DNA of 64,000 nucleotides, from NCBI GenBank assembly GCA_913062815.1, contig CAJXWZ010000003.1, positions 103,919 to 167,918 of the forward strand, given 5' to 3'. The notes beneath the pieces were generated by a model. The model was not told the origin of the DNA. It worked only from the letters and a program-made list of their open reading frames with translations, and did no database searches. Origin of the DNA: an uncultured Colwellia sp. GTDB taxonomy: Bacteria; Pseudomonadota; Gammaproteobacteria; Enterobacterales; Alteromonadaceae. The number at the start of each line of letters is the position of its first letter. Position 1 is the stretch's first letter. The position numbers and the translations under genes are program-made. Positions 1 to 64,000 of this stretch are shown in pieces.

Positions 1-1203
1 GAAGGTGAAGTTGCTCGTTCACTAGAGGCGATCGAAAATGCCTGTTCTATTACGCGTTTACAATTAGGCGACATGGCTAACAATGCCGCTACTGGAGTCG
101 ATACCTATACGTTAAATAAACCACTAGGAGTAGGTATTGGTATTACCGCATTTAATTTCCCATTAATGCTGCCCTCTTTTATGTTTCCGCCCGCAATAGC
201 TTGTGGTAATACCTTTGTTTTAAAACCTTCCGAGCAAGATCCCTCATCAACCATATTGCTGGTTGAGTTAGCAATTAAAGCAGGAATACCAGCAGGTGTG
301 CTTAACGTTGTTCATGGAGGGCCAGAGGTTGTTAACCAATTAATTGAAGCTGAAGCTGTGAAAGCGGTATCGTTTATTGGCTCTACCGGTGTTGGTACAC
401 ATGTTTATAATCATGCGACTAAGCATGGCAAGCGTGCTCAATCAATGATGGGAGCTAAAAACCACATGGTGATTATGCCCGACGCTAACAAAGATCGTGC
501 TATAAACGATTTACTTGGCTCTGCATTCGGCGCGGCTGGCCAGCGCTGTATGGCAAACCCTGTTACCATTTTAGTTGGTGAAACTAAAAACTGGTTACCC
601 GAAATTGTTGAGCGCGCTAAACATATGAAAGTAGGTCCAGGTACTCAACGTGATGCTGATTTGGGTCCTGTAGTATCTCCGCAAGCTAAAGCTCGAATTA
701 TTGGCATATTAGACTCTGGAGTAGCACAAGGTGCGACTATGCTAGTCGACGGAAGAGACTGCAAAGTTGATGGATATCCAAACGGAAACTTTGTTGGCCC
801 TACTTTGTTTACCAATGTGACCACTGACATGGATATTTACCAACAAGAAATTTTTGGGCCTGCGCTTTGTGTGCTAGAAGCAGAGACACTGGATGAAGCC
901 ATTGAAATAATTAATGCTAATCCTAACGGTAATGGCACTTCTATATTCACTTCTTCTGGCTGGAATGCAAGAAAGTTTGAAAACGACATTGATGTGGGTC
1001 AAGTAGGCATTAACGTTCCGATTCCTGTGCCTGTGGCATACTTTAGCTTTACTGGCTCTCGTGGTTCAAAATTAGGTGATTTAGGTCCTAACGGTAAACA
1101 AGTAGTGAGTTTCTGGACATACACTAAATCAGTAACTGCACGTTGGTTTGAACCTGACCATCAAGATGGAACTGATATTCATACAACTATTAGCATGAAA
1201 TAA
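1..1203 (+). CDS. mmsA: Methylmalonate-semialdehyde dehydrogenase (CoA-acylating), 5' truncated by window edge
   Basis: Catalyses oxidation of (methyl)malonate semialdehyde to propionyl-CoA or acetyl-CoA in valine and inositol catabolism, in the cytoplasm. The frame is open from base 1, so about 400 residues of a protein that is usually near 500 are visible, and the true start lies outside. The aldehyde-dehydrogenase fold is clear: the AFNFP segment of the cofactor-binding domain, the FIGSTGVG nucleotide loop and the catalytic cysteine in GQRCMA. The MGAKNH stretch, which replaces the LELGG glutamate motif of ordinary aldehyde dehydrogenases, is typical of the MmsA family. It ends just before a hairpin at 1221-1270. 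The rest of a valine-degradation operon is probably upstream, outside the window. Confidence 0.93.
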
Positions 1204-1220
1204 GTAATTCAAATCATATA

Positions 1221-1270
1221 GCGGGTTGTTAGGAACTGTTGATTTCAATAGCAACTAATAACCCGACTTT
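1221..1270. terminator. Putative terminator between convergent mmsA and the DTW gene
   Basis: An 11-bp stem (CGGGTTGTTAG at 1222-1232 with CTAATAACCCG at 1255-1265, one G-T wobble) is followed on the plus strand by a short T-rich stretch. It lies between two convergent stop codons, so it may serve both genes. Confidence 0.5.
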
Positions 1271-1275
1271 TACTA

Positions 1276-2079
1276 TTATCCTCTTTTCTTTCCCATAAAT
1301 GCTTGATAGTTTTCAAGTGCATTTACATTACCTTTGTTCCTCTGGCATACACTTTTTTGATATTGGTAATTGAAAACATCAAACCATAAATCCAGTAGCT
1401 GTGCATTGTCTTCTTCGTCAAACATCTCTAATACTCTTGCAGCAACTTCTGCTGTTGAAAATTGATGTTCTAATTGAGTTTTTCTTACCGTGTAACGTGA
1501 TTCATCACCCACAGGCGAGTACTTATCAACCTTTAATAATTGCATTTCAGTGTGCGACTTTTCAGCTAAATACTGTTGTACGTCAAAAGAAACCAATGGC
1601 AACTTATTTAAATAAGGACTTTTACGAAACATTTTCTTAGCTTCTCGCCAGCTGCCATCGAGCATTATAAACAAAGGTCTTTTACCATTATCACAAATTG
1701 GCTTACGCGTATGTACCACTCTTCCGTCATCTGCATACTCTTTCGGAAACACAACAAATGGTTGCCATTGAGGGTCAGCTAAAACAGCTAACAATTGTTC
1801 ATTTTTAGTGGTTCTAGACCATAAAAAAGCATAAGTATCAGGTATCAGGTCTGCAATAAGTTTACCTGTGTTGCTTGGTTTAAGTACTTCAGTGTCATAC
1901 ATTAAGAGTAAAAAACCAGCATTGCTTTTCACAGCGCCTTTTTTAGGGGCAATAGTGCAAATACAATATGCTTTTGCTAGCCGACATAAATCACAACGTA
2001 TAACGCGTTGTCCTCTTGCTTTATAGGTGGTAGTACTGAGGCTTTTTCGAAATTGATGTAAACGATGAACAGCGTGCAT
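1276..2079 (-). CDS. tapT: DTW-domain protein, probable tRNA-uridine aminocarboxypropyltransferase
   Basis: Members of the TapT (YfiP) family add the 3-amino-3-carboxypropyl group to uridine 47 of tRNA using S-adenosylmethionine. The 267-residue product has the family's cysteine cluster near the N-terminus (C29, C32, C39, C41). Its version of the DTW signature is DGSW starting at D141, in the stretch LDGSWREAKKM. The central LLMYDTEVLKPSNTG segment is also typical. It is somewhat longer than the E. coli enzyme of about 230 residues. It is a single-gene unit between terminator-like hairpins on either side. The gene symbol rests on family resemblance; the related TapA/TapB grouping is possible. 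Confidence 0.8.
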   Translation of the reverse strand: MHAVHRLHQFRKSLSTTTYKARGQRVIRCDLCRLAKAYCICTIAPKKGAVKSNAGFLLLMYDTEVLKPSNTGKLIADLIPDTYAFLWSRTTKNEQLLAVLADPQWQPFVVFPKEYADDGRVVHTRKPICDNGKRPLFIMLDGSWREAKKMFRKSPYLNKLPLVSFDVQQYLAEKSHTEMQLLKVDKYSPVGDESRYTVRKTQLEHQFSTAEVAARVLEMFDEEDNAQLLDLWFDVFNYQYQKSVCQRNKGNVNALENYQAFMGKKRG

Positions 2080-2093
2080 AACGAGTTTAATAA

Positions 2094-2129
2094 ATAAAAA
2101 GGCCTAGTAATAATAACATTACTAGGCCT
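2094..2129 (-). terminator. Rho-independent terminator of the yggN-like gene
   Basis: There is a perfect 12-bp inverted repeat, AGGCCTAGTAAT at 2100-2111 and ATTACTAGGCCT at 2118-2129, with a 6-base loop. On the minus strand it is followed by a T-rich run. It sits directly downstream of the gene ending at 2169. Confidence 0.8.
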
Positions 2130-2168
2130 AATGATGTATTGCTTAATCAAGATTTATAGGTTTTACAC

Positions 2169-3023
2169 TTACATCGAACTTGTATCTTTATCTTCGTGGA
2201 TAGCAGTATGGCTAGCTGTAATGACATTTATATCTGCTAAAGGCTCAATACTTGCTCTCATCGCTTCTTCAAGTTGATCAATTTCAACAACTGCTAAACA
2301 TAAGCTATCGGCTTTTTGCTCAATTTGTTCCGCTCTTAGCTCCATTTTTTGCTCAATACTTTGGCCAAAGCTTTCCATACGAGTCTCAAAGGCATCAGTA
2401 TCACCACCAGAGAAGATCATTTCTTGTCCCAGCGCAACTAACAAACTTCCCATAGAGCCCATAACCGCTTTTTCAACTGCAGATTCAATTCGTTCTTCAA
2501 ACTCGTCACCAAGTAACTCATCATCTTCTAGGCCATTTTCACCTATAGTAACACCATGCTCTATAGTAAAGCGCTGTTCGACTTCTTCTTTTAAAGTTGA
2601 TAATTCATGGCTTAAATCAGCTCCTACACTGTTACCTTCACCGAGTAATTCATTAAATGCTAAATTTACTCCTTCTAATGCTAGGTCAACACCTTCTATG
2701 GCAATACTTCTAACTTGAGGAACCATGGCACGGATGCTTGTTGCATATTCTTCAACTAACAATTGCTGAGAACTATCAAGATAAATATTTTCACCATCAA
2801 CTTCCAAGTTATTATCAGTATCAATGCTGTAGAGAGCTTGCTTGTTATTATCAGGGTCGAAAAACTCAATCTTTGACTCATCAATTGTTAAACCTGCTTC
2901 TAAATCTATATCACAGCTCTCATGGCTATCGTGTGCATAAATCAATTTTGATGAAAAAACTGAGATAAGTGTTATAGCAATCAATGTTTTTGGCAATTTG
3001 GTGAACATAGCTTTGTTTTTCAT
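2169..3023 (-). CDS. yggN: YggN-like DUF2884 periplasmic protein
   Basis: A 284-residue exported protein of unknown function that resembles the DUF2884 (YggN) family. Residues 1-30 form a signal peptide: a basic start, a hydrophobic core near LIAITLISVF and a likely cleavage after IYAHD. After a single cysteine, the family pattern follows: a short beta-rich region, then 'LDSSQQLLVEEYATSIRAM' and a long acidic helical part rich in glutamate. The C-terminal half (about 130-250) is probably coiled coil. It is transcribed alone and ends in a strong terminator. Function is unknown; only family and location are inferred. Confidence 0.75.
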   Translation of the reverse strand: MKNKAMFTKLPKTLIAITLISVFSSKLIYAHDSHESCDIDLEAGLTIDESKIEFFDPDNNKQALYSIDTDNNLEVDGENIYLDSSQQLLVEEYATSIRAMVPQVRSIAIEGVDLALEGVNLAFNELLGEGNSVGADLSHELSTLKEEVEQRFTIEHGVTIGENGLEDDELLGDEFEERIESAVEKAVMGSMGSLLVALGQEMIFSGGDTDAFETRMESFGQSIEQKMELRAEQIEQKADSLCLAVVEIDQLEEAMRASIEPLADINVITASHTAIHEDKDTSSM

Positions 3024-3186
3024 ATTGGTAACCTTTTAAGTAAATTACGCTTAGTGTTTTAATTGCTATAACCATTACAAAAGCGATGCCAACTTTTATT
3101 ACTTAATTATCAAAGAGATAAAACAATGAATACTTATTGTTTTTTAATTAAACAATAAAAAGTAGTAAAAAAGACTAAATATTAGG

Positions 3187-3229
3187 TAATTTTAACTAGA
3201 CGTAACAGTGTCGCTGTTAGCTAAAATTA
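3187..3229 (-). terminator. Possible hairpin at the end of zapE
   Basis: Two nested inverted repeats, TAATTTTA/TAAAATTA and TAACAG/CTGTTA with loop TGTCG, surround the zapE stop codon. They could end minus-strand transcription, but there is no long T-tract, so this is tentative. Confidence 0.3.
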
Positions 3230-4404
3230 GTACTTTGCATTTCAAACAAACGTGATTGGCATCGTTGAAACTCAAAGCTGAGTTGCTGACCATGGTATAA
3301 CTCAGTTATGTCAACATCAGCACTGATGACTAGTTGAACTTTTCTGTCATAAAATTCATCGACTAAGGCGATAAAGCGACGTGCTTCATCATCTAATACT
3401 CGAAGTTGTGCCATTAATATTCCGCTGCGTTGATAGTTATCTTCCACGCCTGAAAATACGGCAGGTACAAGCGCTCCTGAAAATTGCGGTACATTACTGA
3501 TAAGCACAGTATCGAAACGATCAGCTAACTGCATATAATCACGTTGACTTCTCGGCCCTGAGCAAAGTTCGGAGAATTCAAACCAAACATGCTTGTGATG
3601 TATTTTGACAAAACGAATCACACGATTATTTATAGTTAATACGCCAGCATGGTGTGCTTCAAAATTTAATGCTGTTTTATCAGAGAGCTGTAGAAACCTC
3701 TGCGCTAGTGATTGCTCACCAGCTAAATGATTGAAATAATAATTTGGATATTGAGCATCACTAATGTGGCGCAATCGGTAGTCTAATTCACCATTAATGG
3801 AGATAATTCGGCAATGTTGGTTGATAAGTGAAATGGTAGGCAAAAAACGTGCTCTTTGCAGGCCATTCTTATAGAGCTGCTCAGGCTTGCAATTGGAGGT
3901 GCTAACTAAGGTAACCCCCAATGAAAACAGTTCTTTAAATAAGCCAGCAAGTAGCATTGCATCACCTATATCATTGACATAGAACTCATCAAAACAGAGC
4001 AATTCTAAATCCATCGCCCATGATTTAGCGATATAAGCAAGTGGGTTATCTATGGCTTTATGTTGGAAAGAGAGGGTATTTAACTGTTGATGGACACTTT
4101 CCATAAACCGATGAAAGTGTATACGTTTCTTCTTTTTAATAGAGATATTTTGATAAAACAAATCCATTAACAATGTTTTCCCTCGACCTACTCGACCATG
4201 GAAATATACGCCTTTGACCGAAGGTATGGTATCGCGAGAAAATAACTTAGCCAATAGCTTTGATAATGAATTGCATTTGCTGCTATTTTTACTAGCGTGT
4301 ACAAGTTGCTCTGATAATTCAGCCAGAGCATTAACTGCTCGGCCTTGTGCTTTGTCTTCACAAAGCACACCTTGCTCAACTAGTTGCTGATATTTCGCTA
4401 ACAA
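3217..4404 (-). CDS. zapE: Cell division protein ZapE, AFG1-like ATPase
   Basis: An AAA-type ATPase of the AFG1 family. In E. coli ZapE acts at the Z-ring late in division under stress. The 395-residue protein has a Walker A, GRVGRGKT, near residue 70. A Walker B, LLCFDEFYV, follows further on, with the family-typical sensor stretch LVSTSNCKPEQLY. Its length fits the family. It begins 17 bases after the dbpA stop, so the two are probably co-transcribed, although no functional link is known. The N-terminus (LAKYQQLVEQG) aligns well with a normal ZapE start. Confidence 0.88.
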   Translation of the reverse strand: MLAKYQQLVEQGVLCEDKAQGRAVNALAELSEQLVHASKNSSKCNSLSKLLAKLFSRDTIPSVKGVYFHGRVGRGKTLLMDLFYQNISIKKKKRIHFHRFMESVHQQLNTLSFQHKAIDNPLAYIAKSWAMDLELLCFDEFYVNDIGDAMLLAGLFKELFSLGVTLVSTSNCKPEQLYKNGLQRARFLPTISLINQHCRIISINGELDYRLRHISDAQYPNYYFNHLAGEQSLAQRFLQLSDKTALNFEAHHAGVLTINNRVIRFVKIHHKHVWFEFSELCSGPRSQRDYMQLADRFDTVLISNVPQFSGALVPAVFSGVEDNYQRSGILMAQLRVLDDEARRFIALVDEFYDRKVQLVISADVDITELYHGQQLSFEFQRCQSRLFEMQSTNFS

Positions 4405-4421
4405 AACTAAGGTAAAAAATA

Positions 4422-5834
4422 TTAAACGCTTAAATGACGAACTTTAAAACTGCGTCCCTTCATTTTGCCATTGGCCAATTTTCGTAAGGCGATTTTTAGT
4501 ACTTTCTTGTTCACCGCAACATAAGCTTTATTATCTAATACATTTATCTTACCAACGTCTTTACCACTCACTTCAGCACCAGTGCTTTTTGCCGTTAACG
4601 CACCAAGAATATCTCCTGGGCGAACTTTCTGCTTTTTGCCACCATCAATTTGAATAGTCGACATTCGAGCTTGGGTTCTAGCCGTATTTAGTATATCAAT
4701 GGATGGTAATAAATCAGGTTTAATGGTTTGCTCTAGTGTGTCTTCAATTAAACCTACTTTATAGCTTTCTTTATCGCTAAATAAAGAAATAGCTTTACCT
4801 TGAGCGCCAGCTCTTCCAGTACGACCGATACGATGAATATGAACTTCGCTATCATGAGCAATGTGATAATTTACTACTAAGTCTAGAGAATCTATATCTA
4901 AACCACGCGCAGCCACATCAGTAGCAACTAAAATAGCAGCACTCTTATTAGCAAAACGTAGTAAGGTTTGATCTCTATCTCTTTGCTCTAAGTCGCCATG
5001 TAACGCCAATACGCTAAAGCCGTCATCGTGTAGTTTATTACAAACTGCTTGGGTTTCTTTCTTGGTATTGCAAAAAATAACGCTGGATTCCATCGGATTA
5101 GCTAATAGCAATAAACGCAATGCTTCAAACCTGTCAGTATCGTCTTCAACATGAAAAAATTGTTGGCTAATATTTGATTGATCTTCACTCGCACTTACTT
5201 TTACCAGTACTGGCTTCGTCATTATGTTTTCACTAATAACTTCTATCTGCGATGGAAACGTTGCACTAAATAACAATGTTTGTCGCTCAAGTGGCGTCCG
5301 TTCAATAATATTATCAAGCGCTGCTTCAAATCCCATCTCTAACATGCGATCAGCTTCATCAAGCACTAGCAAGTTTAAATCGTCTAGCTTCAATGTGCCT
5401 TTAATAACATGTTCTTCAATACGACCTGGGGTACCAACAATAATATGAGCACCGTGCTCTAACGAACCTATTTGCGGACCAAAGGGTGTACCACCACATA
5501 AAGTTAATACTTTTATATTGTGCACAGCACGAGCCAAATTACGAATTTCTTTCGCAACTTGATCAGCCAATTCGCGTGTTGGGCATAACACCATTGATTG
5601 AATACGAAAGCGTTTTACTTGTAATTTTTCTAGTAAGGCTAACCCAAAGGCAGCTGTTTTACCTGAGCCCGTTTTCCCTTGAGCAATGACATCCTTTCCA
5701 GCTAACATTTCAGGTAAACTTAATGCTTGGATAGGCGTCATTTCTTTATAACCAAGGCTGGAAAGATTTTTTAATAAATCTTGCTGTAGCTTTAAGGTAG
5801 TAAAAGCCTTTGATGGCGAATTTGTATTAGTCAA
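4422..5834 (-). CDS. dbpA: ATP-dependent RNA helicase DbpA
   Basis: A DEAD-box helicase that remodels 23S rRNA during large-subunit assembly. It shows the Q motif (TPIQALSLP), Walker A (GKTGSGKT), DEAD, SAT and the HRIGRTGRAG motif. It also carries the C-terminal RNA-binding domain that defines DbpA and directs it to hairpin 92 of 23S rRNA (IQIDGGKKQKVRPGDILGAL and following). No ATG exists before residue 43 of the open frame. A TTG at 5834 preceded by GAG gives an N-terminus of the usual length. A TTG at 5867 is a second option, adding 11 residues. Confidence 0.9.
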   Translation of the reverse strand: MTNTNSPSKAFTTLKLQQDLLKNLSSLGYKEMTPIQALSLPEMLAGKDVIAQGKTGSGKTAAFGLALLEKLQVKRFRIQSMVLCPTRELADQVAKEIRNLARAVHNIKVLTLCGGTPFGPQIGSLEHGAHIIVGTPGRIEEHVIKGTLKLDDLNLLVLDEADRMLEMGFEAALDNIIERTPLERQTLLFSATFPSQIEVISENIMTKPVLVKVSASEDQSNISQQFFHVEDDTDRFEALRLLLLANPMESSVIFCNTKKETQAVCNKLHDDGFSVLALHGDLEQRDRDQTLLRFANKSAAILVATDVAARGLDIDSLDLVVNYHIAHDSEVHIHRIGRTGRAGAQGKAISLFSDKESYKVGLIEDTLEQTIKPDLLPSIDILNTARTQARMSTIQIDGGKKQKVRPGDILGALTAKSTGAEVSGKDVGKINVLDNKAYVAVNKKVLKIALRKLANGKMKGRSFKVRHLSV

Positions 5835-5929
5835 AGTATCGTTCTCAGTAATATAAAAAACTTTCAAGGGAAAGTGAATGGGCGCATAATAACAGCAAAT
5901 TCTATCTATCCCTAGTTTAAAAACACTCT

Positions 5930-6379
5930 ATGACCATAGAACACAATGCTAATTTAGTAAAAGAATGGCAAGCGCTACACAAGTCTCATGAACAATACGA
6001 ACACTTTGCTTTAGTCATTAAGCTAGTGGCAATTGCAATCACGATGTTTATGATATTTTTTGAGCAAGCGATCTTGACCTTTTTACTCTTTTTAACCATA
6101 TTTTGGTTTCAAGAAGCAATATGGAAAACCTATCAAGCAAGAGTTAGTGATAGAATAGAAGCAGTAGAACAAGTTTTACTGCTGTTAAGCACAAACAGCC
6201 ATGAACTAACTGACACAGATAGCATCAGCGCTTTACAATATTATAGTCAATGGAGTAATAATCGTGCAGGCCCGAGTACACTAATCAGAGAATATTTTAG
6301 AAGCGCAATAAAACCCACGGTAATCTACCCATACCTGCCATTGTTTATTGCTATTGTTATCATTAAAGTAATGGCTTAA
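5930..6379 (+). CDS. Small membrane protein of unknown function
   Basis: I do not recognise a family. The 149-residue product has an N-terminal charged stretch, then two closely spaced hydrophobic segments (about 28-45 and 47-62). A soluble middle part with charged helices (about 63-125) and a third hydrophobic segment at the C-terminus (about 131-148) complete it. An inner-membrane protein with about three helices is likely. It is divergent from dbpA and is followed after 31 bases by the DUF2986 gene, so the two may form a small operon. Confidence 0.6.
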   Translation: MTIEHNANLVKEWQALHKSHEQYEHFALVIKLVAIAITMFMIFFEQAILTFLLFLTIFWFQEAIWKTYQARVSDRIEAVEQVLLLLSTNSHELTDTDSISALQYYSQWSNNRAGPSTLIREYFRSAIKPTVIYPYLPLFIAIVIIKVMA

Positions 6380-6410
6380 TCACTATATTTACTTAGAAGA
6401 AAATAAAAAC

Positions 6411-6569
6411 ATGAATCGTAAGAAAAAAATCAATAACACCTTAAAAAAGAAGCAAAAGAAAGCGAATGCTAAATTACACACAAGTAATAAGCCCCGTTAT
6501 ATTTCAAAAGCTGAGCGTGAGAAGTTAGCCTTAGAGCAACAAGAAGCTGATGATGCAGAAACTAGTTAA
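6411..6569 (+). CDS. DUF2986 small basic protein (52 aa)
   Basis: A short gene whose product begins MNRKKKINNTLKKKQKK and contains the sequence KPRYISKAEREKL. This is the hallmark of the DUF2986 family, found in Vibrio, Shewanella and relatives. The N-terminal half is extremely lysine-rich and the C-terminal end is acidic. Function is unknown; the basic part could bind RNA or ribosomes, but that is only a guess. The stop codon lies inside the left arm of a perfect hairpin (6558-6586). Confidence 0.75.
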   Translation: MNRKKKINNTLKKKQKKANAKLHTSNKPRYISKAEREKLALEQQEADDAETS

Positions 6570-6586
6570 CAGGGTTAACTAGTTTC
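6558..6586. terminator. Terminator between convergent DUF2986 gene and RND pump
   Basis: A perfect 13-bp inverted repeat (GAAACTAGTTAAC, loop AGG, GTTAACTAGTTTC) overlaps the DUF2986 stop codon and is followed by a T-rich stretch on the plus strand. It lies between convergent genes and may act on both strands. Confidence 0.65.
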
Positions 6587-6609
6587 TATTTGATAATCAA
6601 AATATTATG

Positions 6610-9600
6610 TTAGCTTATTTTACCTTTGAATTTTTCACGCATGCTTTGCACCATCATATAAAAATACGGCACAAGTAATGTACCAAAAATAGTCGCCGCT
6701 AACATACCTGCAAGCACAGTTATACCTAATGACACTCGGCTTCCAGCCCCTGCTCCACTTGCAAACACTAAAGGAAGTACCCCCAATACAAAGGAAAGTG
6801 CCGTCATAAGTACCGCGCGAAAACGCATTTTAGCAGCCGTTAAGGCCGCATCAAAAATACTTTTCCCCCCAGCTCTTTCTTCCATAGCAAATTCAACAAT
6901 AAGTATTGCTGTCTTAGTCGACATACCTATTAATAATACTAAACCTACTTGTGCGTAAATGTTATTCGCCATGCCGACGGTATACAAAGTCAACATAGCA
7001 CCAAATAAAGCTAGCGGTACTGCTGCAATAACTGAAAATGGTATAGACCAACTTTCATATTGCGCAACTAAGAATAAATAGACAAATAAAATAGCTAAAG
7101 CAAAAAGTATTGGTGCTAGGTCACCTGCTTCTATTTCTTGTTTTGATTGTCCTGACCATTCATAAATATAACCTTGAGGTAAGTTCTCGGCTATTGCTTG
7201 TATAGCTTCAATTGCTTGACCGGATGAATACCCTAAAGCTGCTTGTCCTGAAATACTGGCACTTCGATAAAGGTTAAAGTGCTTAATAGTAGTTGGCCCT
7301 AAGATAGGAGTAAGCTTAGCCAATGTTGTTAACGGCACCATGTCATTATCTTTATTACGTACGTAGTAATGCCGCAAGTCTGCTGGGTCTTTACGAAACT
7401 CTCGTTGCGCTTGAATAGTCACTTTATAAGTACGACCAAACTGGCTGAAGTCGTTTATATACATTGAACCAAGTTGTGCTTGTAAGGTAACAAAAATATC
7501 AGATAGCGCAACACCTTGAGCTTTAGCTTTGTTGCGATCAACTTCTAGAAAGTATTGCGGTACGTTTGCCCTAAAGGTACTGAACACTCGATTCAATTCA
7601 GGACGTTGATTAGCTTCATAAATAAAGCCATTCATTACTTGTGCAAGCAAGGCAGGATCTCTACCTTCACTATCTTGTAATTGAAATTCAAAACCTGAGC
7701 TGTTACCTAACCCTGGAATTGGCGGAGGGTTAAAAACCATAATCTGCGCCTCCGGCATAGACCAAAGTTGTCCCATTAATCGAGGGATTACCTGTCTCAA
7801 ACCAAGTTCGGGGGCTGTTCTTTCATCCCAATCCTTTAAAAGAATAATGGCTAAGCCATTATTCGAGCCTGGCCCACCAAGCAGCGAAACGCCACTAACC
7901 GTTATAATATCTTCAACAGCTGGGTCATTAGTAATGATTGGGGATATTTTATCCATTACGGCTTGAGTTCGGTTAGTTGAAGCAGCGTCAGGAAGTTGAA
8001 TATCAACAAATAAGTAGCCTTGATCTTCTCCTGGTAAAAAAGCCGTAGGAACAGTACTCGTTAACCAACCTGCACTAGCAAAAAGAACACCAACGAACAA
8101 ACTTACTCTTACTACTCGCTTTAACAAAAAGTTTACGGTTTTAGTATAACCACCCGTCATTCGTGCTATTAATCGCTCCATAGGTTGTAACCATGAAATT
8201 GGTTTCATATTTTTTTCTGATAATAAAACAACACACAAGGCAGGACTTAATGTTAATGCATTAACTGAAGAGATTATGACAGCGAAAGAAATCGTTACAG
8301 AGAATTGTTTATATAGCTCCCCGGTAATGCCAGGCATAAAACCAACCGGTACAAATACCGCCAATAATACTAATGTCGTTGCTATAATAGGCCCTGAAAC
8401 TTGCTCCATAGCTTTAGTTACGGCTTCTTTAATAGGTAACTGTTCTTCTTTTAGGATCCGTTCTACATTTTCAATAACAATGATGGCATCATCAACCACG
8501 ATACCAATTGCCAATACTAAACCAAACAAAGTAATAGTATTGATGGAATATCCCATTAACAACATAAAAGCAAACGTGCCAATTAATGATACGGGGATAG
8601 CTAATGTAGGAATAATTGTGGCACGCCAGTTTTGTAAAAATAAGAACACCACTAAAATAACAAGGGCAACAGCCTGAAATAAAGTTACTTTTACTTCTTC
8701 CATTGAGCGATCAATAAATTCAGTGGTATCAAAAGGCACAACATAATTTAAGCCATCAGGAAATCGTTCAGACAATTTAAGCATTTCAGCTTTTACTAGA
8801 TCAGCAACTTCTGTAGCATTAGCATCAGGCAACTGATATATAACTAAAAAAGCGGTATCCTTGCCATTTAATCGTGCCTTGGTTGCATAGTCTTCTGCGC
8901 CCATTTCAATTTTAGCAATATCCGTCAAACGGACAAAGTTGCCACTTTCTTGGGCTCTGATAATTGTCTGACCAAACTCTTCTGGGCTTTTCAAACGGCC
9001 TTGTGCTTGAATTGAGTATTCAAATTGTTGGTTCGGCACAGATGGGCTAGAGCCTAATTTTCCCGCAGCAACAATCATATTTTGTTCTTTAAGCGCTTGC
9101 TGCACTTCACTAACTGTGACGTTTAGCGAGGACATACGATCTGGGTTTAACCAAATTCGCATACTATAGGTCATTGCGCCCATAATCTCTGCAGATGCAA
9201 CGCCTTTGATTCTACCTAAAGGCTCTGTTAAATAATTACTTGCATAATTACTTAAGAATAATTGGTCGATGGCAGCTTGTTCAGAATATAAGTTAATACC
9301 GAGTAACATAGCGCTAGATTTTTTCTTTACATTTACGCCTTGTCGAGTCACTTCTGCAGGTAATGAGCTCGTAGCGAGCGCAACCCTATTTTGCACATTA
9401 ACTTGGGCAATATCGCCATCCGTACCCACTTTGAAGTAGACGGTAATAACGGCACTACCATTATTCGATGCAGAAGAGTCAATATACATCATATCTTCTA
9501 CGCCATTAATCTGCTCTTCAATGGGGCGAATAACAGATTCTTCTACAACTTGTGCACTCGCGCCTGGATATACTGCAGATATTTGTATTTGCGGCGGAGT

Positions 9601-9717
9601 AATTTCCGGATACATATTTACCGGCAATACCCCCATCGCAATCAAACCCGCTAAAGAAATAACGATTGAAATAACAAAGGCAAGTTTAGGTCGGTGTATA
9701 AAGGTTTTACTGATCAT
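6610..9717 (-). CDS. RND efflux pump inner-membrane transporter, HAE-1 family
   Basis: A proton-driven drug exporter of the AcrB/MexB type. The 1035-residue protein has the family's two-fold architecture: helix 1 at the N-terminus, a large periplasmic loop, helices 2-6 (about 335-500), a second periplasmic loop and the final helices (about 870-1025). The proton relay is present, with two adjacent aspartates in GIVVDDAIIVIENVER near residue 405 and a lysine in GMSTKTAILIVEFA. It lies 14 bases after its periplasmic adaptor gene. No outer-membrane channel or TetR repressor is adjacent, so a TolC encoded elsewhere is presumably used. Substrates cannot be told from sequence. Confidence 0.92.
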   Translation of the reverse strand: MISKTFIHRPKLAFVISIVISLAGLIAMGVLPVNMYPEITPPQIQISAVYPGASAQVVEESVIRPIEEQINGVEDMMYIDSSASNNGSAVITVYFKVGTDGDIAQVNVQNRVALATSSLPAEVTRQGVNVKKKSSAMLLGINLYSEQAAIDQLFLSNYASNYLTEPLGRIKGVASAEIMGAMTYSMRIWLNPDRMSSLNVTVSEVQQALKEQNMIVAAGKLGSSPSVPNQQFEYSIQAQGRLKSPEEFGQTIIRAQESGNFVRLTDIAKIEMGAEDYATKARLNGKDTAFLVIYQLPDANATEVADLVKAEMLKLSERFPDGLNYVVPFDTTEFIDRSMEEVKVTLFQAVALVILVVFLFLQNWRATIIPTLAIPVSLIGTFAFMLLMGYSINTITLFGLVLAIGIVVDDAIIVIENVERILKEEQLPIKEAVTKAMEQVSGPIIATTLVLLAVFVPVGFMPGITGELYKQFSVTISFAVIISSVNALTLSPALCVVLLSEKNMKPISWLQPMERLIARMTGGYTKTVNFLLKRVVRVSLFVGVLFASAGWLTSTVPTAFLPGEDQGYLFVDIQLPDAASTNRTQAVMDKISPIITNDPAVEDIITVSGVSLLGGPGSNNGLAIILLKDWDERTAPELGLRQVIPRLMGQLWSMPEAQIMVFNPPPIPGLGNSSGFEFQLQDSEGRDPALLAQVMNGFIYEANQRPELNRVFSTFRANVPQYFLEVDRNKAKAQGVALSDIFVTLQAQLGSMYINDFSQFGRTYKVTIQAQREFRKDPADLRHYYVRNKDNDMVPLTTLAKLTPILGPTTIKHFNLYRSASISGQAALGYSSGQAIEAIQAIAENLPQGYIYEWSGQSKQEIEAGDLAPILFALAILFVYLFLVAQYESWSIPFSVIAAVPLALFGAMLTLYTVGMANNIYAQVGLVLLIGMSTKTAILIVEFAMEERAGGKSIFDAALTAAKMRFRAVLMTALSFVLGVLPLVFASGAGAGSRVSLGITVLAGMLAATIFGTLLVPYFYMMVQSMREKFKGKIS

Positions 9718-9731
9718 AATATTTCCCTTTA

Positions 9732-10943
9732 TTATTGATTAACAACTGACGTTGCAGCTTTATCCGACTGTTCAACTAGCACTTCAGCAATGGTGCCCGT
9801 AAGCGCATCAACTGATTTCACAACAGGCATTACTGTCACACCAGCTCGTACTTTTTGTAGTCCTTCAATCACTACTTGTTCATCAGCTTCAAGACCTTCC
9901 TCTACTACCCACATAGCGTTGATTCTTCGTCCTAGTACTACATGGCGTTGTTTTACTTTATTTGACTTATCAACAACCAAAACAAACTTGCCTTGTTGAC
10001 TTGCTTGAACAGCGGCTTGCGGCACCATGGCCATCGCTTGTTTTTCTTGCCCTTCGGTTATTAAGGTAACAAACAAGCCAGGTAGTATGACGCCTCGGCT
10101 ATTAGCGAATGCAGCTCTTAATTCGACAGTGCCCATCCCTTGTTCTATTTTGGTATCTGCAAAGTCTAACTGACCACTTTCTTGGTAAACGGTATCATTT
10201 GGCAAACGTAGCGTTAAGTCGATTTTAACATCACTAGGGGCTTCTGCTTGTTCATGCTGTTGAGAGTAATTTAAATACAACTCTTCCTCTAGTTGAAAGC
10301 TCACATAAATAGGGTCAGTAACCGTTAATGTTGCTAAAGTATCACTTGAAGGGCCAACAATATTACCAACATTGTAATTGACCTTACCGATACGCCCTGC
10401 AAAGGGGGCTAGAATCTGAGTATAACTAACATCTAGTTCAGCTCTTTTTAAAGCCGCTTGAGCTGATTTAACTGACGCCTTTGCTTGAGATTCTTCAGTC
10501 GTTAATCGATCAAAGTCTGATTGAGAAATATAACCATCACCGATTAAGTCTTTAGCACGCTTTAAATTTCTAATGGCATTTTCTTCCACTGATTGCTTAC
10601 TCGCTAAGTCAGCTATTGCTTGAGAGAGCATTGCTTCATAATTTGCAGGGTCAATTTTTAACAGCAATTGACCTTTCTCAACCATGGCCCCCTCTTTAAA
10701 GTGACGCTCTATTAACTCCCCTTCAACACGAGCTCTTAAATTGGCTTTTTTAAATGCTTGAGTTCTGGCAACAAATTCGCGATGTGTGCCAATCTGCTCT
10801 GTATTTATTTTATAAACAGATACTGCTGGAGCAGGCGCCTGTCTTTTGTTCTCGGGCTCTGAACAAGAGAAAAGCAATACTGATAACAAAGTAATGCATG
10901 TTGTTTTTACAAAGAGTATTTTTACTGTTAAAAAATTAGGCAT
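9732..10943 (-). CDS. RND efflux periplasmic adaptor (membrane fusion) lipoprotein
   Basis: The partner of the adjacent RND pump, linking it to an outer-membrane channel. The chosen ATG has TAAGGA eight bases upstream; a longer frame from a TTG at 10988 has no such site. From this start the protein has a lipoprotein signal ending in LLFSC. Barrel-hairpin-lipoyl parts follow: the lipoyl half-motif near ARVEGELIERHFKEGAMVEKGQ, a coiled-coil hairpin (about 100-165) and the second lipoyl half with 'ILAPFAGRIGKVNYNVGN'. A beta-barrel and a membrane-proximal domain complete it. It is the first gene of a two-gene operon. Confidence 0.9.
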   Translation of the reverse strand: MPNFLTVKILFVKTTCITLLSVLLFSCSEPENKRQAPAPAVSVYKINTEQIGTHREFVARTQAFKKANLRARVEGELIERHFKEGAMVEKGQLLLKIDPANYEAMLSQAIADLASKQSVEENAIRNLKRAKDLIGDGYISQSDFDRLTTEESQAKASVKSAQAALKRAELDVSYTQILAPFAGRIGKVNYNVGNIVGPSSDTLATLTVTDPIYVSFQLEEELYLNYSQQHEQAEAPSDVKIDLTLRLPNDTVYQESGQLDFADTKIEQGMGTVELRAAFANSRGVILPGLFVTLITEGQEKQAMAMVPQAAVQASQQGKFVLVVDKSNKVKQRHVVLGRRINAMWVVEEGLEADEQVVIEGLQKVRAGVTVMPVVKSVDALTGTIAEVLVEQSDKAATSVVNQ

Positions 10944-11101
10944 TGATAGGGTCCTTATTAAAAATAGAAAATCCGTTAAAGTGTTCAATATAGTTTAATA
11001 AAGATATCAATACGTTAATCGGAGTAGCTACAATATGCTTTTTCATTATTTTATTATTACATAACAAGCCAAAAATACAGTAATCATTTGTAAACACGGA
11101 C

Positions 11102-11136
11102 AAAAAAAGAGCTGTGAATATTATTCTACAGCTCTT
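11102..11136 (-). terminator. Rho-independent terminator of hpf
   Basis: A 9-bp stem (AAGAGCTGT / ACAGCTCTT, 12-base loop) is followed on the minus strand by a run of T residues, 30 bases after the hpf stop codon. Confidence 0.85.
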
Positions 11137-11165
11137 GTTGAATTACTTGAGTGTTTATTGAGGTA

Positions 11166-11522
11166 TTAAGCCAAATTCATTTCTTGAACTTTTTCATGGG
11201 CTATGTCAGGTGCCGTGCTATTGGGTTTAGCATGCAAATTGGCTTTTAATTGCCCTTTTCTGTGTTTTAATGCTGCGTCAAGTTTTTTCGCTGCGCTGGC
11301 TATAGCGGGATACATTACACTATCAACACCCTTTGTTGATATTCGTCCGCCTTCATAGTTTGTCGTTAGCTCAGCTTGGTGTTTGTTGTGTTCTTTAGAA
11401 ATAATAACGTCTAGAGATATTAAGGTTGGAAAGTGATTAGCTATTTTAGAAAATTTTTCCTCGATATGTTCTTTTATAGAGTCTGAGATTTCAACGTGGT
11501 GACCAGAAAGATTTATTTTCAT
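11166..11522 (-). CDS. hpf: Ribosome hibernation promoting factor, HPF/RaiA family
   Basis: A small protein that binds the decoding centre of idle ribosomes in stationary phase or stress. The ATG at 11522 has AAGGA seven bases upstream and gives the standard N-terminus MKINLSGHHVEISDSI. An ATG six codons upstream would swallow the ribosome-binding site. The 118 residues show the S30AE beta-alpha fold, with conserved HNKHQAEL and the basic stretch AAKKLDAALKHRKGQLK. A C-terminal tail makes it closer in size to RaiA than to short HPF. The gene is transcribed alone and ends at a strong terminator. Confidence 0.88.
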   Translation of the reverse strand: MKINLSGHHVEISDSIKEHIEEKFSKIANHFPTLISLDVIISKEHNKHQAELTTNYEGGRISTKGVDSVMYPAIASAAKKLDAALKHRKGQLKANLHAKPNSTAPDIAHEKVQEMNLA

Positions 11523-11736
11523 AGGTATTCCTTTTAACATTTACTATAAACAAATACTGCGAACTTGAGCAGTTCATCATAACAAGTGTGATAAATAACT
11601 CGCTATAATAAATAGCTGAGGGTAGAAAAATAAAAAACAAGTACGGACCAGTTTTTATTTTCTCCTCAAATTAAAAGTAGCTTAAAAGAAACAGAAATAC
11701 TATGGTTTAAAACTAATAAAATATAAGAAGTGAAAA

Positions 11737-12210
11737 CTAGAAAATTAACTGCATGATAATTAAAGCAAAGACACCGGCTATAATATCATCTAACATAATC
11801 CCAAAACCGCCAGACATTTTTTTATCGATAAAAGAAATTGGCCAAGGTTTTAAAATATCAAAAAGTCTAAATAAGATAAAACCCGTTAAGACACTCTGCC
11901 AACTAACAGGCACCATAAACATAGTAATAAAGAAGCCTATGAATTCATCCCAAACAATAGCAGGATGATCATGTACTCCAACATCAGCAGCAGCTTTACC
12001 ACAAATATAAATTCCTGCTAAGCTCATCACGATTACCGCAATCATATAATGAAGCGGCGTCAACATAGCTAACAAGAGAAAAAAGGGTATCGCTGCTAAA
12101 GTACCAAATGTTCCAGGCGCTCTTGGCGCTAGTCCGCTACCTAAACCTAAGGCTAAAAATTGCACTGGTTGCTTTAAATCAAAACTAACCTTGGGGTGAG
12201 AATTTGTCAT
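11737..12210 (-). CDS. pgpA: Phosphatidylglycerophosphatase A
   Basis: Dephosphorylates phosphatidylglycerophosphate to phosphatidylglycerol in the inner membrane. The 157-residue protein has family-typical blocks: GLGSGLAPRAPGTFGTL near the N-terminus, VWDEFIGFF in the middle and FRLFDILKPWPI followed by a GGFGIMLDDIIAG block at the end. Four or so hydrophobic segments separate them. It follows thiL by 25 bases in the conserved order nusB-thiL-pgpA. Confidence 0.92.
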   Translation of the reverse strand: MTNSHPKVSFDLKQPVQFLALGLGSGLAPRAPGTFGTLAAIPFFLLLAMLTPLHYMIAVIVMSLAGIYICGKAAADVGVHDHPAIVWDEFIGFFITMFMVPVSWQSVLTGFILFRLFDILKPWPISFIDKKMSGGFGIMLDDIIAGVFALIIMQLIF

Positions 12211-12235
12211 AGTTTCACTAGGCGATATTATTGCA

Positions 12236-13207
12236 CTATCTTTTGTTTAAGGAAAAGTGTTGAAAACCATCGTTACTAATTGGTACAGGCTTATTATTCA
12301 AGGTTGTAGATATAGTTTGAGAGGCATTCATTTGTCCAATACAGGTGATTTTAGCTCCCATTTGAGATAACGCAGTTTCCATGCCTACTTTGTTATCTTC
12401 AGACACAGTAAATAACAATTCATAATCATCTCCACCATTAAGTGCAAAATTAATAGCATCATCAAATAGTTGTGATTCATTCATCGCTGCAGATAGTGGA
12501 ATAGCATCTAAAACAACGTTTGCACCAACATTAGAGGCTTGACATAGGTGACCTAAATCAGCCAATAGCCCATCTGAGATATCGATAGTCGCTGATGCAT
12601 ATTCACGTAAAACTTGCCCTGCTAGTACCCTAGGCTTGGGGTAGTCTAACCTTTCTTGAACTTGCTTAATAATGCTTTCACTTGTTAACACAGGTTCTTT
12701 ATAATGCTGCAAGGCTAATGCTGCATCACCGAGTTCACCTGTGACATAAAGCCAGTCACCTGACTTCGCCCCCGAGCGAGAGAGATACTTACCTTCCGGT
12801 GTTAACCCTTGGGCCGTAATGGTTATACTTAAAGGGCCTTGGGTCGTATCACCGCCAATAAGCTGTACATTATAATATTCGCATAATTCAAAAGCGCCAG
12901 AGCAAAACTCGGTTAACCAATCGTCATTCACTTCCGGTAAAGTAATCGCAAGAGAGATCCAACTAGGTTTTGCTCCCATCGCTGCTATATCAGATAAGTT
13001 TACTGCGACCGCCTTATGGCCAATAGCTTTAGCTGTGGTACCTAAAGGAAAATGAACACCTGCCACTAAGGTATCGGTTGTGACAACAATATCTTGATTT
13101 TCTGTGCAAGAGACCACCGCACAATCATCTCCAATACCGAGCAGCACATCTTTTCTTTTAACGGCTTGCTCGGTAAAAAAATGCTTTATTAGTTCAAATT
13201 CTTTCAT
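12236..13207 (-). CDS. thiL: Thiamine-monophosphate kinase
   Basis: Phosphorylates thiamine monophosphate to thiamine diphosphate, the last step of the cofactor's synthesis. The 323-residue protein has the PurM/ThiL fold with LGIGDDCAVV at the start of the N-terminal domain, VTTDTLVAGVHF, and the metal/nucleotide stretch AVNLSDIAAMGAKP. The C-terminal domain contains TIDISDGLLADLGHL and NGGDDYELLFTV. It lies between nusB and pgpA in the usual order. Confidence 0.95.
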   Translation of the reverse strand: MKEFELIKHFFTEQAVKRKDVLLGIGDDCAVVSCTENQDIVVTTDTLVAGVHFPLGTTAKAIGHKAVAVNLSDIAAMGAKPSWISLAITLPEVNDDWLTEFCSGAFELCEYYNVQLIGGDTTQGPLSITITAQGLTPEGKYLSRSGAKSGDWLYVTGELGDAALALQHYKEPVLTSESIIKQVQERLDYPKPRVLAGQVLREYASATIDISDGLLADLGHLCQASNVGANVVLDAIPLSAAMNESQLFDDAINFALNGGDDYELLFTVSEDNKVGMETALSQMGAKITCIGQMNASQTISTTLNNKPVPISNDGFQHFSLNKR

Positions 13208-13235
13208 AGATATATTTCTTGCTTGCCAAGAGTTG

Positions 13236-13652
13236 TTATTCTTGTGGGCGGATTAATTTTACCGCTTTATCTAAAACACCGTTGACAAATTTATGACTGT
13301 CATCTGCAGCAAAAGATTTTGCTAATTCAATCGCTTCATTAATAACAACGCGATAAGGTACATCTTGACAATCACTTAATTCAAAAACAGCAACTCGTAA
13401 AATGGCTTTTTCTACATGATCAATGCCATCGATGGGGCGATCAACATGAGGTGAAATAGCAAGGTCCAACTGAGCTACGTTGCTAGTGACACCACGTAAT
13501 AACTGCTGGAAATACTCAATATCAAAACGGCGTTTACTATTGTCAGTAATAAAATTAACTTCAATATCAGTAACGGAATTCTGACTAAGTTGCCATGAAT
13601 AAACAGCTTGAACAGCAAGTTCGCGCGCTTTTCTTCTAGGAGAAGGTTTCAC
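13236..13652 (-). CDS. nusB: Transcription antitermination factor NusB
   Basis: Binds boxA RNA together with ribosomal protein S10 and takes part in rRNA antitermination. The 138-residue all-helical protein has the conserved N-terminus KPSPRRKARELAVQAVYSWQ and the C-terminal block VVINEAIELAKSFAADDSHKF. The start is a GTG with AGG about nine bases upstream; the alignment with other NusB proteins begins exactly there. It is 10 bases downstream of ribH, a conserved pairing. Confidence 0.95.
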   Translation of the reverse strand: MKPSPRRKARELAVQAVYSWQLSQNSVTDIEVNFITDNSKRRFDIEYFQQLLRGVTSNVAQLDLAISPHVDRPIDGIDHVEKAILRVAVFELSDCQDVPYRVVINEAIELAKSFAADDSHKFVNGVLDKAVKLIRPQE

Positions 13653-13662
13653 AATAAAATAC

Positions 13663-14127
13663 CTAAAGTTGAGAGAGAACGTTAACCATTTCTAATGCGC
13701 CAAGTGCAGCTTCAGCACCTTTATTACCTGCTTTAGTTCCTGCACGCTCAATTGCCTGTTCAATTGAGTCAGTCGTGATCACACCAAAAGAAACCGGGAT
13801 TTCAGACTCTAAACAAACTTGTGCTAAACCTTTGTTACATTCACCTGCAACAAAGTCAAAATGAGGCGTTCCACCACGAATTACAGCACCAATAGCTATA
13901 ATTGCATCATAATCACCTTTAGCTGCTACTTTTTTTGCAGCTAATGGAAGTTCATAAGCGCCAGGAACACGAACAACAGTGATATCATCATCGGCAACAC
14001 TGCCATGACGCTTTAGCGCATCAATTGCGCCATCTAATAAACTATCCACGATAAAGTGATTAAAACGTGAAACAACAATGGCAAACCTTTTGCCTTTTGC
14101 TTCAAATGAACCTTCTATGATATTCAT
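13663..14127 (-). CDS. ribH: 6,7-dimethyl-8-ribityllumazine synthase
   Basis: Condenses the ribitylaminouracil intermediate with dihydroxybutanone phosphate in riboflavin synthesis and normally forms an icosahedral shell. The 154 residues include the substrate pocket motifs [26 protein letters not shown] and [15 protein letters not shown] with the catalytic histidine. It is the first gene of ribH-nusB-thiL-pgpA. I see no FMN riboswitch in the 150 bases upstream, and ribD/ribBA are not adjacent. Confidence 0.95.
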
Positions 14128-14278
14128 CTATTATTTCCAATAATGTTTATGCCAAGGGACTAAATTACTTCTCATACAAGAAGAAAATTTTAATCCTTTT
14201 GGTGTCAGTAAAAAATTGTCGCAATTCTAGCAAATTACGCCGAAGTTCGGTACATTTTTTAGCTTTTGACGAAAATTA

Positions 14279-15055
14279 TTAATCTATATCTTCAAACTCT
14301 TCCAATAATGCATCTATTTCAGCTTCTTCATCTTCATTAATTTCAATTGGTGGGGAGCCATCATACAAACGATAGTTCATATTTTGAAAGTATGCATTTT
14401 TAATAAATTCATAAGGATCAGTTGATTCGACAAGCAACTGCTCTTGATCTCTAATCGACGCTCTTTTCTCTAGACCTACAACACCTAATCGTACTAAATT
14501 CGGCCAAAAATCGATCACAGCTAAAGGCCAATATAAACCGTCAACATAATCACCAACCTCTTCTCTAACTGAACTTGGACCTAGAGCCGGTACCACTAGA
14601 TATGGACCATCACTTATACCATATGTACCTAAAACTTCTCCGAACTCTTCTTGTGTAGAGGTCCAACCAAAATCACTAGCGGGATCATAAAACCCAAATA
14701 ACCCTATAGTTGAATTTAAGATAAACCGACCAGTATTTTTAGCTGCATGGGTCAATTTGAGTTGTAATAAATTATTAATAATACTGGCAGGTTCATTCAG
14801 GTTTAATGCCATATTATATAAACCAGTTCTCAAAAATGGTGGTGTATATGAGGTATAAAGCTCAGAAGCAGGTTTAGCAACGTATCTATCGGCGTAATCC
14901 CAAGTGAATGTCCAAAAAGGTCTATTTATAACCTCTAGAGGATCTTTAGGATCGGCTAAACTTTCGTCTGTCGCGGGTAGAGTTGAACACCCTGATAGAA
15001 CAACAGAGATAAGTAATAAAAAAGTTTGAAAAAAACGGACTGCTGAAGTCTTCAC
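14279..15055 (-). CDS. mlaA: MlaA (VacJ) outer-membrane lipoprotein for phospholipid retrieval
   Basis: MlaA removes misplaced phospholipids from the outer leaflet of the outer membrane and passes them to MlaC. The 258-residue protein starts with GTG. It has a lipoprotein signal ending in VVLSGC, then the MlaA blocks DPLEVINRPFWTFTWD, LNEPASIINNLLQ, TIGLFGFYDPAS and GPYLVVPALGPSSVRE. An acidic tail rich in E and D closes the protein. The other mla genes are not in the window, as is normal for this family. It is separated from the chemotaxis operon by 94 bases. Confidence 0.93.
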   Translation of the reverse strand: MKTSAVRFFQTFLLLISVVLSGCSTLPATDESLADPKDPLEVINRPFWTFTWDYADRYVAKPASELYTSYTPPFLRTGLYNMALNLNEPASIINNLLQLKLTHAAKNTGRFILNSTIGLFGFYDPASDFGWTSTQEEFGEVLGTYGISDGPYLVVPALGPSSVREEVGDYVDGLYWPLAVIDFWPNLVRLGVVGLEKRASIRDQEQLLVESTDPYEFIKNAYFQNMNYRLYDGSPPIEINEDEEAEIDALLEEFEDID

Positions 15056-15149
15056 TGGGCCTAGTTCCTTGCCAAATTTACACGCAAAGTGTAAATGGGA
15101 GTTAAAAACGACCTAGTTTAACTTGTTTTGTTGATTGAGAAAACTATCT

Positions 15150-15611
15150 CTAGGCTTTCTTTTGGTAAACAGATATTAACATTTCAACTTCAGCACGGGG
15201 GAGCTCACACTCTGCCACTATCTCTTCAATTTCAGCCCCTCTTTTAGCTAACTTAATAGCGCGAGAATAAAACTTATCATCACCTTTATCTGTTTGTAAT
15301 TGGCAAATAAGATCATCTTGTTTATTAACTTGAGATTGCAACGTCTTGATTCTGTGCTCTAGCTGTTTAGAAACTAGCGTATTTTCAGTTATGGCCTGTT
15401 CATGTTTTAGAGAAAGCTCATTAACTGCAGAATTTAAGTCATCATTGGCTGATTGCAAATTGCTAACGAGTAACTCTTGAGTTTGGAACTGTGCCGTGTA
15501 AACGTCTAATTTTGCTTTGTGTCTTGCTAATAATAATAGTAAAGCAACAAGACACAAAACACTAATAATTAGTGCAGAAACGGCAATGATTGGTACGGCA
15601 AACAATGACAT
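15150..15611 (-). CDS. DUF2802 protein at the end of the chemotaxis operon
   Basis: A 153-residue protein with one N-terminal membrane helix (about 5-28), a coiled-coil region (about 35-105) and a C-terminal helix-turn-helix-like segment (AIKLAKRGAEIEEIVAECEL) typical of DUF2802. Function is unknown. DUF2802 genes are often found after cheW in polar-flagellum clusters, as here, so a role in motility or polar placement is plausible but unproven. It probably shares transcripts with cheW, 52 bases upstream. Confidence 0.75.
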   Translation of the reverse strand: MSLFAVPIIAVSALIISVLCLVALLLLLARHKAKLDVYTAQFQTQELLVSNLQSANDDLNSAVNELSLKHEQAITENTLVSKQLEHRIKTLQSQVNKQDDLICQLQTDKGDDKFYSRAIKLAKRGAEIEEIVAECELPRAEVEMLISVYQKKA

Positions 15612-15663
15612 AAACCTAAATTCTTAAAAGTAGCAACATAGAGTAAGAAAACTGTCAGTAACG

Positions 15664-16158
15664 TTAGAATTGTTTCAACTCATCCCACTCATCATCTGAT
15701 AATAGCTTGTCTAAGTCGACTAAAATAAGTAGTTCACCTTCACGATTAGAAACACCTTGAATGAACTGAGCACTTTCATCATTACCAACGTTTGGTGCAT
15801 CATCAATTTCAGATGCTTTCAAATAGACAACTTCTGCTACACTATCAACAAGAATACCGATAACTTGTTTTTCTGACTCAATAACCACTACACGTGTATT
15901 ATCGGTCACGTCGCACGGCTCTAGGCCAAAACGTGAGCGTGTATCAATAACAGTAACAACATTACCACGTAAATTAATAATACCTAGCACATAAAGAGGT
16001 GCACCTGGCACAGGAGCAATTTCACTGTAACGTAAAACTTCTTGAACCTGCATAACATTAATGCCGTATACTTCATTTTCTAATTTAAATGTTACCCACT
16101 GAAGTACTTCATCATTTTCATTTGATTTTTCGTTAGATCCGCGTCTTTCATCAGACAT
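15664..16158 (-). CDS. cheW: Chemotaxis coupling protein CheW
   Basis: Links chemoreceptors to the CheA kinase in membrane-bound signalling arrays. The 164-residue protein has a single CheW SH3-like double barrel with WVTFKLENEVYGINVMQVQE, 'IINLRGNVVTVIDTRSRFG' and VVIESEKQVIGILVDSVAEV. An acidic N-terminal extension of about 20 residues precedes it. It follows the CheW-like parP gene and is followed by DUF2802. Confidence 0.95.
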   Translation of the reverse strand: MSDERRGSNEKSNENDEVLQWVTFKLENEVYGINVMQVQEVLRYSEIAPVPGAPLYVLGIINLRGNVVTVIDTRSRFGLEPCDVTDNTRVVVIESEKQVIGILVDSVAEVVYLKASEIDDAPNVGNDESAQFIQGVSNREGELLILVDLDKLLSDDEWDELKQF

Positions 16159-16221
16159 ACCACTTGCCTCTCAATTTTAAGAATTTCCACTATTGCTATT
16201 TCAAACTACCTAACTACATTA

Positions 16222-16995
16222 TTAATCATCTTGGTGAATTGTGCTACCATCATTAAGTAATTGAATTAATGCATCTACATCAAGTAAGGCACACATTTTA
16301 TCTTTTACCAAACCAGCTAACCAAGGACGCTTACTTGGTGCGTCTAACCACTTCACTTCGTCTTGGCTGAGCACAACGGTATCAACCAAAGTCTCAGCAG
16401 TTAGGCCCCAAGAACTATCACTTAACATGATAACATACTGATAGTTTAGCGAACTTTTTAACTTTTCGTCACATTTTTCTGGCATTACCCACAAAGCGGT
16501 ATCAACAACGTTAATTTTTTCATCCCGATAAAGCATGACCCCTTTAAACCAATCAGGTTTACCCATTAATGTCGTTGTTTTTTCAATATTATGAATTCCA
16601 CCTAACTCAATAAGGGGAACAGCTACAGTCAGCCCGCCAACATTAAAAAATAGAGCTTGAAAATTGCCATTGCGATAAGCTTTTGATGCTCTAGGGAGCA
16701 CATTACCTGTACTTTTATGTGTATATAAAGGTTCAAGTGTATTTTGCTCGATTAGCTCTTCATTTTCATCTTGCTCAGTTATGCTTTTTTGAGTAACAAC
16801 ATTTGTGTCTCTTACTTCAAGTTCCGAGTTAACATTTTTCAACAATGTTTCGAGACGTTTATTTTCAACGGTATTCGTGCCGACACTAGCTGGTGCATTA
16901 TTTTTTATACTTTCTTGCACTGCGGATTCTTCTGTCAATAATTCTGACAGATAGTTTTTCATCACTTTTTTACTTGCTGCTAACGGTTTTGCCAT
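16222..16995 (-). CDS. parP: ParP-like protein with C-terminal CheW-like domain
   Basis: In Vibrio, ParP tethers CheA and receptors to the pole through ParC. The 257-residue product has an unstructured, charged N-terminal half (about 1-110) and a C-terminal CheW-like domain starting at FQALFFNVGGLTVAVPLIEL, with WFKGVMLYRDEKINVVDTAL. The start codon is directly next to the stop of the upstream parC-like gene, so translation is likely coupled. Position (parC-parP-cheW) and architecture support the name, although the N-terminal half is poorly conserved. Confidence 0.8.
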   Translation of the reverse strand: MAKPLAASKKVMKNYLSELLTEESAVQESIKNNAPASVGTNTVENKRLETLLKNVNSELEVRDTNVVTQKSITEQDENEELIEQNTLEPLYTHKSTGNVLPRASKAYRNGNFQALFFNVGGLTVAVPLIELGGIHNIEKTTTLMGKPDWFKGVMLYRDEKINVVDTALWVMPEKCDEKLKSSLNYQYVIMLSDSSWGLTAETLVDTVVLSQDEVKWLDAPSKRPWLAGLVKDKMCALLDVDALIQLLNDGSTIHQDD

Positions 16996-17775
16996 TTAGT
17001 TACTACTTCTTTGACATAATTTTAATAGGTACTCTAACAAACTCTTATAGGCAAGAACGCCACGAGAATTTGCAGCAAAATGAGAAGGTACTTTTTGAGC
17101 AACACTCGCATTTCTAAAATTGGTATCTATTGGAATAACACCCGGCCAAACTTTATCTTGATATGTTTCTTGTAACTGTTGATAAGCTAAAATAGATGCT
17201 TTCGTGCGTTTATCAAACATTGTCGGTACGATAGTATATTCAAAAGGTTTTTCTTGTTCACCTTGCATAATATCCATGGTTTTAATCATTCGATCTAAGC
17301 CTTTCAATGCTAAAAACTCAGTTTGCACAGGCACAACAATTCGGTTAGCTGCTGCAAGCGCATTTACCATCAATACACCAAGTATAGGAGGGCAATCCAT
17401 CAAGACATAGTCGTAATTTTGAGATATCTTTTGCATCGCTTTTTTCAAAACCAAACCCATTCCCCCTTTTGCACCTAATGAACGATCAAGTGTCGCTAAT
17501 CCCATAGTCGCGGGTAGGATATCGATATTGCTATACTGGGTCGGGCATAAACTTTGTAATATTTGTTCTTTTGAAGAAACTTGTATAAATAAATCGTAAA
17601 CGCTAAGTTCCAAATCTTCTGACTCAATGCCAAAATAATAGCTTAACGAGGCATGGGGATCGGTATCAACTAACAAGACATTCTTTCCGGACTCAGCTAA
17701 TAACCCAGCTAAAGCAATAGTTGTTGTAGTTTTGCCTACACCACCTTTTTGGTTTGCAACTGTCCAAACTTCCAA
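16996..17775 (-). CDS. parC: ParC-like ParA/Soj family ATPase for polar placement of chemosensory arrays
   Basis: A 259-residue ParA/MinD-type ATPase. The deviant Walker A, ANQKGGVGKTTTTIALA, starts at residue 7; DTDPHASLSYYFG and LMDCPPILGVL are the Walker A' and B regions. In Vibrio the equivalent protein, ParC, directs chemotaxis arrays to the cell pole with ParP. The start is TTG, preceded by AGGA eight bases upstream, and no better start exists. It is followed immediately by parP and preceded by motD. Confidence 0.85.
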   Translation of the reverse strand: MEVWTVANQKGGVGKTTTTIALAGLLAESGKNVLLVDTDPHASLSYYFGIESEDLELSVYDLFIQVSSKEQILQSLCPTQYSNIDILPATMGLATLDRSLGAKGGMGLVLKKAMQKISQNYDYVLMDCPPILGVLMVNALAAANRIVVPVQTEFLALKGLDRMIKTMDIMQGEQEKPFEYTIVPTMFDKRTKASILAYQQLQETYQDKVWPGVIPIDTNFRNASVAQKVPSHFAANSRGVLAYKSLLEYLLKLCQRSSN

Positions 17776-17811
17776 TAGAAATTCCTAAATGCATATTTAA
17801 TGCGTTAACTA

Positions 17812-18801
17812 CTAATTATTGTCATCACTTTGCTGCTCATCACTTTGTGCAACACCTTCACTTCGAGTTGTAATTCTAATCCCACCATTAGGTAATCGAA
17901 TAATCTTAATTTCATCACTGTCGTCACCAGGATTCACAGCTCTAGTTATCGCTTCAACATCCTTCACACTGATGGTAGGGGTATTCAATAAGTTCGACTT
18001 TTCTAGACCATACTTCGAAATTGCTACTACTACTTTTCTATTTTTAGCTCGCCCTTGTGCTGTGGTGTTATCTGCTGTGGGATAAAATTGCCCGTATCCT
18101 TCAATAGCCATTCTTGCTGGATTCATCCCCAGCTCCTCTAACACACGCAAAATAGAGGTAGCACGATATACTGACAACTCCCAATTTGATGAAAAAATTT
18201 CAGTATTAATTGCTTGATTATCAGTATAGCCTCTAACGCGAACAAAGTTACCCACTTCGCCAATAACACTATAAATTACACTTAAAATACTTGTTGCAGA
18301 ATTTGTAGCTGAAGAAGAGCCACTAGGGAACAATAAGCCACTGTTTAATTCAATTTCTAACCAATCACCGTCAACTTGTAATTGCGCAAAACCTGATTCA
18401 ACTAATTCATAAAGCGCCGCATGAAGTTCATTTTCAAGCGAAGTTAAGTTTGTACCTACTTGAGAATCTGAAATATTTGAAAGTGTTTGTTCTCCTTCCA
18501 ACAATTGAGGTCCAGCTTCCTCAAGGATACCGTTTCCGAATAAGTTTTTATTGGTTTTACTGGTGTTTACTTCGAGTATATCGTCGCCATGACCTCGATT
18601 TTTAGGTTGTTCCTCATTTGCTTGAAAAACTCGACCTACTGACTCTGTAATGCTCTCAAAAGGCTTTTCGTTAACCATAGCCATCGCATAGAGTACAACA
18701 AACAAAGCAAAGAGTAAGGTCATATAGTCAGCATAAGAAACCAACCAACGATGCACATTATCATGCTCAACGCTGTGTCTCCTCTTGCGCAATCGATTCA
18801 C
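17812..18801 (-). CDS. motD: MotB-type stator protein (MotD)
   Basis: The peptidoglycan-binding half of a proton- or sodium-driven flagellar stator. The 329-residue protein has one N-terminal membrane helix with the ion-carrying aspartate in SYADYMTLLFALFVVLYA. A plug or linker region follows, then an OmpA-like domain with VRVRGYTDNQAIN, NWELSVYRATSIL and GYGQFYPTADN. The GTG start overlaps the motC stop by four bases (GTGA), which suggests coupled translation. The position after cheB matches motCD of Pseudomonas. A second stator pair (motAB or pomAB) may exist elsewhere. Confidence 0.9.
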   Translation of the reverse strand: MNRLRKRRHSVEHDNVHRWLVSYADYMTLLFALFVVLYAMAMVNEKPFESITESVGRVFQANEEQPKNRGHGDDILEVNTSKTNKNLFGNGILEEAGPQLLEGEQTLSNISDSQVGTNLTSLENELHAALYELVESGFAQLQVDGDWLEIELNSGLLFPSGSSSATNSATSILSVIYSVIGEVGNFVRVRGYTDNQAINTEIFSSNWELSVYRATSILRVLEELGMNPARMAIEGYGQFYPTADNTTAQGRAKNRKVVVAISKYGLEKSNLLNTPTISVKDVEAITRAVNPGDDSDEIKIIRLPNGGIRITTRSEGVAQSDEQQSDDNN

Positions 18802-19544
18802 TGCTCTAACCTGAATGCCGATAATTTATTTTCAATAGCATGAGGGTTTTCTCCATGAGCTATAGCAACTAACCCTTCTGAGATCATTTCCCTGTACATA
18901 GTTTGTTGATGAATAATTTCTCGAATTTTGTTGGCAATAGGAAGATAAATTAAGTTGGCAAAACCGACCCCATAAATAGTCGCTATGAATGCGGTGGCAA
19001 TACCTTGTCCAAGTAATGACGGCTCAGTTAAATTACTCATTGCGTGAATTAACCCTAAAACTGCGCCCAAAATCCCTATTGTTGGGCTATAGCCGCCCAT
19101 TGACTCAAAAACATTGGCTGAGCGTAAATTGTGTTCTCGGTATATATCTAAATCTAATTCAAGCGATACTTTAAGGTTTTCAATTTCAACCCCATCAACT
19201 AATAGATTAAGGCCTTTTTGGGTGTAACCATCTTCTTCATCTAACGCTACATTTTCTAATACTAGATAACCTGACTCTCTTGACTTTTCAGCCCAATGAA
19301 CAATTTTTTCAATACCTTGGTCAATATCAAACTGAGGAGGAGTAAAAACCCACTTCAATAAAGATAGTGCGTGCAAAAATTGATGACTCGAAGATTGCAG
19401 CATCACAGCTCCCAAAGTCCCACCTACAACAATAATAAATGCAGGTAATTCAAATAACGCAGAAATAGAACCACCATCTAAGATAAAGCCTAAATATATA
19501 GCAAGTATCGCAACAAAAAGGCCAGCAATGCTTAGCCTATCCAT
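18798..19544 (-). CDS. motC: MotA-type stator protein (MotC)
   Basis: The channel-forming half of the stator, with four membrane helices: about residues 5-22 and 30-50, then 148-172 and 180-202. The large cytoplasmic loop between helices 2 and 3 contacts FliG. The family motif [20 protein letters not shown] and the helix [18 protein letters not shown] are clear. It overlaps the end of cheB by eight bases and motD by four, so cheB-motC-motD is a tight unit. Confidence 0.93.
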
Positions 19545-20670
19545 GTTTTATTTCCTTGAATATAGTATTAGATATAGTATCCAAAGGTAATGATAGCTCT
19601 GAAATACCTGCTAACGTTACTGCTTGCGGCATGCCATAAACAACACTACTTTGCTCATCTTGCGCCCAAATGGTTGCGCCTTCTGCTTTTAACATACGAG
19701 ACCCTTCTCTTCCGTCAGCACCCATTCCCGTTAAAATCACACCTAAAACATTACCGCCGTAAATTTTTGCTGCTGAGCCAAAACTTACATCAACACTAGG
19801 CTTAAAGGTTATTTTTGCTGAATTGTCTTCAATTATTTTTATTTTAGCTGCATTTTCCGTACCAGCCATAATCATTTGACGACCACCTGGGGCTAAATAC
19901 GCGGAGCCTGGTTTGAGAACATCACCATCACTTGCCTCTTTTATATTTATTTTACATAAAGAATTCAACCTACTCGCAAAGGCATGAGTAAAAGTAGCTG
20001 GCATATGTTGCACTATGATAATAGGCAAAGGAAAATCTGAAGGGAATTGTGTCAATATTTTTTGCAGTGCTACAGGACCTCCAGTGGAGGTACCTATAGC
20101 TAATAAGCCATAGTTTTTCCCTGATGAAGCTTTTAATGCTGACTCAATCTTTCTACTAGGAGTAGATATTGTTTGTGACGACAGCGCTCTTCTAACCCCT
20201 GACTTTGATTGCGTATCGATGGGACGTTTATATGCCGAACGACCTGATGATATACTACGCGTACTAACCCGTCCTTTTTTTGCCAGCTGAGCAACACGTT
20301 GCCGTAACAAGCTCCCCGCTTCATCACTATTTTGTGCAATTTCACTAAATTTTTTCGGCAGGAAATCGAGTGCTCCTGCTTCTAAGGCTTCAAGGGTGGC
20401 TTTTGCTCCTTTGTGGGTTAAAGAAGAAAACATTAAAATAGCCGTTGGTGACTGTGCCATGATCTTTTTAACTGCTGAAATACCATTCAACACTGGCATT
20501 TCGATATCCATAGTTATTACGTCGGGCTTTAGAGAAAGTGCTTTATCTACGGCTTCTTGCCCATTAACAGCAACATCAATTACTTCTAACTGTGGGTCTT
20601 TGCTCAGAATATCAGTGACTCGCCGTCTAAAAAAACTTGAATCATCAACAACGAGTACTTTGTAGGCCAT
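19537..20670 (-). CDS. cheB: Chemotaxis protein-glutamate methylesterase/deamidase CheB
   Basis: Removes methyl groups from receptor glutamates to adapt the response. The 377-residue protein has an N-terminal receiver domain with the phospho-acceptor D55 ([14 protein letters not shown]), a linker rich in serine and basic residues (about 130-180) and a C-terminal esterase. The esterase shows the catalytic serine in IGTSTGGP, the histidine in [11 protein letters not shown] and the aspartate in LTGMGADG. It follows cheA by 29 bases. No cheR is in the window. Confidence 0.95.
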
Positions 20671-20699
20671 TTACTTCCTCTAATATAATAATTTTATTT

Positions 20700-22829
20700 T
20701 TATGAATTCAGTTTTTTATTTACTGATGATTTTCTAGCGTAAAACTTTAACATACTCGGTATATCAATAATTAATGCAATGCCACCATCGCTGGTAATAG
20801 TAGCACCAGCCATTCCCGGAGTACCGTGGAGTAATCGATCCAGTGGTTTTATTACCACTTCTTCTTGCCCTATCAATCGGTCTACAACAAAAGCCACTTG
20901 TTGATTCCCTAGCTGAACGATGACAACATGCCCTTTATCACACGCTTTATTCTCGTAATTCCTTATTAACCATTTATCCAAGTAAAATAGTGGTATAGCT
21001 TTTTCACGAACAATAATTGTTAACTGGCCATCAACGCTATTGGTATTAGTTAAATCTAAGTGAAAAATTTCATTGACAGCAGCAAGCGGTAAAGCAAAAA
21101 TTTGCTCGCCAACAACAACCATTAAGGTAGGTAAAATGGCTAGCGTTAGCGGAACTTTAATTTCAAGGACAGTACCGACCCCCATTTCAGAGTCAATATC
21201 CACAGTACCGTTTAATTGGGTAATTTTGGTTTTAACCACATCCATACCAACACCACGACCTGAAACTTCTGATATCTCTGTTTTAGTCGAAAAACCTGGC
21301 GCAAATATCAAACTAAACGCTTCTTTATCTGGCATTCTGGCAGCGGCCTCAGCATCAAGTACACCACGTTCTATGGCAATTTCCTTCAGTTTTTCAGCAT
21401 TCATACCTGCGCCATCATCTTTGATAGTTAACAGAATATGATCGCCTTCTTGTGAGGCAGATAAAATGACAGTACCTTGACGTGGTTTACCAATAGATTC
21501 ACGTACATCAGGTTCTTCAACACCATGATCTACTGAGTTGCGCACTAAATGCACGAGTGGATCAGCTAAGGCTTCTACTAAGTTTTTATCTAGATCTGTT
21601 TCTTCACCTTCTAGTATTAACTGAATGTCTTTATCAAGACTACGTGCTAAATCACGAACAACACGAGGGAAGCGACCAAATACTTTTTTAATTGGCTGCA
21701 TCCGCGTTTTCATTACGGCCCCTTGTAGATCAGTCGTAACCGCATCCAAATTCGTAACCGCTTTAGTCAAGTCTTCATCATCAGAGGTTAAGCCAAGACT
21801 GGTTAAACGATTTCGCACCAGCACTAACTCGCCTACCATGTTCATAATTTTATCAAGTCGTTTGGTATCAACTCGTACTGTTGTTTCGCCTTGGGGTGTT
21901 GCTGCTTGAGTAGACTTCTTACCCGCAGATGAAGATTTAGCTGCAGGTTTAGATGCCGGTTTAGGTGCAGGTTTTTTCGTGTTATTACTTGAAGTAGCAG
22001 GAGTTGATTTAGCCGTTGGTGTAGGTACACTTTGTGCTACAACAGGAACAACTGGCTCTTGAGCTTTTTTAGGAGCGTTGCCTTTACCATGCAATTCATC
22101 AAGTAAGTTCTCAAATTCATCATCATTTATTTCATCTGATGATGAGGTACCAGCAGGGGATGCATTATTAATATCGGCAGAAAAAGCGCCTTGTCCGTGT
22201 AATTCATCCAACAATGATTCAAATTCATCATCAGAGATATCATTACTGTCACCATTGTCATCACTTTCCGAATTAGTTTCAATAATAGCAGGAGCAGTAG
22301 AAGGACTTCCACCGCCATGTAATTCATCTAACAAGCGTTCAAATTCATCTTCGCTCATGTCGTCTGTTGAATCAGCGCTTGTTTCTTCTGATGTAGATAC
22401 AACTACAGGTTCAGGAGTTGGTGCAGCTACTTCTTGTCCCTCTGGTTGGCTCAATCGATTAAGCTCAGCTAGCAATGCTGGTTCAGCGGGTACAAGTGAC
22501 TCTTTGTTCTGCACTAAAGCAAACATGTCATTAACAGTATCAAGGGCAGATAAAATTGTATCCATTAATTCAGCGTTAACAGACCTTTGACCATTACGAA
22601 GTAGATCGAATATATTTTCTGCGCCATGGCAAACATCAACAAGTTCAGTCAAAGCAAGAAAGCCTGCACCACCTTTTACAGTGTGAAAGCCTCGAAAAAT
22701 CGCATTAAGTAAATCAGCATTATCAACATCATTTTCAAGTTCAACTAACTGCTCTGATAGCAGCTCTAGTATTTCACCTGCTTCGACTAAAAAGTCCTGT
22801 AGAATTTCTTCATCCGCTTCAAATGACAT
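20700..22829 (-). CDS. cheA: Chemotaxis histidine kinase CheA with triple repeated linker motif
   Basis: Autophosphorylates and passes phosphate to CheY and CheB. The 709-residue protein has an HPt domain (phospho-site H49 in FHTVKGGAGF). A long linker, about 110-330, is rich in acidic, serine, proline and lysine residues. The dimerisation domain begins near TVRVDTKRLDKIMNMVGEL. The ATPase domain follows (HLVRNSVDHGVE, DDGAGM, GRGVGMDVVK), and then the CheW-like C-terminus. I see no evident P2 CheY-binding domain; instead the linker carries three copies of DEFExLLDELHGxG at about residues 156-173, 195-212 and 232-249. These could be docking sites for ParP or other partners. Confidence 0.95.
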   Translation of the reverse strand: MSFEADEEILQDFLVEAGEILELLSEQLVELENDVDNADLLNAIFRGFHTVKGGAGFLALTELVDVCHGAENIFDLLRNGQRSVNAELMDTILSALDTVNDMFALVQNKESLVPAEPALLAELNRLSQPEGQEVAAPTPEPVVVSTSEETSADSTDDMSEDEFERLLDELHGGGSPSTAPAIIETNSESDDNGDSNDISDDEFESLLDELHGQGAFSADINNASPAGTSSSDEINDDEFENLLDELHGKGNAPKKAQEPVVPVVAQSVPTPTAKSTPATSSNNTKKPAPKPASKPAAKSSSAGKKSTQAATPQGETTVRVDTKRLDKIMNMVGELVLVRNRLTSLGLTSDDEDLTKAVTNLDAVTTDLQGAVMKTRMQPIKKVFGRFPRVVRDLARSLDKDIQLILEGEETDLDKNLVEALADPLVHLVRNSVDHGVEEPDVRESIGKPRQGTVILSASQEGDHILLTIKDDGAGMNAEKLKEIAIERGVLDAEAAARMPDKEAFSLIFAPGFSTKTEISEVSGRGVGMDVVKTKITQLNGTVDIDSEMGVGTVLEIKVPLTLAILPTLMVVVGEQIFALPLAAVNEIFHLDLTNTNSVDGQLTIIVREKAIPLFYLDKWLIRNYENKACDKGHVVIVQLGNQQVAFVVDRLIGQEEVVIKPLDRLLHGTPGMAGATITSDGGIALIIDIPSMLKFYARKSSVNKKLNS
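22082..22362 (-). repeat. Three degenerate coding repeats in the cheA linker
   Basis: Three copies of a roughly 50-base segment encode DEFExLLDELHGxG (22310-22362, 22193-22245, 22082-22133). They are spaced about 110-120 bases apart, with unrelated, serine- and asparagine-rich sequence between. The protein repeat is far better conserved than the spacers, which suggests selection on the motif itself. Confidence 0.8.
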
Positions 22830-22842
22830 TCATTAACTCCCG

Positions 22843-23586
22843 TTAAAACCCTAAACTCGATAAAAGATCATCAACATCGTCTTGATCTTCAACAACATCG
22901 TCTCTTTCTTCTGAATTGACAATTGGCCCTTCTACTAAGTTATCACCAACCTTAGGCGCTGATTTTCCTTGTATATTCTCAGAAGATATGCCAAATGCCG
23001 TTAACATATTAATTAAGCTCTCTTCAACTTCACGGACTAAATCTATAACTTTTCTAATAACTTGTCCCGTTAAGTCCTGAAAATCTTGTGCCATTAACAC
23101 GTCAGTCATTAAACTATGTATATTCGCTGTTTCTTTACCCGTTGTTACTAATAATGTATCAATATCAACGCATAAACTTTTAAACTCTTTTAAATCAATT
23201 TCATTATTCATTAGTTTAGTCCACGCAGGATTAACTGCGCTAACTTGATCTGAAATTTTATCTACAACAGGAAAAATTGATTCAACTGCGTCCATGGTCT
23301 TATTTGCTGCTTCTTCAGTGCGGGTAATAACGTAATTCAAACGTTCTTTTGCATCAGGAATATCAGCAGTTGCCAAGTCATTCAACCTAGAATCAAGTTG
23401 AAAATTGGTTAAAGAGTCATGTAGTTGACGTGTTAATTTACCTATTTCCGCAAATAATTCAGAATTGATTGGATTTTGAATCTCCGCAACAAGCTCATCA
23501 GCTTTATCTTGCTGATCAGATTCTAAAAATTCAACCAAAGATTTAGCCTGTTCCAATGAAACGCGGCCTATCATTGCCATACTCAT
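22843..23586 (-). CDS. cheZ: CheY-P phosphatase CheZ
   Basis: Dephosphorylates CheY-P to end the signal. The 247-residue helical protein contains the catalytic block AQDFQDLTGQVIRKVIDLV, with the key glutamine in the DLTGQ segment. Its acidic C-terminal tail ends in DDVDDLLSSLGF, which matches the CheY-binding peptide of the family. AAGGA lies seven bases before the first ATG. It lies between cheY and cheA, 13 bases from the latter. Confidence 0.93.
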   Translation of the reverse strand: MSMAMIGRVSLEQAKSLVEFLESDQQDKADELVAEIQNPINSELFAEIGKLTRQLHDSLTNFQLDSRLNDLATADIPDAKERLNYVITRTEEAANKTMDAVESIFPVVDKISDQVSAVNPAWTKLMNNEIDLKEFKSLCVDIDTLLVTTGKETANIHSLMTDVLMAQDFQDLTGQVIRKVIDLVREVEESLINMLTAFGISSENIQGKSAPKVGDNLVEGPIVNSEERDDVVEDQDDVDDLLSSLGF

Positions 23587-23661
23587 GCAAATTCCTTAAT
23601 ACTTAAACCAAAGCATTACTAAATTTTATTAATGAGCCTTAATCGACTCAACTAATTTAAA

Positions 23662-24045
23662 TTAACCTAGACGTTCAAAAATCTTGTCTAATTTAGTTTT
23701 TAGTGTTGCTGCTGTAAATGGTTTAACAATATAACCATTTACACCTGCTTGAGCAGCCATAACAATTTGCTCTTTTTTAGCTTCAGCTGTAATTAATAGT
23801 ACAGGGATATGAGCTAGGCTTGAATCAGCTCGTATTGCCTTTAACAAGTCAATACCTTGCATTCCTGGCATATTCCAATCCGTTACGACGAAATCAAAAT
23901 CACCACCTTGAAGCATTGGCAAGGCAGTACTGCCATCATCCGCTTCTTGAATGTTTGTGAAGCCTAAATCACGTAACAAATTTTTCACTATACGTCTCAT
24001 GGTTGAAAAATCATCAACAACAAGCACTTTCATATTTTTATCCAA
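23662..24045 (-). CDS. cheY: Chemotaxis response regulator CheY
   Basis: A single receiver domain that, when phosphorylated by CheA, binds the switch proteins FliM/FliN. From a TTG start the 128-residue protein reads (M)[17 protein letters not shown], which matches relatives that begin MDKNMK. GGAGGG lies a few bases before this TTG, whereas the later ATG (24033) is too far from it. The phospho-acceptor is D56 in [10 protein letters not shown], the conserved threonine is in LLITAEAK and the lysine is in IVKPFTA. It lies between fliA and cheZ. Confidence 0.95.
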
Positions 24046-24102
24046 GGCACCCTCCGGCGAAACATTCAAAATTTTTATTGGTTAATACAGTTATTATTTT
24101 AC

Positions 24103-24822
24103 TCAACTTTGCCAAGATTGCATACGCGCTTTCAACCTATGCATTGCCTGACTGTGAATTTGGCTAACTCGCGACTCACTAACATCGAGTACTTGGCCAA
24201 TTTCACGCAAATTTAATTCTTCATCATAATATAGAGACAGTACTAAAGCTTCTCGTTCGGGTAAAGTACTAATGCACTCACTCAACCCTTTTTTAAATGC
24301 CTTATGTTCAATGCTTTGATATGGATCATCACCATGGTAGGTGTCATCAAACTTAAGTGCATCTTCACTTATACCTAGATCATCAATACCAAGTATTTTA
24401 CCTGTACTGACCTCACTTAATATATGATGGTACTCATTTAATGAAATATCAAGTTTTTCAGCTACTTCTACATCAGAAACATCGCGTCCTAACTTTGCTT
24501 CTAACTGTTTGATAGCATCACTAACCATGCGACTATTTTTATGAACTGAGCGAGGTGTCCAGTCTCCACGACGTATTTCATCTAACATCGCGCCCCGAAT
24601 ACGAATACCAGCAAAGGTTTCAAAACTTGCACCTTTACTACTGTCGAAATTATTAGCCGCTTCAAATAAACCGATCATACCCGATTGAATTAAATCATCA
24701 ACAATGACACTAGCAGGTAACCGAGCTAACAAATGATAAGCGATTCGCTTAACTAGAACGGTATGCTGTTCAAGCAATACTGTTTTATCAACGGGTTTAT
24801 TATAGGCATTAGCTTTTACCAC
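24103..24822 (-). CDS. fliA: Flagellar sigma-28 factor FliA
   Basis: Directs RNA polymerase to late flagellar and chemotaxis promoters such as the one before the flagellin here. The 239-residue protein has sigma regions 2 (LPASVIVDDLIQSGMIGLFEAAN), 3 and 4 (LREIGQVLDVSESRVSQIHSQA). It starts with GTG; no ATG occurs before residue 48. It follows flhG by 64 bases and precedes cheY, the classical arrangement. An anti-sigma factor FlgM is not in the window. Confidence 0.95.
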   Translation of the reverse strand: MVKANAYNKPVDKTVLLEQHTVLVKRIAYHLLARLPASVIVDDLIQSGMIGLFEAANNFDSSKGASFETFAGIRIRGAMLDEIRRGDWTPRSVHKNSRMVSDAIKQLEAKLGRDVSDVEVAEKLDISLNEYHHILSEVSTGKILGIDDLGISEDALKFDDTYHGDDPYQSIEHKAFKKGLSECISTLPEREALVLSLYYDEELNLREIGQVLDVSESRVSQIHSQAMHRLKARMQSWQS

Positions 24823-24886
24823 TTTTTACTGTTCCCACCTAAATTATTTTGTTATTTTTCAACAAATGACGGCCATTAATCATCAA

Positions 24887-25729
24887 TTAATAGTCGAGAA
24901 GTTGTTCAATAAAAAACTCCAAATGACCTGAAGCTTGGTGTGGTATTGGCCATGTTGTTACTTTTTTTGCTAAACCTTTCATAGCTACCGCGGCTGGAGA
25001 CTCAGGAAAAGCCTCTACAATGGCTTGCTGCTTACGCACTGATTTTCTGATATTTTCATCAAAAGGTATAACAGCAACCAGTTCAAGCGCAACATCTAAA
25101 AACCTATCGGTTACTTTAGTCAGTTTGGCAAATAGTTGTTGCCCTTCTTTAGGACTACGGACCATATTGGCAACAACTTTAAATTTAAAAATGCCGTGAT
25201 CTCGGCTTAATAATTTCATTAAAGCATAACAATCTGTTATTGAAGTTGGCTCATCACATACTACTAGCATGACATCTTGAGCAGCGCGGGTAAAACTAAG
25301 TACCATATCTGAAATGCCTGCTGCCGTATCAACAATAAGCACATCAAACTGTGTTTGCATCTCGCTAAAAGCACGGATTAAACCGGCATGCTCTGAAGGC
25401 GTCAGATCAACCATAGATTGAGAGCCTGATGTGGCGGGAATAATTTTTATGTTACTGGGGCCGGTAATAATAATATCATCAAGTTCGCATTCACCTGACA
25501 ATACATGGGAAAGATTGCGCTTTACTCTCAACCCTAACATTACATCAACATTTGCTAGGCCTAAATCAGCATCCAACACTAGCACTCTTTTTCCCTGCTG
25601 TCCTAGTGCAATAGCTGTGTTTAATGAGACATTGGTTTTCCCAACCCCTCCTTTACCACCCGAAACCGCTATTACTTTAACTTTCTTTAAGTCCTGCATT
25701 TTTCTTAAGCCGCTCGCTTGATCTGCCAT
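24887..25729 (-). CDS. flhG: Flagellar number regulator FlhG (FleN), MinD-like ATPase
   Basis: Limits flagella to one per pole by restraining FlhF and the master regulator FlrA/FleQ. The 280-residue protein has the deviant Walker A AVSGGKGGVGKTNVSLN near residue 20, VLDADLGLANVDVMLG and VDTAAGISDMV. A short N-terminal segment before Walker A holds the basic, DQASGLRKM-like activator region that stimulates FlhF. The intergenic DNA just upstream is filled by an 11-bp tandem repeat, whose minus strand supplies repeated AAGAAG sequences that may act as weak ribosome-binding sites. Confidence 0.95.
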   Translation of the reverse strand: MADQASGLRKMQDLKKVKVIAVSGGKGGVGKTNVSLNTAIALGQQGKRVLVLDADLGLANVDVMLGLRVKRNLSHVLSGECELDDIIITGPSNIKIIPATSGSQSMVDLTPSEHAGLIRAFSEMQTQFDVLIVDTAAGISDMVLSFTRAAQDVMLVVCDEPTSITDCYALMKLLSRDHGIFKFKVVANMVRSPKEGQQLFAKLTKVTDRFLDVALELVAVIPFDENIRKSVRKQQAIVEAFPESPAAVAMKGLAKKVTTWPIPHQASGHLEFFIEQLLDY

Positions 25730-25734
25730 TAATT

Positions 25735-25811
25735 ATTACTTCTTAATTACTTCTTAATTACTTCTTAATTACTTCTTAATTACTTCTTAATTACTTCTTT
25801 ATTATTTCTTT
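25735..25811 (-). repeat. 11-bp tandem repeat between flhF and flhG
   Basis: The unit ATTACTTCTTA (plus strand) occurs five times perfectly from 25735 to 25789, followed by ATTACTTCTTT and ATTATTTCTTT. It ends five bases before the flhG start codon. On the minus strand each unit reads TAAGAAGTAAT, containing an AAGAAG Shine-Dalgarno-like core and TAA stops. Confidence 0.95.
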
Positions 25812-25843
25812 ATTATAGTGTTTCACTTTAACTAAGAATGCAC

Positions 25844-27430
25844 TTACATTGCTACGGCTGGTGTTACTGGCACTGACCGTGCTGATTGTTGAGCATAGGT
25901 TACATTATTTTTTGCTGACTTTATTGCCATTTTATCTGCAAGCGTAACCAATTTTTCAGCATTTGCAACTTTAATGTCTTCTGGAACTCTTTGCCCGTCA
26001 GTAAGATAACCTATTGGCAAGCCATTTTGAATTGAAGTTGTAATTATTTCGCCAATACTGACACTTTCATCTAGTTTAGTATAAATACAACCCGATAATG
26101 GTACTTTTTTAAAGCGATCAACATTTTCTTGCATGACTTGTTGCTGGCTATTCGCAGCCAACACTAAATAGTTTCTGATCCTAACTCTAGCATTTGATAC
26201 TAAATTAGCTAAGTTTTCAGCTAAACGAATATCTCTTTGCCCCATACCTGCAGTATCAATTAAAATTAATTTCTTTTTAGAAAACTGCTGCAGCAATAAA
26301 TCCAAAGCTTGGCTATCTTTAGCTAGCTTAACTTGACAGCCAATAATTTTTCCATAGGTAGCGAGTTGTTCAAAGCCAGCAATTCTGTATGTATCTGTTG
26401 AAATCAAAGCAACTTGCTCATGACCGTGAATTTGTGCAAACCGGGCAGCGAGTTTTGCAATAGTAGTGGTTTTACCAACCCCCGTAGGACCGACTAAAGC
26501 CACTACACCGCCACGATGAATAATATCGTTTTGTGTGGTGTTGATTTGTTCACTAATAAGTTTTGTTGCTTGTTGCCAAGCATTGTCTTCATGGTGTTGC
26601 GCCGGCACATAACCTGCAATTTGATCAGCAATTTGTTCATTCAATCCTAATGCCAGTAAACGTGTTACCAGCACTGCTCTTTGTGGATCTTTTTGTGCCA
26701 TATCTTGCCACATAAGTCCAGAGACTTGATGTTCTAGTAACTGCCTAATTGAAGCCATTTCTTGTTGCATTTTATCAAAGTCTTGCTGACTTACTTCACC
26801 CCCGGTAGAAACCGTTTGTTCGTTAGGTTGTTGTGCCTTTAACCTTGCAGCCATTTGCTCTGCTTCCAATGAAGTATGTGCGTGTGCAGGAGGTGCTTGT
26901 GCGGCACTAGGATCAGGTGCAACATTAACTGGCGCAGGAATTGTACCATCAGGCTTTGAATGACGTAACCGCTCAGTAAAACTACGCAGCTGTTCTTCTA
27001 TGTTTTCATCTTGAGCCGTTGCTAGTAACGGAGTATCAATTAAAGTAGTATTTGTCTGCTCTGTACTATTGGGGTTATGCTGAACTTGTCGATTCAGCAA
27101 TGCAGATAAACTGTCGGCAGGCGGAGAATGTTCTTCGTTTCTGCTAGCATCATTATTAGGCTGAATGTCGACTAGTTGCTCCGTTGGTTTAAGTGGCGCT
27201 TGACCTCCGAGACTAACAACATCATTGGATACTTCACGAGTGCTTGCATTGTCATGATGAATTGCTTCCTTTGGTTGCTCAACCGTTTGGTTATAATCAA
27301 CAGCGGCCATCAACTCAACGCCTTCAGGAATTTTTTTATTAGACATAATAACCGCATCCGCGCCTAATTCATCTTTTATTTGTGCTAATGCGCTACGCAT
27401 ATCTTTGCCAACAAAACGTCTTATTTTCAC
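25844..27430 (-). CDS. flhF: Flagellar pole-determining GTPase FlhF
   Basis: An SRP-type GTPase that sets the polar site and starts assembly there. The 528-residue protein has an N-terminal KIRRFVGKDMRSALAQIKDE segment, a long glutamine/proline-rich B region (about 60-240) and a C-terminal NG domain with GPTGVGKTTTIAKLA, STDTYRIAGFEQL and LIDTAGMGQRD. The GTG start has GGAG seven bases upstream. The region between the termini is longer than in many relatives. It lies between flhA and flhG as in all polar-flagellum clusters. Confidence 0.95.
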   Translation of the reverse strand: MKIRRFVGKDMRSALAQIKDELGADAVIMSNKKIPEGVELMAAVDYNQTVEQPKEAIHHDNASTREVSNDVVSLGGQAPLKPTEQLVDIQPNNDASRNEEHSPPADSLSALLNRQVQHNPNSTEQTNTTLIDTPLLATAQDENIEEQLRSFTERLRHSKPDGTIPAPVNVAPDPSAAQAPPAHAHTSLEAEQMAARLKAQQPNEQTVSTGGEVSQQDFDKMQQEMASIRQLLEHQVSGLMWQDMAQKDPQRAVLVTRLLALGLNEQIADQIAGYVPAQHHEDNAWQQATKLISEQINTTQNDIIHRGGVVALVGPTGVGKTTTIAKLAARFAQIHGHEQVALISTDTYRIAGFEQLATYGKIIGCQVKLAKDSQALDLLLQQFSKKKLILIDTAGMGQRDIRLAENLANLVSNARVRIRNYLVLAANSQQQVMQENVDRFKKVPLSGCIYTKLDESVSIGEIITTSIQNGLPIGYLTDGQRVPEDIKVANAEKLVTLADKMAIKSAKNNVTYAQQSARSVPVTPAVAM

Positions 27431-27550
27431 CGTTAACTCCTTATCTAGTTTCGAGTTGTGAGCAATGAGTATCGAAATTTACCTTCTAGCCCATGACTTC
27501 ACTTACTCGTCACTGTATTACCTGTAACGTTTCTACATCGTTACTTATAA

Positions 27551-29653
27551 TTACTGCCCTATAGCACTAACAATTTTAATTTGTTTATCATCAGGTATTT
27601 CTTGATAAGAGATAACTCTCAAACCAGGAATGGTATATTTTACAAATTTGGCCAACACTGTCCGTAAAATTCCTGACGTTAATAATATTGGTGTATCACC
27701 CGCTAACTCTTGCTGCTGAGCACCATCGGTTAGCGACTTTTGCAAGCGCTCTGCTAGGCCAGGTTCAATGCCTGCACCATCATCTCCAGCCATCTGCATT
27801 GACTGGTGCAACATTTGTTCCAACTCAGGCGCCAAGGTTATGACAGGTACTTCAATCGCCGCCCCGACTAAGTCTTGGATGATGAATTTTCTTAAGCTGA
27901 TTCGTACCGCAGCGGTTAACACCTCGGCATCTTGGCTCTTAGGGCCATATTCAACCAGTGTTTGCACAATAGAGCGCATATCTCGAACTGCCACCCCTTC
28001 ATTCATAAGGCTTTGTAATACTTTGACAACGGTTCCCAGTGTTAAAGTATCGGGAATAAAACCTTCCACTAATTTAGGGTAAGTTTTGGCTAGCATATCA
28101 AGCAGATTCTGTACTTCTTCGTGACCAAGTAATTGCGAAGCATTATTGGTTAATATTTGACTTAAATGGGTTGCTAATACTGTTGCTGAATCAACCACGG
28201 TATAACCAAGCGTTTGTGCTTGCTCTCGTTGGTTTTGATTGATCCATACGGCATCTAAGCCAAAAGCAGGATCTTTGGTTGGCACGCCATCTAATTTGCC
28301 AAATACTTGGCCCGGATTAATTGCCAATTCTTGATCGTGGCGAATCTCTGCACTGCCGACAGCCACTCCCATCAAAGATATTTGATAACTGTTGGGATCT
28401 AAATCTAAGTTGTCTCGGATGTGCACAGCTGGTACCAGAAACCCAAACTCTTGTGAGAGCTTCTTTCGAACGCCTTTAATTCTACTAAGTAACTCACCAC
28501 CTTGCGCTTTATCTACTAATGGAATTAAGCGATAGCCAATTTCAAGACCTATCACATCTACATGATTAACATCATCCCAGTCTAATTCTTTAGTATCTTC
28601 TTCTTTTCGTTGATTTTGTACTTGTTCTTCTTCAGCAATTTTTTCTAATTCAACCTTTTTATCAACCTTATGCCTATTGCTAAAATATGCAGTACCACCA
28701 ATGATGGCGGAAAATAATAAAAAGACAAAATGTGGCATACCCGGTATCACACCCATCACGAACATTACGCCAGCAGCAATATAAAGAGATTTTTCTTGCC
28801 CTAATTGAGAGCTTACTTGCTCTCCCATGTCTTGCGCGGTATTTTGACGCGTGACCACAATTGCAGTAGCAACTGAAAGCAATAAGCCCGGAATTTGTGC
28901 CACTAAACCGTCACCTATGGTTAAAAGCGTATATATCTCCACGGCATTATCAAAACTTAAGTCATGCTGCACCATGCCTATAACCAAGCCACCAATAATA
29001 TTAATGAATAAGATCAAAATACCTGCAATAGCATCCCCTTTCACAAACTTACTGGCACCATCCATAGAACCATAGAAATCAGCCTCGCTGGTTACTTCAA
29101 TACGACGTTCCCTTGCCTGCTCTGCATTAATAAAACCTGCATTTAAGTCAGCATCAATGGCCATTTGCTTACCCGGCATAGCATCAAGAGTGAATCGCGC
29201 GGTTACTTCGGCGATACGTCCTGCGCCTTTAGTAACAACCACAAAGTTAATAATAATTAATATTAAGAAAACGACTAAACCCACGGCATAGTTACCGCCA
29301 ATAACTACGGAGCCAAACGCTTCAATAACCTTACCCGCAGCATCTGTACCTTCATGTCCTTCAAGTAAAACTACCCGAGTACTGGCCACATTAAGTGCTA
29401 AGCGTAAAATTGTCGCAATAAGGATAACAGAAGGAAAAGAACCAAATTCTAACGGCTTAAGCGTGTATACGGTAATCAATAACACCACTAAAGATAAGGC
29501 AATATTGAATGAAAAAAGAATATCAAGTAACCAAGCAGGCATAGGTAAAATAACCATACCTAGGGCTGCCATCACTAATAAAGGAGTACCAAGACCCGAC
29601 AGATGAGATAATGTTTTCTTATCAAATTGATTGAAATAACCAGTTAATTGCAT
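27551..29653 (-). CDS. flhA: Flagellar type III export gate protein FlhA
   Basis: The large membrane component of the flagellar export gate. The 700-residue protein has about eight membrane helices in the first 330 residues. A FHIPEP-region equivalent includes RFTLDAMPGKQMAIDADLNA, and the cytoplasmic C-terminal domain docks export chaperones. It is separated from flhB by 136 bases that contain a sigma-54-type promoter, and probably opens the flhA-flhF-flhG-fliA-che transcript. Confidence 0.96.
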   Translation of the reverse strand: MQLTGYFNQFDKKTLSHLSGLGTPLLVMAALGMVILPMPAWLLDILFSFNIALSLVVLLITVYTLKPLEFGSFPSVILIATILRLALNVASTRVVLLEGHEGTDAAGKVIEAFGSVVIGGNYAVGLVVFLILIIINFVVVTKGAGRIAEVTARFTLDAMPGKQMAIDADLNAGFINAEQARERRIEVTSEADFYGSMDGASKFVKGDAIAGILILFINIIGGLVIGMVQHDLSFDNAVEIYTLLTIGDGLVAQIPGLLLSVATAIVVTRQNTAQDMGEQVSSQLGQEKSLYIAAGVMFVMGVIPGMPHFVFLLFSAIIGGTAYFSNRHKVDKKVELEKIAEEEQVQNQRKEEDTKELDWDDVNHVDVIGLEIGYRLIPLVDKAQGGELLSRIKGVRKKLSQEFGFLVPAVHIRDNLDLDPNSYQISLMGVAVGSAEIRHDQELAINPGQVFGKLDGVPTKDPAFGLDAVWINQNQREQAQTLGYTVVDSATVLATHLSQILTNNASQLLGHEEVQNLLDMLAKTYPKLVEGFIPDTLTLGTVVKVLQSLMNEGVAVRDMRSIVQTLVEYGPKSQDAEVLTAAVRISLRKFIIQDLVGAAIEVPVITLAPELEQMLHQSMQMAGDDGAGIEPGLAERLQKSLTDGAQQQELAGDTPILLTSGILRTVLAKFVKYTIPGLRVISYQEIPDDKQIKIVSAIGQ

Positions 29654-29702
29654 TAGATACAGCTTGCTCTTTGTGATGATTTTTTGACGCTAGCCAAGAA
29701 AT

Positions 29703-29719
29703 TGCAAAAGCTGTACCAG
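29703..29719 (-). promoter_or_regulatory. Sigma-54 promoter of flhA
   Basis: The minus strand reads CTGGTACAGCTTTTGCA. The -24 GG and -12 GC are spaced exactly as in TTGGCACG-N4-TTGCA, about 50 bases before the flhA ATG. Flagellar class III genes under FlrC normally use such promoters. Confidence 0.6.
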
Positions 29720-29789
29720 AAAGTAAACCATGTTTTACTTTTCTCAAAAAAAGGTACTGGTTATCTATTTCGAATTATTTTCCGGAAGT

Positions 29790-30920
29790 TTAGTACTTAA
29801 ACTCTTCGGGGATAGGCAGTTCTTTAGCAAGTGGAGTTGGCCTTCTTGCTCGGCCTTTTTTATGTTCGCTAAGCTGGAAAATAAAGGCAAGAACCTGTGC
29901 TACAGCGCCATACAGCTCTTCAGGAATATCTTGCTCAACTTCTGCGGTATAATAAAGTGAACGTGCCAATGCAGCTGATTGCACAATTTCGACACCGTGC
30001 TCTTTAGCAATGGTGCGAATATGGATTGCCATTTCATCTAAGCCCTTTGCCACCATAACAGGAGCACCACCCGCTTTAGGATCATATTTTAGCGCGATAC
30101 TATAGTGTGTTGGGTTAGTAATGACTACATCTGAATTTGGTACTTCACTCATCATTCTGCGCTGAGACATTTCGTATTGAGTCTGCTTTATACGTCCTTT
30201 TATTTCAGGGTTACCTTCAGTACTCTTAAACTCATCTTTAATTTCTTGTTTGGTCATTTTTAATTGACGAGTATGATTCCACACTTGATAAGGGGCATCT
30301 ATCGCGACAATAATACCTATAGATAAGGCTAATGCTAGAAACATCCACAAGAGCATATTAACAGCATGACCAAAATTGGTTGGTATCGCTTCTAAACTTA
30401 AACCAAGAATTTGTTCAAACAGCCCGCTGAGTAACATAAAAGCGACAGTAAAAACCACTAAAAACTTTAAGATAGATTTTAATAGCTCTACTGCTGCTTG
30501 CACGCCAAACATACGTTTAAAGCCAGCTAAGGGTGAAAGTCGGCTAGCCTTTGGTGCCATAGCTTCCCAAGAAAAAGCCATACCGCCAAGCATAGTATTA
30601 CCAATAAAAGCTGCCAACATGATAATAAAAAAGATAGCTAACATCGGGAAAATAACCGCACTAACACCACTAGAAATAACACTGGTGAGCGCATGAACAT
30701 CCATTGCTTCCCTGCGACTCAATGAAAATAGACGCTTCATCATTGCCGATAATGCCAACACTAAAGAATTTCCCATCACCATCATGGCAAAAGCACTGCC
30801 AACCAAAACAAACATGGTACCTAAGTCTTTTGAGCGGGCTATCTGTCCCTTCTTTCGAGCATCGGTGAGTTTTTTTGCCGTGGGTTCTTCTGTTTTCTCA
30901 CCACTGTCTGACTCAGCCAT
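29790..30920 (-). CDS. flhB: Flagellar export switch protein FlhB
   Basis: Controls the export switch from rod/hook to filament proteins. The 376-residue protein has a basic N-terminus (GEKTEEPTAKKLTDARKKGQ), four membrane helices and a cytoplasmic domain with the self-cleaving NPTH motif at residues 269-272. Its ATG overlaps the fliR stop by one base. The sequence between its stop and flhA is non-coding apart from the flhA promoter. Confidence 0.96.
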   Translation of the reverse strand: MAESDSGEKTEEPTAKKLTDARKKGQIARSKDLGTMFVLVGSAFAMMVMGNSLVLALSAMMKRLFSLSRREAMDVHALTSVISSGVSAVIFPMLAIFFIIMLAAFIGNTMLGGMAFSWEAMAPKASRLSPLAGFKRMFGVQAAVELLKSILKFLVVFTVAFMLLSGLFEQILGLSLEAIPTNFGHAVNMLLWMFLALALSIGIIVAIDAPYQVWNHTRQLKMTKQEIKDEFKSTEGNPEIKGRIKQTQYEMSQRRMMSEVPNSDVVITNPTHYSIALKYDPKAGGAPVMVAKGLDEMAIHIRTIAKEHGVEIVQSAALARSLYYTAEVEQDIPEELYGAVAQVLAFIFQLSEHKKGRARRPTPLAKELPIPEEFKY

Positions 30921-31702
30921 TAGACCGCCTCACAGTCAATTAGATAACAACTAAAATCAAGCGCTCGTTGCCATTGTAATTCAAAGTGAGTAAGGAAGTT
31001 ACCAAAGGTCAACCACATAATAAGTAAACCTGCCATCATGGTAATCGGAAAGCCGATAGCAAAAATATTAAGTTGGGGCGCAGCACGTGTCATAATACCA
31101 AAAGAAAAGTTAATTAGTAACATTGCAGTTAACGGTGCCAGTGCTAAAGATAATGCCGTGGCAAACATCCAGCCTCCCCACAAAACAACTTCCTTGTATT
31201 TAATACTAGGAAAAAACTCTTTCCCAATAGGCAAGGTATCAAAGCTTAATGTCACAAACTGCAAATAAGCCAAATGACCATCCATCACCCAAAAAAGTAA
31301 AGTCGATAGTATTAAGAAAAATTGGCCCACTGCGGGTACATTCATGCCACTAGCAGGATCGACAAGGGAAGCAAAGCCTAAACCTGATTGCATTGCGATT
31401 ATTTGTCCTGCTAAGGTAAAAGTATTAACAACCATCACAGTAATAAAACCGAGTGTTATGCCGATTAGCATTTGCTGACCTATGACTAAAAAGGTCTTAA
31501 ATGAAAGCAGTTGCTCAATATTCGTTGCAGGAATTGCTGGCATAATAGCAATGGTGACCGCAACACATAAAAAAAGTTTAATACGAGTAGGAATTGTGCG
31601 TGCGCCAAAACCTATCATTGTCATTACCAATGCAGCAATACGTGTAAATGGTAAGATAAAATCAGCCAGATATTGATTAACAACTGACTCAGTAAACTCC
31701 AT
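30920..31702 (-). CDS. fliR: Flagellar export gate protein FliR
   Basis: A membrane component that forms the export gate with FliP and FliQ. The 260-residue protein has about six hydrophobic segments and the family stretch MTMIGFGARTIPTRIKLFL. 'SGLGFASLVDPASGMNVPAV' in the centre is also diagnostic. Its start overlaps the fliQ stop by one base and its stop overlaps the flhB start. Confidence 0.95.
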   Translation of the reverse strand: MEFTESVVNQYLADFILPFTRIAALVMTMIGFGARTIPTRIKLFLCVAVTIAIMPAIPATNIEQLLSFKTFLVIGQQMLIGITLGFITVMVVNTFTLAGQIIAMQSGLGFASLVDPASGMNVPAVGQFFLILSTLLFWVMDGHLAYLQFVTLSFDTLPIGKEFFPSIKYKEVVLWGGWMFATALSLALAPLTAMLLINFSFGIMTRAAPQLNIFAIGFPITMMAGLLIMWLTFGNFLTHFELQWQRALDFSCYLIDCEAV

Positions 31703-31971
31703 TAGCTGACAACACTTGGAATACTAGCCACTAAACGAAAGGTATAGTCCATTATTTTTTGTATCCCCCAATGACCACCAAAGATAATGGCAAGTAAAGT
31801 GACAATTAAACGGGGTAAAAAACTAAGCGTTTGTTCATTAATAGACGTCGCCGCTTGAAAAATGGCAACAAGTAAGCCAACAAATAAGCTAGGCAAAATC
31901 ACCGCGCTTACTAACATAATCACTAGTAGCAATGCATCTCTTAAAATGTCTACAAAGACTTCTGGGCCCAT
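31702..31971 (-). CDS. fliQ: Flagellar export gate protein FliQ
   Basis: A small gate subunit present in four copies around FliP/FliR. The 89-residue protein has two hydrophobic helices (about 13-37 and 53-78) separated by the conserved QAATSINEQTLSFLPR loop. Usual length is about 89 residues, and the stop overlaps fliR by one base. Confidence 0.95.
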   Translation of the reverse strand: MGPEVFVDILRDALLLVIMLVSAVILPSLFVGLLVAIFQAATSINEQTLSFLPRLIVTLLAIIFGGHWGIQKIMDYTFRLVASIPSVVS

Positions 31972-32040
31972 CTTATTTTCTCTTCCAGTTTAGTGCTTCA
32001 ATTTCATTGATATACACAATTTTACGGTAACATTATCTCG

Positions 32041-32802
32041 CTAATTACCTAAACCATAACTGGTTGCAATAGTACCAATAACTAAATTCCAACCATCAAC
32101 CAATACAAATAGCATTAATTTAAACGGTAATGAGACGATCATCGGAGATAACATCATCATCCCCATTGCCATTAAGATACTCGCCACAACTAAATCTATA
32201 ATCAAAAAGGGAATAAATAAAATAAAACCAATTTGAAAGGCGGTTTTTAGTTCACTAATAATAAAGGCAGGAATAATTACCGTCATCGGTAAATCGGTTG
32301 GCTTATCTACCGCATCAAGTCCTGCCATTGAAGCTAAAGTATCTAAATCTTTGAGGCGCGTTTGCTCTAACATAAAGGCTCGTAAAGGTACTTTCCCTTT
32401 ATCGATTGCTTCGACAGAAGTTAGCTGCTCAGCTAAATAGGGCTGAATTGCCGTTTCATCTATTTGATTATAAACCGGCGTCATTATAAAAAGTGTCATA
32501 AATAAGGTTAGACCGATAATAACTTGATTTGATGGTGTTTGTTGTAAACCAAAGGCTTGACGCAATATCGCCATAACAACAACAATACGCGTAAAAGAAG
32601 TCATCATAATAACAGCCGCAGGTATAAAACCTAGAGCGGTCATAAACATTAAGATTTGCAAAGTGACAGAGTACTCTTGAGAGCCATCAGCATTTGTCGT
32701 TAATTTCAATGCTGACATTGATAAGTCTTCAGCTGCAAAAACATCAAAACTCAATGTAGCCGTTAACAATGTCAATAAAAACAAGATGATAATTTTTTTC
32801 AT
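32041..32802 (-). CDS. fliP: Flagellar export gate protein FliP
   Basis: Forms the core of the export gate. The 253-residue protein has a cleavable signal peptide (about 1-23, ending FDVFA), then membrane helices with [20 protein letters not shown] and a conserved [15 protein letters not shown] block. [16 protein letters not shown], near the C-terminus, is diagnostic. It follows fliO by five bases. Confidence 0.96.
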
Positions 32803-32807
32803 AATAA

Positions 32808-33371
32808 CTAATGACTACTCGTTGAATCTTTAGAAGGTTTTTTATCTGCTACTATGTCACTAGCAGAAGTTGTTTTGATAGTGCTTTTTTGTAAAAACGC
32901 CAGTACATTACCGGCTAATGGGACCGGCTTGCCTAATTGAATGTCTAAGGGATGTTCTAAATCTTTAAGTAGAGTGACTTGTTGGGGGCAAACACCTAAC
33001 ACTAATTGTTGTTCACCTACTTGAACAACGACAACTCGCTCTTTAGCACCGAGTGAAAGGCTACCAATAACTTTTAGTTGATTCGAGCTTTGTTGAAGGA
33101 GATTAAAGCGTTTTAACACGATAGCGCTAACAAATATTATAGCCAGCACCATTATCAAAGATAAAATCATGCTACCGGCATCCATATTAACCATAGCATG
33201 CTTACCGACTTGTACTGATTGCTCTTCAACGACTGGCTCTATTGCACTTTCAGTGTTTATGACCTCGTTTACATCAATGCTTTCACTAGCTTCAGTGTTT
33301 TCTTGAGCTAACGACACTGGTGTTATGAAAAATAAGGAAACGCTTATAAGCAGTGCAAGAAATCTAGTCAT
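32808..33371 (-). CDS. fliO: Flagellar assembly protein FliO
   Basis: Stabilises FliP during assembly of the export gate. The 187-residue protein has an N-terminal signal-like segment (about 1-22), an acidic periplasmic stretch, one membrane helix (about 65-88) and a cytoplasmic domain with [20 protein letters not shown], typical of FliO. Its ATG overlaps the stop of fliN by one base, which suggests translational coupling. Confidence 0.9.
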
Positions 33372-33778
33372 TATTTTAATTTTTTAATTCGTTCAGTTTG
33401 GCTAATAACATCGGTTAAACGGATACCGAACTTATCATTTACCACCACTACCTCACCATGCGCAATGAGGGTACCATTAACGAGTACATCTAATGCTTCA
33501 CCGGCTACTCTGTCCAGTTCAACTACCGAGCCTTGGTTCAATTGCAATAAATTACGAATACTTATATTACTTCGTCCTACTTCCATTGAAATTGTCACTG
33601 GAATATCTAATATAGCATCCAGTTTACGCTTTTCTTCTCCGGTTATAGGCACATCATCTTCAGTTAGCTCTTCAAGCTCTACTGCTTCGGCTTTGTTAGA
33701 TTCTTCAGCAGAAGCTTCAGCTTGTTCGTCTAAAGCCTCATCCCACATACTTAAATCTTCATCATTATCATTACTCAT
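33371..33778 (-). CDS. fliN: Flagellar switch protein FliN
   Basis: Part of the C-ring that switches rotation and assists export. The 135-residue protein has an acidic N-terminal extension (about 1-50) followed by a SpoA domain with ILDIPVTISMEVGRSNISIR and LNQGSVVELDRVAGEALDVL. It lies between fliM (41 bases upstream) and fliO. Confidence 0.95.
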   Translation of the reverse strand: MSNDNDEDLSMWDEALDEQAEASAEESNKAEAVELEELTEDDVPITGEEKRKLDAILDIPVTISMEVGRSNISIRNLLQLNQGSVVELDRVAGEALDVLVNGTLIAHGEVVVVNDKFGIRLTDVISQTERIKKLK

Positions 33779-33819
33779 ACCGCTCGCCTTAATTTCAATT
33801 CTTTACTGTATTTTGTTGT

Positions 33820-34884
33820 TTATAAGTCATCTTCTAGCAACTCAAGTTCTGCATCACTATCAAGGCGTTTACCGCCTTTAGTTAAAATAGTTAATTCAGA
33901 CTTAACTGATTCTGGACGTTTAATTTTCTCTTCAATTTTCAATGCTATATTGTCTCGACTTCGACCTAATTTAGCTCTAAAAGTTGGTAAGTCTTCAATA
34001 AGCACTGTGATATGTTCAGGCATTTCTATTGGAATAATGTCACCTACCTGAAGATCCATGATTTGATTCAAGGGCAAGTCGACTTCTAAGAATTTAGTAT
34101 TGAGGGACACAGGTACATCCATAATCTCATCACGCAATGCTTTAGACCAACGCATATCAGTGTCTTCTTTATCACTTTGCACACCAGCGTCTAATAGTTC
34201 TCTAATAGGTTCAAGCATCGAGTAAGGTAAGGCAATATGAAAATCACCTCCTCCACCATCTAACTCAATATGAAAAGAACTGATAACTACAACTTCTGTC
34301 GGGCTAACAATATTTGCCATAGAGGGGTTAACTTCAGAATCTAGGTATTCAAAAGATACATCCATTACTGGCGACCAAGCTTCTTTATAGTCTTCAAATA
34401 TTAATTTCAATAACATTTGAATAATACGACGCTCAGTTGGCGTAAACTCTCTACCTTCAATTTTAGCGTGATATCGTCCATCACCACCAAAAAAGTTATC
34501 AACTAAAATAAAAACTAAACGTGCTTCCATTGTGATAAGGCCTGTGCCTTTCAACGGACGAAAACGCACCATATTCAAACTCGTTGGCACAAATAGGGTA
34601 TGAATGTATTCACCAAACTTGATCATTTGAATGCCATTTATAGACACCTCAGCTGTTCGACGCATCATGTTAAATAGACTGATACGCATATGACGAGCAA
34701 AACGTTCGTTAACCATTTCCAAGGTTGGCATTCGACCACGAACAATCCGATCTTGAGAAGAAAAGTCATAGTCAGCACTGCCGTCTTCTCGCTCGGCAGA
34801 ATCTTCAACTACTTCTTCTTCCTCAACATCATCAACACCGTGTAATAGCGCATCAATTTCGTCTTGGGATAATAAATCACTCAC
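33820..34884 (-). CDS. fliM: Flagellar switch protein FliM
   Basis: Binds CheY-P and joins FliG to FliN in the C-ring. The 354-residue protein starts with SDLLSQDEIDALLHG, the conserved CheY-binding peptide, from a GTG codon. A middle CheC-like domain follows, then a C-terminal SpoA domain. The only nearby ATG (34888) hits a stop at once, so the GTG is the real start. It is 114 bases downstream of fliL. Confidence 0.95.
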   Translation of the reverse strand: MSDLLSQDEIDALLHGVDDVEEEEVVEDSAEREDGSADYDFSSQDRIVRGRMPTLEMVNERFARHMRISLFNMMRRTAEVSINGIQMIKFGEYIHTLFVPTSLNMVRFRPLKGTGLITMEARLVFILVDNFFGGDGRYHAKIEGREFTPTERRIIQMLLKLIFEDYKEAWSPVMDVSFEYLDSEVNPSMANIVSPTEVVVISSFHIELDGGGGDFHIALPYSMLEPIRELLDAGVQSDKEDTDMRWSKALRDEIMDVPVSLNTKFLEVDLPLNQIMDLQVGDIIPIEMPEHITVLIEDLPTFRAKLGRSRDNIALKIEEKIKRPESVKSELTILTKGGKRLDSDAELELLEDDL

Positions 34885-34998
34885 TCATCATTCTCTTTTT
34901 ACTTATGATTAGCTTTTTAAAATAAATACTAACTTTCATTGGTCAAACCATTTATCTTTCATACTAAAATTTGTTCTAAGCACTTAAAATGTTTAATG

Positions 34999-35568
34999 CT
35001 ACTGCATAACAAAACCGGTAAATAACACTTTTTCTATGGTGTTACTGCCTTCAACATCCTTCATCACCATTTGCACAGCAGCCAATGACTGCTGTTTTAA
35101 CGCTTCTTTACCAGCACTGGTAGCTAAGTCGTCAGCATTAGCTTGAGAGAAGACATTTAACAAAGTACTTTCAATCAAGGGTATATGCATTTTTGCATTT
35201 TCTTCATTGTCAGCGCTCCTGACTAACAATTGCACTCGAATTTCAACAAAACGATCACGGGCGGCACCTGGAACATTAAAGCGGAATGGCCTTGGCATAG
35301 GCACATAGAGCGCAGTGCCAACAGAAGCACCTTGAGCTGCTGCTCCGCTATCGCTATCTTCAGCTGATGACTCACCTGTTGAGTCTGCAGCAGTTGCTTG
35401 TTCTGCTGGTGCAGCACTATCACCGCCCATAAAAAAGAAATATCCACCACCACCGGCAGCTAAAACAACGACGGCAATAATGATTATCATCATTTTCTTC
35501 TTTTTTCCGCCGCCATCTATTTCTAAGTCAGCTTCATTACCGTCTGCTTTGCCCTTTTCGTCAGCCAT
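34999..35568 (-). CDS. fliL: Flagellar basal-body protein FliL
   Basis: A single-pass membrane protein that supports the stator. The 189-residue protein has a cytoplasmic charged start, one membrane helix (about 27-47, MMIIIIAVVVLAAGGGGYFF), a serine/alanine/acid-rich linker (about 50-85) and a periplasmic stomatin-like domain. The domain contains VEIRVQLLVRSADNEENAKM. It is the first gene after fliK in the conserved fliK-fliL-fliM order. Confidence 0.93.
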   Translation of the reverse strand: MADEKGKADGNEADLEIDGGGKKKKMMIIIIAVVVLAAGGGGYFFFMGGDSAAPAEQATAADSTGESSAEDSDSGAAAQGASVGTALYVPMPRPFRFNVPGAARDRFVEIRVQLLVRSADNEENAKMHIPLIESTLLNVFSQANADDLATSAGKEALKQQSLAAVQMVMKDVEGSNTIEKVLFTGFVMQ

Positions 35569-35701
35569 GAGTTACCTTTATTATTTTATCTTTGCATGTA
35601 TTGTTAAACTATATCGTTGAATCTCATTCTAGCCAATGTGTTTTCGCCAACTTAGTGATATTTAGCCTAAATTATCTGCAATAATGTCGAAAGAATTACT
35701 T

Positions 35702-37813
35702 TTAAGCATAATAATCTATTGCCGTCGCTGCAGAATTAATCATCCTAGCCGACAAGTTATGTTCCACAACATCTGTTGCATCTGCAGAATTTGCCATAGA
35801 ATTAAGAGAATTATTGTCAGCATTTTCTTCATCGTAAGCATCATCATCTGATTGCTGAGACTGTTGCTCAACATTAGTGTCGCCCACATCAACCCCTTGT
35901 TCAGCCAATAAATCTTTTAGCTTGTGCATGTTTTGCTCGAATGCTTCTTTAGCTTGCTGATTTTGCACTACAAAATTAACTGTCGCTTGCTCTCCTTGCA
36001 TGTTTACTCTCACTTGCATATTCCCTAATTCAGGTGGGTCAAGGGTAATATCAAACTGTTGCAGTTTTTGCGAAATCATGAGCATGACTTTATCTTTTAC
36101 CGCATCAGAGAAATCTCTTCTGAAAATAGCGATAGTTTCTTGATGGAGTTGAGTATTAGTTTTTTGGCTTTGCGAAATTTCTGTACTGCCAATTGGGTTG
36201 AAAACTTCGGCGACTTGCTGATCTATCATATCTTGAGCAATGCCAGCTGCTCGACTACTTGTATCAACAAAGTTTACGCTGTTAGAAAGAGCAGGACTAG
36301 GTTTAGCTATACCTTTGCTAACTGTTGCTGTATTTTCAATTTTATTAAACTCTTCACTTTGCTCAGTTAAATGTTCTACCGACTCTGCATTTAGTTGATA
36401 CTGACTTTCAATAGTTACGTTTTGTTTTATTAAAGCTTCACCGGTTGCTTGAACTGGGCTACCAACAGCGAACTTTTTATTATTATTTGTCTGTTGAGAG
36501 GCCATTGTTGACATTAATTCCGTCGTTACTTTACCCAATGCTTTACTATCCAATATGGGTTGTATTGGCTGAGATAGTTTATCTTTTATTTTTCCATTAA
36601 CATCAAATTGCTTTTTATCAGCATTTAACACTAATTTTTCAATCTCTGTTTTTGACGTTGTTTTTAGGTCTTCAAGTGTTTTGGTACTGTTTTCAAAGGT
36701 TGAAGTTTGTTGCATGACTTTGTCATTTGCAGTTGCTATTTGGCTTTTACTATTCAGCTTACTGTCACCTTGTAACTGCTTGGCAATATTTTGCATTGTC
36801 TCTGCCATTTTTTCTTTATCGGTTAATGCACTATTTCCCTGCTGTTCAATGTAAGCACCATTGGCTAAATTGTTATTCATAACAGCTTTATCGTTTATTG
36901 ATAATTCACCCTTGAGTGTTCTTCCTATTAATTCAGCATTAAGCTTTTTACTCAGCTCATCAGCAGTGGTTTCATCACTAAAGCTATTGAGGTCGACATC
37001 ATTGCTCTCTACATCAGCGTGAATTACATTATTCTTTTGTGTTGGTACTTGGTCATTGTTAATCTTACCTTTAGCTGAAGCTAATAAAGCTGCACGTATT
37101 GTTTCTTGCTCGCTAATTGCATCAACCACAGGTTCAGCTTCTGAGTTTATTGCTTGACTAACACTCGATAATTGGGCAACTAATTCGCTCGACTTTAACA
37201 AAAGCTGTGTATCATGCTTTGCTTGCCCCTGAGCAGATGCTTGAAGTTGAACGGCTGTTTGCTGCTTAACACCTGTTTCTTGCTGAACGATTGTTTGTGG
37301 TTGAACGGTTATTTGTGGTTGAACGGTTGTTTTCGGCTGAATAGATGCTTTTTCCATAGCTATATCTTCAACAAGATGATTGCTGGTTAGCGTTTTATCC
37401 GCTTTAAGCAAGAAGGACATTAACTTTTCTGAATCATTCATCTCCTTTGACTCTTGAATAGACTGCTCTTCAATCTGTTCACCTGCGTCTTTTTTGCCGC
37501 TGGTGGCAACTTCTGGTGTATTACTTGCCGACTCGTTGTCGACCGCAGCATTAGCTACCATATCAGCATCTACTGCACTTTCTTTTGCTGTTTTTTCAGC
37601 TGATTTTATAGCGCTCGTTTGAGGAGAATGATTGTCTATTTTTTTATTTTCAGCGCTTTGGCTATAATTATTAACTTCCTTGTTTTTAGCTAGTTGTGAG
37701 TCAATATGCTGTGAAAAGTCATCTGTAGGTGAAGTAGAAGAGCTCGCCAGTACTTCGTCTTTGATATCGACATTTTTCGATACATTAATTGGTAAAACAT
37801 TGAGTTGGTGCAT
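35702..37813 (-). CDS. fliK: Flagellar hook-length control protein FliK
   Basis: A secreted molecular ruler that stops hook growth and triggers the FlhB switch. The 703-residue protein is low-complexity over most of its length, rich in Q, N, S, T, K and A. The folded C-terminal domain starts near LQQFDITLDPPELGNMQVRV, a well-conserved FliK signature. It is longer than the 400 or so residues of E. coli FliK. A hexapeptide repeat of the VQPQxT type occurs near residues 155-190. FliK length is known to relate to hook length, so the long ruler may mean a long hook. The N-terminal part is poorly conserved. Confidence 0.88.
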   Translation of the reverse strand: MHQLNVLPINVSKNVDIKDEVLASSSTSPTDDFSQHIDSQLAKNKEVNNYSQSAENKKIDNHSPQTSAIKSAEKTAKESAVDADMVANAAVDNESASNTPEVATSGKKDAGEQIEEQSIQESKEMNDSEKLMSFLLKADKTLTSNHLVEDIAMEKASIQPKTTVQPQITVQPQTIVQQETGVKQQTAVQLQASAQGQAKHDTQLLLKSSELVAQLSSVSQAINSEAEPVVDAISEQETIRAALLASAKGKINNDQVPTQKNNVIHADVESNDVDLNSFSDETTADELSKKLNAELIGRTLKGELSINDKAVMNNNLANGAYIEQQGNSALTDKEKMAETMQNIAKQLQGDSKLNSKSQIATANDKVMQQTSTFENSTKTLEDLKTTSKTEIEKLVLNADKKQFDVNGKIKDKLSQPIQPILDSKALGKVTTELMSTMASQQTNNNKKFAVGSPVQATGEALIKQNVTIESQYQLNAESVEHLTEQSEEFNKIENTATVSKGIAKPSPALSNSVNFVDTSSRAAGIAQDMIDQQVAEVFNPIGSTEISQSQKTNTQLHQETIAIFRRDFSDAVKDKVMLMISQKLQQFDITLDPPELGNMQVRVNMQGEQATVNFVVQNQQAKEAFEQNMHKLKDLLAEQGVDVGDTNVEQQSQQSDDDAYDEENADNNSLNSMANSADATDVVEHNLSARMINSAATAIDYYA
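37244..37352 (-). repeat. 18-bp tandem repeat in fliK (hexapeptide VQPQxT)
   Basis: GAACGG or a variant recurs at 37249, 37267, 37285, 37303, 37321 and 37339, a strict 18-base period. It encodes six degenerate hexapeptides such as VQPQIT, VQPQTI and VQQETG. Being a multiple of three, gain or loss of units would only lengthen or shorten the ruler region. Confidence 0.85.
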
Positions 37814-37949
37814 ATTAATCCCAATCGTTAAAATCGATAATAATTTGAATGTGTAATGGAAAATATTTCTTTAGTTATATGAAACAAGCAATAAGTATTC
37901 CAATAAATTACTTGTGCAATTGTTGCGATGAACTTTTAACAGTTGGAAA

Positions 37950-38405
37950 CTAAAAATTAGAATTACGTCGTAAAAATTGTTGAGTAGCAATTTCATCAAA
38001 CATACTTTGTTCTTTTTTATCTGCTATTTTTGCTAACGCTTGTTTACGCTTATCACTAAGCATCTCAACTGCCTGAACTTTTTGCCTTTGCTTTAGCCAA
38101 TGTTGTTTGCTTTGTGCAACTAGTGCTTTAGCTTGATGCATGGCTATTTTGACTTGCTCAGAGGCATAATCAAGTTTGTTAATAAAGGCGTGATAATGAT
38201 TGTAAGTGGCGCTATCTAAACCTATTACTGATCGTTGACTCAAGCGAGACATGTACTCTAAGCGATAGTCTGCAACACTTTGCAAGCGGATTAAATTTTG
38301 CTGATAATCATTCTCAGCATTACGTAACGTATTGGCTGCTTGTTCTTCTTTTCCTTGTTCAAATTTTAATAAAGTTTCTAATTGTTTATTGTTATTTGCC
38401 GCCAT
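37950..38405 (-). CDS. fliJ: Flagellar export chaperone FliJ
   Basis: A coiled-coil escort protein that links the FliI ATPase to the FlhA gate. The 151-residue protein is almost wholly helical with heptads (QLETLLKFEQGKEEQAANTL and following). GGAG lies eight bases before the ATG at 38405; the ATG two codons upstream is too close to it. It follows fliI by 31 bases. Confidence 0.9.
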   Translation of the reverse strand: MAANNNKQLETLLKFEQGKEEQAANTLRNAENDYQQNLIRLQSVADYRLEYMSRLSQRSVIGLDSATYNHYHAFINKLDYASEQVKIAMHQAKALVAQSKQHWLKQRQKVQAVEMLSDKRKQALAKIADKKEQSMFDEIATQQFLRRNSNF

Positions 38406-38436
38406 AATCATTTCTCCTTAACTGAAGATAAACTGG

Positions 38437-39810
38437 TTAACCTGAAGCTACTTGGTTGGCATTTGCTTGGCTATTAGCCGTTGCTGCTGCGATGATTTCT
38501 TGCAGTTGCTGTATACTTTGTTCATAAGGTATAACTTCTTGAATTTGCTGTTGTAAAAAGAAGTTGATCACCGGTTGTACATTAATCGCTTGATCAATGC
38601 GAGGATCATTCCCTTTGGTATATGCACCAATAGCAATGAGATCTTTATTTTGCTGATAAAGCGCGTAAATTTGTTTAAGCTGACGGGCAAGACTTTGATG
38701 TTCAGGGCTGGCCACCATAGGCATAACCCGCGAAATAGAGCCTTCAATATCAACGGCAGGATAATGACCCGCATCAGCTAGTTCTCGTGACAAAACGATA
38801 TGACCGTCTAAAATAGCACGAGCTGCATCAGCGATTGGATCTTGAAGATCATCCCCTTCGGTAAGCACAGTATAAAAGGCTGTAATAGAGCCCTGCCCTT
38901 CACCACCGTTGCCTGCACGCTCTACCAATTGTGGTAATTTTGAAAAAACCGATGGCGGATAGCCTTTTGTAGCAGGAGGCTCTCCTACAGCTAAAGCAAT
39001 CTCACGTTGAGCTTGGGCATATCGCGTGAGTGAGTCTAAAAGTAATAGAACATTCAAACCTTGATCGCGGAAATATTCACTAATTTGTACTGCACTTTCG
39101 CAACCTTTTAAGCGCATTAAGGGTGAATTGTCTGCTGGTGCAGCAACGACTACTGAACGCTTTCGACCTTCTTCCCCTAAAATTTCTTCAATAAATTCTT
39201 TAACTTCTCGCCCACGTTCTCCAACTAAGCCCACGACAATTACATCAGCATTAGTACCCCGTGTCATCATGCCCATTAACACACTTTTACCAACACCAGA
39301 GCCGGCAAATAGCCCCATTCGTTGGCCTTTACCCACCGTATTAAAACTATTAATAGATCTCACACCAACATCTAAAGGCTCAGTAATAGCTCGACGTGTT
39401 AATGGATTGATTGGCTTGTTGTCGATTTTATAATCTTCATCGGTAGCAATTGGACCTTTACCATCCAATGGCTTACCAATACCATTGATTACTCTACCTA
39501 GTAGGCTCATTGATAAGGGTAAATGCAATCTTGTCGAAACAGGTAAAACTCGCGCGCCAGGAAGTACACCTCGCAAGCTTTCTTCAGGCATTAAGTAAGT
39601 AATCTCTTGCGCAAAACCGACCACTTCAGCGAGTAAATCACCATGGGCTGTTTCCACCAAACATTGGCTGCCGATATGTGCTTTTACACCCACTGCTTCA
39701 AGGGTTAATCCCACAACTCGAACCAAACGCCCAGCAACAGGTTCTTTAAAAGGATGAATAAAGTTTTGGCTGTTTTTTAATCGTTCGCTAATGCGTAGAC
39801 TATCGACCAT
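38437..39810 (-). CDS. fliI: Flagellum-specific ATPase FliI
   Basis: The ATPase of the flagellar export machinery, related to the F1 beta subunit. The 457-residue protein shows Walker [16 protein letters not shown], Walker [21 protein letters not shown] and the family stretch [18 protein letters not shown]. Its length is normal. It lies between fliH (57 bases upstream) and fliJ. Confidence 0.97.
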
Positions 39811-39867
39811 GTTGACCTTTAGATGATAAACACGAAGGAGAAAAATTCTGCTTACATGTCAAAAAAA

Positions 39868-40653
39868 TTACTGATGTAAAGCATCTTGCAAGAAGGATTC
39901 CAAGACTTGTTTTAGGCGGGATTTCATCTGTAAATCAATATTTGAGGTGCTATTTTCAATTTGGCAGCTTCCTGGGCTTAATTGCGGTGCAGGAAGTAAC
40001 TTCCAGCCACTTTCTTTAATATGCTGCTCGCCAAATTGTTGCTCAACTTGTTTAATATCATCAGGATTAAGGTAAATTTGAGTATTGGCTTCATTGCTTG
40101 GTAGCGATTTAATACCGGTATTAATCGCCGCCATTAAAATATCCGGGTTAGTCTTAGCTTCCTGTAATACCACTGCTTCGGTAAGTTGAACAACCAAATT
40201 TAGCAGCTGATCTTCAACATTCTTCTCAACACTTGCCAATGGTTTATCAAGTTGCTCAATTAAATTTTGCCAATTTTCGCCTAATGCATCTATTGTTGCT
40301 TTGCCTTGCGCTAACCCTTCTTCAGTACCTGTTTCAATGCCTTGTACTGTACCTTCTTCGATACCTTGGGCCTTACCTTCTTCGTACCCTTTAGTAAAAC
40401 CTTCCTCTTTACCTTGGTTGAAGCCTTCTTCAAAAGCTGCTTGCCTTATTTCTTCAATTTCTTCAGCTGTTAAAGGCTCAGGCTCAGCTATTTCTTCTTC
40501 AGGTGGCTCATAACGCCAAGAGCTTTTTTTACCAAGGGCATTAGTACTCTTCTCTTGTTCCGCATTGGGCTTTTTTTGCACATTAGGTAATGACCAAACA
40601 TCTAGCGTTTCTTGTTTGTCAGCTTTAATCACTTGCAGTGAGGATTTATTCAT
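39868..40653 (-). CDS. fliH: Flagellar export regulator FliH
   Basis: Holds and regulates FliI like a stator stalk. The 261-residue protein has an N-terminal conserved stretch, an acidic linker and a long GxxxG-type repeat (EEGFNQGKEEGFTKGYEEG and following, about 75-120), which packs as close helices. A C-terminal FliI-binding domain with NPDILMAAINTGIKSLP follows. The glycine repeat contains eight or more GxxxG units. It is 61 bases after fliG. Confidence 0.93.
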   Translation of the reverse strand: MNKSSLQVIKADKQETLDVWSLPNVQKKPNAEQEKSTNALGKKSSWRYEPPEEEIAEPEPLTAEEIEEIRQAAFEEGFNQGKEEGFTKGYEEGKAQGIEEGTVQGIETGTEEGLAQGKATIDALGENWQNLIEQLDKPLASVEKNVEDQLLNLVVQLTEAVVLQEAKTNPDILMAAINTGIKSLPSNEANTQIYLNPDDIKQVEQQFGEQHIKESGWKLLPAPQLSPGSCQIENSTSNIDLQMKSRLKQVLESFLQDALHQ

Positions 40654-40714
40654 TTAGTTCACTCGTCAACTATCAAAAAAGGTTTTCAAGCCGTAGCCTG
40701 ACTAACCAAGTATC

Positions 40715-41770
40715 TTATAAGAACTCATCACCACCACCACCACCGAGCATAATTTCACCTGCGTCAGATAATCGACGTGCAACAGATAAAATTTCTTTTT
40801 GTGCCACTTCAACTTCACTGACACGAACAGGTCCCATGGCTTCAAGATCATCCGCTAACATTTCTGCGGCACGTTTAGACATATTGCCAAGGAACTTCTC
40901 TTTCAACGCCTCATCAGCACCTTTAATTGCTTTCATGAGTGCATCTTGCTCGACATCACGTAAAATTGCTTGCATACCACGATCATCAACATCAGCCAAG
41001 TTTTCAAAGACAAACATCAAGTCTTGAATTTGTTGACTCATTTCTTCATCGCTTTCTCTCATAGAGTCCATCAGCATACCTTCCATGTTGGTGTCTAGGT
41101 AGTTCATGATATCTGCCGCCGCTTTCAAGCCGCCCATTTTAGCTGCCTGGGCACCTGCTTGTCCGGCAAATTGTTTCTCCATTATTTCATTAAGTTCTTG
41201 CAATGCCGCTGGTTGCACTTCTTCTAAGTTAGCAATACGCATCATTAAGTCTAAACGTACTTTTTCAGTAAATTGACTCATAATTTCAGCTGATTGTTCT
41301 GGCTCTAAATAGGACAACACAATCGTTTGAATTTGAGGATGCTCATTGCGAATAATATTGGCCACTTGCTTTGAATCCATCCATTTTAATGAGTCCAAGC
41401 CTTTTGAAGCGCCACCCATGACAATTTGATCGATTAAATTACCTGCTTTATCTTCACCTAAAGCTGCAGTTAACGCCTTACGAACGAAATCTTCACTTTG
41501 AAAACCGATCGTCGAGAAATTTTGAATTTCATGGATAAATTGCTTATGAACAGCAGTAATTTTTTCTTGAGTAAAATCTTCCATCGCTGCCATAACAGTA
41601 CCCACTTGCTGTACTTGCTTTGGCTCAAGGTGTTTTAATATTTGCGCGGCATCTTCTTCAGACAAACTTAATAATAAGATTCCCGCTTTTTCTGCACCTT
41701 CTAACTTGTTTACATCAAAGCCCGCTGGAGCGGCGGCAAGTTCTCCGCCTACTTGTGTTTCATCACTCAT
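40715..41770 (-). CDS. fliG: Flagellar switch protein FliG
   Basis: Contacts the stator and creates torque. The 351-residue protein shows the FliG domains in order: N-terminal FliF-binding (GAEKAGILLLSLSEEDAAQI), middle (EHPQTIVLSYLEPEQSA-like at about 130-155) and C-terminal (LMFVFENLADVDDRGMQAIL). The EHPQ motif and a DRGMQ helix needed for rotation are present. It overlaps fliF by eight bases, so translation is probably coupled. Confidence 0.97.
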   Translation of the reverse strand: MSDETQVGGELAAAPAGFDVNKLEGAEKAGILLLSLSEEDAAQILKHLEPKQVQQVGTVMAAMEDFTQEKITAVHKQFIHEIQNFSTIGFQSEDFVRKALTAALGEDKAGNLIDQIVMGGASKGLDSLKWMDSKQVANIIRNEHPQIQTIVLSYLEPEQSAEIMSQFTEKVRLDLMMRIANLEEVQPAALQELNEIMEKQFAGQAGAQAAKMGGLKAAADIMNYLDTNMEGMLMDSMRESDEEMSQQIQDLMFVFENLADVDDRGMQAILRDVEQDALMKAIKGADEALKEKFLGNMSKRAAEMLADDLEAMGPVRVSEVEVAQKEILSVARRLSDAGEIMLGGGGGDEFL

Positions 41771-43520
41771 CTTCGTTCAACCAACTTTTAACTACTTGCG
41801 ACGATAATTCTGGTTCATTGGCCACTAAGGCACGAACCGCTTTTAATACATCTTCATCACGATGAAGATCGGGTAATTGTAAACTGCCATCTGCTGCAAA
41901 GCCAACATTGCCAGCGTCAAAATCAGAGGTCAACATATCCATGGTTTCATCGCCAAGATCAATATGACTATCAAGGGATTTATCGCCATAATCTTCCGGT
42001 GTTTGATCAGGGTAAATCAAGCGTTTCAGCATTGGACGAACGACTGCGACAATTAAGACAATAATCACTAAGGCACCCATAACCAATTTGAGTACCTTCA
42101 TAAACCAAGGTTGTTCCCACATAGGCACTACTGCAACCGGACCAAAATCTGCTCGACTAAAAGGAATAGTAACGACTTCTAATACATCACCTCGCTGTAA
42201 ATCAAAGCCAACACTGCCTTGCAATAAACGACGAATAGACGCTATTTCAGCGACGGTTCTCGGCTCTTTAGCAACACTTGCTGTTTGCGTTTCCGCACTG
42301 GCGTCACCATCACCGCCAGCATCTGATGGTGCTGCCCCTTGTACATAGTCTAATGCCACAGAAACACTGATTCGACGAATAACACCTGCCTGCTGTTTAG
42401 TATAACTAATGGCTTCGTCAAGCTCATAGTTTTTTGTAGACTCACTGTGTTTTCTGCTAGGGATACTCTTGTTTTGCTGGTTTCTGGCATTTTCAGGGAT
42501 ACTTGATTCAAGTGGTGGTTGATTAGTTAATGCGCCTGGAATGCCACCTAAAGCACCACCAATGCTATTATCTTCAACTTTCATTTCACTGCGAAGCGCC
42601 GGTAAATCAGAGTTATAACGACGCGCTGTCTCTTCGATATTGGTAAAATCCATGGTCACGTCAACTTGCGCGGTATAATTACCTAAGCCAACAATAGGAA
42701 TAAGAATATTATCAATTTTCCCCATGTATTCTTGCTCACGTTTTTGCTCAATATCGAGCTCATTGCGTGAACGTGCAGAAATAGAGTTCTGGCTACCTGA
42801 ATTTAATAATCGCCCATTTTGATCAGTAACGGTTACTCGATTGGGGCTTAAACCTTGAACGGCAGAAGCGATGATATCAACCACAGCATCAACTTCTTCT
42901 TCAGATAATAATCGTCCTCGTTGCATGGTAAGTACAACAGTTGCCGAAGGATTTTTCTCTCGGCGGGCAAAAATATTTTCACGTGGAATAGCAAGTAACA
43001 CTTTAGCGCGAGAGATACTTTTCAATTGCTCTATTGTTTGCGCTAAACGTTGCTCTCGACCATACTTTAATCGTTCACGCTCTAACCGTTGACTTACGCC
43101 AAAGCCCATATCTTTCATTAAAATATCTTCGCCTTGCGAGGGCTCATTAGTTAAGCCTTCTCGAGCTAACAGTAATTTTACATTTTGATATTCATCGGTT
43201 GGCACTAATAAAGTGTTACTTTCTTGACGGTATTCGACTTTATTGGCATCAAGAAAATCCATGGTTTTAATTAATTGCTCTGTTGGCAATTTAGATAAAA
43301 TTCGATAATCTGGTTCATTGGCAAGAATAATGACAAAAACAGCGATGGCTAAACAGATAGATAAAGCCACGACTAATGTTATTTGGCGAAGCACATCAGC
43401 ATTACCTAATGCAGCTGAAAACCCTGATTTTTGTTCTTCCATAGCATTATCATCGCCAGCATCATTGGCAATCATTTCGCTACCACCATCAGTTGCTACC
43501 ATTGCATTTGTATCAGCCAC
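41763..43520 (-). CDS. fliF: Flagellar MS-ring protein FliF
   Basis: Forms the MS ring on which the flagellum is built. The 585-residue protein has two membrane helices (about 47-67 and 460-480) flanking a large periplasmic region with ring-building motifs. The C-terminus, which binds FliG, is acidic and ends in VKSWLNEDE. It starts at a GTG with GGAG eight bases upstream. It follows fliE by 85 bases. Confidence 0.97.
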   Translation of the reverse strand: MADTNAMVATDGGSEMIANDAGDDNAMEEQKSGFSAALGNADVLRQITLVVALSICLAIAVFVIILANEPDYRILSKLPTEQLIKTMDFLDANKVEYRQESNTLLVPTDEYQNVKLLLAREGLTNEPSQGEDILMKDMGFGVSQRLERERLKYGREQRLAQTIEQLKSISRAKVLLAIPRENIFARREKNPSATVVLTMQRGRLLSEEEVDAVVDIIASAVQGLSPNRVTVTDQNGRLLNSGSQNSISARSRNELDIEQKREQEYMGKIDNILIPIVGLGNYTAQVDVTMDFTNIEETARRYNSDLPALRSEMKVEDNSIGGALGGIPGALTNQPPLESSIPENARNQQNKSIPSRKHSESTKNYELDEAISYTKQQAGVIRRISVSVALDYVQGAAPSDAGGDGDASAETQTASVAKEPRTVAEIASIRRLLQGSVGFDLQRGDVLEVVTIPFSRADFGPVAVVPMWEQPWFMKVLKLVMGALVIIVLIVAVVRPMLKRLIYPDQTPEDYGDKSLDSHIDLGDETMDMLTSDFDAGNVGFAADGSLQLPDLHRDEDVLKAVRALVANEPELSSQVVKSWLNEDE

Positions 43521-43605
43521 TTAACTTCTCCGCTTACTACTTTATTTTTGAATTTATTCGGAAACTTCTTTTATTCGAAACTTTCTACTTTCAACTCGTC
43601 ACTTG

Positions 43606-43968
43606 TTAAACTGGCATACTCATTATTTCTTTATATGCTTCAACAAATTTATTGCGAACTTGTACTGCTGCATCTAGTGCTACGCCTGATTTAGCTGAAG
43701 CAACCATCACTTCAGCCAAAGTAACGTTTCGATCGCCCATCTCAAAAGCCATTTTTTTAGCACCGGTATCCTGCTGTAATTCATTGACTGTTTTGAGCGC
43801 ATCAGTGAGCAAATTTCCAAAATCATTACTTGATGCGTTAATTTTAGCCGTAGGATTAACACCAGACATGCCAGGTATATCACCGCCAACAGTAGGTAGT
43901 TTGTTACCTGTAGCTTGCAGTGACATATTCTGCATTTGTGCAAATAAAGAATTTGTTTTAATGTCCAT
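43606..43968 (-). CDS. fliE: Flagellar hook-basal body protein FliE
   Basis: The first rod-region protein exported; it joins the MS ring to the rod. The ATG at 43968 has GAG six bases upstream and gives the usual N-terminus MDIKTNSLFAQMQNMSLQ. The frame extends upstream but without support. The 120-residue protein has the helical C-terminus with GVALDAAVQVRNKFVEAYKE. A sigma-54 promoter lies about 65 bases upstream. Confidence 0.93.
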   Translation of the reverse strand: MDIKTNSLFAQMQNMSLQATGNKLPTVGGDIPGMSGVNPTAKINASSNDFGNLLTDALKTVNELQQDTGAKKMAFEMGDRNVTLAEVMVASAKSGVALDAAVQVRNKFVEAYKEIMSMPV

Positions 43969-43989
43969 GAGCGTCTCACTTGTGTCAAT

Positions 43990-44011
43990 TTTTTTGCTTA
44001 AAAGCAAAAAA
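43990..44011 (-). other. AT-rich hairpin in the fliE leader
   Basis: A perfect 10-bp inverted repeat (TTTTTTGCTT, loop AA, AAGCAAAAAA) lies in the predicted 5' leader between the sigma-54 promoter and the fliE start. It lacks a following T-run on either strand, so it is not an ordinary terminator. It may affect fliE mRNA stability or translation. Confidence 0.4.
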
Positions 44012-44032
44012 GTTATCTATTACTAGTGATAC

Positions 44033-44049
44033 TGCAAGCATGGTGCCAA
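44033..44049 (-). promoter_or_regulatory. Sigma-54 promoter of the fliE operon
   Basis: The minus strand reads TTGGCACCATGCTTGCA, near-identical to the consensus TTGGCACG-N4-TTGCA with correct -24/-12 spacing, 65 bases before the fliE ATG. Activation by FlrC is expected from related organisms. Confidence 0.9.
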
Positions 44050-44166
44050 AAAAGGCTAAGAATAGCGGAAGTTTCAAATGACAAAAAAACTCGAGCTACA
44101 AGATTTGTTACCCGAGATTATTTTAATTTATTTCAATAACTTATGGTTATTGTTGTATGACTTAAC

Positions 44167-45507
44167 TTAAGCTGGTATCTGAATACCAGAATCACGCATG
44201 CGGGCAATTTTATATCGTAGCGTCCTCGGACTAATACCTAAGCGCTCTGCCACAGCTTTTCTACTGCCATGACAGGCTTGTAAAGTATCTAGAATGATTT
44301 GATGTTCTTGTATTTTTAACTCACTACCTAACTTATCATCCGGTGTTGCGACTTGCTCTGCTTCGTTAACATTAGCCGTTTCAAAATTTTCTATCATTAA
44401 ATCACCCGCATCAATCACTTGATTAGCGTGCAAAATTAATGCGCGTTGAATAACATTATCTAACTCGCGAACATTTCCTGGCCAATGATAGGCGTTAAGC
44501 TTACTGCGAGCAGCCGGGCTAAACTCAGCAATCTGCTCGCCATTTCTTTGACAATAACAAGTAACTAAATGTTTTGCTAAAGGTAGAATATCATCTACTC
44601 GCTCTGCTAGAGGAAGCCAAGTTAATGGGAATACATTGAGGCGATAATATAAATCTTCTCGAAAGTCGCCTTTACTTACCGCTTCTTTAAGGTTGCGGTT
44701 ACTGGTTGCTATGACTCGCACATCTAAATTAATGGTTTTTCTACCACCTAAACGTTCTACTTCACGCTCTTGCAATACCCTAAGAATTTTAGCTTGAAGT
44801 CCTAAATCCATTTCAGTAATTTCGTCTAATAAAATGGTACCACCCTGCGCTTGCTCAAATTTGCCTGGACACGCCTGAATTGCACCGGTAAAAGCGCCTT
44901 TTTCATAACCAAATAAAGTTGCTTCAAGCATATTTTCAGGAATAGCCGCACAGTTAATGGCCACAAATGACTGCTTTGCTCGAGGAGAGTTGTTGTGAAC
45001 ATATTGCGCAAGCACTTCTTTACCTGAGCCGCTTGGCCCAAGTACCATTACTGATGCTTCAGTTGTTGCTACTTTACGCGCTAAACTCAATAGCTCTATA
45101 CTATTTTTATCCGCAACGACCGGTGCCTTATTATTAATTTCAGACGGCGGAATATATTGGCTAACCATATTAAGTAGCACTTCAGGGGCAAAAGGTTTAG
45201 CAATATAATTACAAGCACCATCTTTCATTGCTTGAACCGCATCATCAATAGTGCCATAAGCGGTCATTAATAAAACCGGCAATTTAGGTTGTTGGCTTTT
45301 TATACTTTTCAACAATGACAAACCAGACATCCCGCCCATTTGTACATCACTAACTACTATGTCTACCCTCTGGTTTTTTAACAATAATAAAGCAGTTTCA
45401 GCTGAGTCTGCTTCTACACATTGGTAATGTGCCAAAGTGAGAGTATCAATTAAAGCTTCTCGCAAGCCGGCATCATCTTCAACGACAAGTATTTTATGAT
45501 GACTCAT
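44167..45507 (-). CDS. flrC: Flagellar sigma-54 response regulator FlrC (FleR)
   Basis: Activates sigma-54 promoters of class III flagellar genes when phosphorylated by FlrB. The 446-residue protein has a receiver domain with D54 (VVSDVQMGGMSG), a sigma-54 AAA+ domain with Walker A GPSGSGKE and the GAFTGA loop, and a Fis-type helix-turn-helix at the C-terminus (SRKAVAERLGISPRTLRYKI). It follows flrB by one base and precedes fliE by about 160 bases. Confidence 0.95.
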   Translation of the reverse strand: MSHHKILVVEDDAGLREALIDTLTLAHYQCVEADSAETALLLLKNQRVDIVVSDVQMGGMSGLSLLKSIKSQQPKLPVLLMTAYGTIDDAVQAMKDGACNYIAKPFAPEVLLNMVSQYIPPSEINNKAPVVADKNSIELLSLARKVATTEASVMVLGPSGSGKEVLAQYVHNNSPRAKQSFVAINCAAIPENMLEATLFGYEKGAFTGAIQACPGKFEQAQGGTILLDEITEMDLGLQAKILRVLQEREVERLGGRKTINLDVRVIATSNRNLKEAVSKGDFREDLYYRLNVFPLTWLPLAERVDDILPLAKHLVTCYCQRNGEQIAEFSPAARSKLNAYHWPGNVRELDNVIQRALILHANQVIDAGDLMIENFETANVNEAEQVATPDDKLGSELKIQEHQIILDTLQACHGSRKAVAERLGISPRTLRYKIARMRDSGIQIPA

Positions 45508-45508
45508 G

Positions 45509-46798
45509 TTAATTCTCCTGTACGTTAGTTTGTGTTGAGATTTCAGCTTGCGCTATAAGGGGTAACTTCAAACAAAAATGCGCCCCTTCCCCAACTTTGC
45601 TTAAATAATTAACTTCGCCTTGATGTGCTTCAACCACTGATTTAACAACGGCGAGACCAAGGCCTGTACCTTGGCTGCTTGAGGTATAAAATGGCTCAAA
45701 TATTTTAGCAATATTTTCATCGTTAATACCTGGGCCATTATCTTTAACACTGATGTAAACGGCGTCATTCTGGTTATATACTTGAATGTTAATAGTGGCT
45801 TGTTTTGTCTTTGATGAACTAGTCGCTTGTAGTGCATTATGAATTAGATTTTGAATAGCACCGGTTAAGGCATTTCTATTTGCCAATATATGATGCTCAT
45901 CGGCAAACAAATGCGTATTGACCTGTGCATTTGCTTTATTTATTAATGCATCCATCGCTTGTATTGAATCATTAATAAGTTCATTGACTGATAACGACTT
46001 AACAACTTGCTCATTGCCACTTTTAGAAAATAACAGCATGTCATTCACTTGCTGTTCTAAATCATGTAAACGCGAACTTAATTTTTCTTGAAAAGTTCCT
46101 CGAGCACTATCGGATAACTTTCGGTTAGATAGATTAGCACTGTAAAGCATTGCCGCAGATAGCGGTGTACGAATTTGATGTGCTAATGTTGACACCATTC
46201 GCCCAAGTGAAGAAAGGCGTTGCATCTGACCTACTTTATCTTGTAATAAACGTGTTTCGGTTAAATCAGTGATCATAATAAGTTGACCTGGCTGATCACC
46301 TAAACTCGCTATTTCTAACTTAACTCGTCGGCCATCTTTTAAGGACACTTCATGCCAATCATCTGCTCTTGGCTTAAATGATCGAGCAATAACATTAAAC
46401 CAGAGCTGTCCTAAAATAGGCTCGTCTAGTAAACCTCTCGCCACTTTATTAATTTTTACGACAATGCCATTGCCATCAAGCATTACTAAGCCTGTTGGCA
46501 TCATTTCAATAAGTTGATCGGCCATTTGAGATTGATTAAGCAGTGAAGATTGCTGCTGATCTCTTTGCTTTAAATCAATGCTGTTTTTTTGTAATTTAGG
46601 AAACTGGTTAGCAAAGGAAAACTCGGATATGGCTTGATTTCTTCTGTCATTATTTTTCAATAATTGCGCACGTAACGTCGCTAGCTCACCTGGAAATGCC
46701 TCTTTCTCTAAGGTAGCGTTGTCTACTGGTGACTTAGCCAGAGGAATGTTAACTGGGTTAAAACCGTTATGAGCAATAAAATGCTGTGCTAGTGCCAT
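45509..46798 (-). CDS. flrB: Flagellar sensor histidine kinase FlrB (FleS)
   Basis: Phosphorylates FlrC in a cytoplasmic two-component system. From the ATG at 46798 the protein is 429 residues; the frame extends to a TTG at 46813 that would leave almost no leader after the predicted start site. It has a PAS-like domain (about 100-190), the phospho-acceptor histidine in STLAHQIRTPLS and an ATPase domain with VKDNGPGINDENIAKIFEPF and TGLGLAVVKS. No membrane helix is seen. It is linked to flrC by one base. Confidence 0.93.
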   Translation of the reverse strand: MALAQHFIAHNGFNPVNIPLAKSPVDNATLEKEAFPGELATLRAQLLKNNDRRNQAISEFSFANQFPKLQKNSIDLKQRDQQQSSLLNQSQMADQLIEMMPTGLVMLDGNGIVVKINKVARGLLDEPILGQLWFNVIARSFKPRADDWHEVSLKDGRRVKLEIASLGDQPGQLIMITDLTETRLLQDKVGQMQRLSSLGRMVSTLAHQIRTPLSAAMLYSANLSNRKLSDSARGTFQEKLSSRLHDLEQQVNDMLLFSKSGNEQVVKSLSVNELINDSIQAMDALINKANAQVNTHLFADEHHILANRNALTGAIQNLIHNALQATSSSKTKQATINIQVYNQNDAVYISVKDNGPGINDENIAKIFEPFYTSSSQGTGLGLAVVKSVVEAHQGEVNYLSKVGEGAHFCLKLPLIAQAEISTQTNVQEN

Positions 46799-46838
46799 AA
46801 AACCAATATCCAAATAAAATTTATTTCACATTGGATAA

Positions 46839-46855
46839 AGCATTTAGCATGCCAT
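46839..46855 (-). promoter_or_regulatory. Sigma-54 promoter of flrBC
   Basis: The minus strand reads ATGGCATGCTAAATGCT, with -24 GG and -12 GC at the exact sigma-54 spacing, about 40 bases before the flrB ATG. In polar-flagellum hierarchies this is the step activated by FlrA. Confidence 0.6.
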
Positions 46856-46964
46856 AGTTTTTATTCTTTATTTTTAGTGACTTAGAGTAAAAATAAAGAA
46901 TGGTAATCTGTCAAAATATTGGCTAAAGCAAAGTTTAAGAAAGACAATTTTTTATAAGAAACGG

Positions 46965-48470
46965 CTAGGCGGGCTTTTGTAAATCATATTTGCGCATTTT
47001 CTCAACCAGGGTTGTTCTACGCATACCCAGTGTTTCTGCCGCACGGGCAACAACATAATCATGTTTGGTAAGCGACTGCGAGATTAGCGATACTTCAAGT
47101 TCAGCCAAATGTTCTTTTAAATTCAAGCCTTCATCAGGTAATAGACCTGAATTTGAACCGTTCTCATCAGCTTGTAATGCTCGCAAAACGGTTGCATCAT
47201 CAGTGATATCGTTCTCATCATCATCGTAATCAAAACCAGCAAATAATTCATTAATTGCATCTTGCTCTTGTAATTCTTCGGGGTACTCTGGGGTGTATGC
47301 TTCGACATCAATATGCTGATATTTATTAGGCAGTTCTGCCACATCAACAATTTGATCACCATACATAATCAACATTCGCTCAATAAGGTTGGATAATTCA
47401 CGTACATTTCCATGCCAAGCATGCTCCATTAACGACTCAATTGCTTTTTCAGTAAAGCGAACGGTTTTATCTTGCTCATGTTCGAAGCGAGTTAATAGCT
47501 CTTTTAATAACAATGGAATATCTTCTTTTCGTTCACGCAATGCTGGCGTTTCAATTGGGAAAACATTTAAGCGATAAAATAGATCTTCACGAAAGTCTCC
47601 CGTTTTGATCATATCTTCAAGATTTTGATGCGTCGCCGCAATAATTCTCACGTCGGCTTTTAAGCTTTTACTTCCACCTACGCGCTCAAAAGTACGCTCT
47701 TGCAATACGCGTAAAAGTTTTACTTGCATTGGCTGAGGCATATCACCAATTTCATCTAAAAATAATGTGCCACCTTCTGCTAATTCAAAGCGACCTTTGC
47801 GTGATGAAATGGCGCCAGTAAATGCGCCTTTTTCATGACCAAACAATTCACTTTCTAATAACTCTGCAGGAATAGCGCCGCAGTTTATCGGTACAAACGT
47901 AGCTTTAGCACGCGCTGATAAATTATGAATATTTCGAGCTACCACTTCTTTGCCTGTACCTGACTCACCTAACACCAACACGCTAGCAGGGGTTTTTGCC
48001 ACTTGTTCAATTAAAAATCGTACTTCGTTCATTGGTTTACTCGTGCCTACTAATGAGCGAAATAAGGCACTAGAGCTTAACTTCTCCCCTGCTCTGGGTA
48101 GTTTATTATGATATTGATGGCAATGATGAATCAACTCTGTCAATTGAGCATAGTTTAAAGGGCTACTTAAACTTGCTATAACATTTACATAGCCATTCAA
48201 GGCGTTAGCATCAAGCACATCATGCAGTAGAAAAGGTATTTTAGGGTTACTTTTGATAAGCGCTGCTGTTGCGGATGATAAATTGCCCGCTAAAATCACC
48301 GTCAGTAAATGTTCACTTTCTTTAAAAGCTTCACTCGCTTGCTCTTGAGTACATTGAATGAAATGTTCTCCCACAAATGACAACACTGTTGCCATTTGGT
48401 GAGCTCTACTCACATCATTATCAATAATAAGGATCTGTTTGTGACCGGTTAAATGCATAGTACTGCTCAT
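46965..48470 (-). CDS. flrA: Master flagellar regulator FlrA (FleQ), sigma-54 activator
   Basis: Sits at the top of the polar-flagellum hierarchy and activates flrBC and other class II genes. The 501-residue protein has an N-terminal FleQ-type domain that lacks a normal phospho-acceptor set, an AAA+ domain with Walker [16 protein letters not shown] and the GAFTGA loop, and a C-terminal Fis-type helix-turn-helix ([20 protein letters not shown]). An alternative start is the ATG four codons downstream, which has GAG upstream. An acidic insert of about 60 residues lies between the AAA+ and DNA-binding domains. Confidence 0.95.
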
Positions 48471-48699
48471 GGATTATAATAATAGTTTAAGCTAAGGTTG
48501 ATTCTAGCGGCTTAAACTAAATTGGCAACAAACTTTTGACACTGGCCCGTCATTTAATTGACTTTATTCAATTTTCAATAGTTTTTTGCTTGTTTTTAAA
48601 GCACATAAGGCTTTTTACAGTTGCTAGATGAAATTGCTATTGCACTAAGTGTTTATTTATCAGATAGTAATAGTGAGCCAAATATTTACTCTTTTTCAT

Positions 48700-48716
48700 T
48701 TGGCCTACTAGTTGCA
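48700..48716 (+). promoter_or_regulatory. Sigma-54 promoter of the fliS unit
   Basis: TTGGCCTACTAGTTGCA has the -24 GG and -12 GC at the exact sigma-54 spacing. It lies 51 bases before the fliS ATG at 48767 and points away from flrA. The rest of the 296-base gap to flrA (48471-48766) shows no gene or other strong signal. Confidence 0.7.
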
Positions 48717-48766
48717 TACATCATAAGTTGTATGACACACTTTTAATTGAATTGAGTAATATCATT

Positions 48767-49159
48767 ATGAGAGCATCAATAAAGAAATATAGAAATGCCA
48801 ATGCTGACAACGTAGCTGATGCAGATCCTCATCAACTAATTAGCATTATTTTTAAACATATTTTAGCAAATATTGCTATAGCAAGCGGTGCTATTACAAG
48901 AAATGAAATAGAAAATAAAGGTAAATGCTTAACGAAAGCAATAGCATTAGTTGGTGAGCTACAAGATAGTTTAGATATGGAGCAAGGTGGTGAAATTTCG
49001 TCAAGCTTATTTGATTTATATGACTATGTTGTTCGTTGTCTGGTGCAGGCAAACTTAGAGAATGACTGTGAAAAATTAGACGAAGTTAAAGGTCTTATCA
49101 CTGAGGTGAAAGAAGGTTGGGATGCTATTCCTGCAGAAAAGAGAGCTAAACCTGCCTAG
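48767..49159 (+). CDS. fliS: Flagellin chaperone FliS
   Basis: Binds the C-terminal region of flagellin to keep it unfolded for export. The 130-residue, mostly helical protein begins MRASIKKYRNANADNVADAD, followed by PHQLISIIFKHILANI, a FliS signature, and ISSSLFDLYDYVVRCL. The ATG at 48767 was chosen; a TTG at 48728 lies at the predicted transcription start, so it has no leader. It is the first of three plus-strand genes ending in the protease-bearing flagellin. No fliD or flaG is adjacent, unlike the usual fliD-fliS order. Confidence 0.88.
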   Translation: MRASIKKYRNANADNVADADPHQLISIIFKHILANIAIASGAITRNEIENKGKCLTKAIALVGELQDSLDMEQGGEISSSLFDLYDYVVRCLVQANLENDCEKLDEVKGLITEVKEGWDAIPAEKRAKPA

Positions 49160-49211
49160 TTATGTTTCAAGATCAATGTTCATTAGTTAATAGAGATTAA
49201 AGGTTTTACCC

Positions 49212-49511
49212 ATGAACAATATTGAACGTGATATAGACTTTATTATAATAAAAACACAACAGCTTTTTAGCATTATAGAGCAAAAAAAATATCCTTTACT
49301 TGAAACTAAAGAACTGATTAGACAGCAACTCATTGAACAATTCTTTTTAGACTATACCGAAGATGAAATTGTCGTCGTTAGCGAAAAATTACAACAATTA
49401 GTAGAACTTTCCACAAAAGTGACCGAACAGTGTGAAAGTATTTTTGCACAAACTAAACAAGATATTCTCAAAGTAAAACAAGTAGATAAAATTAAAAAAG
49501 CCTATAAATAA
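49212..49511 (+). CDS. Small helical protein, FliT-like
   Basis: A 99-residue, mainly helical protein with lysine-, glutamate- and glutamine-rich heptads. It has no membrane segment. Size, position just after fliS and the long helix pattern resemble FliT (also called FlaI), the chaperone of the cap protein FliD and a FlhDC regulator in enterics, but sequence similarity is not clear to me. It may share a transcript with fliS (52-base gap), while the flagellin gene after it has its own promoter. Confidence 0.55.
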   Translation: MNNIERDIDFIIIKTQQLFSIIEQKKYPLLETKELIRQQLIEQFFLDYTEDEIVVVSEKLQQLVELSTKVTEQCESIFAQTKQDILKVKQVDKIKKAYK

Positions 49512-49545
49512 ACATTTAAGAAATATCTATTTACCTCCCCTCTCT

Positions 49546-49570
49546 ATTTTGTATGAATTTAATACAAAAT
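49546..49570. other. Inverted repeat before the flagellin promoter
   Basis: A perfect 9-bp inverted repeat (ATTTTGTAT, 7-base loop, ATACAAAAT) lies between the FliT-like gene and the sigma-28 -35 element. It could be a weak terminator of fliS or a protein-binding site; no T-run follows. Confidence 0.35.
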
Positions 49571-49574
49571 AAAT

Positions 49575-49601
49575 TAAAGACTTCTTAGTTTATGCCGATA
49601 T
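49575..49601 (+). promoter_or_regulatory. Sigma-28 (FliA) promoter of the flagellinolysin gene
   Basis: TAAAG at 49575-49579 and GCCGATAT at 49594-49601 match TAAAGTTT-N11-GCCGATAA with exact spacing. Transcription would start near 49608. This leaves a 26-base leader before the ATG at 49635 and almost none before the ATG at 49617. Confidence 0.88.
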
Positions 49602-49634
49602 AAACACATTGGATTCATGGACTCGATTACTTTT

Positions 49635-51389
49635 ATGGCATTATCGGTAAATACAAATATTGGCAGCTTATTTGGGCAGCGTATGCTAAACAAAGCGACT
49701 AATCATCAAAGTGTTGCCATGGAGCGGTTAAGCTCCGGTTTGCGAATTAATAGTGCTCGAGATGACGCTGCAGGGCTTTCTATTTCCAACGGTTTTACCT
49801 CTCAAATTAGAGGAACAAATCAAGCGATAAGAAATATTAATGATGGTATTTCGGCTATTCAAACCAGTGATGGCGTTCTTGGCTCAGTTGTTAATAACTT
49901 ACAGAGAATCAGAGAGTTATCTGTTCAAGCTGCCAATAGTACTAATTCTGCGTCAGATAAAAAAGCTATTGCTGCTGAAGTTGATGTATTAATTAAAGAA
50001 ATAGACTTTGTGACTTCTACTACTGCATTTAATGGTAAAAATTTATTTGAACGCGGAGATTTACCTGCATGGGTTGATGAAGAACGCCAATTTAATGTAG
50101 ACCAAATGTTTGGTAATTGGTTAGCAGAGTCTGAGCGCATGATTGAAAGCGCCTATGGATTAAAGGCTGATGGCAAAGAAAATCTTAGTATTGTTTTTGA
50201 TGACGACCCTAACAGCGAGTTTGCAGCAACTGTTAGCTATAATGCAGCAAATGATGATAGTTTAAGCAGAGCAACACAACAAACTCTCACTCTATTTACC
50301 AAAGCGTTCCCAATAGGAAAGGCACCTGATGGAGGTTCTACACCTAATTTTAGTGATAGAACCATTGCTCATGAAATGGTGCATGCTGTTATGGGGCGTA
50401 CTATGGATATGGACTCATTAGAAACTTGGTTTAAAGAAGGTGCGGCTGAACTTATTCATGGCGCAGATGAGAATGTGCTTAACCAATTAATCGCCGAAGA
50501 TGACACTACCAGCCATTTTAGTGCTGTCGACAGAAACAACTATGCCACTGATAATACCTTTTTTAGTGCTTGGGATAGTACAGGTAAACATTACTCACAG
50601 GGTTACGTTGCCGTGAGGTTTTTGCACGATGACATTGTTGCTAATGGTGGCGATGGTCTTAAAGATGTAATGAGTTTTTTAAGTGATGAAGATAACCTTG
50701 CAGGTGGATTAACTTCACTTAACGATGCGTTAGCCCAACTCAATACCGATGGCTTAACATCCTATGCAACAGATGCGGCATTTAAAATAGCCTTTACTGC
50801 AGGAGCAGATAATTACATTCAAACGTTAAATTTATCTAATGAAGATACCGGTGCTATAGGTGGCTTGGACGTTGATGGTGGCGTAGAAAAAACGGCTGAG
50901 TCAGTGGTTGATAATAGTAATATATTTTTATCAACGGATCCTTTAGAAGGCTATAATAATGTCACGGTTGATAGCTCTGGCGTAGTAAATCCTTTACTCG
51001 CTAATTTATATAACATGAAAGTTGGCTCAGAAAGCGACCATAATCTTGAGCTAAGCTTTTTTAGAGTTGATTCAAATGTGCTTGGACTGAATCAACTTGA
51101 TATTGAAACAGATGCAACAGGTGCTATTAACCTTGTTGACAGAGCTCTAGGTTATATATCTGACCAAAGAGCAAACTTAGGTGCCATTGCTAATCGCTTA
51201 GCGAGTACCATTACCGTTAATGAAAGTGTTAGCCAACTTGCAAGTATTAGCCGCTCGCGAATTACTGATGCCGACTTTGCTGCTGAAACCTCTCAATTAA
51301 GTAAACAACAAATTCTACAGCAATCTTCTAGTGCTATGATTTCTCAAGCCAATAGTAGTATCTCGAGTGTATTGAGTCTACTTTCATAA
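49635..51389 (+). CDS. Flagellinolysin: flagellin with inserted zinc metalloprotease domain
   Basis: A flagellin whose exposed domain is replaced by a peptidase. From the ATG at 49635 the protein has 584 residues. Residues 1-140 are the flagellin N-terminal D0/D1 domain (LSSGLRINSARDDAAGLSIS; QAIRNINDGISAIQTSDG) and residues about 461-584 are the C-terminal D1/D0 part. The 300 or so residues between carry HEMVH at 246-250 and WFKEGAAE, whose E268 is the likely third zinc ligand, as in gluzincins and M9-like collagenases. E247 would be the catalytic base. The family is described as flagellinolysin; proteolytic filaments were shown in Clostridium haemolyticum. Activity here is inferred. The gene has its own FliA promoter. 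Confidence 0.93.
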   Translation: MALSVNTNIGSLFGQRMLNKATNHQSVAMERLSSGLRINSARDDAAGLSISNGFTSQIRGTNQAIRNINDGISAIQTSDGVLGSVVNNLQRIRELSVQAANSTNSASDKKAIAAEVDVLIKEIDFVTSTTAFNGKNLFERGDLPAWVDEERQFNVDQMFGNWLAESERMIESAYGLKADGKENLSIVFDDDPNSEFAATVSYNAANDDSLSRATQQTLTLFTKAFPIGKAPDGGSTPNFSDRTIAHEMVHAVMGRTMDMDSLETWFKEGAAELIHGADENVLNQLIAEDDTTSHFSAVDRNNYATDNTFFSAWDSTGKHYSQGYVAVRFLHDDIVANGGDGLKDVMSFLSDEDNLAGGLTSLNDALAQLNTDGLTSYATDAAFKIAFTAGADNYIQTLNLSNEDTGAIGGLDVDGGVEKTAESVVDNSNIFLSTDPLEGYNNVTVDSSGVVNPLLANLYNMKVGSESDHNLELSFFRVDSNVLGLNQLDIETDATGAINLVDRALGYISDQRANLGAIANRLASTITVNESVSQLASISRSRITDADFAAETSQLSKQQILQQSSSAMISQANSSISSVLSLLS

Positions 51390-51518
51390 AACTTAAACAA
51401 TCTAAAAACCCCTTTCAGGCATATTTTTTGCTTTATCTTGAAAAGACTTTCTAATAACTTACATTACTTTAAGATAATAACCTTGAGTGTGTTGTAGAAT
51501 AATCTTTAAAGGATATTA

Positions 51519-52493
51519 ATGAAACCTATTATATTTGTGTGCGGACACAGAAAAGGCGGTACATCCATGTTCCACAATTTATTTGATGGTCATAATGATG
51601 TTAGCGTTTACCCTGTCGATTTAAATATTCTTTATGGCTATTTTCCGCAATTTACTCAAAACTCTTATTCTGTTGAGCAATTAAAAGAAAGACTCAATCG
51701 AGTTATATTTGAAGATCTCCAAACTATCCCAGCCCTTCAGGGGAAAGTAAACTTTCGAGCTTTTAAATCACTGTTTTATGAAAAAGTAAGTCAACACAAT
51801 TTAAATGATATCGACTTGGTGATGACTAGCCTACTTGAGAGTTACTCAGAAACGCACACAAAAAACAATTACTTTAAATATCATTTATTTAAAGAGACAA
51901 GTATTGAGTTATACGCTCAAGAGCTGGCCGAAAAATTTCCAAATGGAAAGTTTCTTCATTTAATTAGAGATCCCCGAGATAACTTTGCATCAATTAGTTC
52001 AGGTTTAGATACTAAATATCAAGGATATGGGGACTCTAAAAACTCCTTAATGTTTAGCATGATAAACAGGGCCTTATACGGATTTAAGATGGCGGCAATA
52101 AACAAGCAACTCCTTGGCGAAAATCGTTACAAAGTTGTACGTTTTGAAGATTTAGCTTCAAATCCAAAAAGTGTCATGACTGATGTATGCCAATGGCTAG
52201 AGATTCCATATCAAGACTGCCTAACAATACCTTCAATTTTTGGAGAGGTAAATCAAGGTAACAATTTTGAAGATATTAAGTTTAATAATGTTAGTAGTGA
52301 GAATGTTGGTAGATGGCGTGAAAGAATTAGCACTGCTGATGCTGCTCTTATTGAGCTAATGTTTAAAGAGGAAATGTTAACTTTTGACTATCAGTTACAG
52401 AGCAGCGATGCTGAAAAAGCAAATAGTATAGGTGAGTTTTACAAATGGATGAATTATAAATATTTATATCACGACAGATTTACTAGCGAGTAA
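51519..52493 (+). CDS. Sulfotransferase family protein
   Basis: A 324-residue PAPS-dependent sulfotransferase. The N-terminal P-loop reads VCGHRKGGTSMF and binds the 5'-phosphosulfate. The second motif, FLHLIRDPRDNFASISSG, is the 3'-phosphate-binding region. The acceptor is unknown. AAAGGA precedes the start by about six bases. It lies between the flagellin and the pseudaminate-type genes, so sulfation of a flagellin glycan or surface polysaccharide is a fair guess but unproven. The 129 bases upstream hold no clear promoter or terminator. Confidence 0.85.
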   Translation: MKPIIFVCGHRKGGTSMFHNLFDGHNDVSVYPVDLNILYGYFPQFTQNSYSVEQLKERLNRVIFEDLQTIPALQGKVNFRAFKSLFYEKVSQHNLNDIDLVMTSLLESYSETHTKNNYFKYHLFKETSIELYAQELAEKFPNGKFLHLIRDPRDNFASISSGLDTKYQGYGDSKNSLMFSMINRALYGFKMAAINKQLLGENRYKVVRFEDLASNPKSVMTDVCQWLEIPYQDCLTIPSIFGEVNQGNNFEDIKFNNVSSENVGRWRERISTADAALIELMFKEEMLTFDYQLQSSDAEKANSIGEFYKWMNYKYLYHDRFTSE

Positions 52494-52500
52494 GTGCATA

Positions 52501-53796
52501 ATGAAATCGAATAAAAATGCTATCGACATGATGGAAGTGCTACAAAAAATAGCGCCATTAAACAGGACACTTGCTAGTAAAGAAACAGATCAAGCCTTAA
52601 AGGTTGTCCAAGAATATTTACCTGGCTCAACAATTAAAGGCTTTACTTGTGGCTCTAAAGTATGGACTTGGCAAATACCTATGCGCTGGGAAGTGACCAA
52701 AGCAACAATAATTGCTGACGGTAAAGTTCTAGTTGATTTTGATTGGCACGTTTTACATTTAGTAAACTACTCACAATCATTTTCTGGCACTATATCAAAG
52801 GAAGAGCTACTAGAACATTTACACTCTGATCCGAAGCACCCTGAGCAAATTCCATTTGTTTTTAGCTTTTACGAGCCTAAATGGGGATTTTGCATTCCAC
52901 ACTCATGGATGGAAAAGTTTACTTACGATAGCTACGATATAGAGATTGAAACTGAATTTGAACAAGGTGATATGAATGTTTTAGAGTACTTTTTACCTGG
53001 AGAATCACAAGAGACCATTATTTTTTGCAACGACATTTGCCACCCATCGCAAGCAAACGACTCATTAACAGGCCTTGTCGCTGCAATGAATATAATGTCT
53101 GAACTAAAAAAAAGAACGAAACGTAAGTATTCTTACCTATTTTTAGCTGTACCTGAAACTATTGGTAGTATAGCCTACTTAGCAAACAACCCCGATGTAA
53201 TAAAGAATGGTATATATGGTATTGTTTGCGAGATGCTAGGCACAGATGGGCCTTTAGTTGGTCAACAAAGCAGAAGTAATGATTATCTAAATTTCATTAT
53301 GCAGCAAGTTTTAAACGAATCAGGCTTAATTTACTCTACAGTACCCTTTTTAAAAAGTGTTGGTAATGACGAGAAATCATTAGATGTTCAAGGGGTTGAT
53401 ATACCAACTATTTCTATTACTCGCTATCCTTATAAAGAATATCATTCAAGTGCAGATAACATAGACTTAATCTGCTCTAAAAAACTTAATGAAGCAAAAG
53501 ATATAATTTTAGGCGTTGTTGATTATTTAGAAAAAGATTATTGCATACAAATGAATCATCCTGGGCCTGTTTTTCTATCAGGCTATGACCTATACCCTGA
53601 CTGGCGCAGTGACCCCAAGCTAGAGCAGTACTGGTTATCTTTCATTGATGTTATGTATGGCATCAATGACAAACAATCAATTATCGAGCTGGCACTATTG
53701 AATGAAATTCCTATAGAGAATTTTTTTTACTGGACAGATGCTTTTTGTCTCAAGAACTTAGCAAGCCAAAAACCGCATGTCATAAATAAAAAATAA
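52501..53796 (+). CDS. DUF4910-type putative zinc hydrolase / aminopeptidase-like protein
   Basis: A 431-residue protein with the M28-like fold of the DUF4910/DUF2172 group. Candidate metal ligands are H181 and D187 (CHPSQANDS), E219 (PETIGS) and H315 (YHSSADN). A C-terminal winged-helix-like tail of about 100 residues follows. Relatives often occur in surface-glycan loci, and their substrate is unknown; peptidase or amidohydrolase activity on a sugar amide are both possible. It starts seven bases after the sulfotransferase stop, so the two are probably co-expressed. Confidence 0.72.
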   Translation: MKSNKNAIDMMEVLQKIAPLNRTLASKETDQALKVVQEYLPGSTIKGFTCGSKVWTWQIPMRWEVTKATIIADGKVLVDFDWHVLHLVNYSQSFSGTISKEELLEHLHSDPKHPEQIPFVFSFYEPKWGFCIPHSWMEKFTYDSYDIEIETEFEQGDMNVLEYFLPGESQETIIFCNDICHPSQANDSLTGLVAAMNIMSELKKRTKRKYSYLFLAVPETIGSIAYLANNPDVIKNGIYGIVCEMLGTDGPLVGQQSRSNDYLNFIMQQVLNESGLIYSTVPFLKSVGNDEKSLDVQGVDIPTISITRYPYKEYHSSADNIDLICSKKLNEAKDIILGVVDYLEKDYCIQMNHPGPVFLSGYDLYPDWRSDPKLEQYWLSFIDVMYGINDKQSIIELALLNEIPIENFFYWTDAFCLKNLASQKPHVINKK

Positions 53797-53832
53797 TTTA
53801 TCCATACGACCTCTACTGCCTTAATTTCATGA

Positions 53833-54939
<1,107 letters not shown>

Positions 54940-54945
54940 GCCTCA

Positions 54946-56109
54946 ATGAGTTCAAAAATGATCCCCTACGGTAAACAAGATATTAGCCAACAAGATATTG
55001 ATACTGTAATACAAGTATTAAAATCTGATTGGTTAACTCAAGGCCCACAAGTTCCATTATTTGAACAGACTTTGGCTACAAAGTGCTCTGTGGGATATGG
55101 TATTGCAGTGAACAGCGCTACTTCTGCATTGCATATCGCTAACCTCGCTTTAGGCGTTGGTAAAAATGATGTTGTTTGGACAAGTCCAATAACATTTGTA
55201 GCAACAGCAAACAGTGCTCTGTATTGTGGTGCCAATGTTGATTTTGTTGATATTGATTTGAACTCTGGCAATATGTCAGTAAAAGCTTTACAAGAAAAGC
55301 TGCTCTGGGCAAAGCAACATAATTGTTTACCTAAAGTGGTTATTCCTGTTCACTTAGCGGGCCAGTCATGTGATATGGAAGCAATCTATGCTCTTTCAAA
55401 AGAGTATGATTTCTCACTCATTGAAGATGCCTCTCATGCTGTAGGAGGTGAATATCAAGGAATGTCGGTGGGCTGCTGTCAATATAGTGACATTACAATA
55501 TTTAGTTTTCATCCAGTAAAAATAATAACCTCCGCAGAAGGTGGTATGGCATTAACCAATGATGCTGAACTTGCTAAAAGGATGAAACTTTTTCGTAGTC
55601 ATGGTATTACTTCAAATAACAATGAAATGACAGAGCCAAGCCATGGTCCTTGGTATTACCAACAAATTTCGCTTGGCTTTAATTATAGAATGACAGACCT
55701 TCAAGCTGCCTTGGGATTATCGCAGTTGTCACGAATTGATGAATTTGTCGATAAGCGTAATGCATTAGCTAAAGTCTATGATGTGGCTTTTTCAGGCTCA
55801 AGTATCAGAGTGTTATCCCCAGTAGAGAATCGAATTTCAGCCTACCATTTATATTTAATTTTATTACCTGATGTAAATAAAGAAAAGCACAAACAAGCCA
55901 TTGTTACTTTAAGAGAACAAGGTATTTGCGCCCATGTGCACTATATTCCTGTGCATTTACAACCTTATTATCAGCAACTTGGTTTTAAGGCTGGAGATTA
56001 TCCCATTGCTGAGCAATATTACCAACGGGTTATATCATTACCTTTATTCCCTAAACTAACCTTAAAAGAACAGTTATACATTATTGAACAAGTGAAAAAC
56101 TTAATATGA
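54946..56109 (+). CDS. pseC: UDP-4-amino-4,6-dideoxy-L-altrose aminotransferase, PseC
   Basis: Transfers an amino group to C4 of the PseB product. The 387-residue PLP enzyme of the DegT/DnrJ/EryC1 family has IPYGKQDISQQDIDTVIQVL at the start, VNSATSALHIANLALGVG, EDASHAVGGEYQG and the PLP lysine K192 in SFHPVKIITSAEGG. Its C-terminal part (HYIPVHLQPYYQ) is typical of the family. Its stop overlaps the next start by four bases (ATGA). Confidence 0.93.
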   Translation: MSSKMIPYGKQDISQQDIDTVIQVLKSDWLTQGPQVPLFEQTLATKCSVGYGIAVNSATSALHIANLALGVGKNDVVWTSPITFVATANSALYCGANVDFVDIDLNSGNMSVKALQEKLLWAKQHNCLPKVVIPVHLAGQSCDMEAIYALSKEYDFSLIEDASHAVGGEYQGMSVGCCQYSDITIFSFHPVKIITSAEGGMALTNDAELAKRMKLFRSHGITSNNNEMTEPSHGPWYYQQISLGFNYRMTDLQAALGLSQLSRIDEFVDKRNALAKVYDVAFSGSSIRVLSPVENRISAYHLYLILLPDVNKEKHKQAIVTLREQGICAHVHYIPVHLQPYYQQLGFKAGDYPIAEQYYQRVISLPLFPKLTLKEQLYIIEQVKNLI

Positions 56110-56966
56110 GGCTTGCACTTGGCACAGCACAGTTTGGTTTAGACTATGGTGTAAGCAATACTCAGGGACAGGTACACCCAGATGAAGTAAAAGAAATTTT
56201 AACTTTTGCAAAACATCAAGGTATCAGTTTACTTGATACTGCTCCGGCATATGGTGGCAGTGAACAGGTCTTAGGCCAAAGTTGTATCACAAGTCAATTC
56301 GAAATTATTAGTAAAATACCAGCTTTAGAAAATGCTAATGCCAACATTGAACAATATGTAAAGACCAGCCTTGAAAAATTAAAGCAAAAGAAGCTCGCTG
56401 GTATTTTATTTCATCATGTTGAAGATGTTATGTCTCTTTCTGAAGGAAGAAAGCGCTTCAAAGCTTTAACAGACATGAAGTTAAGCGGTAAAATAGATAA
56501 AGTAGGCATATCTGTTTATACGCCAAAACAGCTGGATTTTTGTCTTAAAAACCACCCTGTAGACATTGTTCAATTACCACTAAACTGCTTAGATCAACGT
56601 TTTATAAGTACCGGACAACTAGATGAATTAGCAGAGAGAAACATTGAAGTTCATTGTCGCTCTATTTTCTTACAAGGTTTGTTATTAATGGACTTTAAAC
56701 ACCTGCCTGCTTACTTTGAGCCTTTTAAGCATTACTTTAAACATTTTTTAGATACTGCTGAGCAATTAAAAGTGTCCACCTTAAGTTTAGCATTAGCGCT
56801 TGGTTGCCAACAAAGTAGTATTAGTTCAATTGTTGTTGGTTGCTGCAGTGTAAATCAATTATCAGAAATAATTACAGCCTACAAACTAGCAGCGAATATT
56901 GATGAAGATTTATCTTCCCTCGCTTGTGAAGATGTAAAATTACTCATTCCTAGCAATTGGCCTTAA
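56106..56966 (+). CDS. Aldo/keto reductase family protein
   Basis: A 286-residue oxidoreductase of the aldo/keto reductase fold, NAD(P)H-dependent. The start LALGTAQFGLDYGVSN is the family pattern. The catalytic tetrad is represented by D and Y in LLDTAPAYGGSE, the lysine in ISKIPAL and the histidine in LFHHVEDVM. It is not one of the six Pse enzymes. It may build or alter a side chain of the nonulosonate, for example together with the class-III aminotransferase. It overlaps pseC by four bases. Confidence 0.85.
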   Translation: MRLALGTAQFGLDYGVSNTQGQVHPDEVKEILTFAKHQGISLLDTAPAYGGSEQVLGQSCITSQFEIISKIPALENANANIEQYVKTSLEKLKQKKLAGILFHHVEDVMSLSEGRKRFKALTDMKLSGKIDKVGISVYTPKQLDFCLKNHPVDIVQLPLNCLDQRFISTGQLDELAERNIEVHCRSIFLQGLLLMDFKHLPAYFEPFKHYFKHFLDTAEQLKVSTLSLALALGCQQSSISSIVVGCCSVNQLSEIITAYKLAANIDEDLSSLACEDVKLLIPSNWP

Positions 56967-56978
56967 GGAAGTTAACTT

Positions 56979-57542
56979 ATGAATAAATCACTACTTGATG
57001 ATAAGAGTTTTTTAGAGAATGATAATATTTATCTTAGGAATGTTAGCTTAGACGATGTTAACGACAGTTATTATCAATGGTTAAATGACCCACAAGTTAA
57101 TCAGTTTTTAGAAACACGGTTTGTTGTACAATCAAAAACTAAAATTGCGGAGTTTGTTACCAGTAAAGATGGTAACTCTGACGAAATATTATTAGCTATT
57201 TGTGATAAAAAGCATGACTTACATATTGGTAATATAAAGCTTGGCCCCATCAATTGGTACCATCGCCGTGCAGAGATAAGCTTGTTAATTGGCAATAAAT
57301 CCTATTGGGGTAAAGGAATTGCGACCCAAGCTATCGAGCTAATTAGTCAGTTTGCCTTTCAAACCTTGAACTTGAATAAAATAATGGCTGGTGCCTATAA
57401 AAATAACACTGGTAGCATTAAAGCTTTTCAAAAGTGTGGTTATAAAATTGAAGGTGAAGTCGAAGATTATGTTTTAGTGAATAACCTTGGTGTTGCATTA
57501 GTTAAACTTGGCATCACCGCTAAGCAATTTTCACAGCGTTAA
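56979..57542 (+). CDS. GNAT acetyltransferase (RimJ/RimL-like), candidate PseH
   Basis: A 187-residue N-acetyltransferase with IYLRNVSLDDVNDSYYQWLN at the start, LLIGNKSYWGKGIATQAIEL (acetyl-CoA-binding loop) and NNTGSIKAFQKCGYKIEGE. PseH normally acetylates the 4-amino group of the PseC product. A second GNAT domain is fused to PseG downstream, so either could play this role and the other may act on a further amino group. The start has AAGGAAG upstream. Confidence 0.83.
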   Translation: MNKSLLDDKSFLENDNIYLRNVSLDDVNDSYYQWLNDPQVNQFLETRFVVQSKTKIAEFVTSKDGNSDEILLAICDKKHDLHIGNIKLGPINWYHRRAEISLLIGNKSYWGKGIATQAIELISQFAFQTLNLNKIMAGAYKNNTGSIKAFQKCGYKIEGEVEDYVLVNNLGVALVKLGITAKQFSQR

Positions 57543-57558
57543 AAAGTGAATTATAATC

Positions 57559-58326
57559 ATGAGCATTAATGTCATATTACAAGCAAGATTTTCATCCTCT
57601 CGTCTTCCAGGGAAGGTATTAAAAAAAATTGTTAACAAGCCTATGTTAGCACTTCAGATAGAACGGATAAAAGAAGCGAAACTAATTGATAAGATCATTG
57701 TCGCTACAAGCGTTAATAAGGATGATGATGCTATTGAGGAATTATGTAGAAAGTTATCTATTTCTTGTTATAGAGGTAGCTTAGATGATGTATTAGATCG
57801 TTATTGGCAAACAAGTAAACAATTTCCTAGTCGGCACATAGTGCGTCTTACCGGTGATTGCCCATTAATTGAACCTTGCATAATTGATCAAGTCATTACT
57901 TTGCACCTTGCACAAAAAGCGGATTACACTAGCAATTGCTTTACACCTTGTCTACCTGATGGACTCGATGTTGAAATATTAACTAAAGCCGCTTTAGGAA
58001 AAAGTTGGCAACAAGCTGAAAAGCCCTCTGAACGAGAACATGTGACACAATACATCCTTAATAATGAAGAGTTATTTAATTTTGCAAATTATCAGCACAC
58101 ACCAGACTTATCTATGCATAGATGGACGGTTGATGAGCCTGAAGACTTTGAGTTAATCGATAAAATTTATCAACATTTTTACCCAAACACCTCACACTTT
58201 ACCATGGAAGACATACTTGATTTGCTTACAAAACAGCCTACATTGAACGATATAAACAAAAAATTTAACCGTAATCAAGGTTTAGCAACTTCCAAAGTAT
58301 TAGATAGGGAACAAGGCTATGACTAA
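57559..58326 (+). CDS. SpsF-like cytidylyltransferase, candidate for nonulosonate activation
   Basis: A 255-residue nucleotidyltransferase of the SpsF type, with the signature VILQARFSSSRLPGKVL at the N-terminus, IIVATSVNKDDDAIE, YRGSLDDVLDRYW and 'RLTGDCPLIEP'. This is the place where PseF, the CMP-pseudaminate synthetase, is expected, but a PseF/NeuA-type sequence (IPARGGSKRIP) is absent. It may therefore make the CMP-sugar, or another nucleotide sugar. It overlaps the next gene by eight bases. Confidence 0.82.
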   Translation: MSINVILQARFSSSRLPGKVLKKIVNKPMLALQIERIKEAKLIDKIIVATSVNKDDDAIEELCRKLSISCYRGSLDDVLDRYWQTSKQFPSRHIVRLTGDCPLIEPCIIDQVITLHLAQKADYTSNCFTPCLPDGLDVEILTKAALGKSWQQAEKPSEREHVTQYILNNEELFNFANYQHTPDLSMHRWTVDEPEDFELIDKIYQHFYPNTSHFTMEDILDLLTKQPTLNDINKKFNRNQGLATSKVLDREQGYD

Positions 58327-59602
58327 ATACTTCAGTCAATCAGAACATTTACTTGAGCGAGCCGAACAAAGTATTCCGTTAGGTTCACAAACATTTAGTA
58401 AATCTAAAACTGCCTATCCTTTTGGAGTTTCACCATTTTTTATTGAACGTGGCAAAGGTTGCCAAGTATGGGATGTTGATGATAACCAATACACTGATTT
58501 TGTCAGTGGTTTATTATCAGTTTCACTAGGGTATTGTGATGCGGATGTTGATGCCGCGGTAATAGAGCAATTAAAATCTGGCGTCACTTTTTCACTGCCT
58601 CATAAATTAGAGATGGAAGTTGCTGAAATGATCATTGATATGGTGCCATGTGCCGAAATGATTCGTTTTGGTAAAAACGGCAGTGATGCAACTTCTGCGG
58701 CAATTCGTTTAGCTAGGGCTTTTACACAAAATGAGCATATAGCAGTTTGCGGATATCATGGTTGGCAAGATTGGTATATTGGTTCTACTACTCGTGATTT
58801 AGGAGTGCCTGTAGCAACTAAAGCGCTGACTCACAGTTTTCATTACAACGATATAGCATCATTAAAAAACATATTAAGCCAGAATAAATTTGCAGCCATT
58901 ATTATGGAGCCGATGAATGTGGCTTACCCAGAAAATAACTTTTTACAGGAAGTTAAAAGTCTCTGTCATCAACATGGTGCATTACTGATTTTTGATGAAA
59001 TGATCACAGGCTTTCGCTTCGCTCAAGGAGGCGCACAAGCGTTATTTGGAGTTACACCAGATTTAGCTACTTTTGGTAAAGGTATGGCTAATGGTTACCC
59101 CATTTCTGCAGTCGTTGGTCGTAAAGATATAATGATGCTAATGGAAGACATTTTCTTTTCAGGAACTTTTGCCGGAGAAACCTTGTCACTTGCGGCAACA
59201 AAAGCTGTATTAACTAAAATTAACACTAACGATGTGCTACCTCATATTCATAATATAGGCAAACAGCTAATGAAAGGCCTACAACAATTACTTGCTGATA
59301 TGGGTAACCCTACTTGGCTTAAACTTTGCGGTCACCCTAGTTGGTCTTTCCTACAGATTTTAGACTGCACGCATTATTCTAGTTGGCAATTAAAGTCGTT
59401 ATTTTTACAAGAAATGGCGCAAAAAGGCTTTTTGCTCGGCGGCGGTCATAACCTCAATTATGCCCATCAATTTAAAGATATTGAAGATTTACTAATCGCT
59501 TATAATGAAGTACTGCCTTTAATTGCTGAAACTATTAAGCAACGAAATTTTGATGACATTTTTCACGGTAAGGTACTAAAACCTTTATTTAAGGTCCGCT
59601 AA
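58319..59602 (+). CDS. Class-III aminotransferase (glutamate-1-semialdehyde aminomutase-like)
   Basis: A 427-residue PLP enzyme similar in fold to HemL. The PLP lysine is K254 in TFGKGMANGYPISAVVGR, and the cofactor-binding aspartate lies in LLIFDEMITGFRF. RFGKNGSDATSAAIRLAR binds the phosphate. HemL itself is a single housekeeping gene normally found elsewhere, so this copy is likely a sugar or side-chain aminotransferase of the glycan pathway. Its substrate cannot be read from sequence. It overlaps the SpsF-like gene by eight bases. Confidence 0.85.
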   Translation: MTKYFSQSEHLLERAEQSIPLGSQTFSKSKTAYPFGVSPFFIERGKGCQVWDVDDNQYTDFVSGLLSVSLGYCDADVDAAVIEQLKSGVTFSLPHKLEMEVAEMIIDMVPCAEMIRFGKNGSDATSAAIRLARAFTQNEHIAVCGYHGWQDWYIGSTTRDLGVPVATKALTHSFHYNDIASLKNILSQNKFAAIIMEPMNVAYPENNFLQEVKSLCHQHGALLIFDEMITGFRFAQGGAQALFGVTPDLATFGKGMANGYPISAVVGRKDIMMLMEDIFFSGTFAGETLSLAATKAVLTKINTNDVLPHIHNIGKQLMKGLQQLLADMGNPTWLKLCGHPSWSFLQILDCTHYSSWQLKSLFLQEMAQKGFLLGGGHNLNYAHQFKDIEDLLIAYNEVLPLIAETIKQRNFDDIFHGKVLKPLFKVR

Positions 59603-59604
59603 TA

Positions 59605-61260
59605 ATGACTAAGGCTCAAAAAGTGCCAGCTGAAAATAGCACTTGGAAGGCAACAGTAGCTATTCGAGTTGATGCGTCTACTCGAATGGGCTCAGGTCAT
59701 GTTATGCGCTGCTTAACTTTAGCAAGCAAATTAATATCTCAAAATCTAAGAATCATTTTTTTAACCAAGAATCATCAAGGAAATTTAAATCACCTCATTG
59801 AACAACAAGGTTTTGAATTAATAAAACTATCGGCGCCAGTAGAAAGTATAGAGGCACAAATAGATGATAAATTATGGTTAGGTTGCAGTTATCAAGCCGA
59901 TGCCCAAGAATGCTTGCATGCTCTTACAGGCCTTAACATTCATTTGCTAATTATTGACCACTACAGCTTAGATCATCAATGGCAGGCTATTCTTAAAGAC
60001 AAACTCAATAGTGATTTGAACAAACAGTACTCTACTAAATTTATGGTCATTGATGATCTAGCCAACCGTAAGCATCATTGTGATATTTTATTAGATCAAA
60101 CTTTAGGCCGTATCCCCCAAGACTATAAAGAGTTAACTCCTCATCATTGTCAGCTTCTATTAGGTAACGAATTCATTATGCTTCGTGATGAGTTCGAAGG
60201 TAGCCGGATGAAAGCAGAATCAATAAGAGAAAAAACATCAGAAATAAAAAACATACTCATCACTATGGGAGGTACTGATCCAGATAATATTGCTGAAAGT
60301 GTATTAAATTGGTTGATTAAGTTTCAGAAACTTAATTCAAACATTCAAATTACTTTAGTTGCGAATAAAACTTCCACTTTCTTTGACAAGTTAAAATTGA
60401 TCGCTTGTAACCATAAGTGGATCAGCATAGTAAGCAATCCACAGTCAATGGCAAATTTAATGCTAAAGGCAGAAGTAGCTATAGGTTCTTCAGGAGCTAC
60501 TGCGTGGGAGCGTTGTTGTTTAGGTTTACCTTGCATATCGATTATTAGTGCAGATAATCAGCAGTTCTTAAGTGAAAAACTTTCTAATGCTGGCGCTATT
60601 ATTAGTCTTGGTCACTTCTCAACAATAAACTATACAAGCTTTATAAAAGCTATTACACAAATATTAATTGAAAAAGACACTTATACAAATATGGTAAAAA
60701 ACTGCTTTGCTTGTTGTGATGGTCTTGGGGTAAATAAAGTTATTACTGCAATTTTAGACAATATTTCAAATGATACATCACTTATTGAAGCCAATTATGA
60801 TGATTGCCAAGTGCTATTTGATTGGCAATCAAATATCAAGATTAGAAAATACTTTAACAATCCTAAACCCGTTGAATGGAAAAAACATTGTCAATGGCTG
60901 AGCTGCACATTAGATGACGCAGATAAATATTTGTATATGATTAAACTAAACAATCCTTTTAACGAAACAGCTAAACCTATAGGTATGCTTAGATTAGATT
61001 TAATCAAACATTCTCAATGTAAAATAGATGCAAAATGGGAAATTTCGATCATCATAGATCCTGACTATCAAGGAAAAAAAATAGCAGCTAAAGCAATAAG
61101 TAAAATTCCATACTCTTTTTTAGAACGAGGTATTATTGCGCAAGTACATAACAACAATATTGCTTCTCATAAGTTATTTTTACGTGCAGGCTTTAAGCAA
61201 ATATCAGAAACAGTCTATTGTATAAAATTGGATGCGAACTTAGGAGTTAACAATGGCTAA
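59605..61260 (+). CDS. pseG: PseG UDP-sugar hydrolase fused to a GNAT domain
   Basis: The N-terminal part (about 15-385) resembles PseG, which removes UDP from the diacetamido sugar before condensation. It has IRVDASTRMGSGHVMRCL, DDLANRKHHCDILLDQTLG, ITMGGTDPDN and GSSGATAWERCCLGLP. The C-terminal part (about 395-545) is a GNAT domain with EISIIIDPDYQGKKIAAKAI and NNIASHKLFLRAGF, resembling PseH. The fusion would couple hydrolysis and acetylation. The 551-residue length is far above the 280 or so of a lone PseG. It overlaps the next gene by eight bases. Confidence 0.88.
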   Translation: MTKAQKVPAENSTWKATVAIRVDASTRMGSGHVMRCLTLASKLISQNLRIIFLTKNHQGNLNHLIEQQGFELIKLSAPVESIEAQIDDKLWLGCSYQADAQECLHALTGLNIHLLIIDHYSLDHQWQAILKDKLNSDLNKQYSTKFMVIDDLANRKHHCDILLDQTLGRIPQDYKELTPHHCQLLLGNEFIMLRDEFEGSRMKAESIREKTSEIKNILITMGGTDPDNIAESVLNWLIKFQKLNSNIQITLVANKTSTFFDKLKLIACNHKWISIVSNPQSMANLMLKAEVAIGSSGATAWERCCLGLPCISIISADNQQFLSEKLSNAGAIISLGHFSTINYTSFIKAITQILIEKDTYTNMVKNCFACCDGLGVNKVITAILDNISNDTSLIEANYDDCQVLFDWQSNIKIRKYFNNPKPVEWKKHCQWLSCTLDDADKYLYMIKLNNPFNETAKPIGMLRLDLIKHSQCKIDAKWEISIIIDPDYQGKKIAAKAISKIPYSFLERGIIAQVHNNNIASHKLFLRAGFKQISETVYCIKLDANLGVNNG

Positions 61261-61975
61261 CTATATTGTCGCGACTATTCACCCATGGAATATTGAAGCT
61301 TTCGAAATTTACAGTAAAAAACTGAGGGGCAACTGGCATATAATTACCAACAAAGACGACTTTACTAATGAAGTTATCAGTCGTATTAATCCTGACTATA
61401 TTTTTTTTCCTCATTGGAGTTGGCCAGTGCCTAGTAGCATATTCAACAATTGGTCTTGCGTTTGTTTCCATATGACTGATGTTCCATTCGGTCGAGGTGG
61501 AAGTCCACTTCAAAATTTAATTATGCGGGGAGTGACGAAAACCAAAGTGTCAGCCCTACAAATGATAAAAGAGTTAGATGCTGGGCCTGTGTATTTAAAG
61601 TACCCTATGGACCTTACTGGTACAGCAGAAAGTATTTTCAAAGTACTATCCATGACAGTGGCCGATATGATTGAAGAGATTGTTAATACTACCCCTAAAC
61701 CAATCGAACAATCAGGTGACCTTGTTTACTTTGAAAGAAGAACGCCTGAGCAAAGTTTAATACCGAGTAACTTAGCTCCCGCTGAGCTATATGATTTCAT
61801 CCGTATGCTTGACGCACCTAGTTACCCCAAAGCTTTCATAACGCATGGCAATGGCAAGCTTGAATTTTCTGAAGCCACATTAGAAAATGGCTCTCTAACT
61901 GCTAAAGTAACCTTTAATGAATTGAATATTCAAATAGATAATAACTCTCATAGCCAAAAAATGGATAAGAGCTAA
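61253..61975 (+). CDS. Formyltransferase-like protein of nonulosonate loci
   Basis: A 240-residue protein with the formyltransferase fold, probably acting on a sugar amine with N10-formyl-tetrahydrofolate. The core FHMTDVPFGRGGSPLQNLI keeps the active histidine and the GxxP-like turn, and MIKELDAGPVYLK keeps the aspartate. The usual N-x-H asparagine is a cysteine here (CFH). It is too divergent and lacks the tRNA-binding domain to be the housekeeping methionyl-tRNA formyltransferase. GGAG lies seven bases before the ATG, inside the end of the previous gene. Confidence 0.8.
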   Translation: MANYIVATIHPWNIEAFEIYSKKLRGNWHIITNKDDFTNEVISRINPDYIFFPHWSWPVPSSIFNNWSCVCFHMTDVPFGRGGSPLQNLIMRGVTKTKVSALQMIKELDAGPVYLKYPMDLTGTAESIFKVLSMTVADMIEEIVNTTPKPIEQSGDLVYFERRTPEQSLIPSNLAPAELYDFIRMLDAPSYPKAFITHGNGKLEFSEATLENGSLTAKVTFNELNIQIDNNSHSQKMDKS

Positions 61976-61979
61976 TAAT

Positions 61980-63044
61980 ATGATAGATAAATTTGCTACT
62001 GAAATTACTATAGACGGCACTAAAATTGGCGCAGATAGTCCCCCTTACATTATTGCTGAGCTATCTGCGAATCATAACGGCTCTTTAGATCGCGCAATAG
62101 CTACTATAGATATGGCTAAAGCCATGGGAGCAGATGCGATAAAATTGCAAACATATAGTGCCGACACCATGACTATCGATTGTGATAACGAACACTTTCA
62201 AATACATGGTGGTTTATGGGATGGTTTCAATTTATACAAGTTATATCAATGGGCGCAAACGCCATTTTCATGGCACAAAGCCATGTTTGAGCATGCTAGA
62301 AAAATAGGTATCACGGTATTTAGTACGCCATTTGATGAAACTGCAGTAGACTTATTAGAGTCTCTTGATTGCCCTGCCTATAAAATAGCTTCTTTTGAGG
62401 CAACAGATTTAGCACTTATTGAGAAAGTGGCTAAAACTGGAAAACCCTTAATCATTTCAACGGGCATGGCAAATGAAGAAGAAATTAACGATCTTGTAGA
62501 AACAGCAAAAAATGCCGGCTGTACCAATTTAGTTTTATTACACTGCATTAGCTCTTACCCCGCGCCGGTTGATCAAAGTAATTTACATACTATTAGCGAT
62601 ATTGCGCAACGCTGGCAAGTTATTCCAGGCCTTTCTGATCATACCCTAGGTACCAGTGTTGCAATAACTGCTGTTGCATTAGGTGCTTGTGTAATCGAAA
62701 AGCATGTCACTCTTAGTAGAGATGATAAGGGGCCTGATAGTGAGTTTTCATTAGAGCCGAATGAGTTAGAGCAACTTGTTGAACAAAGTAAATTAGCATG
62801 GAAATCACTTGGCAGAGCAAGTTATGAAAGAAAACCCGCAGAGTTAGCGAACTTGAAGTTTAGGCGTTCATTGTTTTTTGTAAAAGATATAGCTAAAGGC
62901 ACTAAAATAACGAATGAACATGTTAGAAAGATAAGACCGAGCTCTGGTTTGGCACCTAAATTTTATAACGATGTTATAGGCTGTACCGTAAAGTGTGATA
63001 TTAGTCTAGGTACACCTGTATCGTGGGAGCTATTAAATGAATAA
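61980..63044 (+). CDS. pseI: Pseudaminic acid synthase PseI
   Basis: Condenses the 6-deoxy-diacetamido sugar with phosphoenolpyruvate to form pseudaminic acid. The 354-residue NeuB-family protein has an N-terminal TIM barrel (ELSANHNGSLDRAIATID, GADAIKLQTYSADTMTI, GLSDHTLGTSVAITAVALG, EKHVTLSRDDKGPDSEFSL) and a C-terminal SAF domain (FFVKDIAKGTKITNEHVRKI). The HGGLWDG segment is close to Campylobacter PseI rather than NeuB or LegI. It ends eight bases inside the PIG-L gene. Confidence 0.93.
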   Translation: MIDKFATEITIDGTKIGADSPPYIIAELSANHNGSLDRAIATIDMAKAMGADAIKLQTYSADTMTIDCDNEHFQIHGGLWDGFNLYKLYQWAQTPFSWHKAMFEHARKIGITVFSTPFDETAVDLLESLDCPAYKIASFEATDLALIEKVAKTGKPLIISTGMANEEEINDLVETAKNAGCTNLVLLHCISSYPAPVDQSNLHTISDIAQRWQVIPGLSDHTLGTSVAITAVALGACVIEKHVTLSRDDKGPDSEFSLEPNELEQLVEQSKLAWKSLGRASYERKPAELANLKFRRSLFFVKDIAKGTKITNEHVRKIRPSSGLAPKFYNDVIGCTVKCDISLGTPVSWELLNE

Positions 63045-63732
63045 AAGTAAAACGTCTTTCTCAAATAAAAAAATACTTGTTATCGTTGCTCATGCTGATG
63101 ATGAAGCCATAGGCTGTGGCGGTACCTTATTAAAGCATAACGACAATGGTGACGATATACGCATTATTTATATGACTGATGGTGTTGGTGCAAGAGGCGA
63201 TAATAATGAAGCGAGTAAAATTAGACTATCTGCTCAACAAGAGGCGTGTAAGCAACTTAACACAAGTAAATATTACAACTTCAATTTTCCAGACAATCGT
63301 ATGGATCAAGTTCCATTAATTGATGTAACACAAACAATAGAAAAAATCGCTAGTGAATATCAGCCTGATATTATCTACACCCATCACGGTGGCGATCTTA
63401 ATGTTGATCACCGAATCGTTCATCAAGCAGTTTTAACTGCGTGTAGACCTCAACCAAATTCATCCATAGAAAAAATATTGTCCTTTGAAGTGAACTCAAG
63501 TACCGAGTGGGCTTCAAGCAGTATGAGCTCGACATTTATACCAAACTACTTTGTTGATATGACTAACTATCAAAGCGATAAACAACATTTACTTGAAAAG
63601 TATCAAGAAGAAATGAAACCCTACCCGCATACTCGCTCATTTGAAGCTATTAGCTATTTGAACAAAGTACGAGGTAGCTCTGTTGGCGTCGAATCAGCAG
63701 AAGCTTTTATGCTGATACGTGCAATATGGTAG
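63037..63732 (+). CDS. PIG-L (LmbE-like) deacetylase
   Basis: A 231-residue zinc-dependent N-deacetylase with the signature VAHADDEAIGCGGTLLKH (AHxDDE) and a second HxxH-like motif, YTHHGGDLNVDHRIVHQAV. Family members remove acetyl groups from N-acetylglucosamine-type substrates. In this operon it could free an amino group on pseudaminic acid or a precursor for later formylation. It overlaps pseI by eight bases and is the last gene of the plus-strand run. Confidence 0.88.
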   Translation: MNKSKTSFSNKKILVIVAHADDEAIGCGGTLLKHNDNGDDIRIIYMTDGVGARGDNNEASKIRLSAQQEACKQLNTSKYYNFNFPDNRMDQVPLIDVTQTIEKIASEYQPDIIYTHHGGDLNVDHRIVHQAVLTACRPQPNSSIEKILSFEVNSSTEWASSSMSSTFIPNYFVDMTNYQSDKQHLLEKYQEEMKPYPHTRSFEAISYLNKVRGSSVGVESAEAFMLIRAIW

Positions 63733-63796
63733 ACCTCCCAAGAAAAACTGAGCTAAATAAAGTAACACAGTCTATTCAAAAGTAATTTTTTTCCAA

Positions 63797-64000
63797 TTAT
63801 TTTTCAGTGAGTCTTCGGTTTTCAGACAACTTACTATGGAGCCAAAACAGATGCGAATGAAATATATCTAAAGCATAATTGATATAGTCTAATTGTTGCT
63901 CCTTATCTTGATAACAATAAGCATTCGTCATGATATTTGAGTGAAAATAATTTAGAGAGCCTTGTAAGAATCTATAAATAACTTGTGTTTCTTTTTTAGA
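63797..64000 (-). CDS. Unidentified protein, C-terminal 67 residues only
   Basis: A minus-strand frame is open from the window edge to a TAA at 63797-63799, while the other two frames on that strand are closed. The residues look like a soluble, helical protein rich in aromatic residues and histidine. I do not recognise it. It is convergent with the PIG-L gene, and 63733-63796 between them is non-coding without a clear terminator. Confidence 0.5.
   Translation of the reverse strand, partial: SKKETQVIYRFLQGSLNYFHSNIMTNAYCYQDKEQQLDYINYALDIFHSHLFWLHSKLSENRRLTEK

Follow-up and report, generated by a model that had tools for sequence, protein, structure and literature searches.

Flagellinolysins, or proteolytic flagellins, have been known as a class since 2017, with the marine Pseudoalteromonas tunicata among the organisms included (PMC7643111, PMC12153261). 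Filaments of C. haemolyticum are proven to be proteolytic, and the flagellinolysin of this organism was found in the filaments themselves, at up to about 10% of filament flagellin and 1000 to 2000 sites (PMC5595980). For H. gracilis, the hypervariable region of the flagellin is a proven protease that is Ca/Zn-dependent and blocked by EDTA (PMC7643111). Cleavage of type I collagen by flagellinolysin could not be demonstrated, and the ancestral protease was called undetermined, with a collagenase-related gene being suggested (PMC5595980).

Here, we describe a gene that, on the grounds of its sequence, is a further member of this class described in 2017. It is contained in a 64-kb stretch of DNA (hereafter, the window) taken from a 219-kb contig of a 5.15-Mb genome.

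Domain architecture and predicted active site

The gene and its surroundings are summarized in Table 1. The start codon at 49635 is common to close relatives, whose proteins begin with MALSVNTN or MSLSVNTN (the longest open reading frame [ORF] begins at 49617), and the stop codon ends at 51389. The N- and C-terminal cores of flagellin are both present (PF00669 and PF00700, each above its cutoff), and the sequence between them matches Peptidase_M9 (PF01752) at residues 238 to 331 with an E value of 2.9e-7 and 30.5 bits (cutoff, 26), a partial match that covers model positions 156 to 252 of 289. Against the NCBIfam equivalog NF033876 (“flagellinolysin”), the protein scores well above the cutoff of 205 bits. 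An ordinary flagellin lacking an enzyme domain is excluded by the peptidase that both Pfam and NF033876 recognize in the hypervariable region. The protease domain occurs as a single copy in its own genome (E up to 0.01). When the whole protein was searched against PDB sequences, each of the best 60 of 83 matches was to a flagellin or another flagellar entry; a search with only the protease part found nothing up to an E value of 10.

Table 1. Features of the flagellinolysin locus (positions are those of the window)
Feature	Position	Strand	Basis
fliS, flagellin export chaperone	48767..49159	+	TIGR00208, 97.4 bits (cutoff, 53.75)
fliT-like chaperone (weak match)	49212..49511	+	PF05400, E 0.0047, 18.1 bits, below cutoff of 29.5
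Sigma-28 (FliA)-type promoter, putative, TAAAG-N14-GCCGATAT	49575..49601	+	Sole strict-pattern match in the window
Flagellinolysin (proteolytic flagellin), 584 aa	49635..51389	+	NF033876, 326.9 bits; Pfam Flagellin_N, Flagellin_C, Peptidase_M9
N-terminal D0/D1 (Flagellin_N), residues 5-139	49647..50051	+	Pfam, E 3.7e-38
Metallopeptidase domain in hypervariable region, residues about 155-428	50097..50918	+	hmmsearch envelope, profile of relatives
HEMVH zinc/catalytic motif, residues 246-250	50370..50384	+	Sequence; HExxH in 47/47 domains, own and phage copies included
WFKEGAAE, residues 265-272 (inferred third zinc ligand Glu268, “basement” Ala271)	50427..50450	+	Same in 43/43 nonphage domains
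DTGAIGGLDVDGG signature downstream of active site, partly common to phage-tail copies	50844..50882	+	
C-terminal D1/D0 (Flagellin_C), residues 499-583	51129..51383	+	Pfam, E 2.9e-17
Sulfotransferase	51519-52493	+	
DUF4910/DUF2172 M28-like protein	52501-53796	+	
Pseudaminic-acid-type glycan operon: pseB, pseC, AKR, GNAT, pseF, aminotransferase, pseG, formyltransferase, pseI, PIG-L	53938..63732	+	

An earlier note on this DNA had proposed a flagellin of the flagellinolysin family with complete D0/D1 ends and an intact gluzincin-type protease domain, in which HEMVH is followed downstream by WFKEGAAE. This description is borne out in each of its parts: the Pfam architecture includes both ends of the flagellin, the curated equivalog cutoff is passed, and the set of motifs is complete, at the residues given in Table 1. 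Seven positions (His246, Glu247, His250, Glu268, Gly269, Ala271, and Glu272) are identical in all 43 nonphage domains, own included, a level of conservation that, across the aligned domains, is far beyond chance. In the C. haemolyticum enzyme, Glu262 is followed three residues on by Ala265 (PMC5595980); because the same spacing recurs here, Glu268 is the predicted third ligand and Ala271 the predicted basement residue, and we infer both roles, as well as the geometry of the zinc site, from the motifs and their spacing.

The protease domain is under purifying selection comparable to that on the flagellin core, with dN/dS ratios of 0.04 to 0.07, which are rough in that synonymous sites are near saturation. 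Between the window protein and its relatives L038 and L039 (87 to 88% identical), the ratios are 0.043 and 0.045 for the protease domain and 0.039 and 0.046 for the N-terminal core; between L038 and L039, they are 0.068 and 0.053, respectively (the C-terminal core gave no computable ratio). These values, together with the catalytic residues kept in all 43 nonphage domains, argue against a structural-only outer domain, i.e., a decayed or noncatalytic metallopeptidase fold acting as a spacer or adhesin. Such a role would be in line with the flagellin functions observed in nature before the 2017 work, which were structural and adhesive only (PMC5595980), but we consider it very improbable for this protein.

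Distribution and conserved genomic location

The NF033876 cutoff is passed in 13 of 99 genomes searched around the window genome, 11 of which, counting the window genome itself, are among the 39 of the same genus. In evenly drawn samples, again counting the window genome, it is passed in 7 of 369 genomes of the class and 6 of 398 of the phylum (one further genome, G419, is in both samples, and two of the six from the phylum are the fragment L095 and the free-standing copy, both described below). Within the family, a protein search (E up to 1e-10) matched 32 of 395 genomes, and two of these matches (G967 and G909), for which there is no locus, were left out of further comparison. Among named records that carry the gene, the nearest are Colwellia MAGs, at 87 to 88% identity, which fits the earlier guess of a marine gammaproteobacterium. 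Since 11 of the 39 genomes searched in the genus have the gene, presence/absence pairs are available for probing the role of proteolytic flagella.

Two lineages can be distinguished by sequence and location. Lineage A consists of the window gene, L038 (= G006), L039 (= G030), L044, L043/L130, L041/L129, and L040/L131, and occupies a place between fliS-fliT and the pseB-pseC operon. The order fliS-fliT-flagellinolysin-pse is found in L039, L044, and L043/L130, and L038 agrees with it except that no fliT was called. The gene of L041/L129 occupies this place in the opposite orientation and has two fliS-like genes beside it. In L040/L131, the contig begins just upstream, such that the fliS side is outside the view, and pseB is separated from the gene by a 701-aa ORF. 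Lineage B (L046 to L050, L053, L054, and the split copy L020), whose seven unsplit members are 33 to 36% identical to the window protein, is situated before a 94- to 100-aa ORF and fliS; flrA flanks it on the opposite side, except in L020, where the contig is too short.

Same-genus fliS loci that are free of flagellinolysin provide the complementary view: 11 of 13 have fliS beside flrA with only a 94- to 110-aa ORF between them, and a close pseB-pseC pair then follows in 4 of those 11 (L138, L140, L141, and L144). Because the order of fliS and flrA (plus pseB-pseC) is kept in these loci, the gene has been either gained by or lost from a neighborhood that already existed. The earlier note had placed the gene directly between flagellar regulators and a glycan operon; the neighborhood is as described, but the position is not peculiar to this genome, being conserved in the lineage.

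Three of the copies (L020, L043/L130, and L040/L131) are split by in-frame stops or a frame change, which suggests either loss in some strains or assembly error; as split copies exist in relatives, flagellinolysin does not appear to be indispensable. Several further copies depart from the common pattern. L045 has no flagellar labels around it. L091:520-3798 encodes a 1092-aa flagellin that has the same protease domain plus a large amount of extra outer-domain sequence and that, at 203.8 bits, falls just under the 205-bit cutoff of NF033876, such that annotation by this model would miss it. L095 is a truncated flagellinolysin-type ORF between two ORFs that read as transposase-like, and it was perhaps disrupted by insertion sequences.

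The window locus, its putative promoter, and the accompanying flagellins

Apart from the chaperone genes, the surroundings of the window gene include flrA, named by reading of its ORF, on the minus strand nearby. Within the glycan operon, pseI is the sole gene backed by a passed model (TIGR03586, 506.1 bits versus a cutoff of 340.25), and the remaining names are those that we presume from reading of the sequences. Among the lineage-A loci read, the window is alone in having the sulfotransferase and DUF4910/DUF2172 genes between flagellinolysin and pseB; a part for this pair in flagellar glycan modification is possible.

The putative sigma-28-type box ends 33 bases before the flagellinolysin start codon. 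The strict pattern (TAAAG-N13-15-GCCGATAW), derived from what we take to be the sigma-28 consensus, matches once in the window and in none of 100 shuffles, and a looser pattern matches seven times over both strands of the window. The looser pattern is present upstream of four of the six lineage-A genes examined (window, L038, L039, and L043); it was not met upstream of L041 and L044, where a variant differing by one or two bases can be made out by eye. The strict pattern is absent from the 19.9-kb stretch with the ordinary flagellins, which may use another variant, and coregulation of the two kinds of flagellin is putative.

Five proteins of the genome match Flagellin_N: flagellinolysin, two ordinary flagellins, flgL, and one odd flagellin elsewhere. 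The ordinary flagellins (658 and 666 aa) are encoded beside flaG and fliD in the main cluster. With two such separate genes close to flaG and fliD, the filament does not have to rely on flagellinolysin, which is therefore probably a minor, protease-bearing subunit. The odd flagellin-like gene (L007:9566-11566, 666 aa) is on another contig, has an unusual C terminus, and has no other flagellar gene nearby that could be recognized by eye.

Separate histories of the two lineages are favored

The relationships among the protease domains were examined in a tree of 47 of the 48 distinct domains (P0004, with a matched stretch of <200 aa, was left out, and Firmicutes flagellinolysins are absent). In this tree, which is unrooted and does not fix the direction of transfer, and which has long branches (F_L091 and others), lineage A and one free-standing protein form a supported group (96/88), and lineage B falls inside another group of 23 rows (100/99). 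A second tree, based on the core ends, contains 58 of 69 proteins (the other 11 were lost because the motif required by the script was missing), with ordinary flagellins chosen by motif from 20 loci, a selection that is incomplete and from which the L007 flagellin is absent. Here, the five lineage-A rows form one group (100/99) whose neighbors are the window genome's two ordinary flagellins (97/83). Lineage B groups with other flagellinolysins, and the A side also takes in a few flagellinolysins from other families of the class. A constraint that places the core ends of all flagellinolysins in a single clade is weakly rejected (p-AU = 0.027, for a group named post hoc and in the presence of long branches). 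As such, we favor separate histories for lineages A and B, in which the protease would have been inserted independently into two flagellin backgrounds.

Relatives of the protease domain outside flagellin

In another genus of the family, L126:9108-10286 is a 392-aa ORF that has the protease domain but is without flagellin ends. Over 296 residues, it shares 53% identity with the window protein, and it scores 238.7 bits with NF033876, above the cutoff, and there is no flagellar label among its neighbors. A truncated assembly artifact is an unlikely explanation for this form, given that the ORF runs from ATG to stop inside a 389-kb contig. L126 branches inside lineage A, and a topology that keeps it out of this lineage is rejected (p-AU = 0.003, for a group defined post hoc), such that the protease of the window's lineage has probably left flagellin in this case. 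The free-standing form is rare: it is found in 1 of 59 genomes of the genus.

The existence of this free-standing derivative inside lineage A bears on whether the window protein could, once exported via the flagellar apparatus, work chiefly as a protease that is secreted or shed and not as part of the filament, a view also raised in the Discussion of PMC7643111. Against it, the D0 and D1 regions are complete at both ends of the window protein, its N-terminal core is under purifying selection like that on the protease, and the flagellinolysin of C. haemolyticum was in filaments (PMC5595980). We therefore judge a mainly secreted protease to be unlikely, if less so than a structural-only domain, and retain the reading of a filament subunit.

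More distant relatives are encoded on plasmids. Matches occur in 10 of 72,556 plasmid records, the same 10 being recovered with the L126 protein and with the Bacillus domain as the query, and all are from Firmicutes: Bacillus velezensis (3), Limosilactobacillus (3), Vagococcus (3), and Ligilactobacillus (1). The feature is annotated as flagellin in five records, as hypothetical in four, and as a DUF5048 protein in one. We read five of the ten (L134:3768-5846, L135:3732-5828, L152:2741-4840, L153:2726-4837, and L154:2717-4879), and in all five the peptidase makes up the C-terminal ~280 residues of a roughly 700-aa protein that matches phrog_1887, “tail protein” (E of 5.7e-40 or better), and whose gene is the third (four records) or fourth (one record) after the phage tape-measure gene. 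DUF5048 is above its cutoff in both of the proteins scanned against Pfam, and terminase, holin, and integrase genes in the larger stretches of two records mark them as phage-plasmids. Three of the five tail proteins read are annotated as “flagellin,” apparently wrongly.

With the window domain, the Bacillus copy shares 33% identity over 281 aligned positions (E = 8e-28), and it carries the HExxH, WFKEGAAELIHGADE, and DTG-IGG signatures; HExxH and EGxAE are kept in all five tail copies read, and a profile-profile comparison gives a probability of 99.9% (E = 6e-38). In the protease tree, four phage copies form one group (100/100), with an unusual letter makeup in three of the four. The NF033876 scores of the five tail domains are 191.3, 127.6, 107.5, 102.7, and 109.6 bits; all are below the 205-bit cutoff, and these copies are thus relatives of the peptidase and not flagellinolysins. 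Among the matches listed in the 99-genome search, ORFs matching the peptidase columns alone reached at best 43.9 bits.

A tblastn search of a phage collection of 50,697 records gave no match with either the window domain or the phage-plasmid domain, which argues against a frequent occurrence of the tail form among sequenced phages. No relative of the window domain was found in viral contigs; with the phage-plasmid domain, three loci were returned, one of which (L149) is a near-identical Bacillus-type copy. The other two (L150 and L151) were rejected as chance matches, with 91 residues at 28% identity, and the 286-aa ORF at this place in L150 lacks HExxH.

Proposed role

The reading that we prefer, at a probability of roughly 0.85, is that the window gene encodes a minor, coassembled, surface-displayed zinc protease among ordinary flagellins. 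We infer its expression, export, assembly, activity, and benefit as follows. The gene would be transcribed as a late-class flagellin from its own sigma-28-type promoter, and the protein would be exported via the flagellar channel and then coassembled with ordinary flagellins as a minor subunit. The D0/D1 ends of the protein would form part of the filament core, whereas the zinc gluzincin domain (probably calcium-supported) would project from the surface and cleave peptides and proteins touching the filament. The likely benefit would be nutritional or surface-related, with proteins of particles, biofilms, or foreign flagella as candidate substrates. The earlier expectation of a filament with thousands of active sites marks the upper end of what this arrangement would give, considering the two ordinary flagellins present here and the up to about 10% and 1000 to 2000 sites of C. 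haemolyticum (PMC5595980). The window gene also offers a clean marine example of the class, for which the locus is conserved, a sigma-28-type promoter box is present, and purifying selection was measured.

A broader reading, to which we give slightly less than even odds, treats the peptidase as a portable “displayed protease” cassette that is passed between extracellular protein assemblies, being placed in the outer domain of flagellins, at the C terminus of a tail protein encoded by Firmicutes phage-plasmids, and in an independent protein derived from the window's lineage. If so, the tail copy would breach a proteinaceous surface layer, or flagella, as the phage adsorbs, and phage tails would be a candidate source, sink, or shuttle for the domain. 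The presence of an active-looking module on phage tails bears on the origin of enzymatic flagella, and the job suggested to be common to flagella and phage tails is the cutting of proteins on a neighboring surface.

Comparison with known systems

The word “phage” is absent from the main texts of PMC5595980, PMC7643111, and PMC6529551, and a literature search, with supplements, preprints, and most subscription papers outside its scope, found no report of a link between flagellinolysins and phages. As far as the available text of PMC5595980 and PMC7643111 goes, the peptidase on phage tails and the free form in one relative extend beyond what is described there.

Three known systems can be set beside the window protein. 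The tail proteins (phrog_1887, DUF5048) are like it in their peptidase domain but unlike it in having no flagellin ends and in being fusions to a tail protein. Peptidase M9, the family of clostridial-type collagenases, is similar in that PF01752 is above its cutoff at the residues given above. M9 collagenases possess activator and collagen-recruitment domains; these were not found in the window protein, for which Pfam (E up to 0.1) recognizes only the flagellin ends besides the partial match to M9 and a subthreshold one to M1. The closest system comprises the flagellinolysin/FlaMP proteins (NF033876; C. haemolyticum FliA(H), H. gracilis HgrFlaMP, and P. tunicata PtuFlaMP), with which the window protein shares the flagellin ends and a gluzincin insert with HExxH plus the distal Glu and Ala. 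The differences from these proteins lie in phylogenetic placement and context: the window protein belongs to its own supported group in the protease tree (a tree without FliA(H), HgrFlaMP, and PtuFlaMP), and its gene is situated between fliT and a pseudaminic-acid operon, whereas that of H. gracilis is among nonflagellar genes (PMC7643111).
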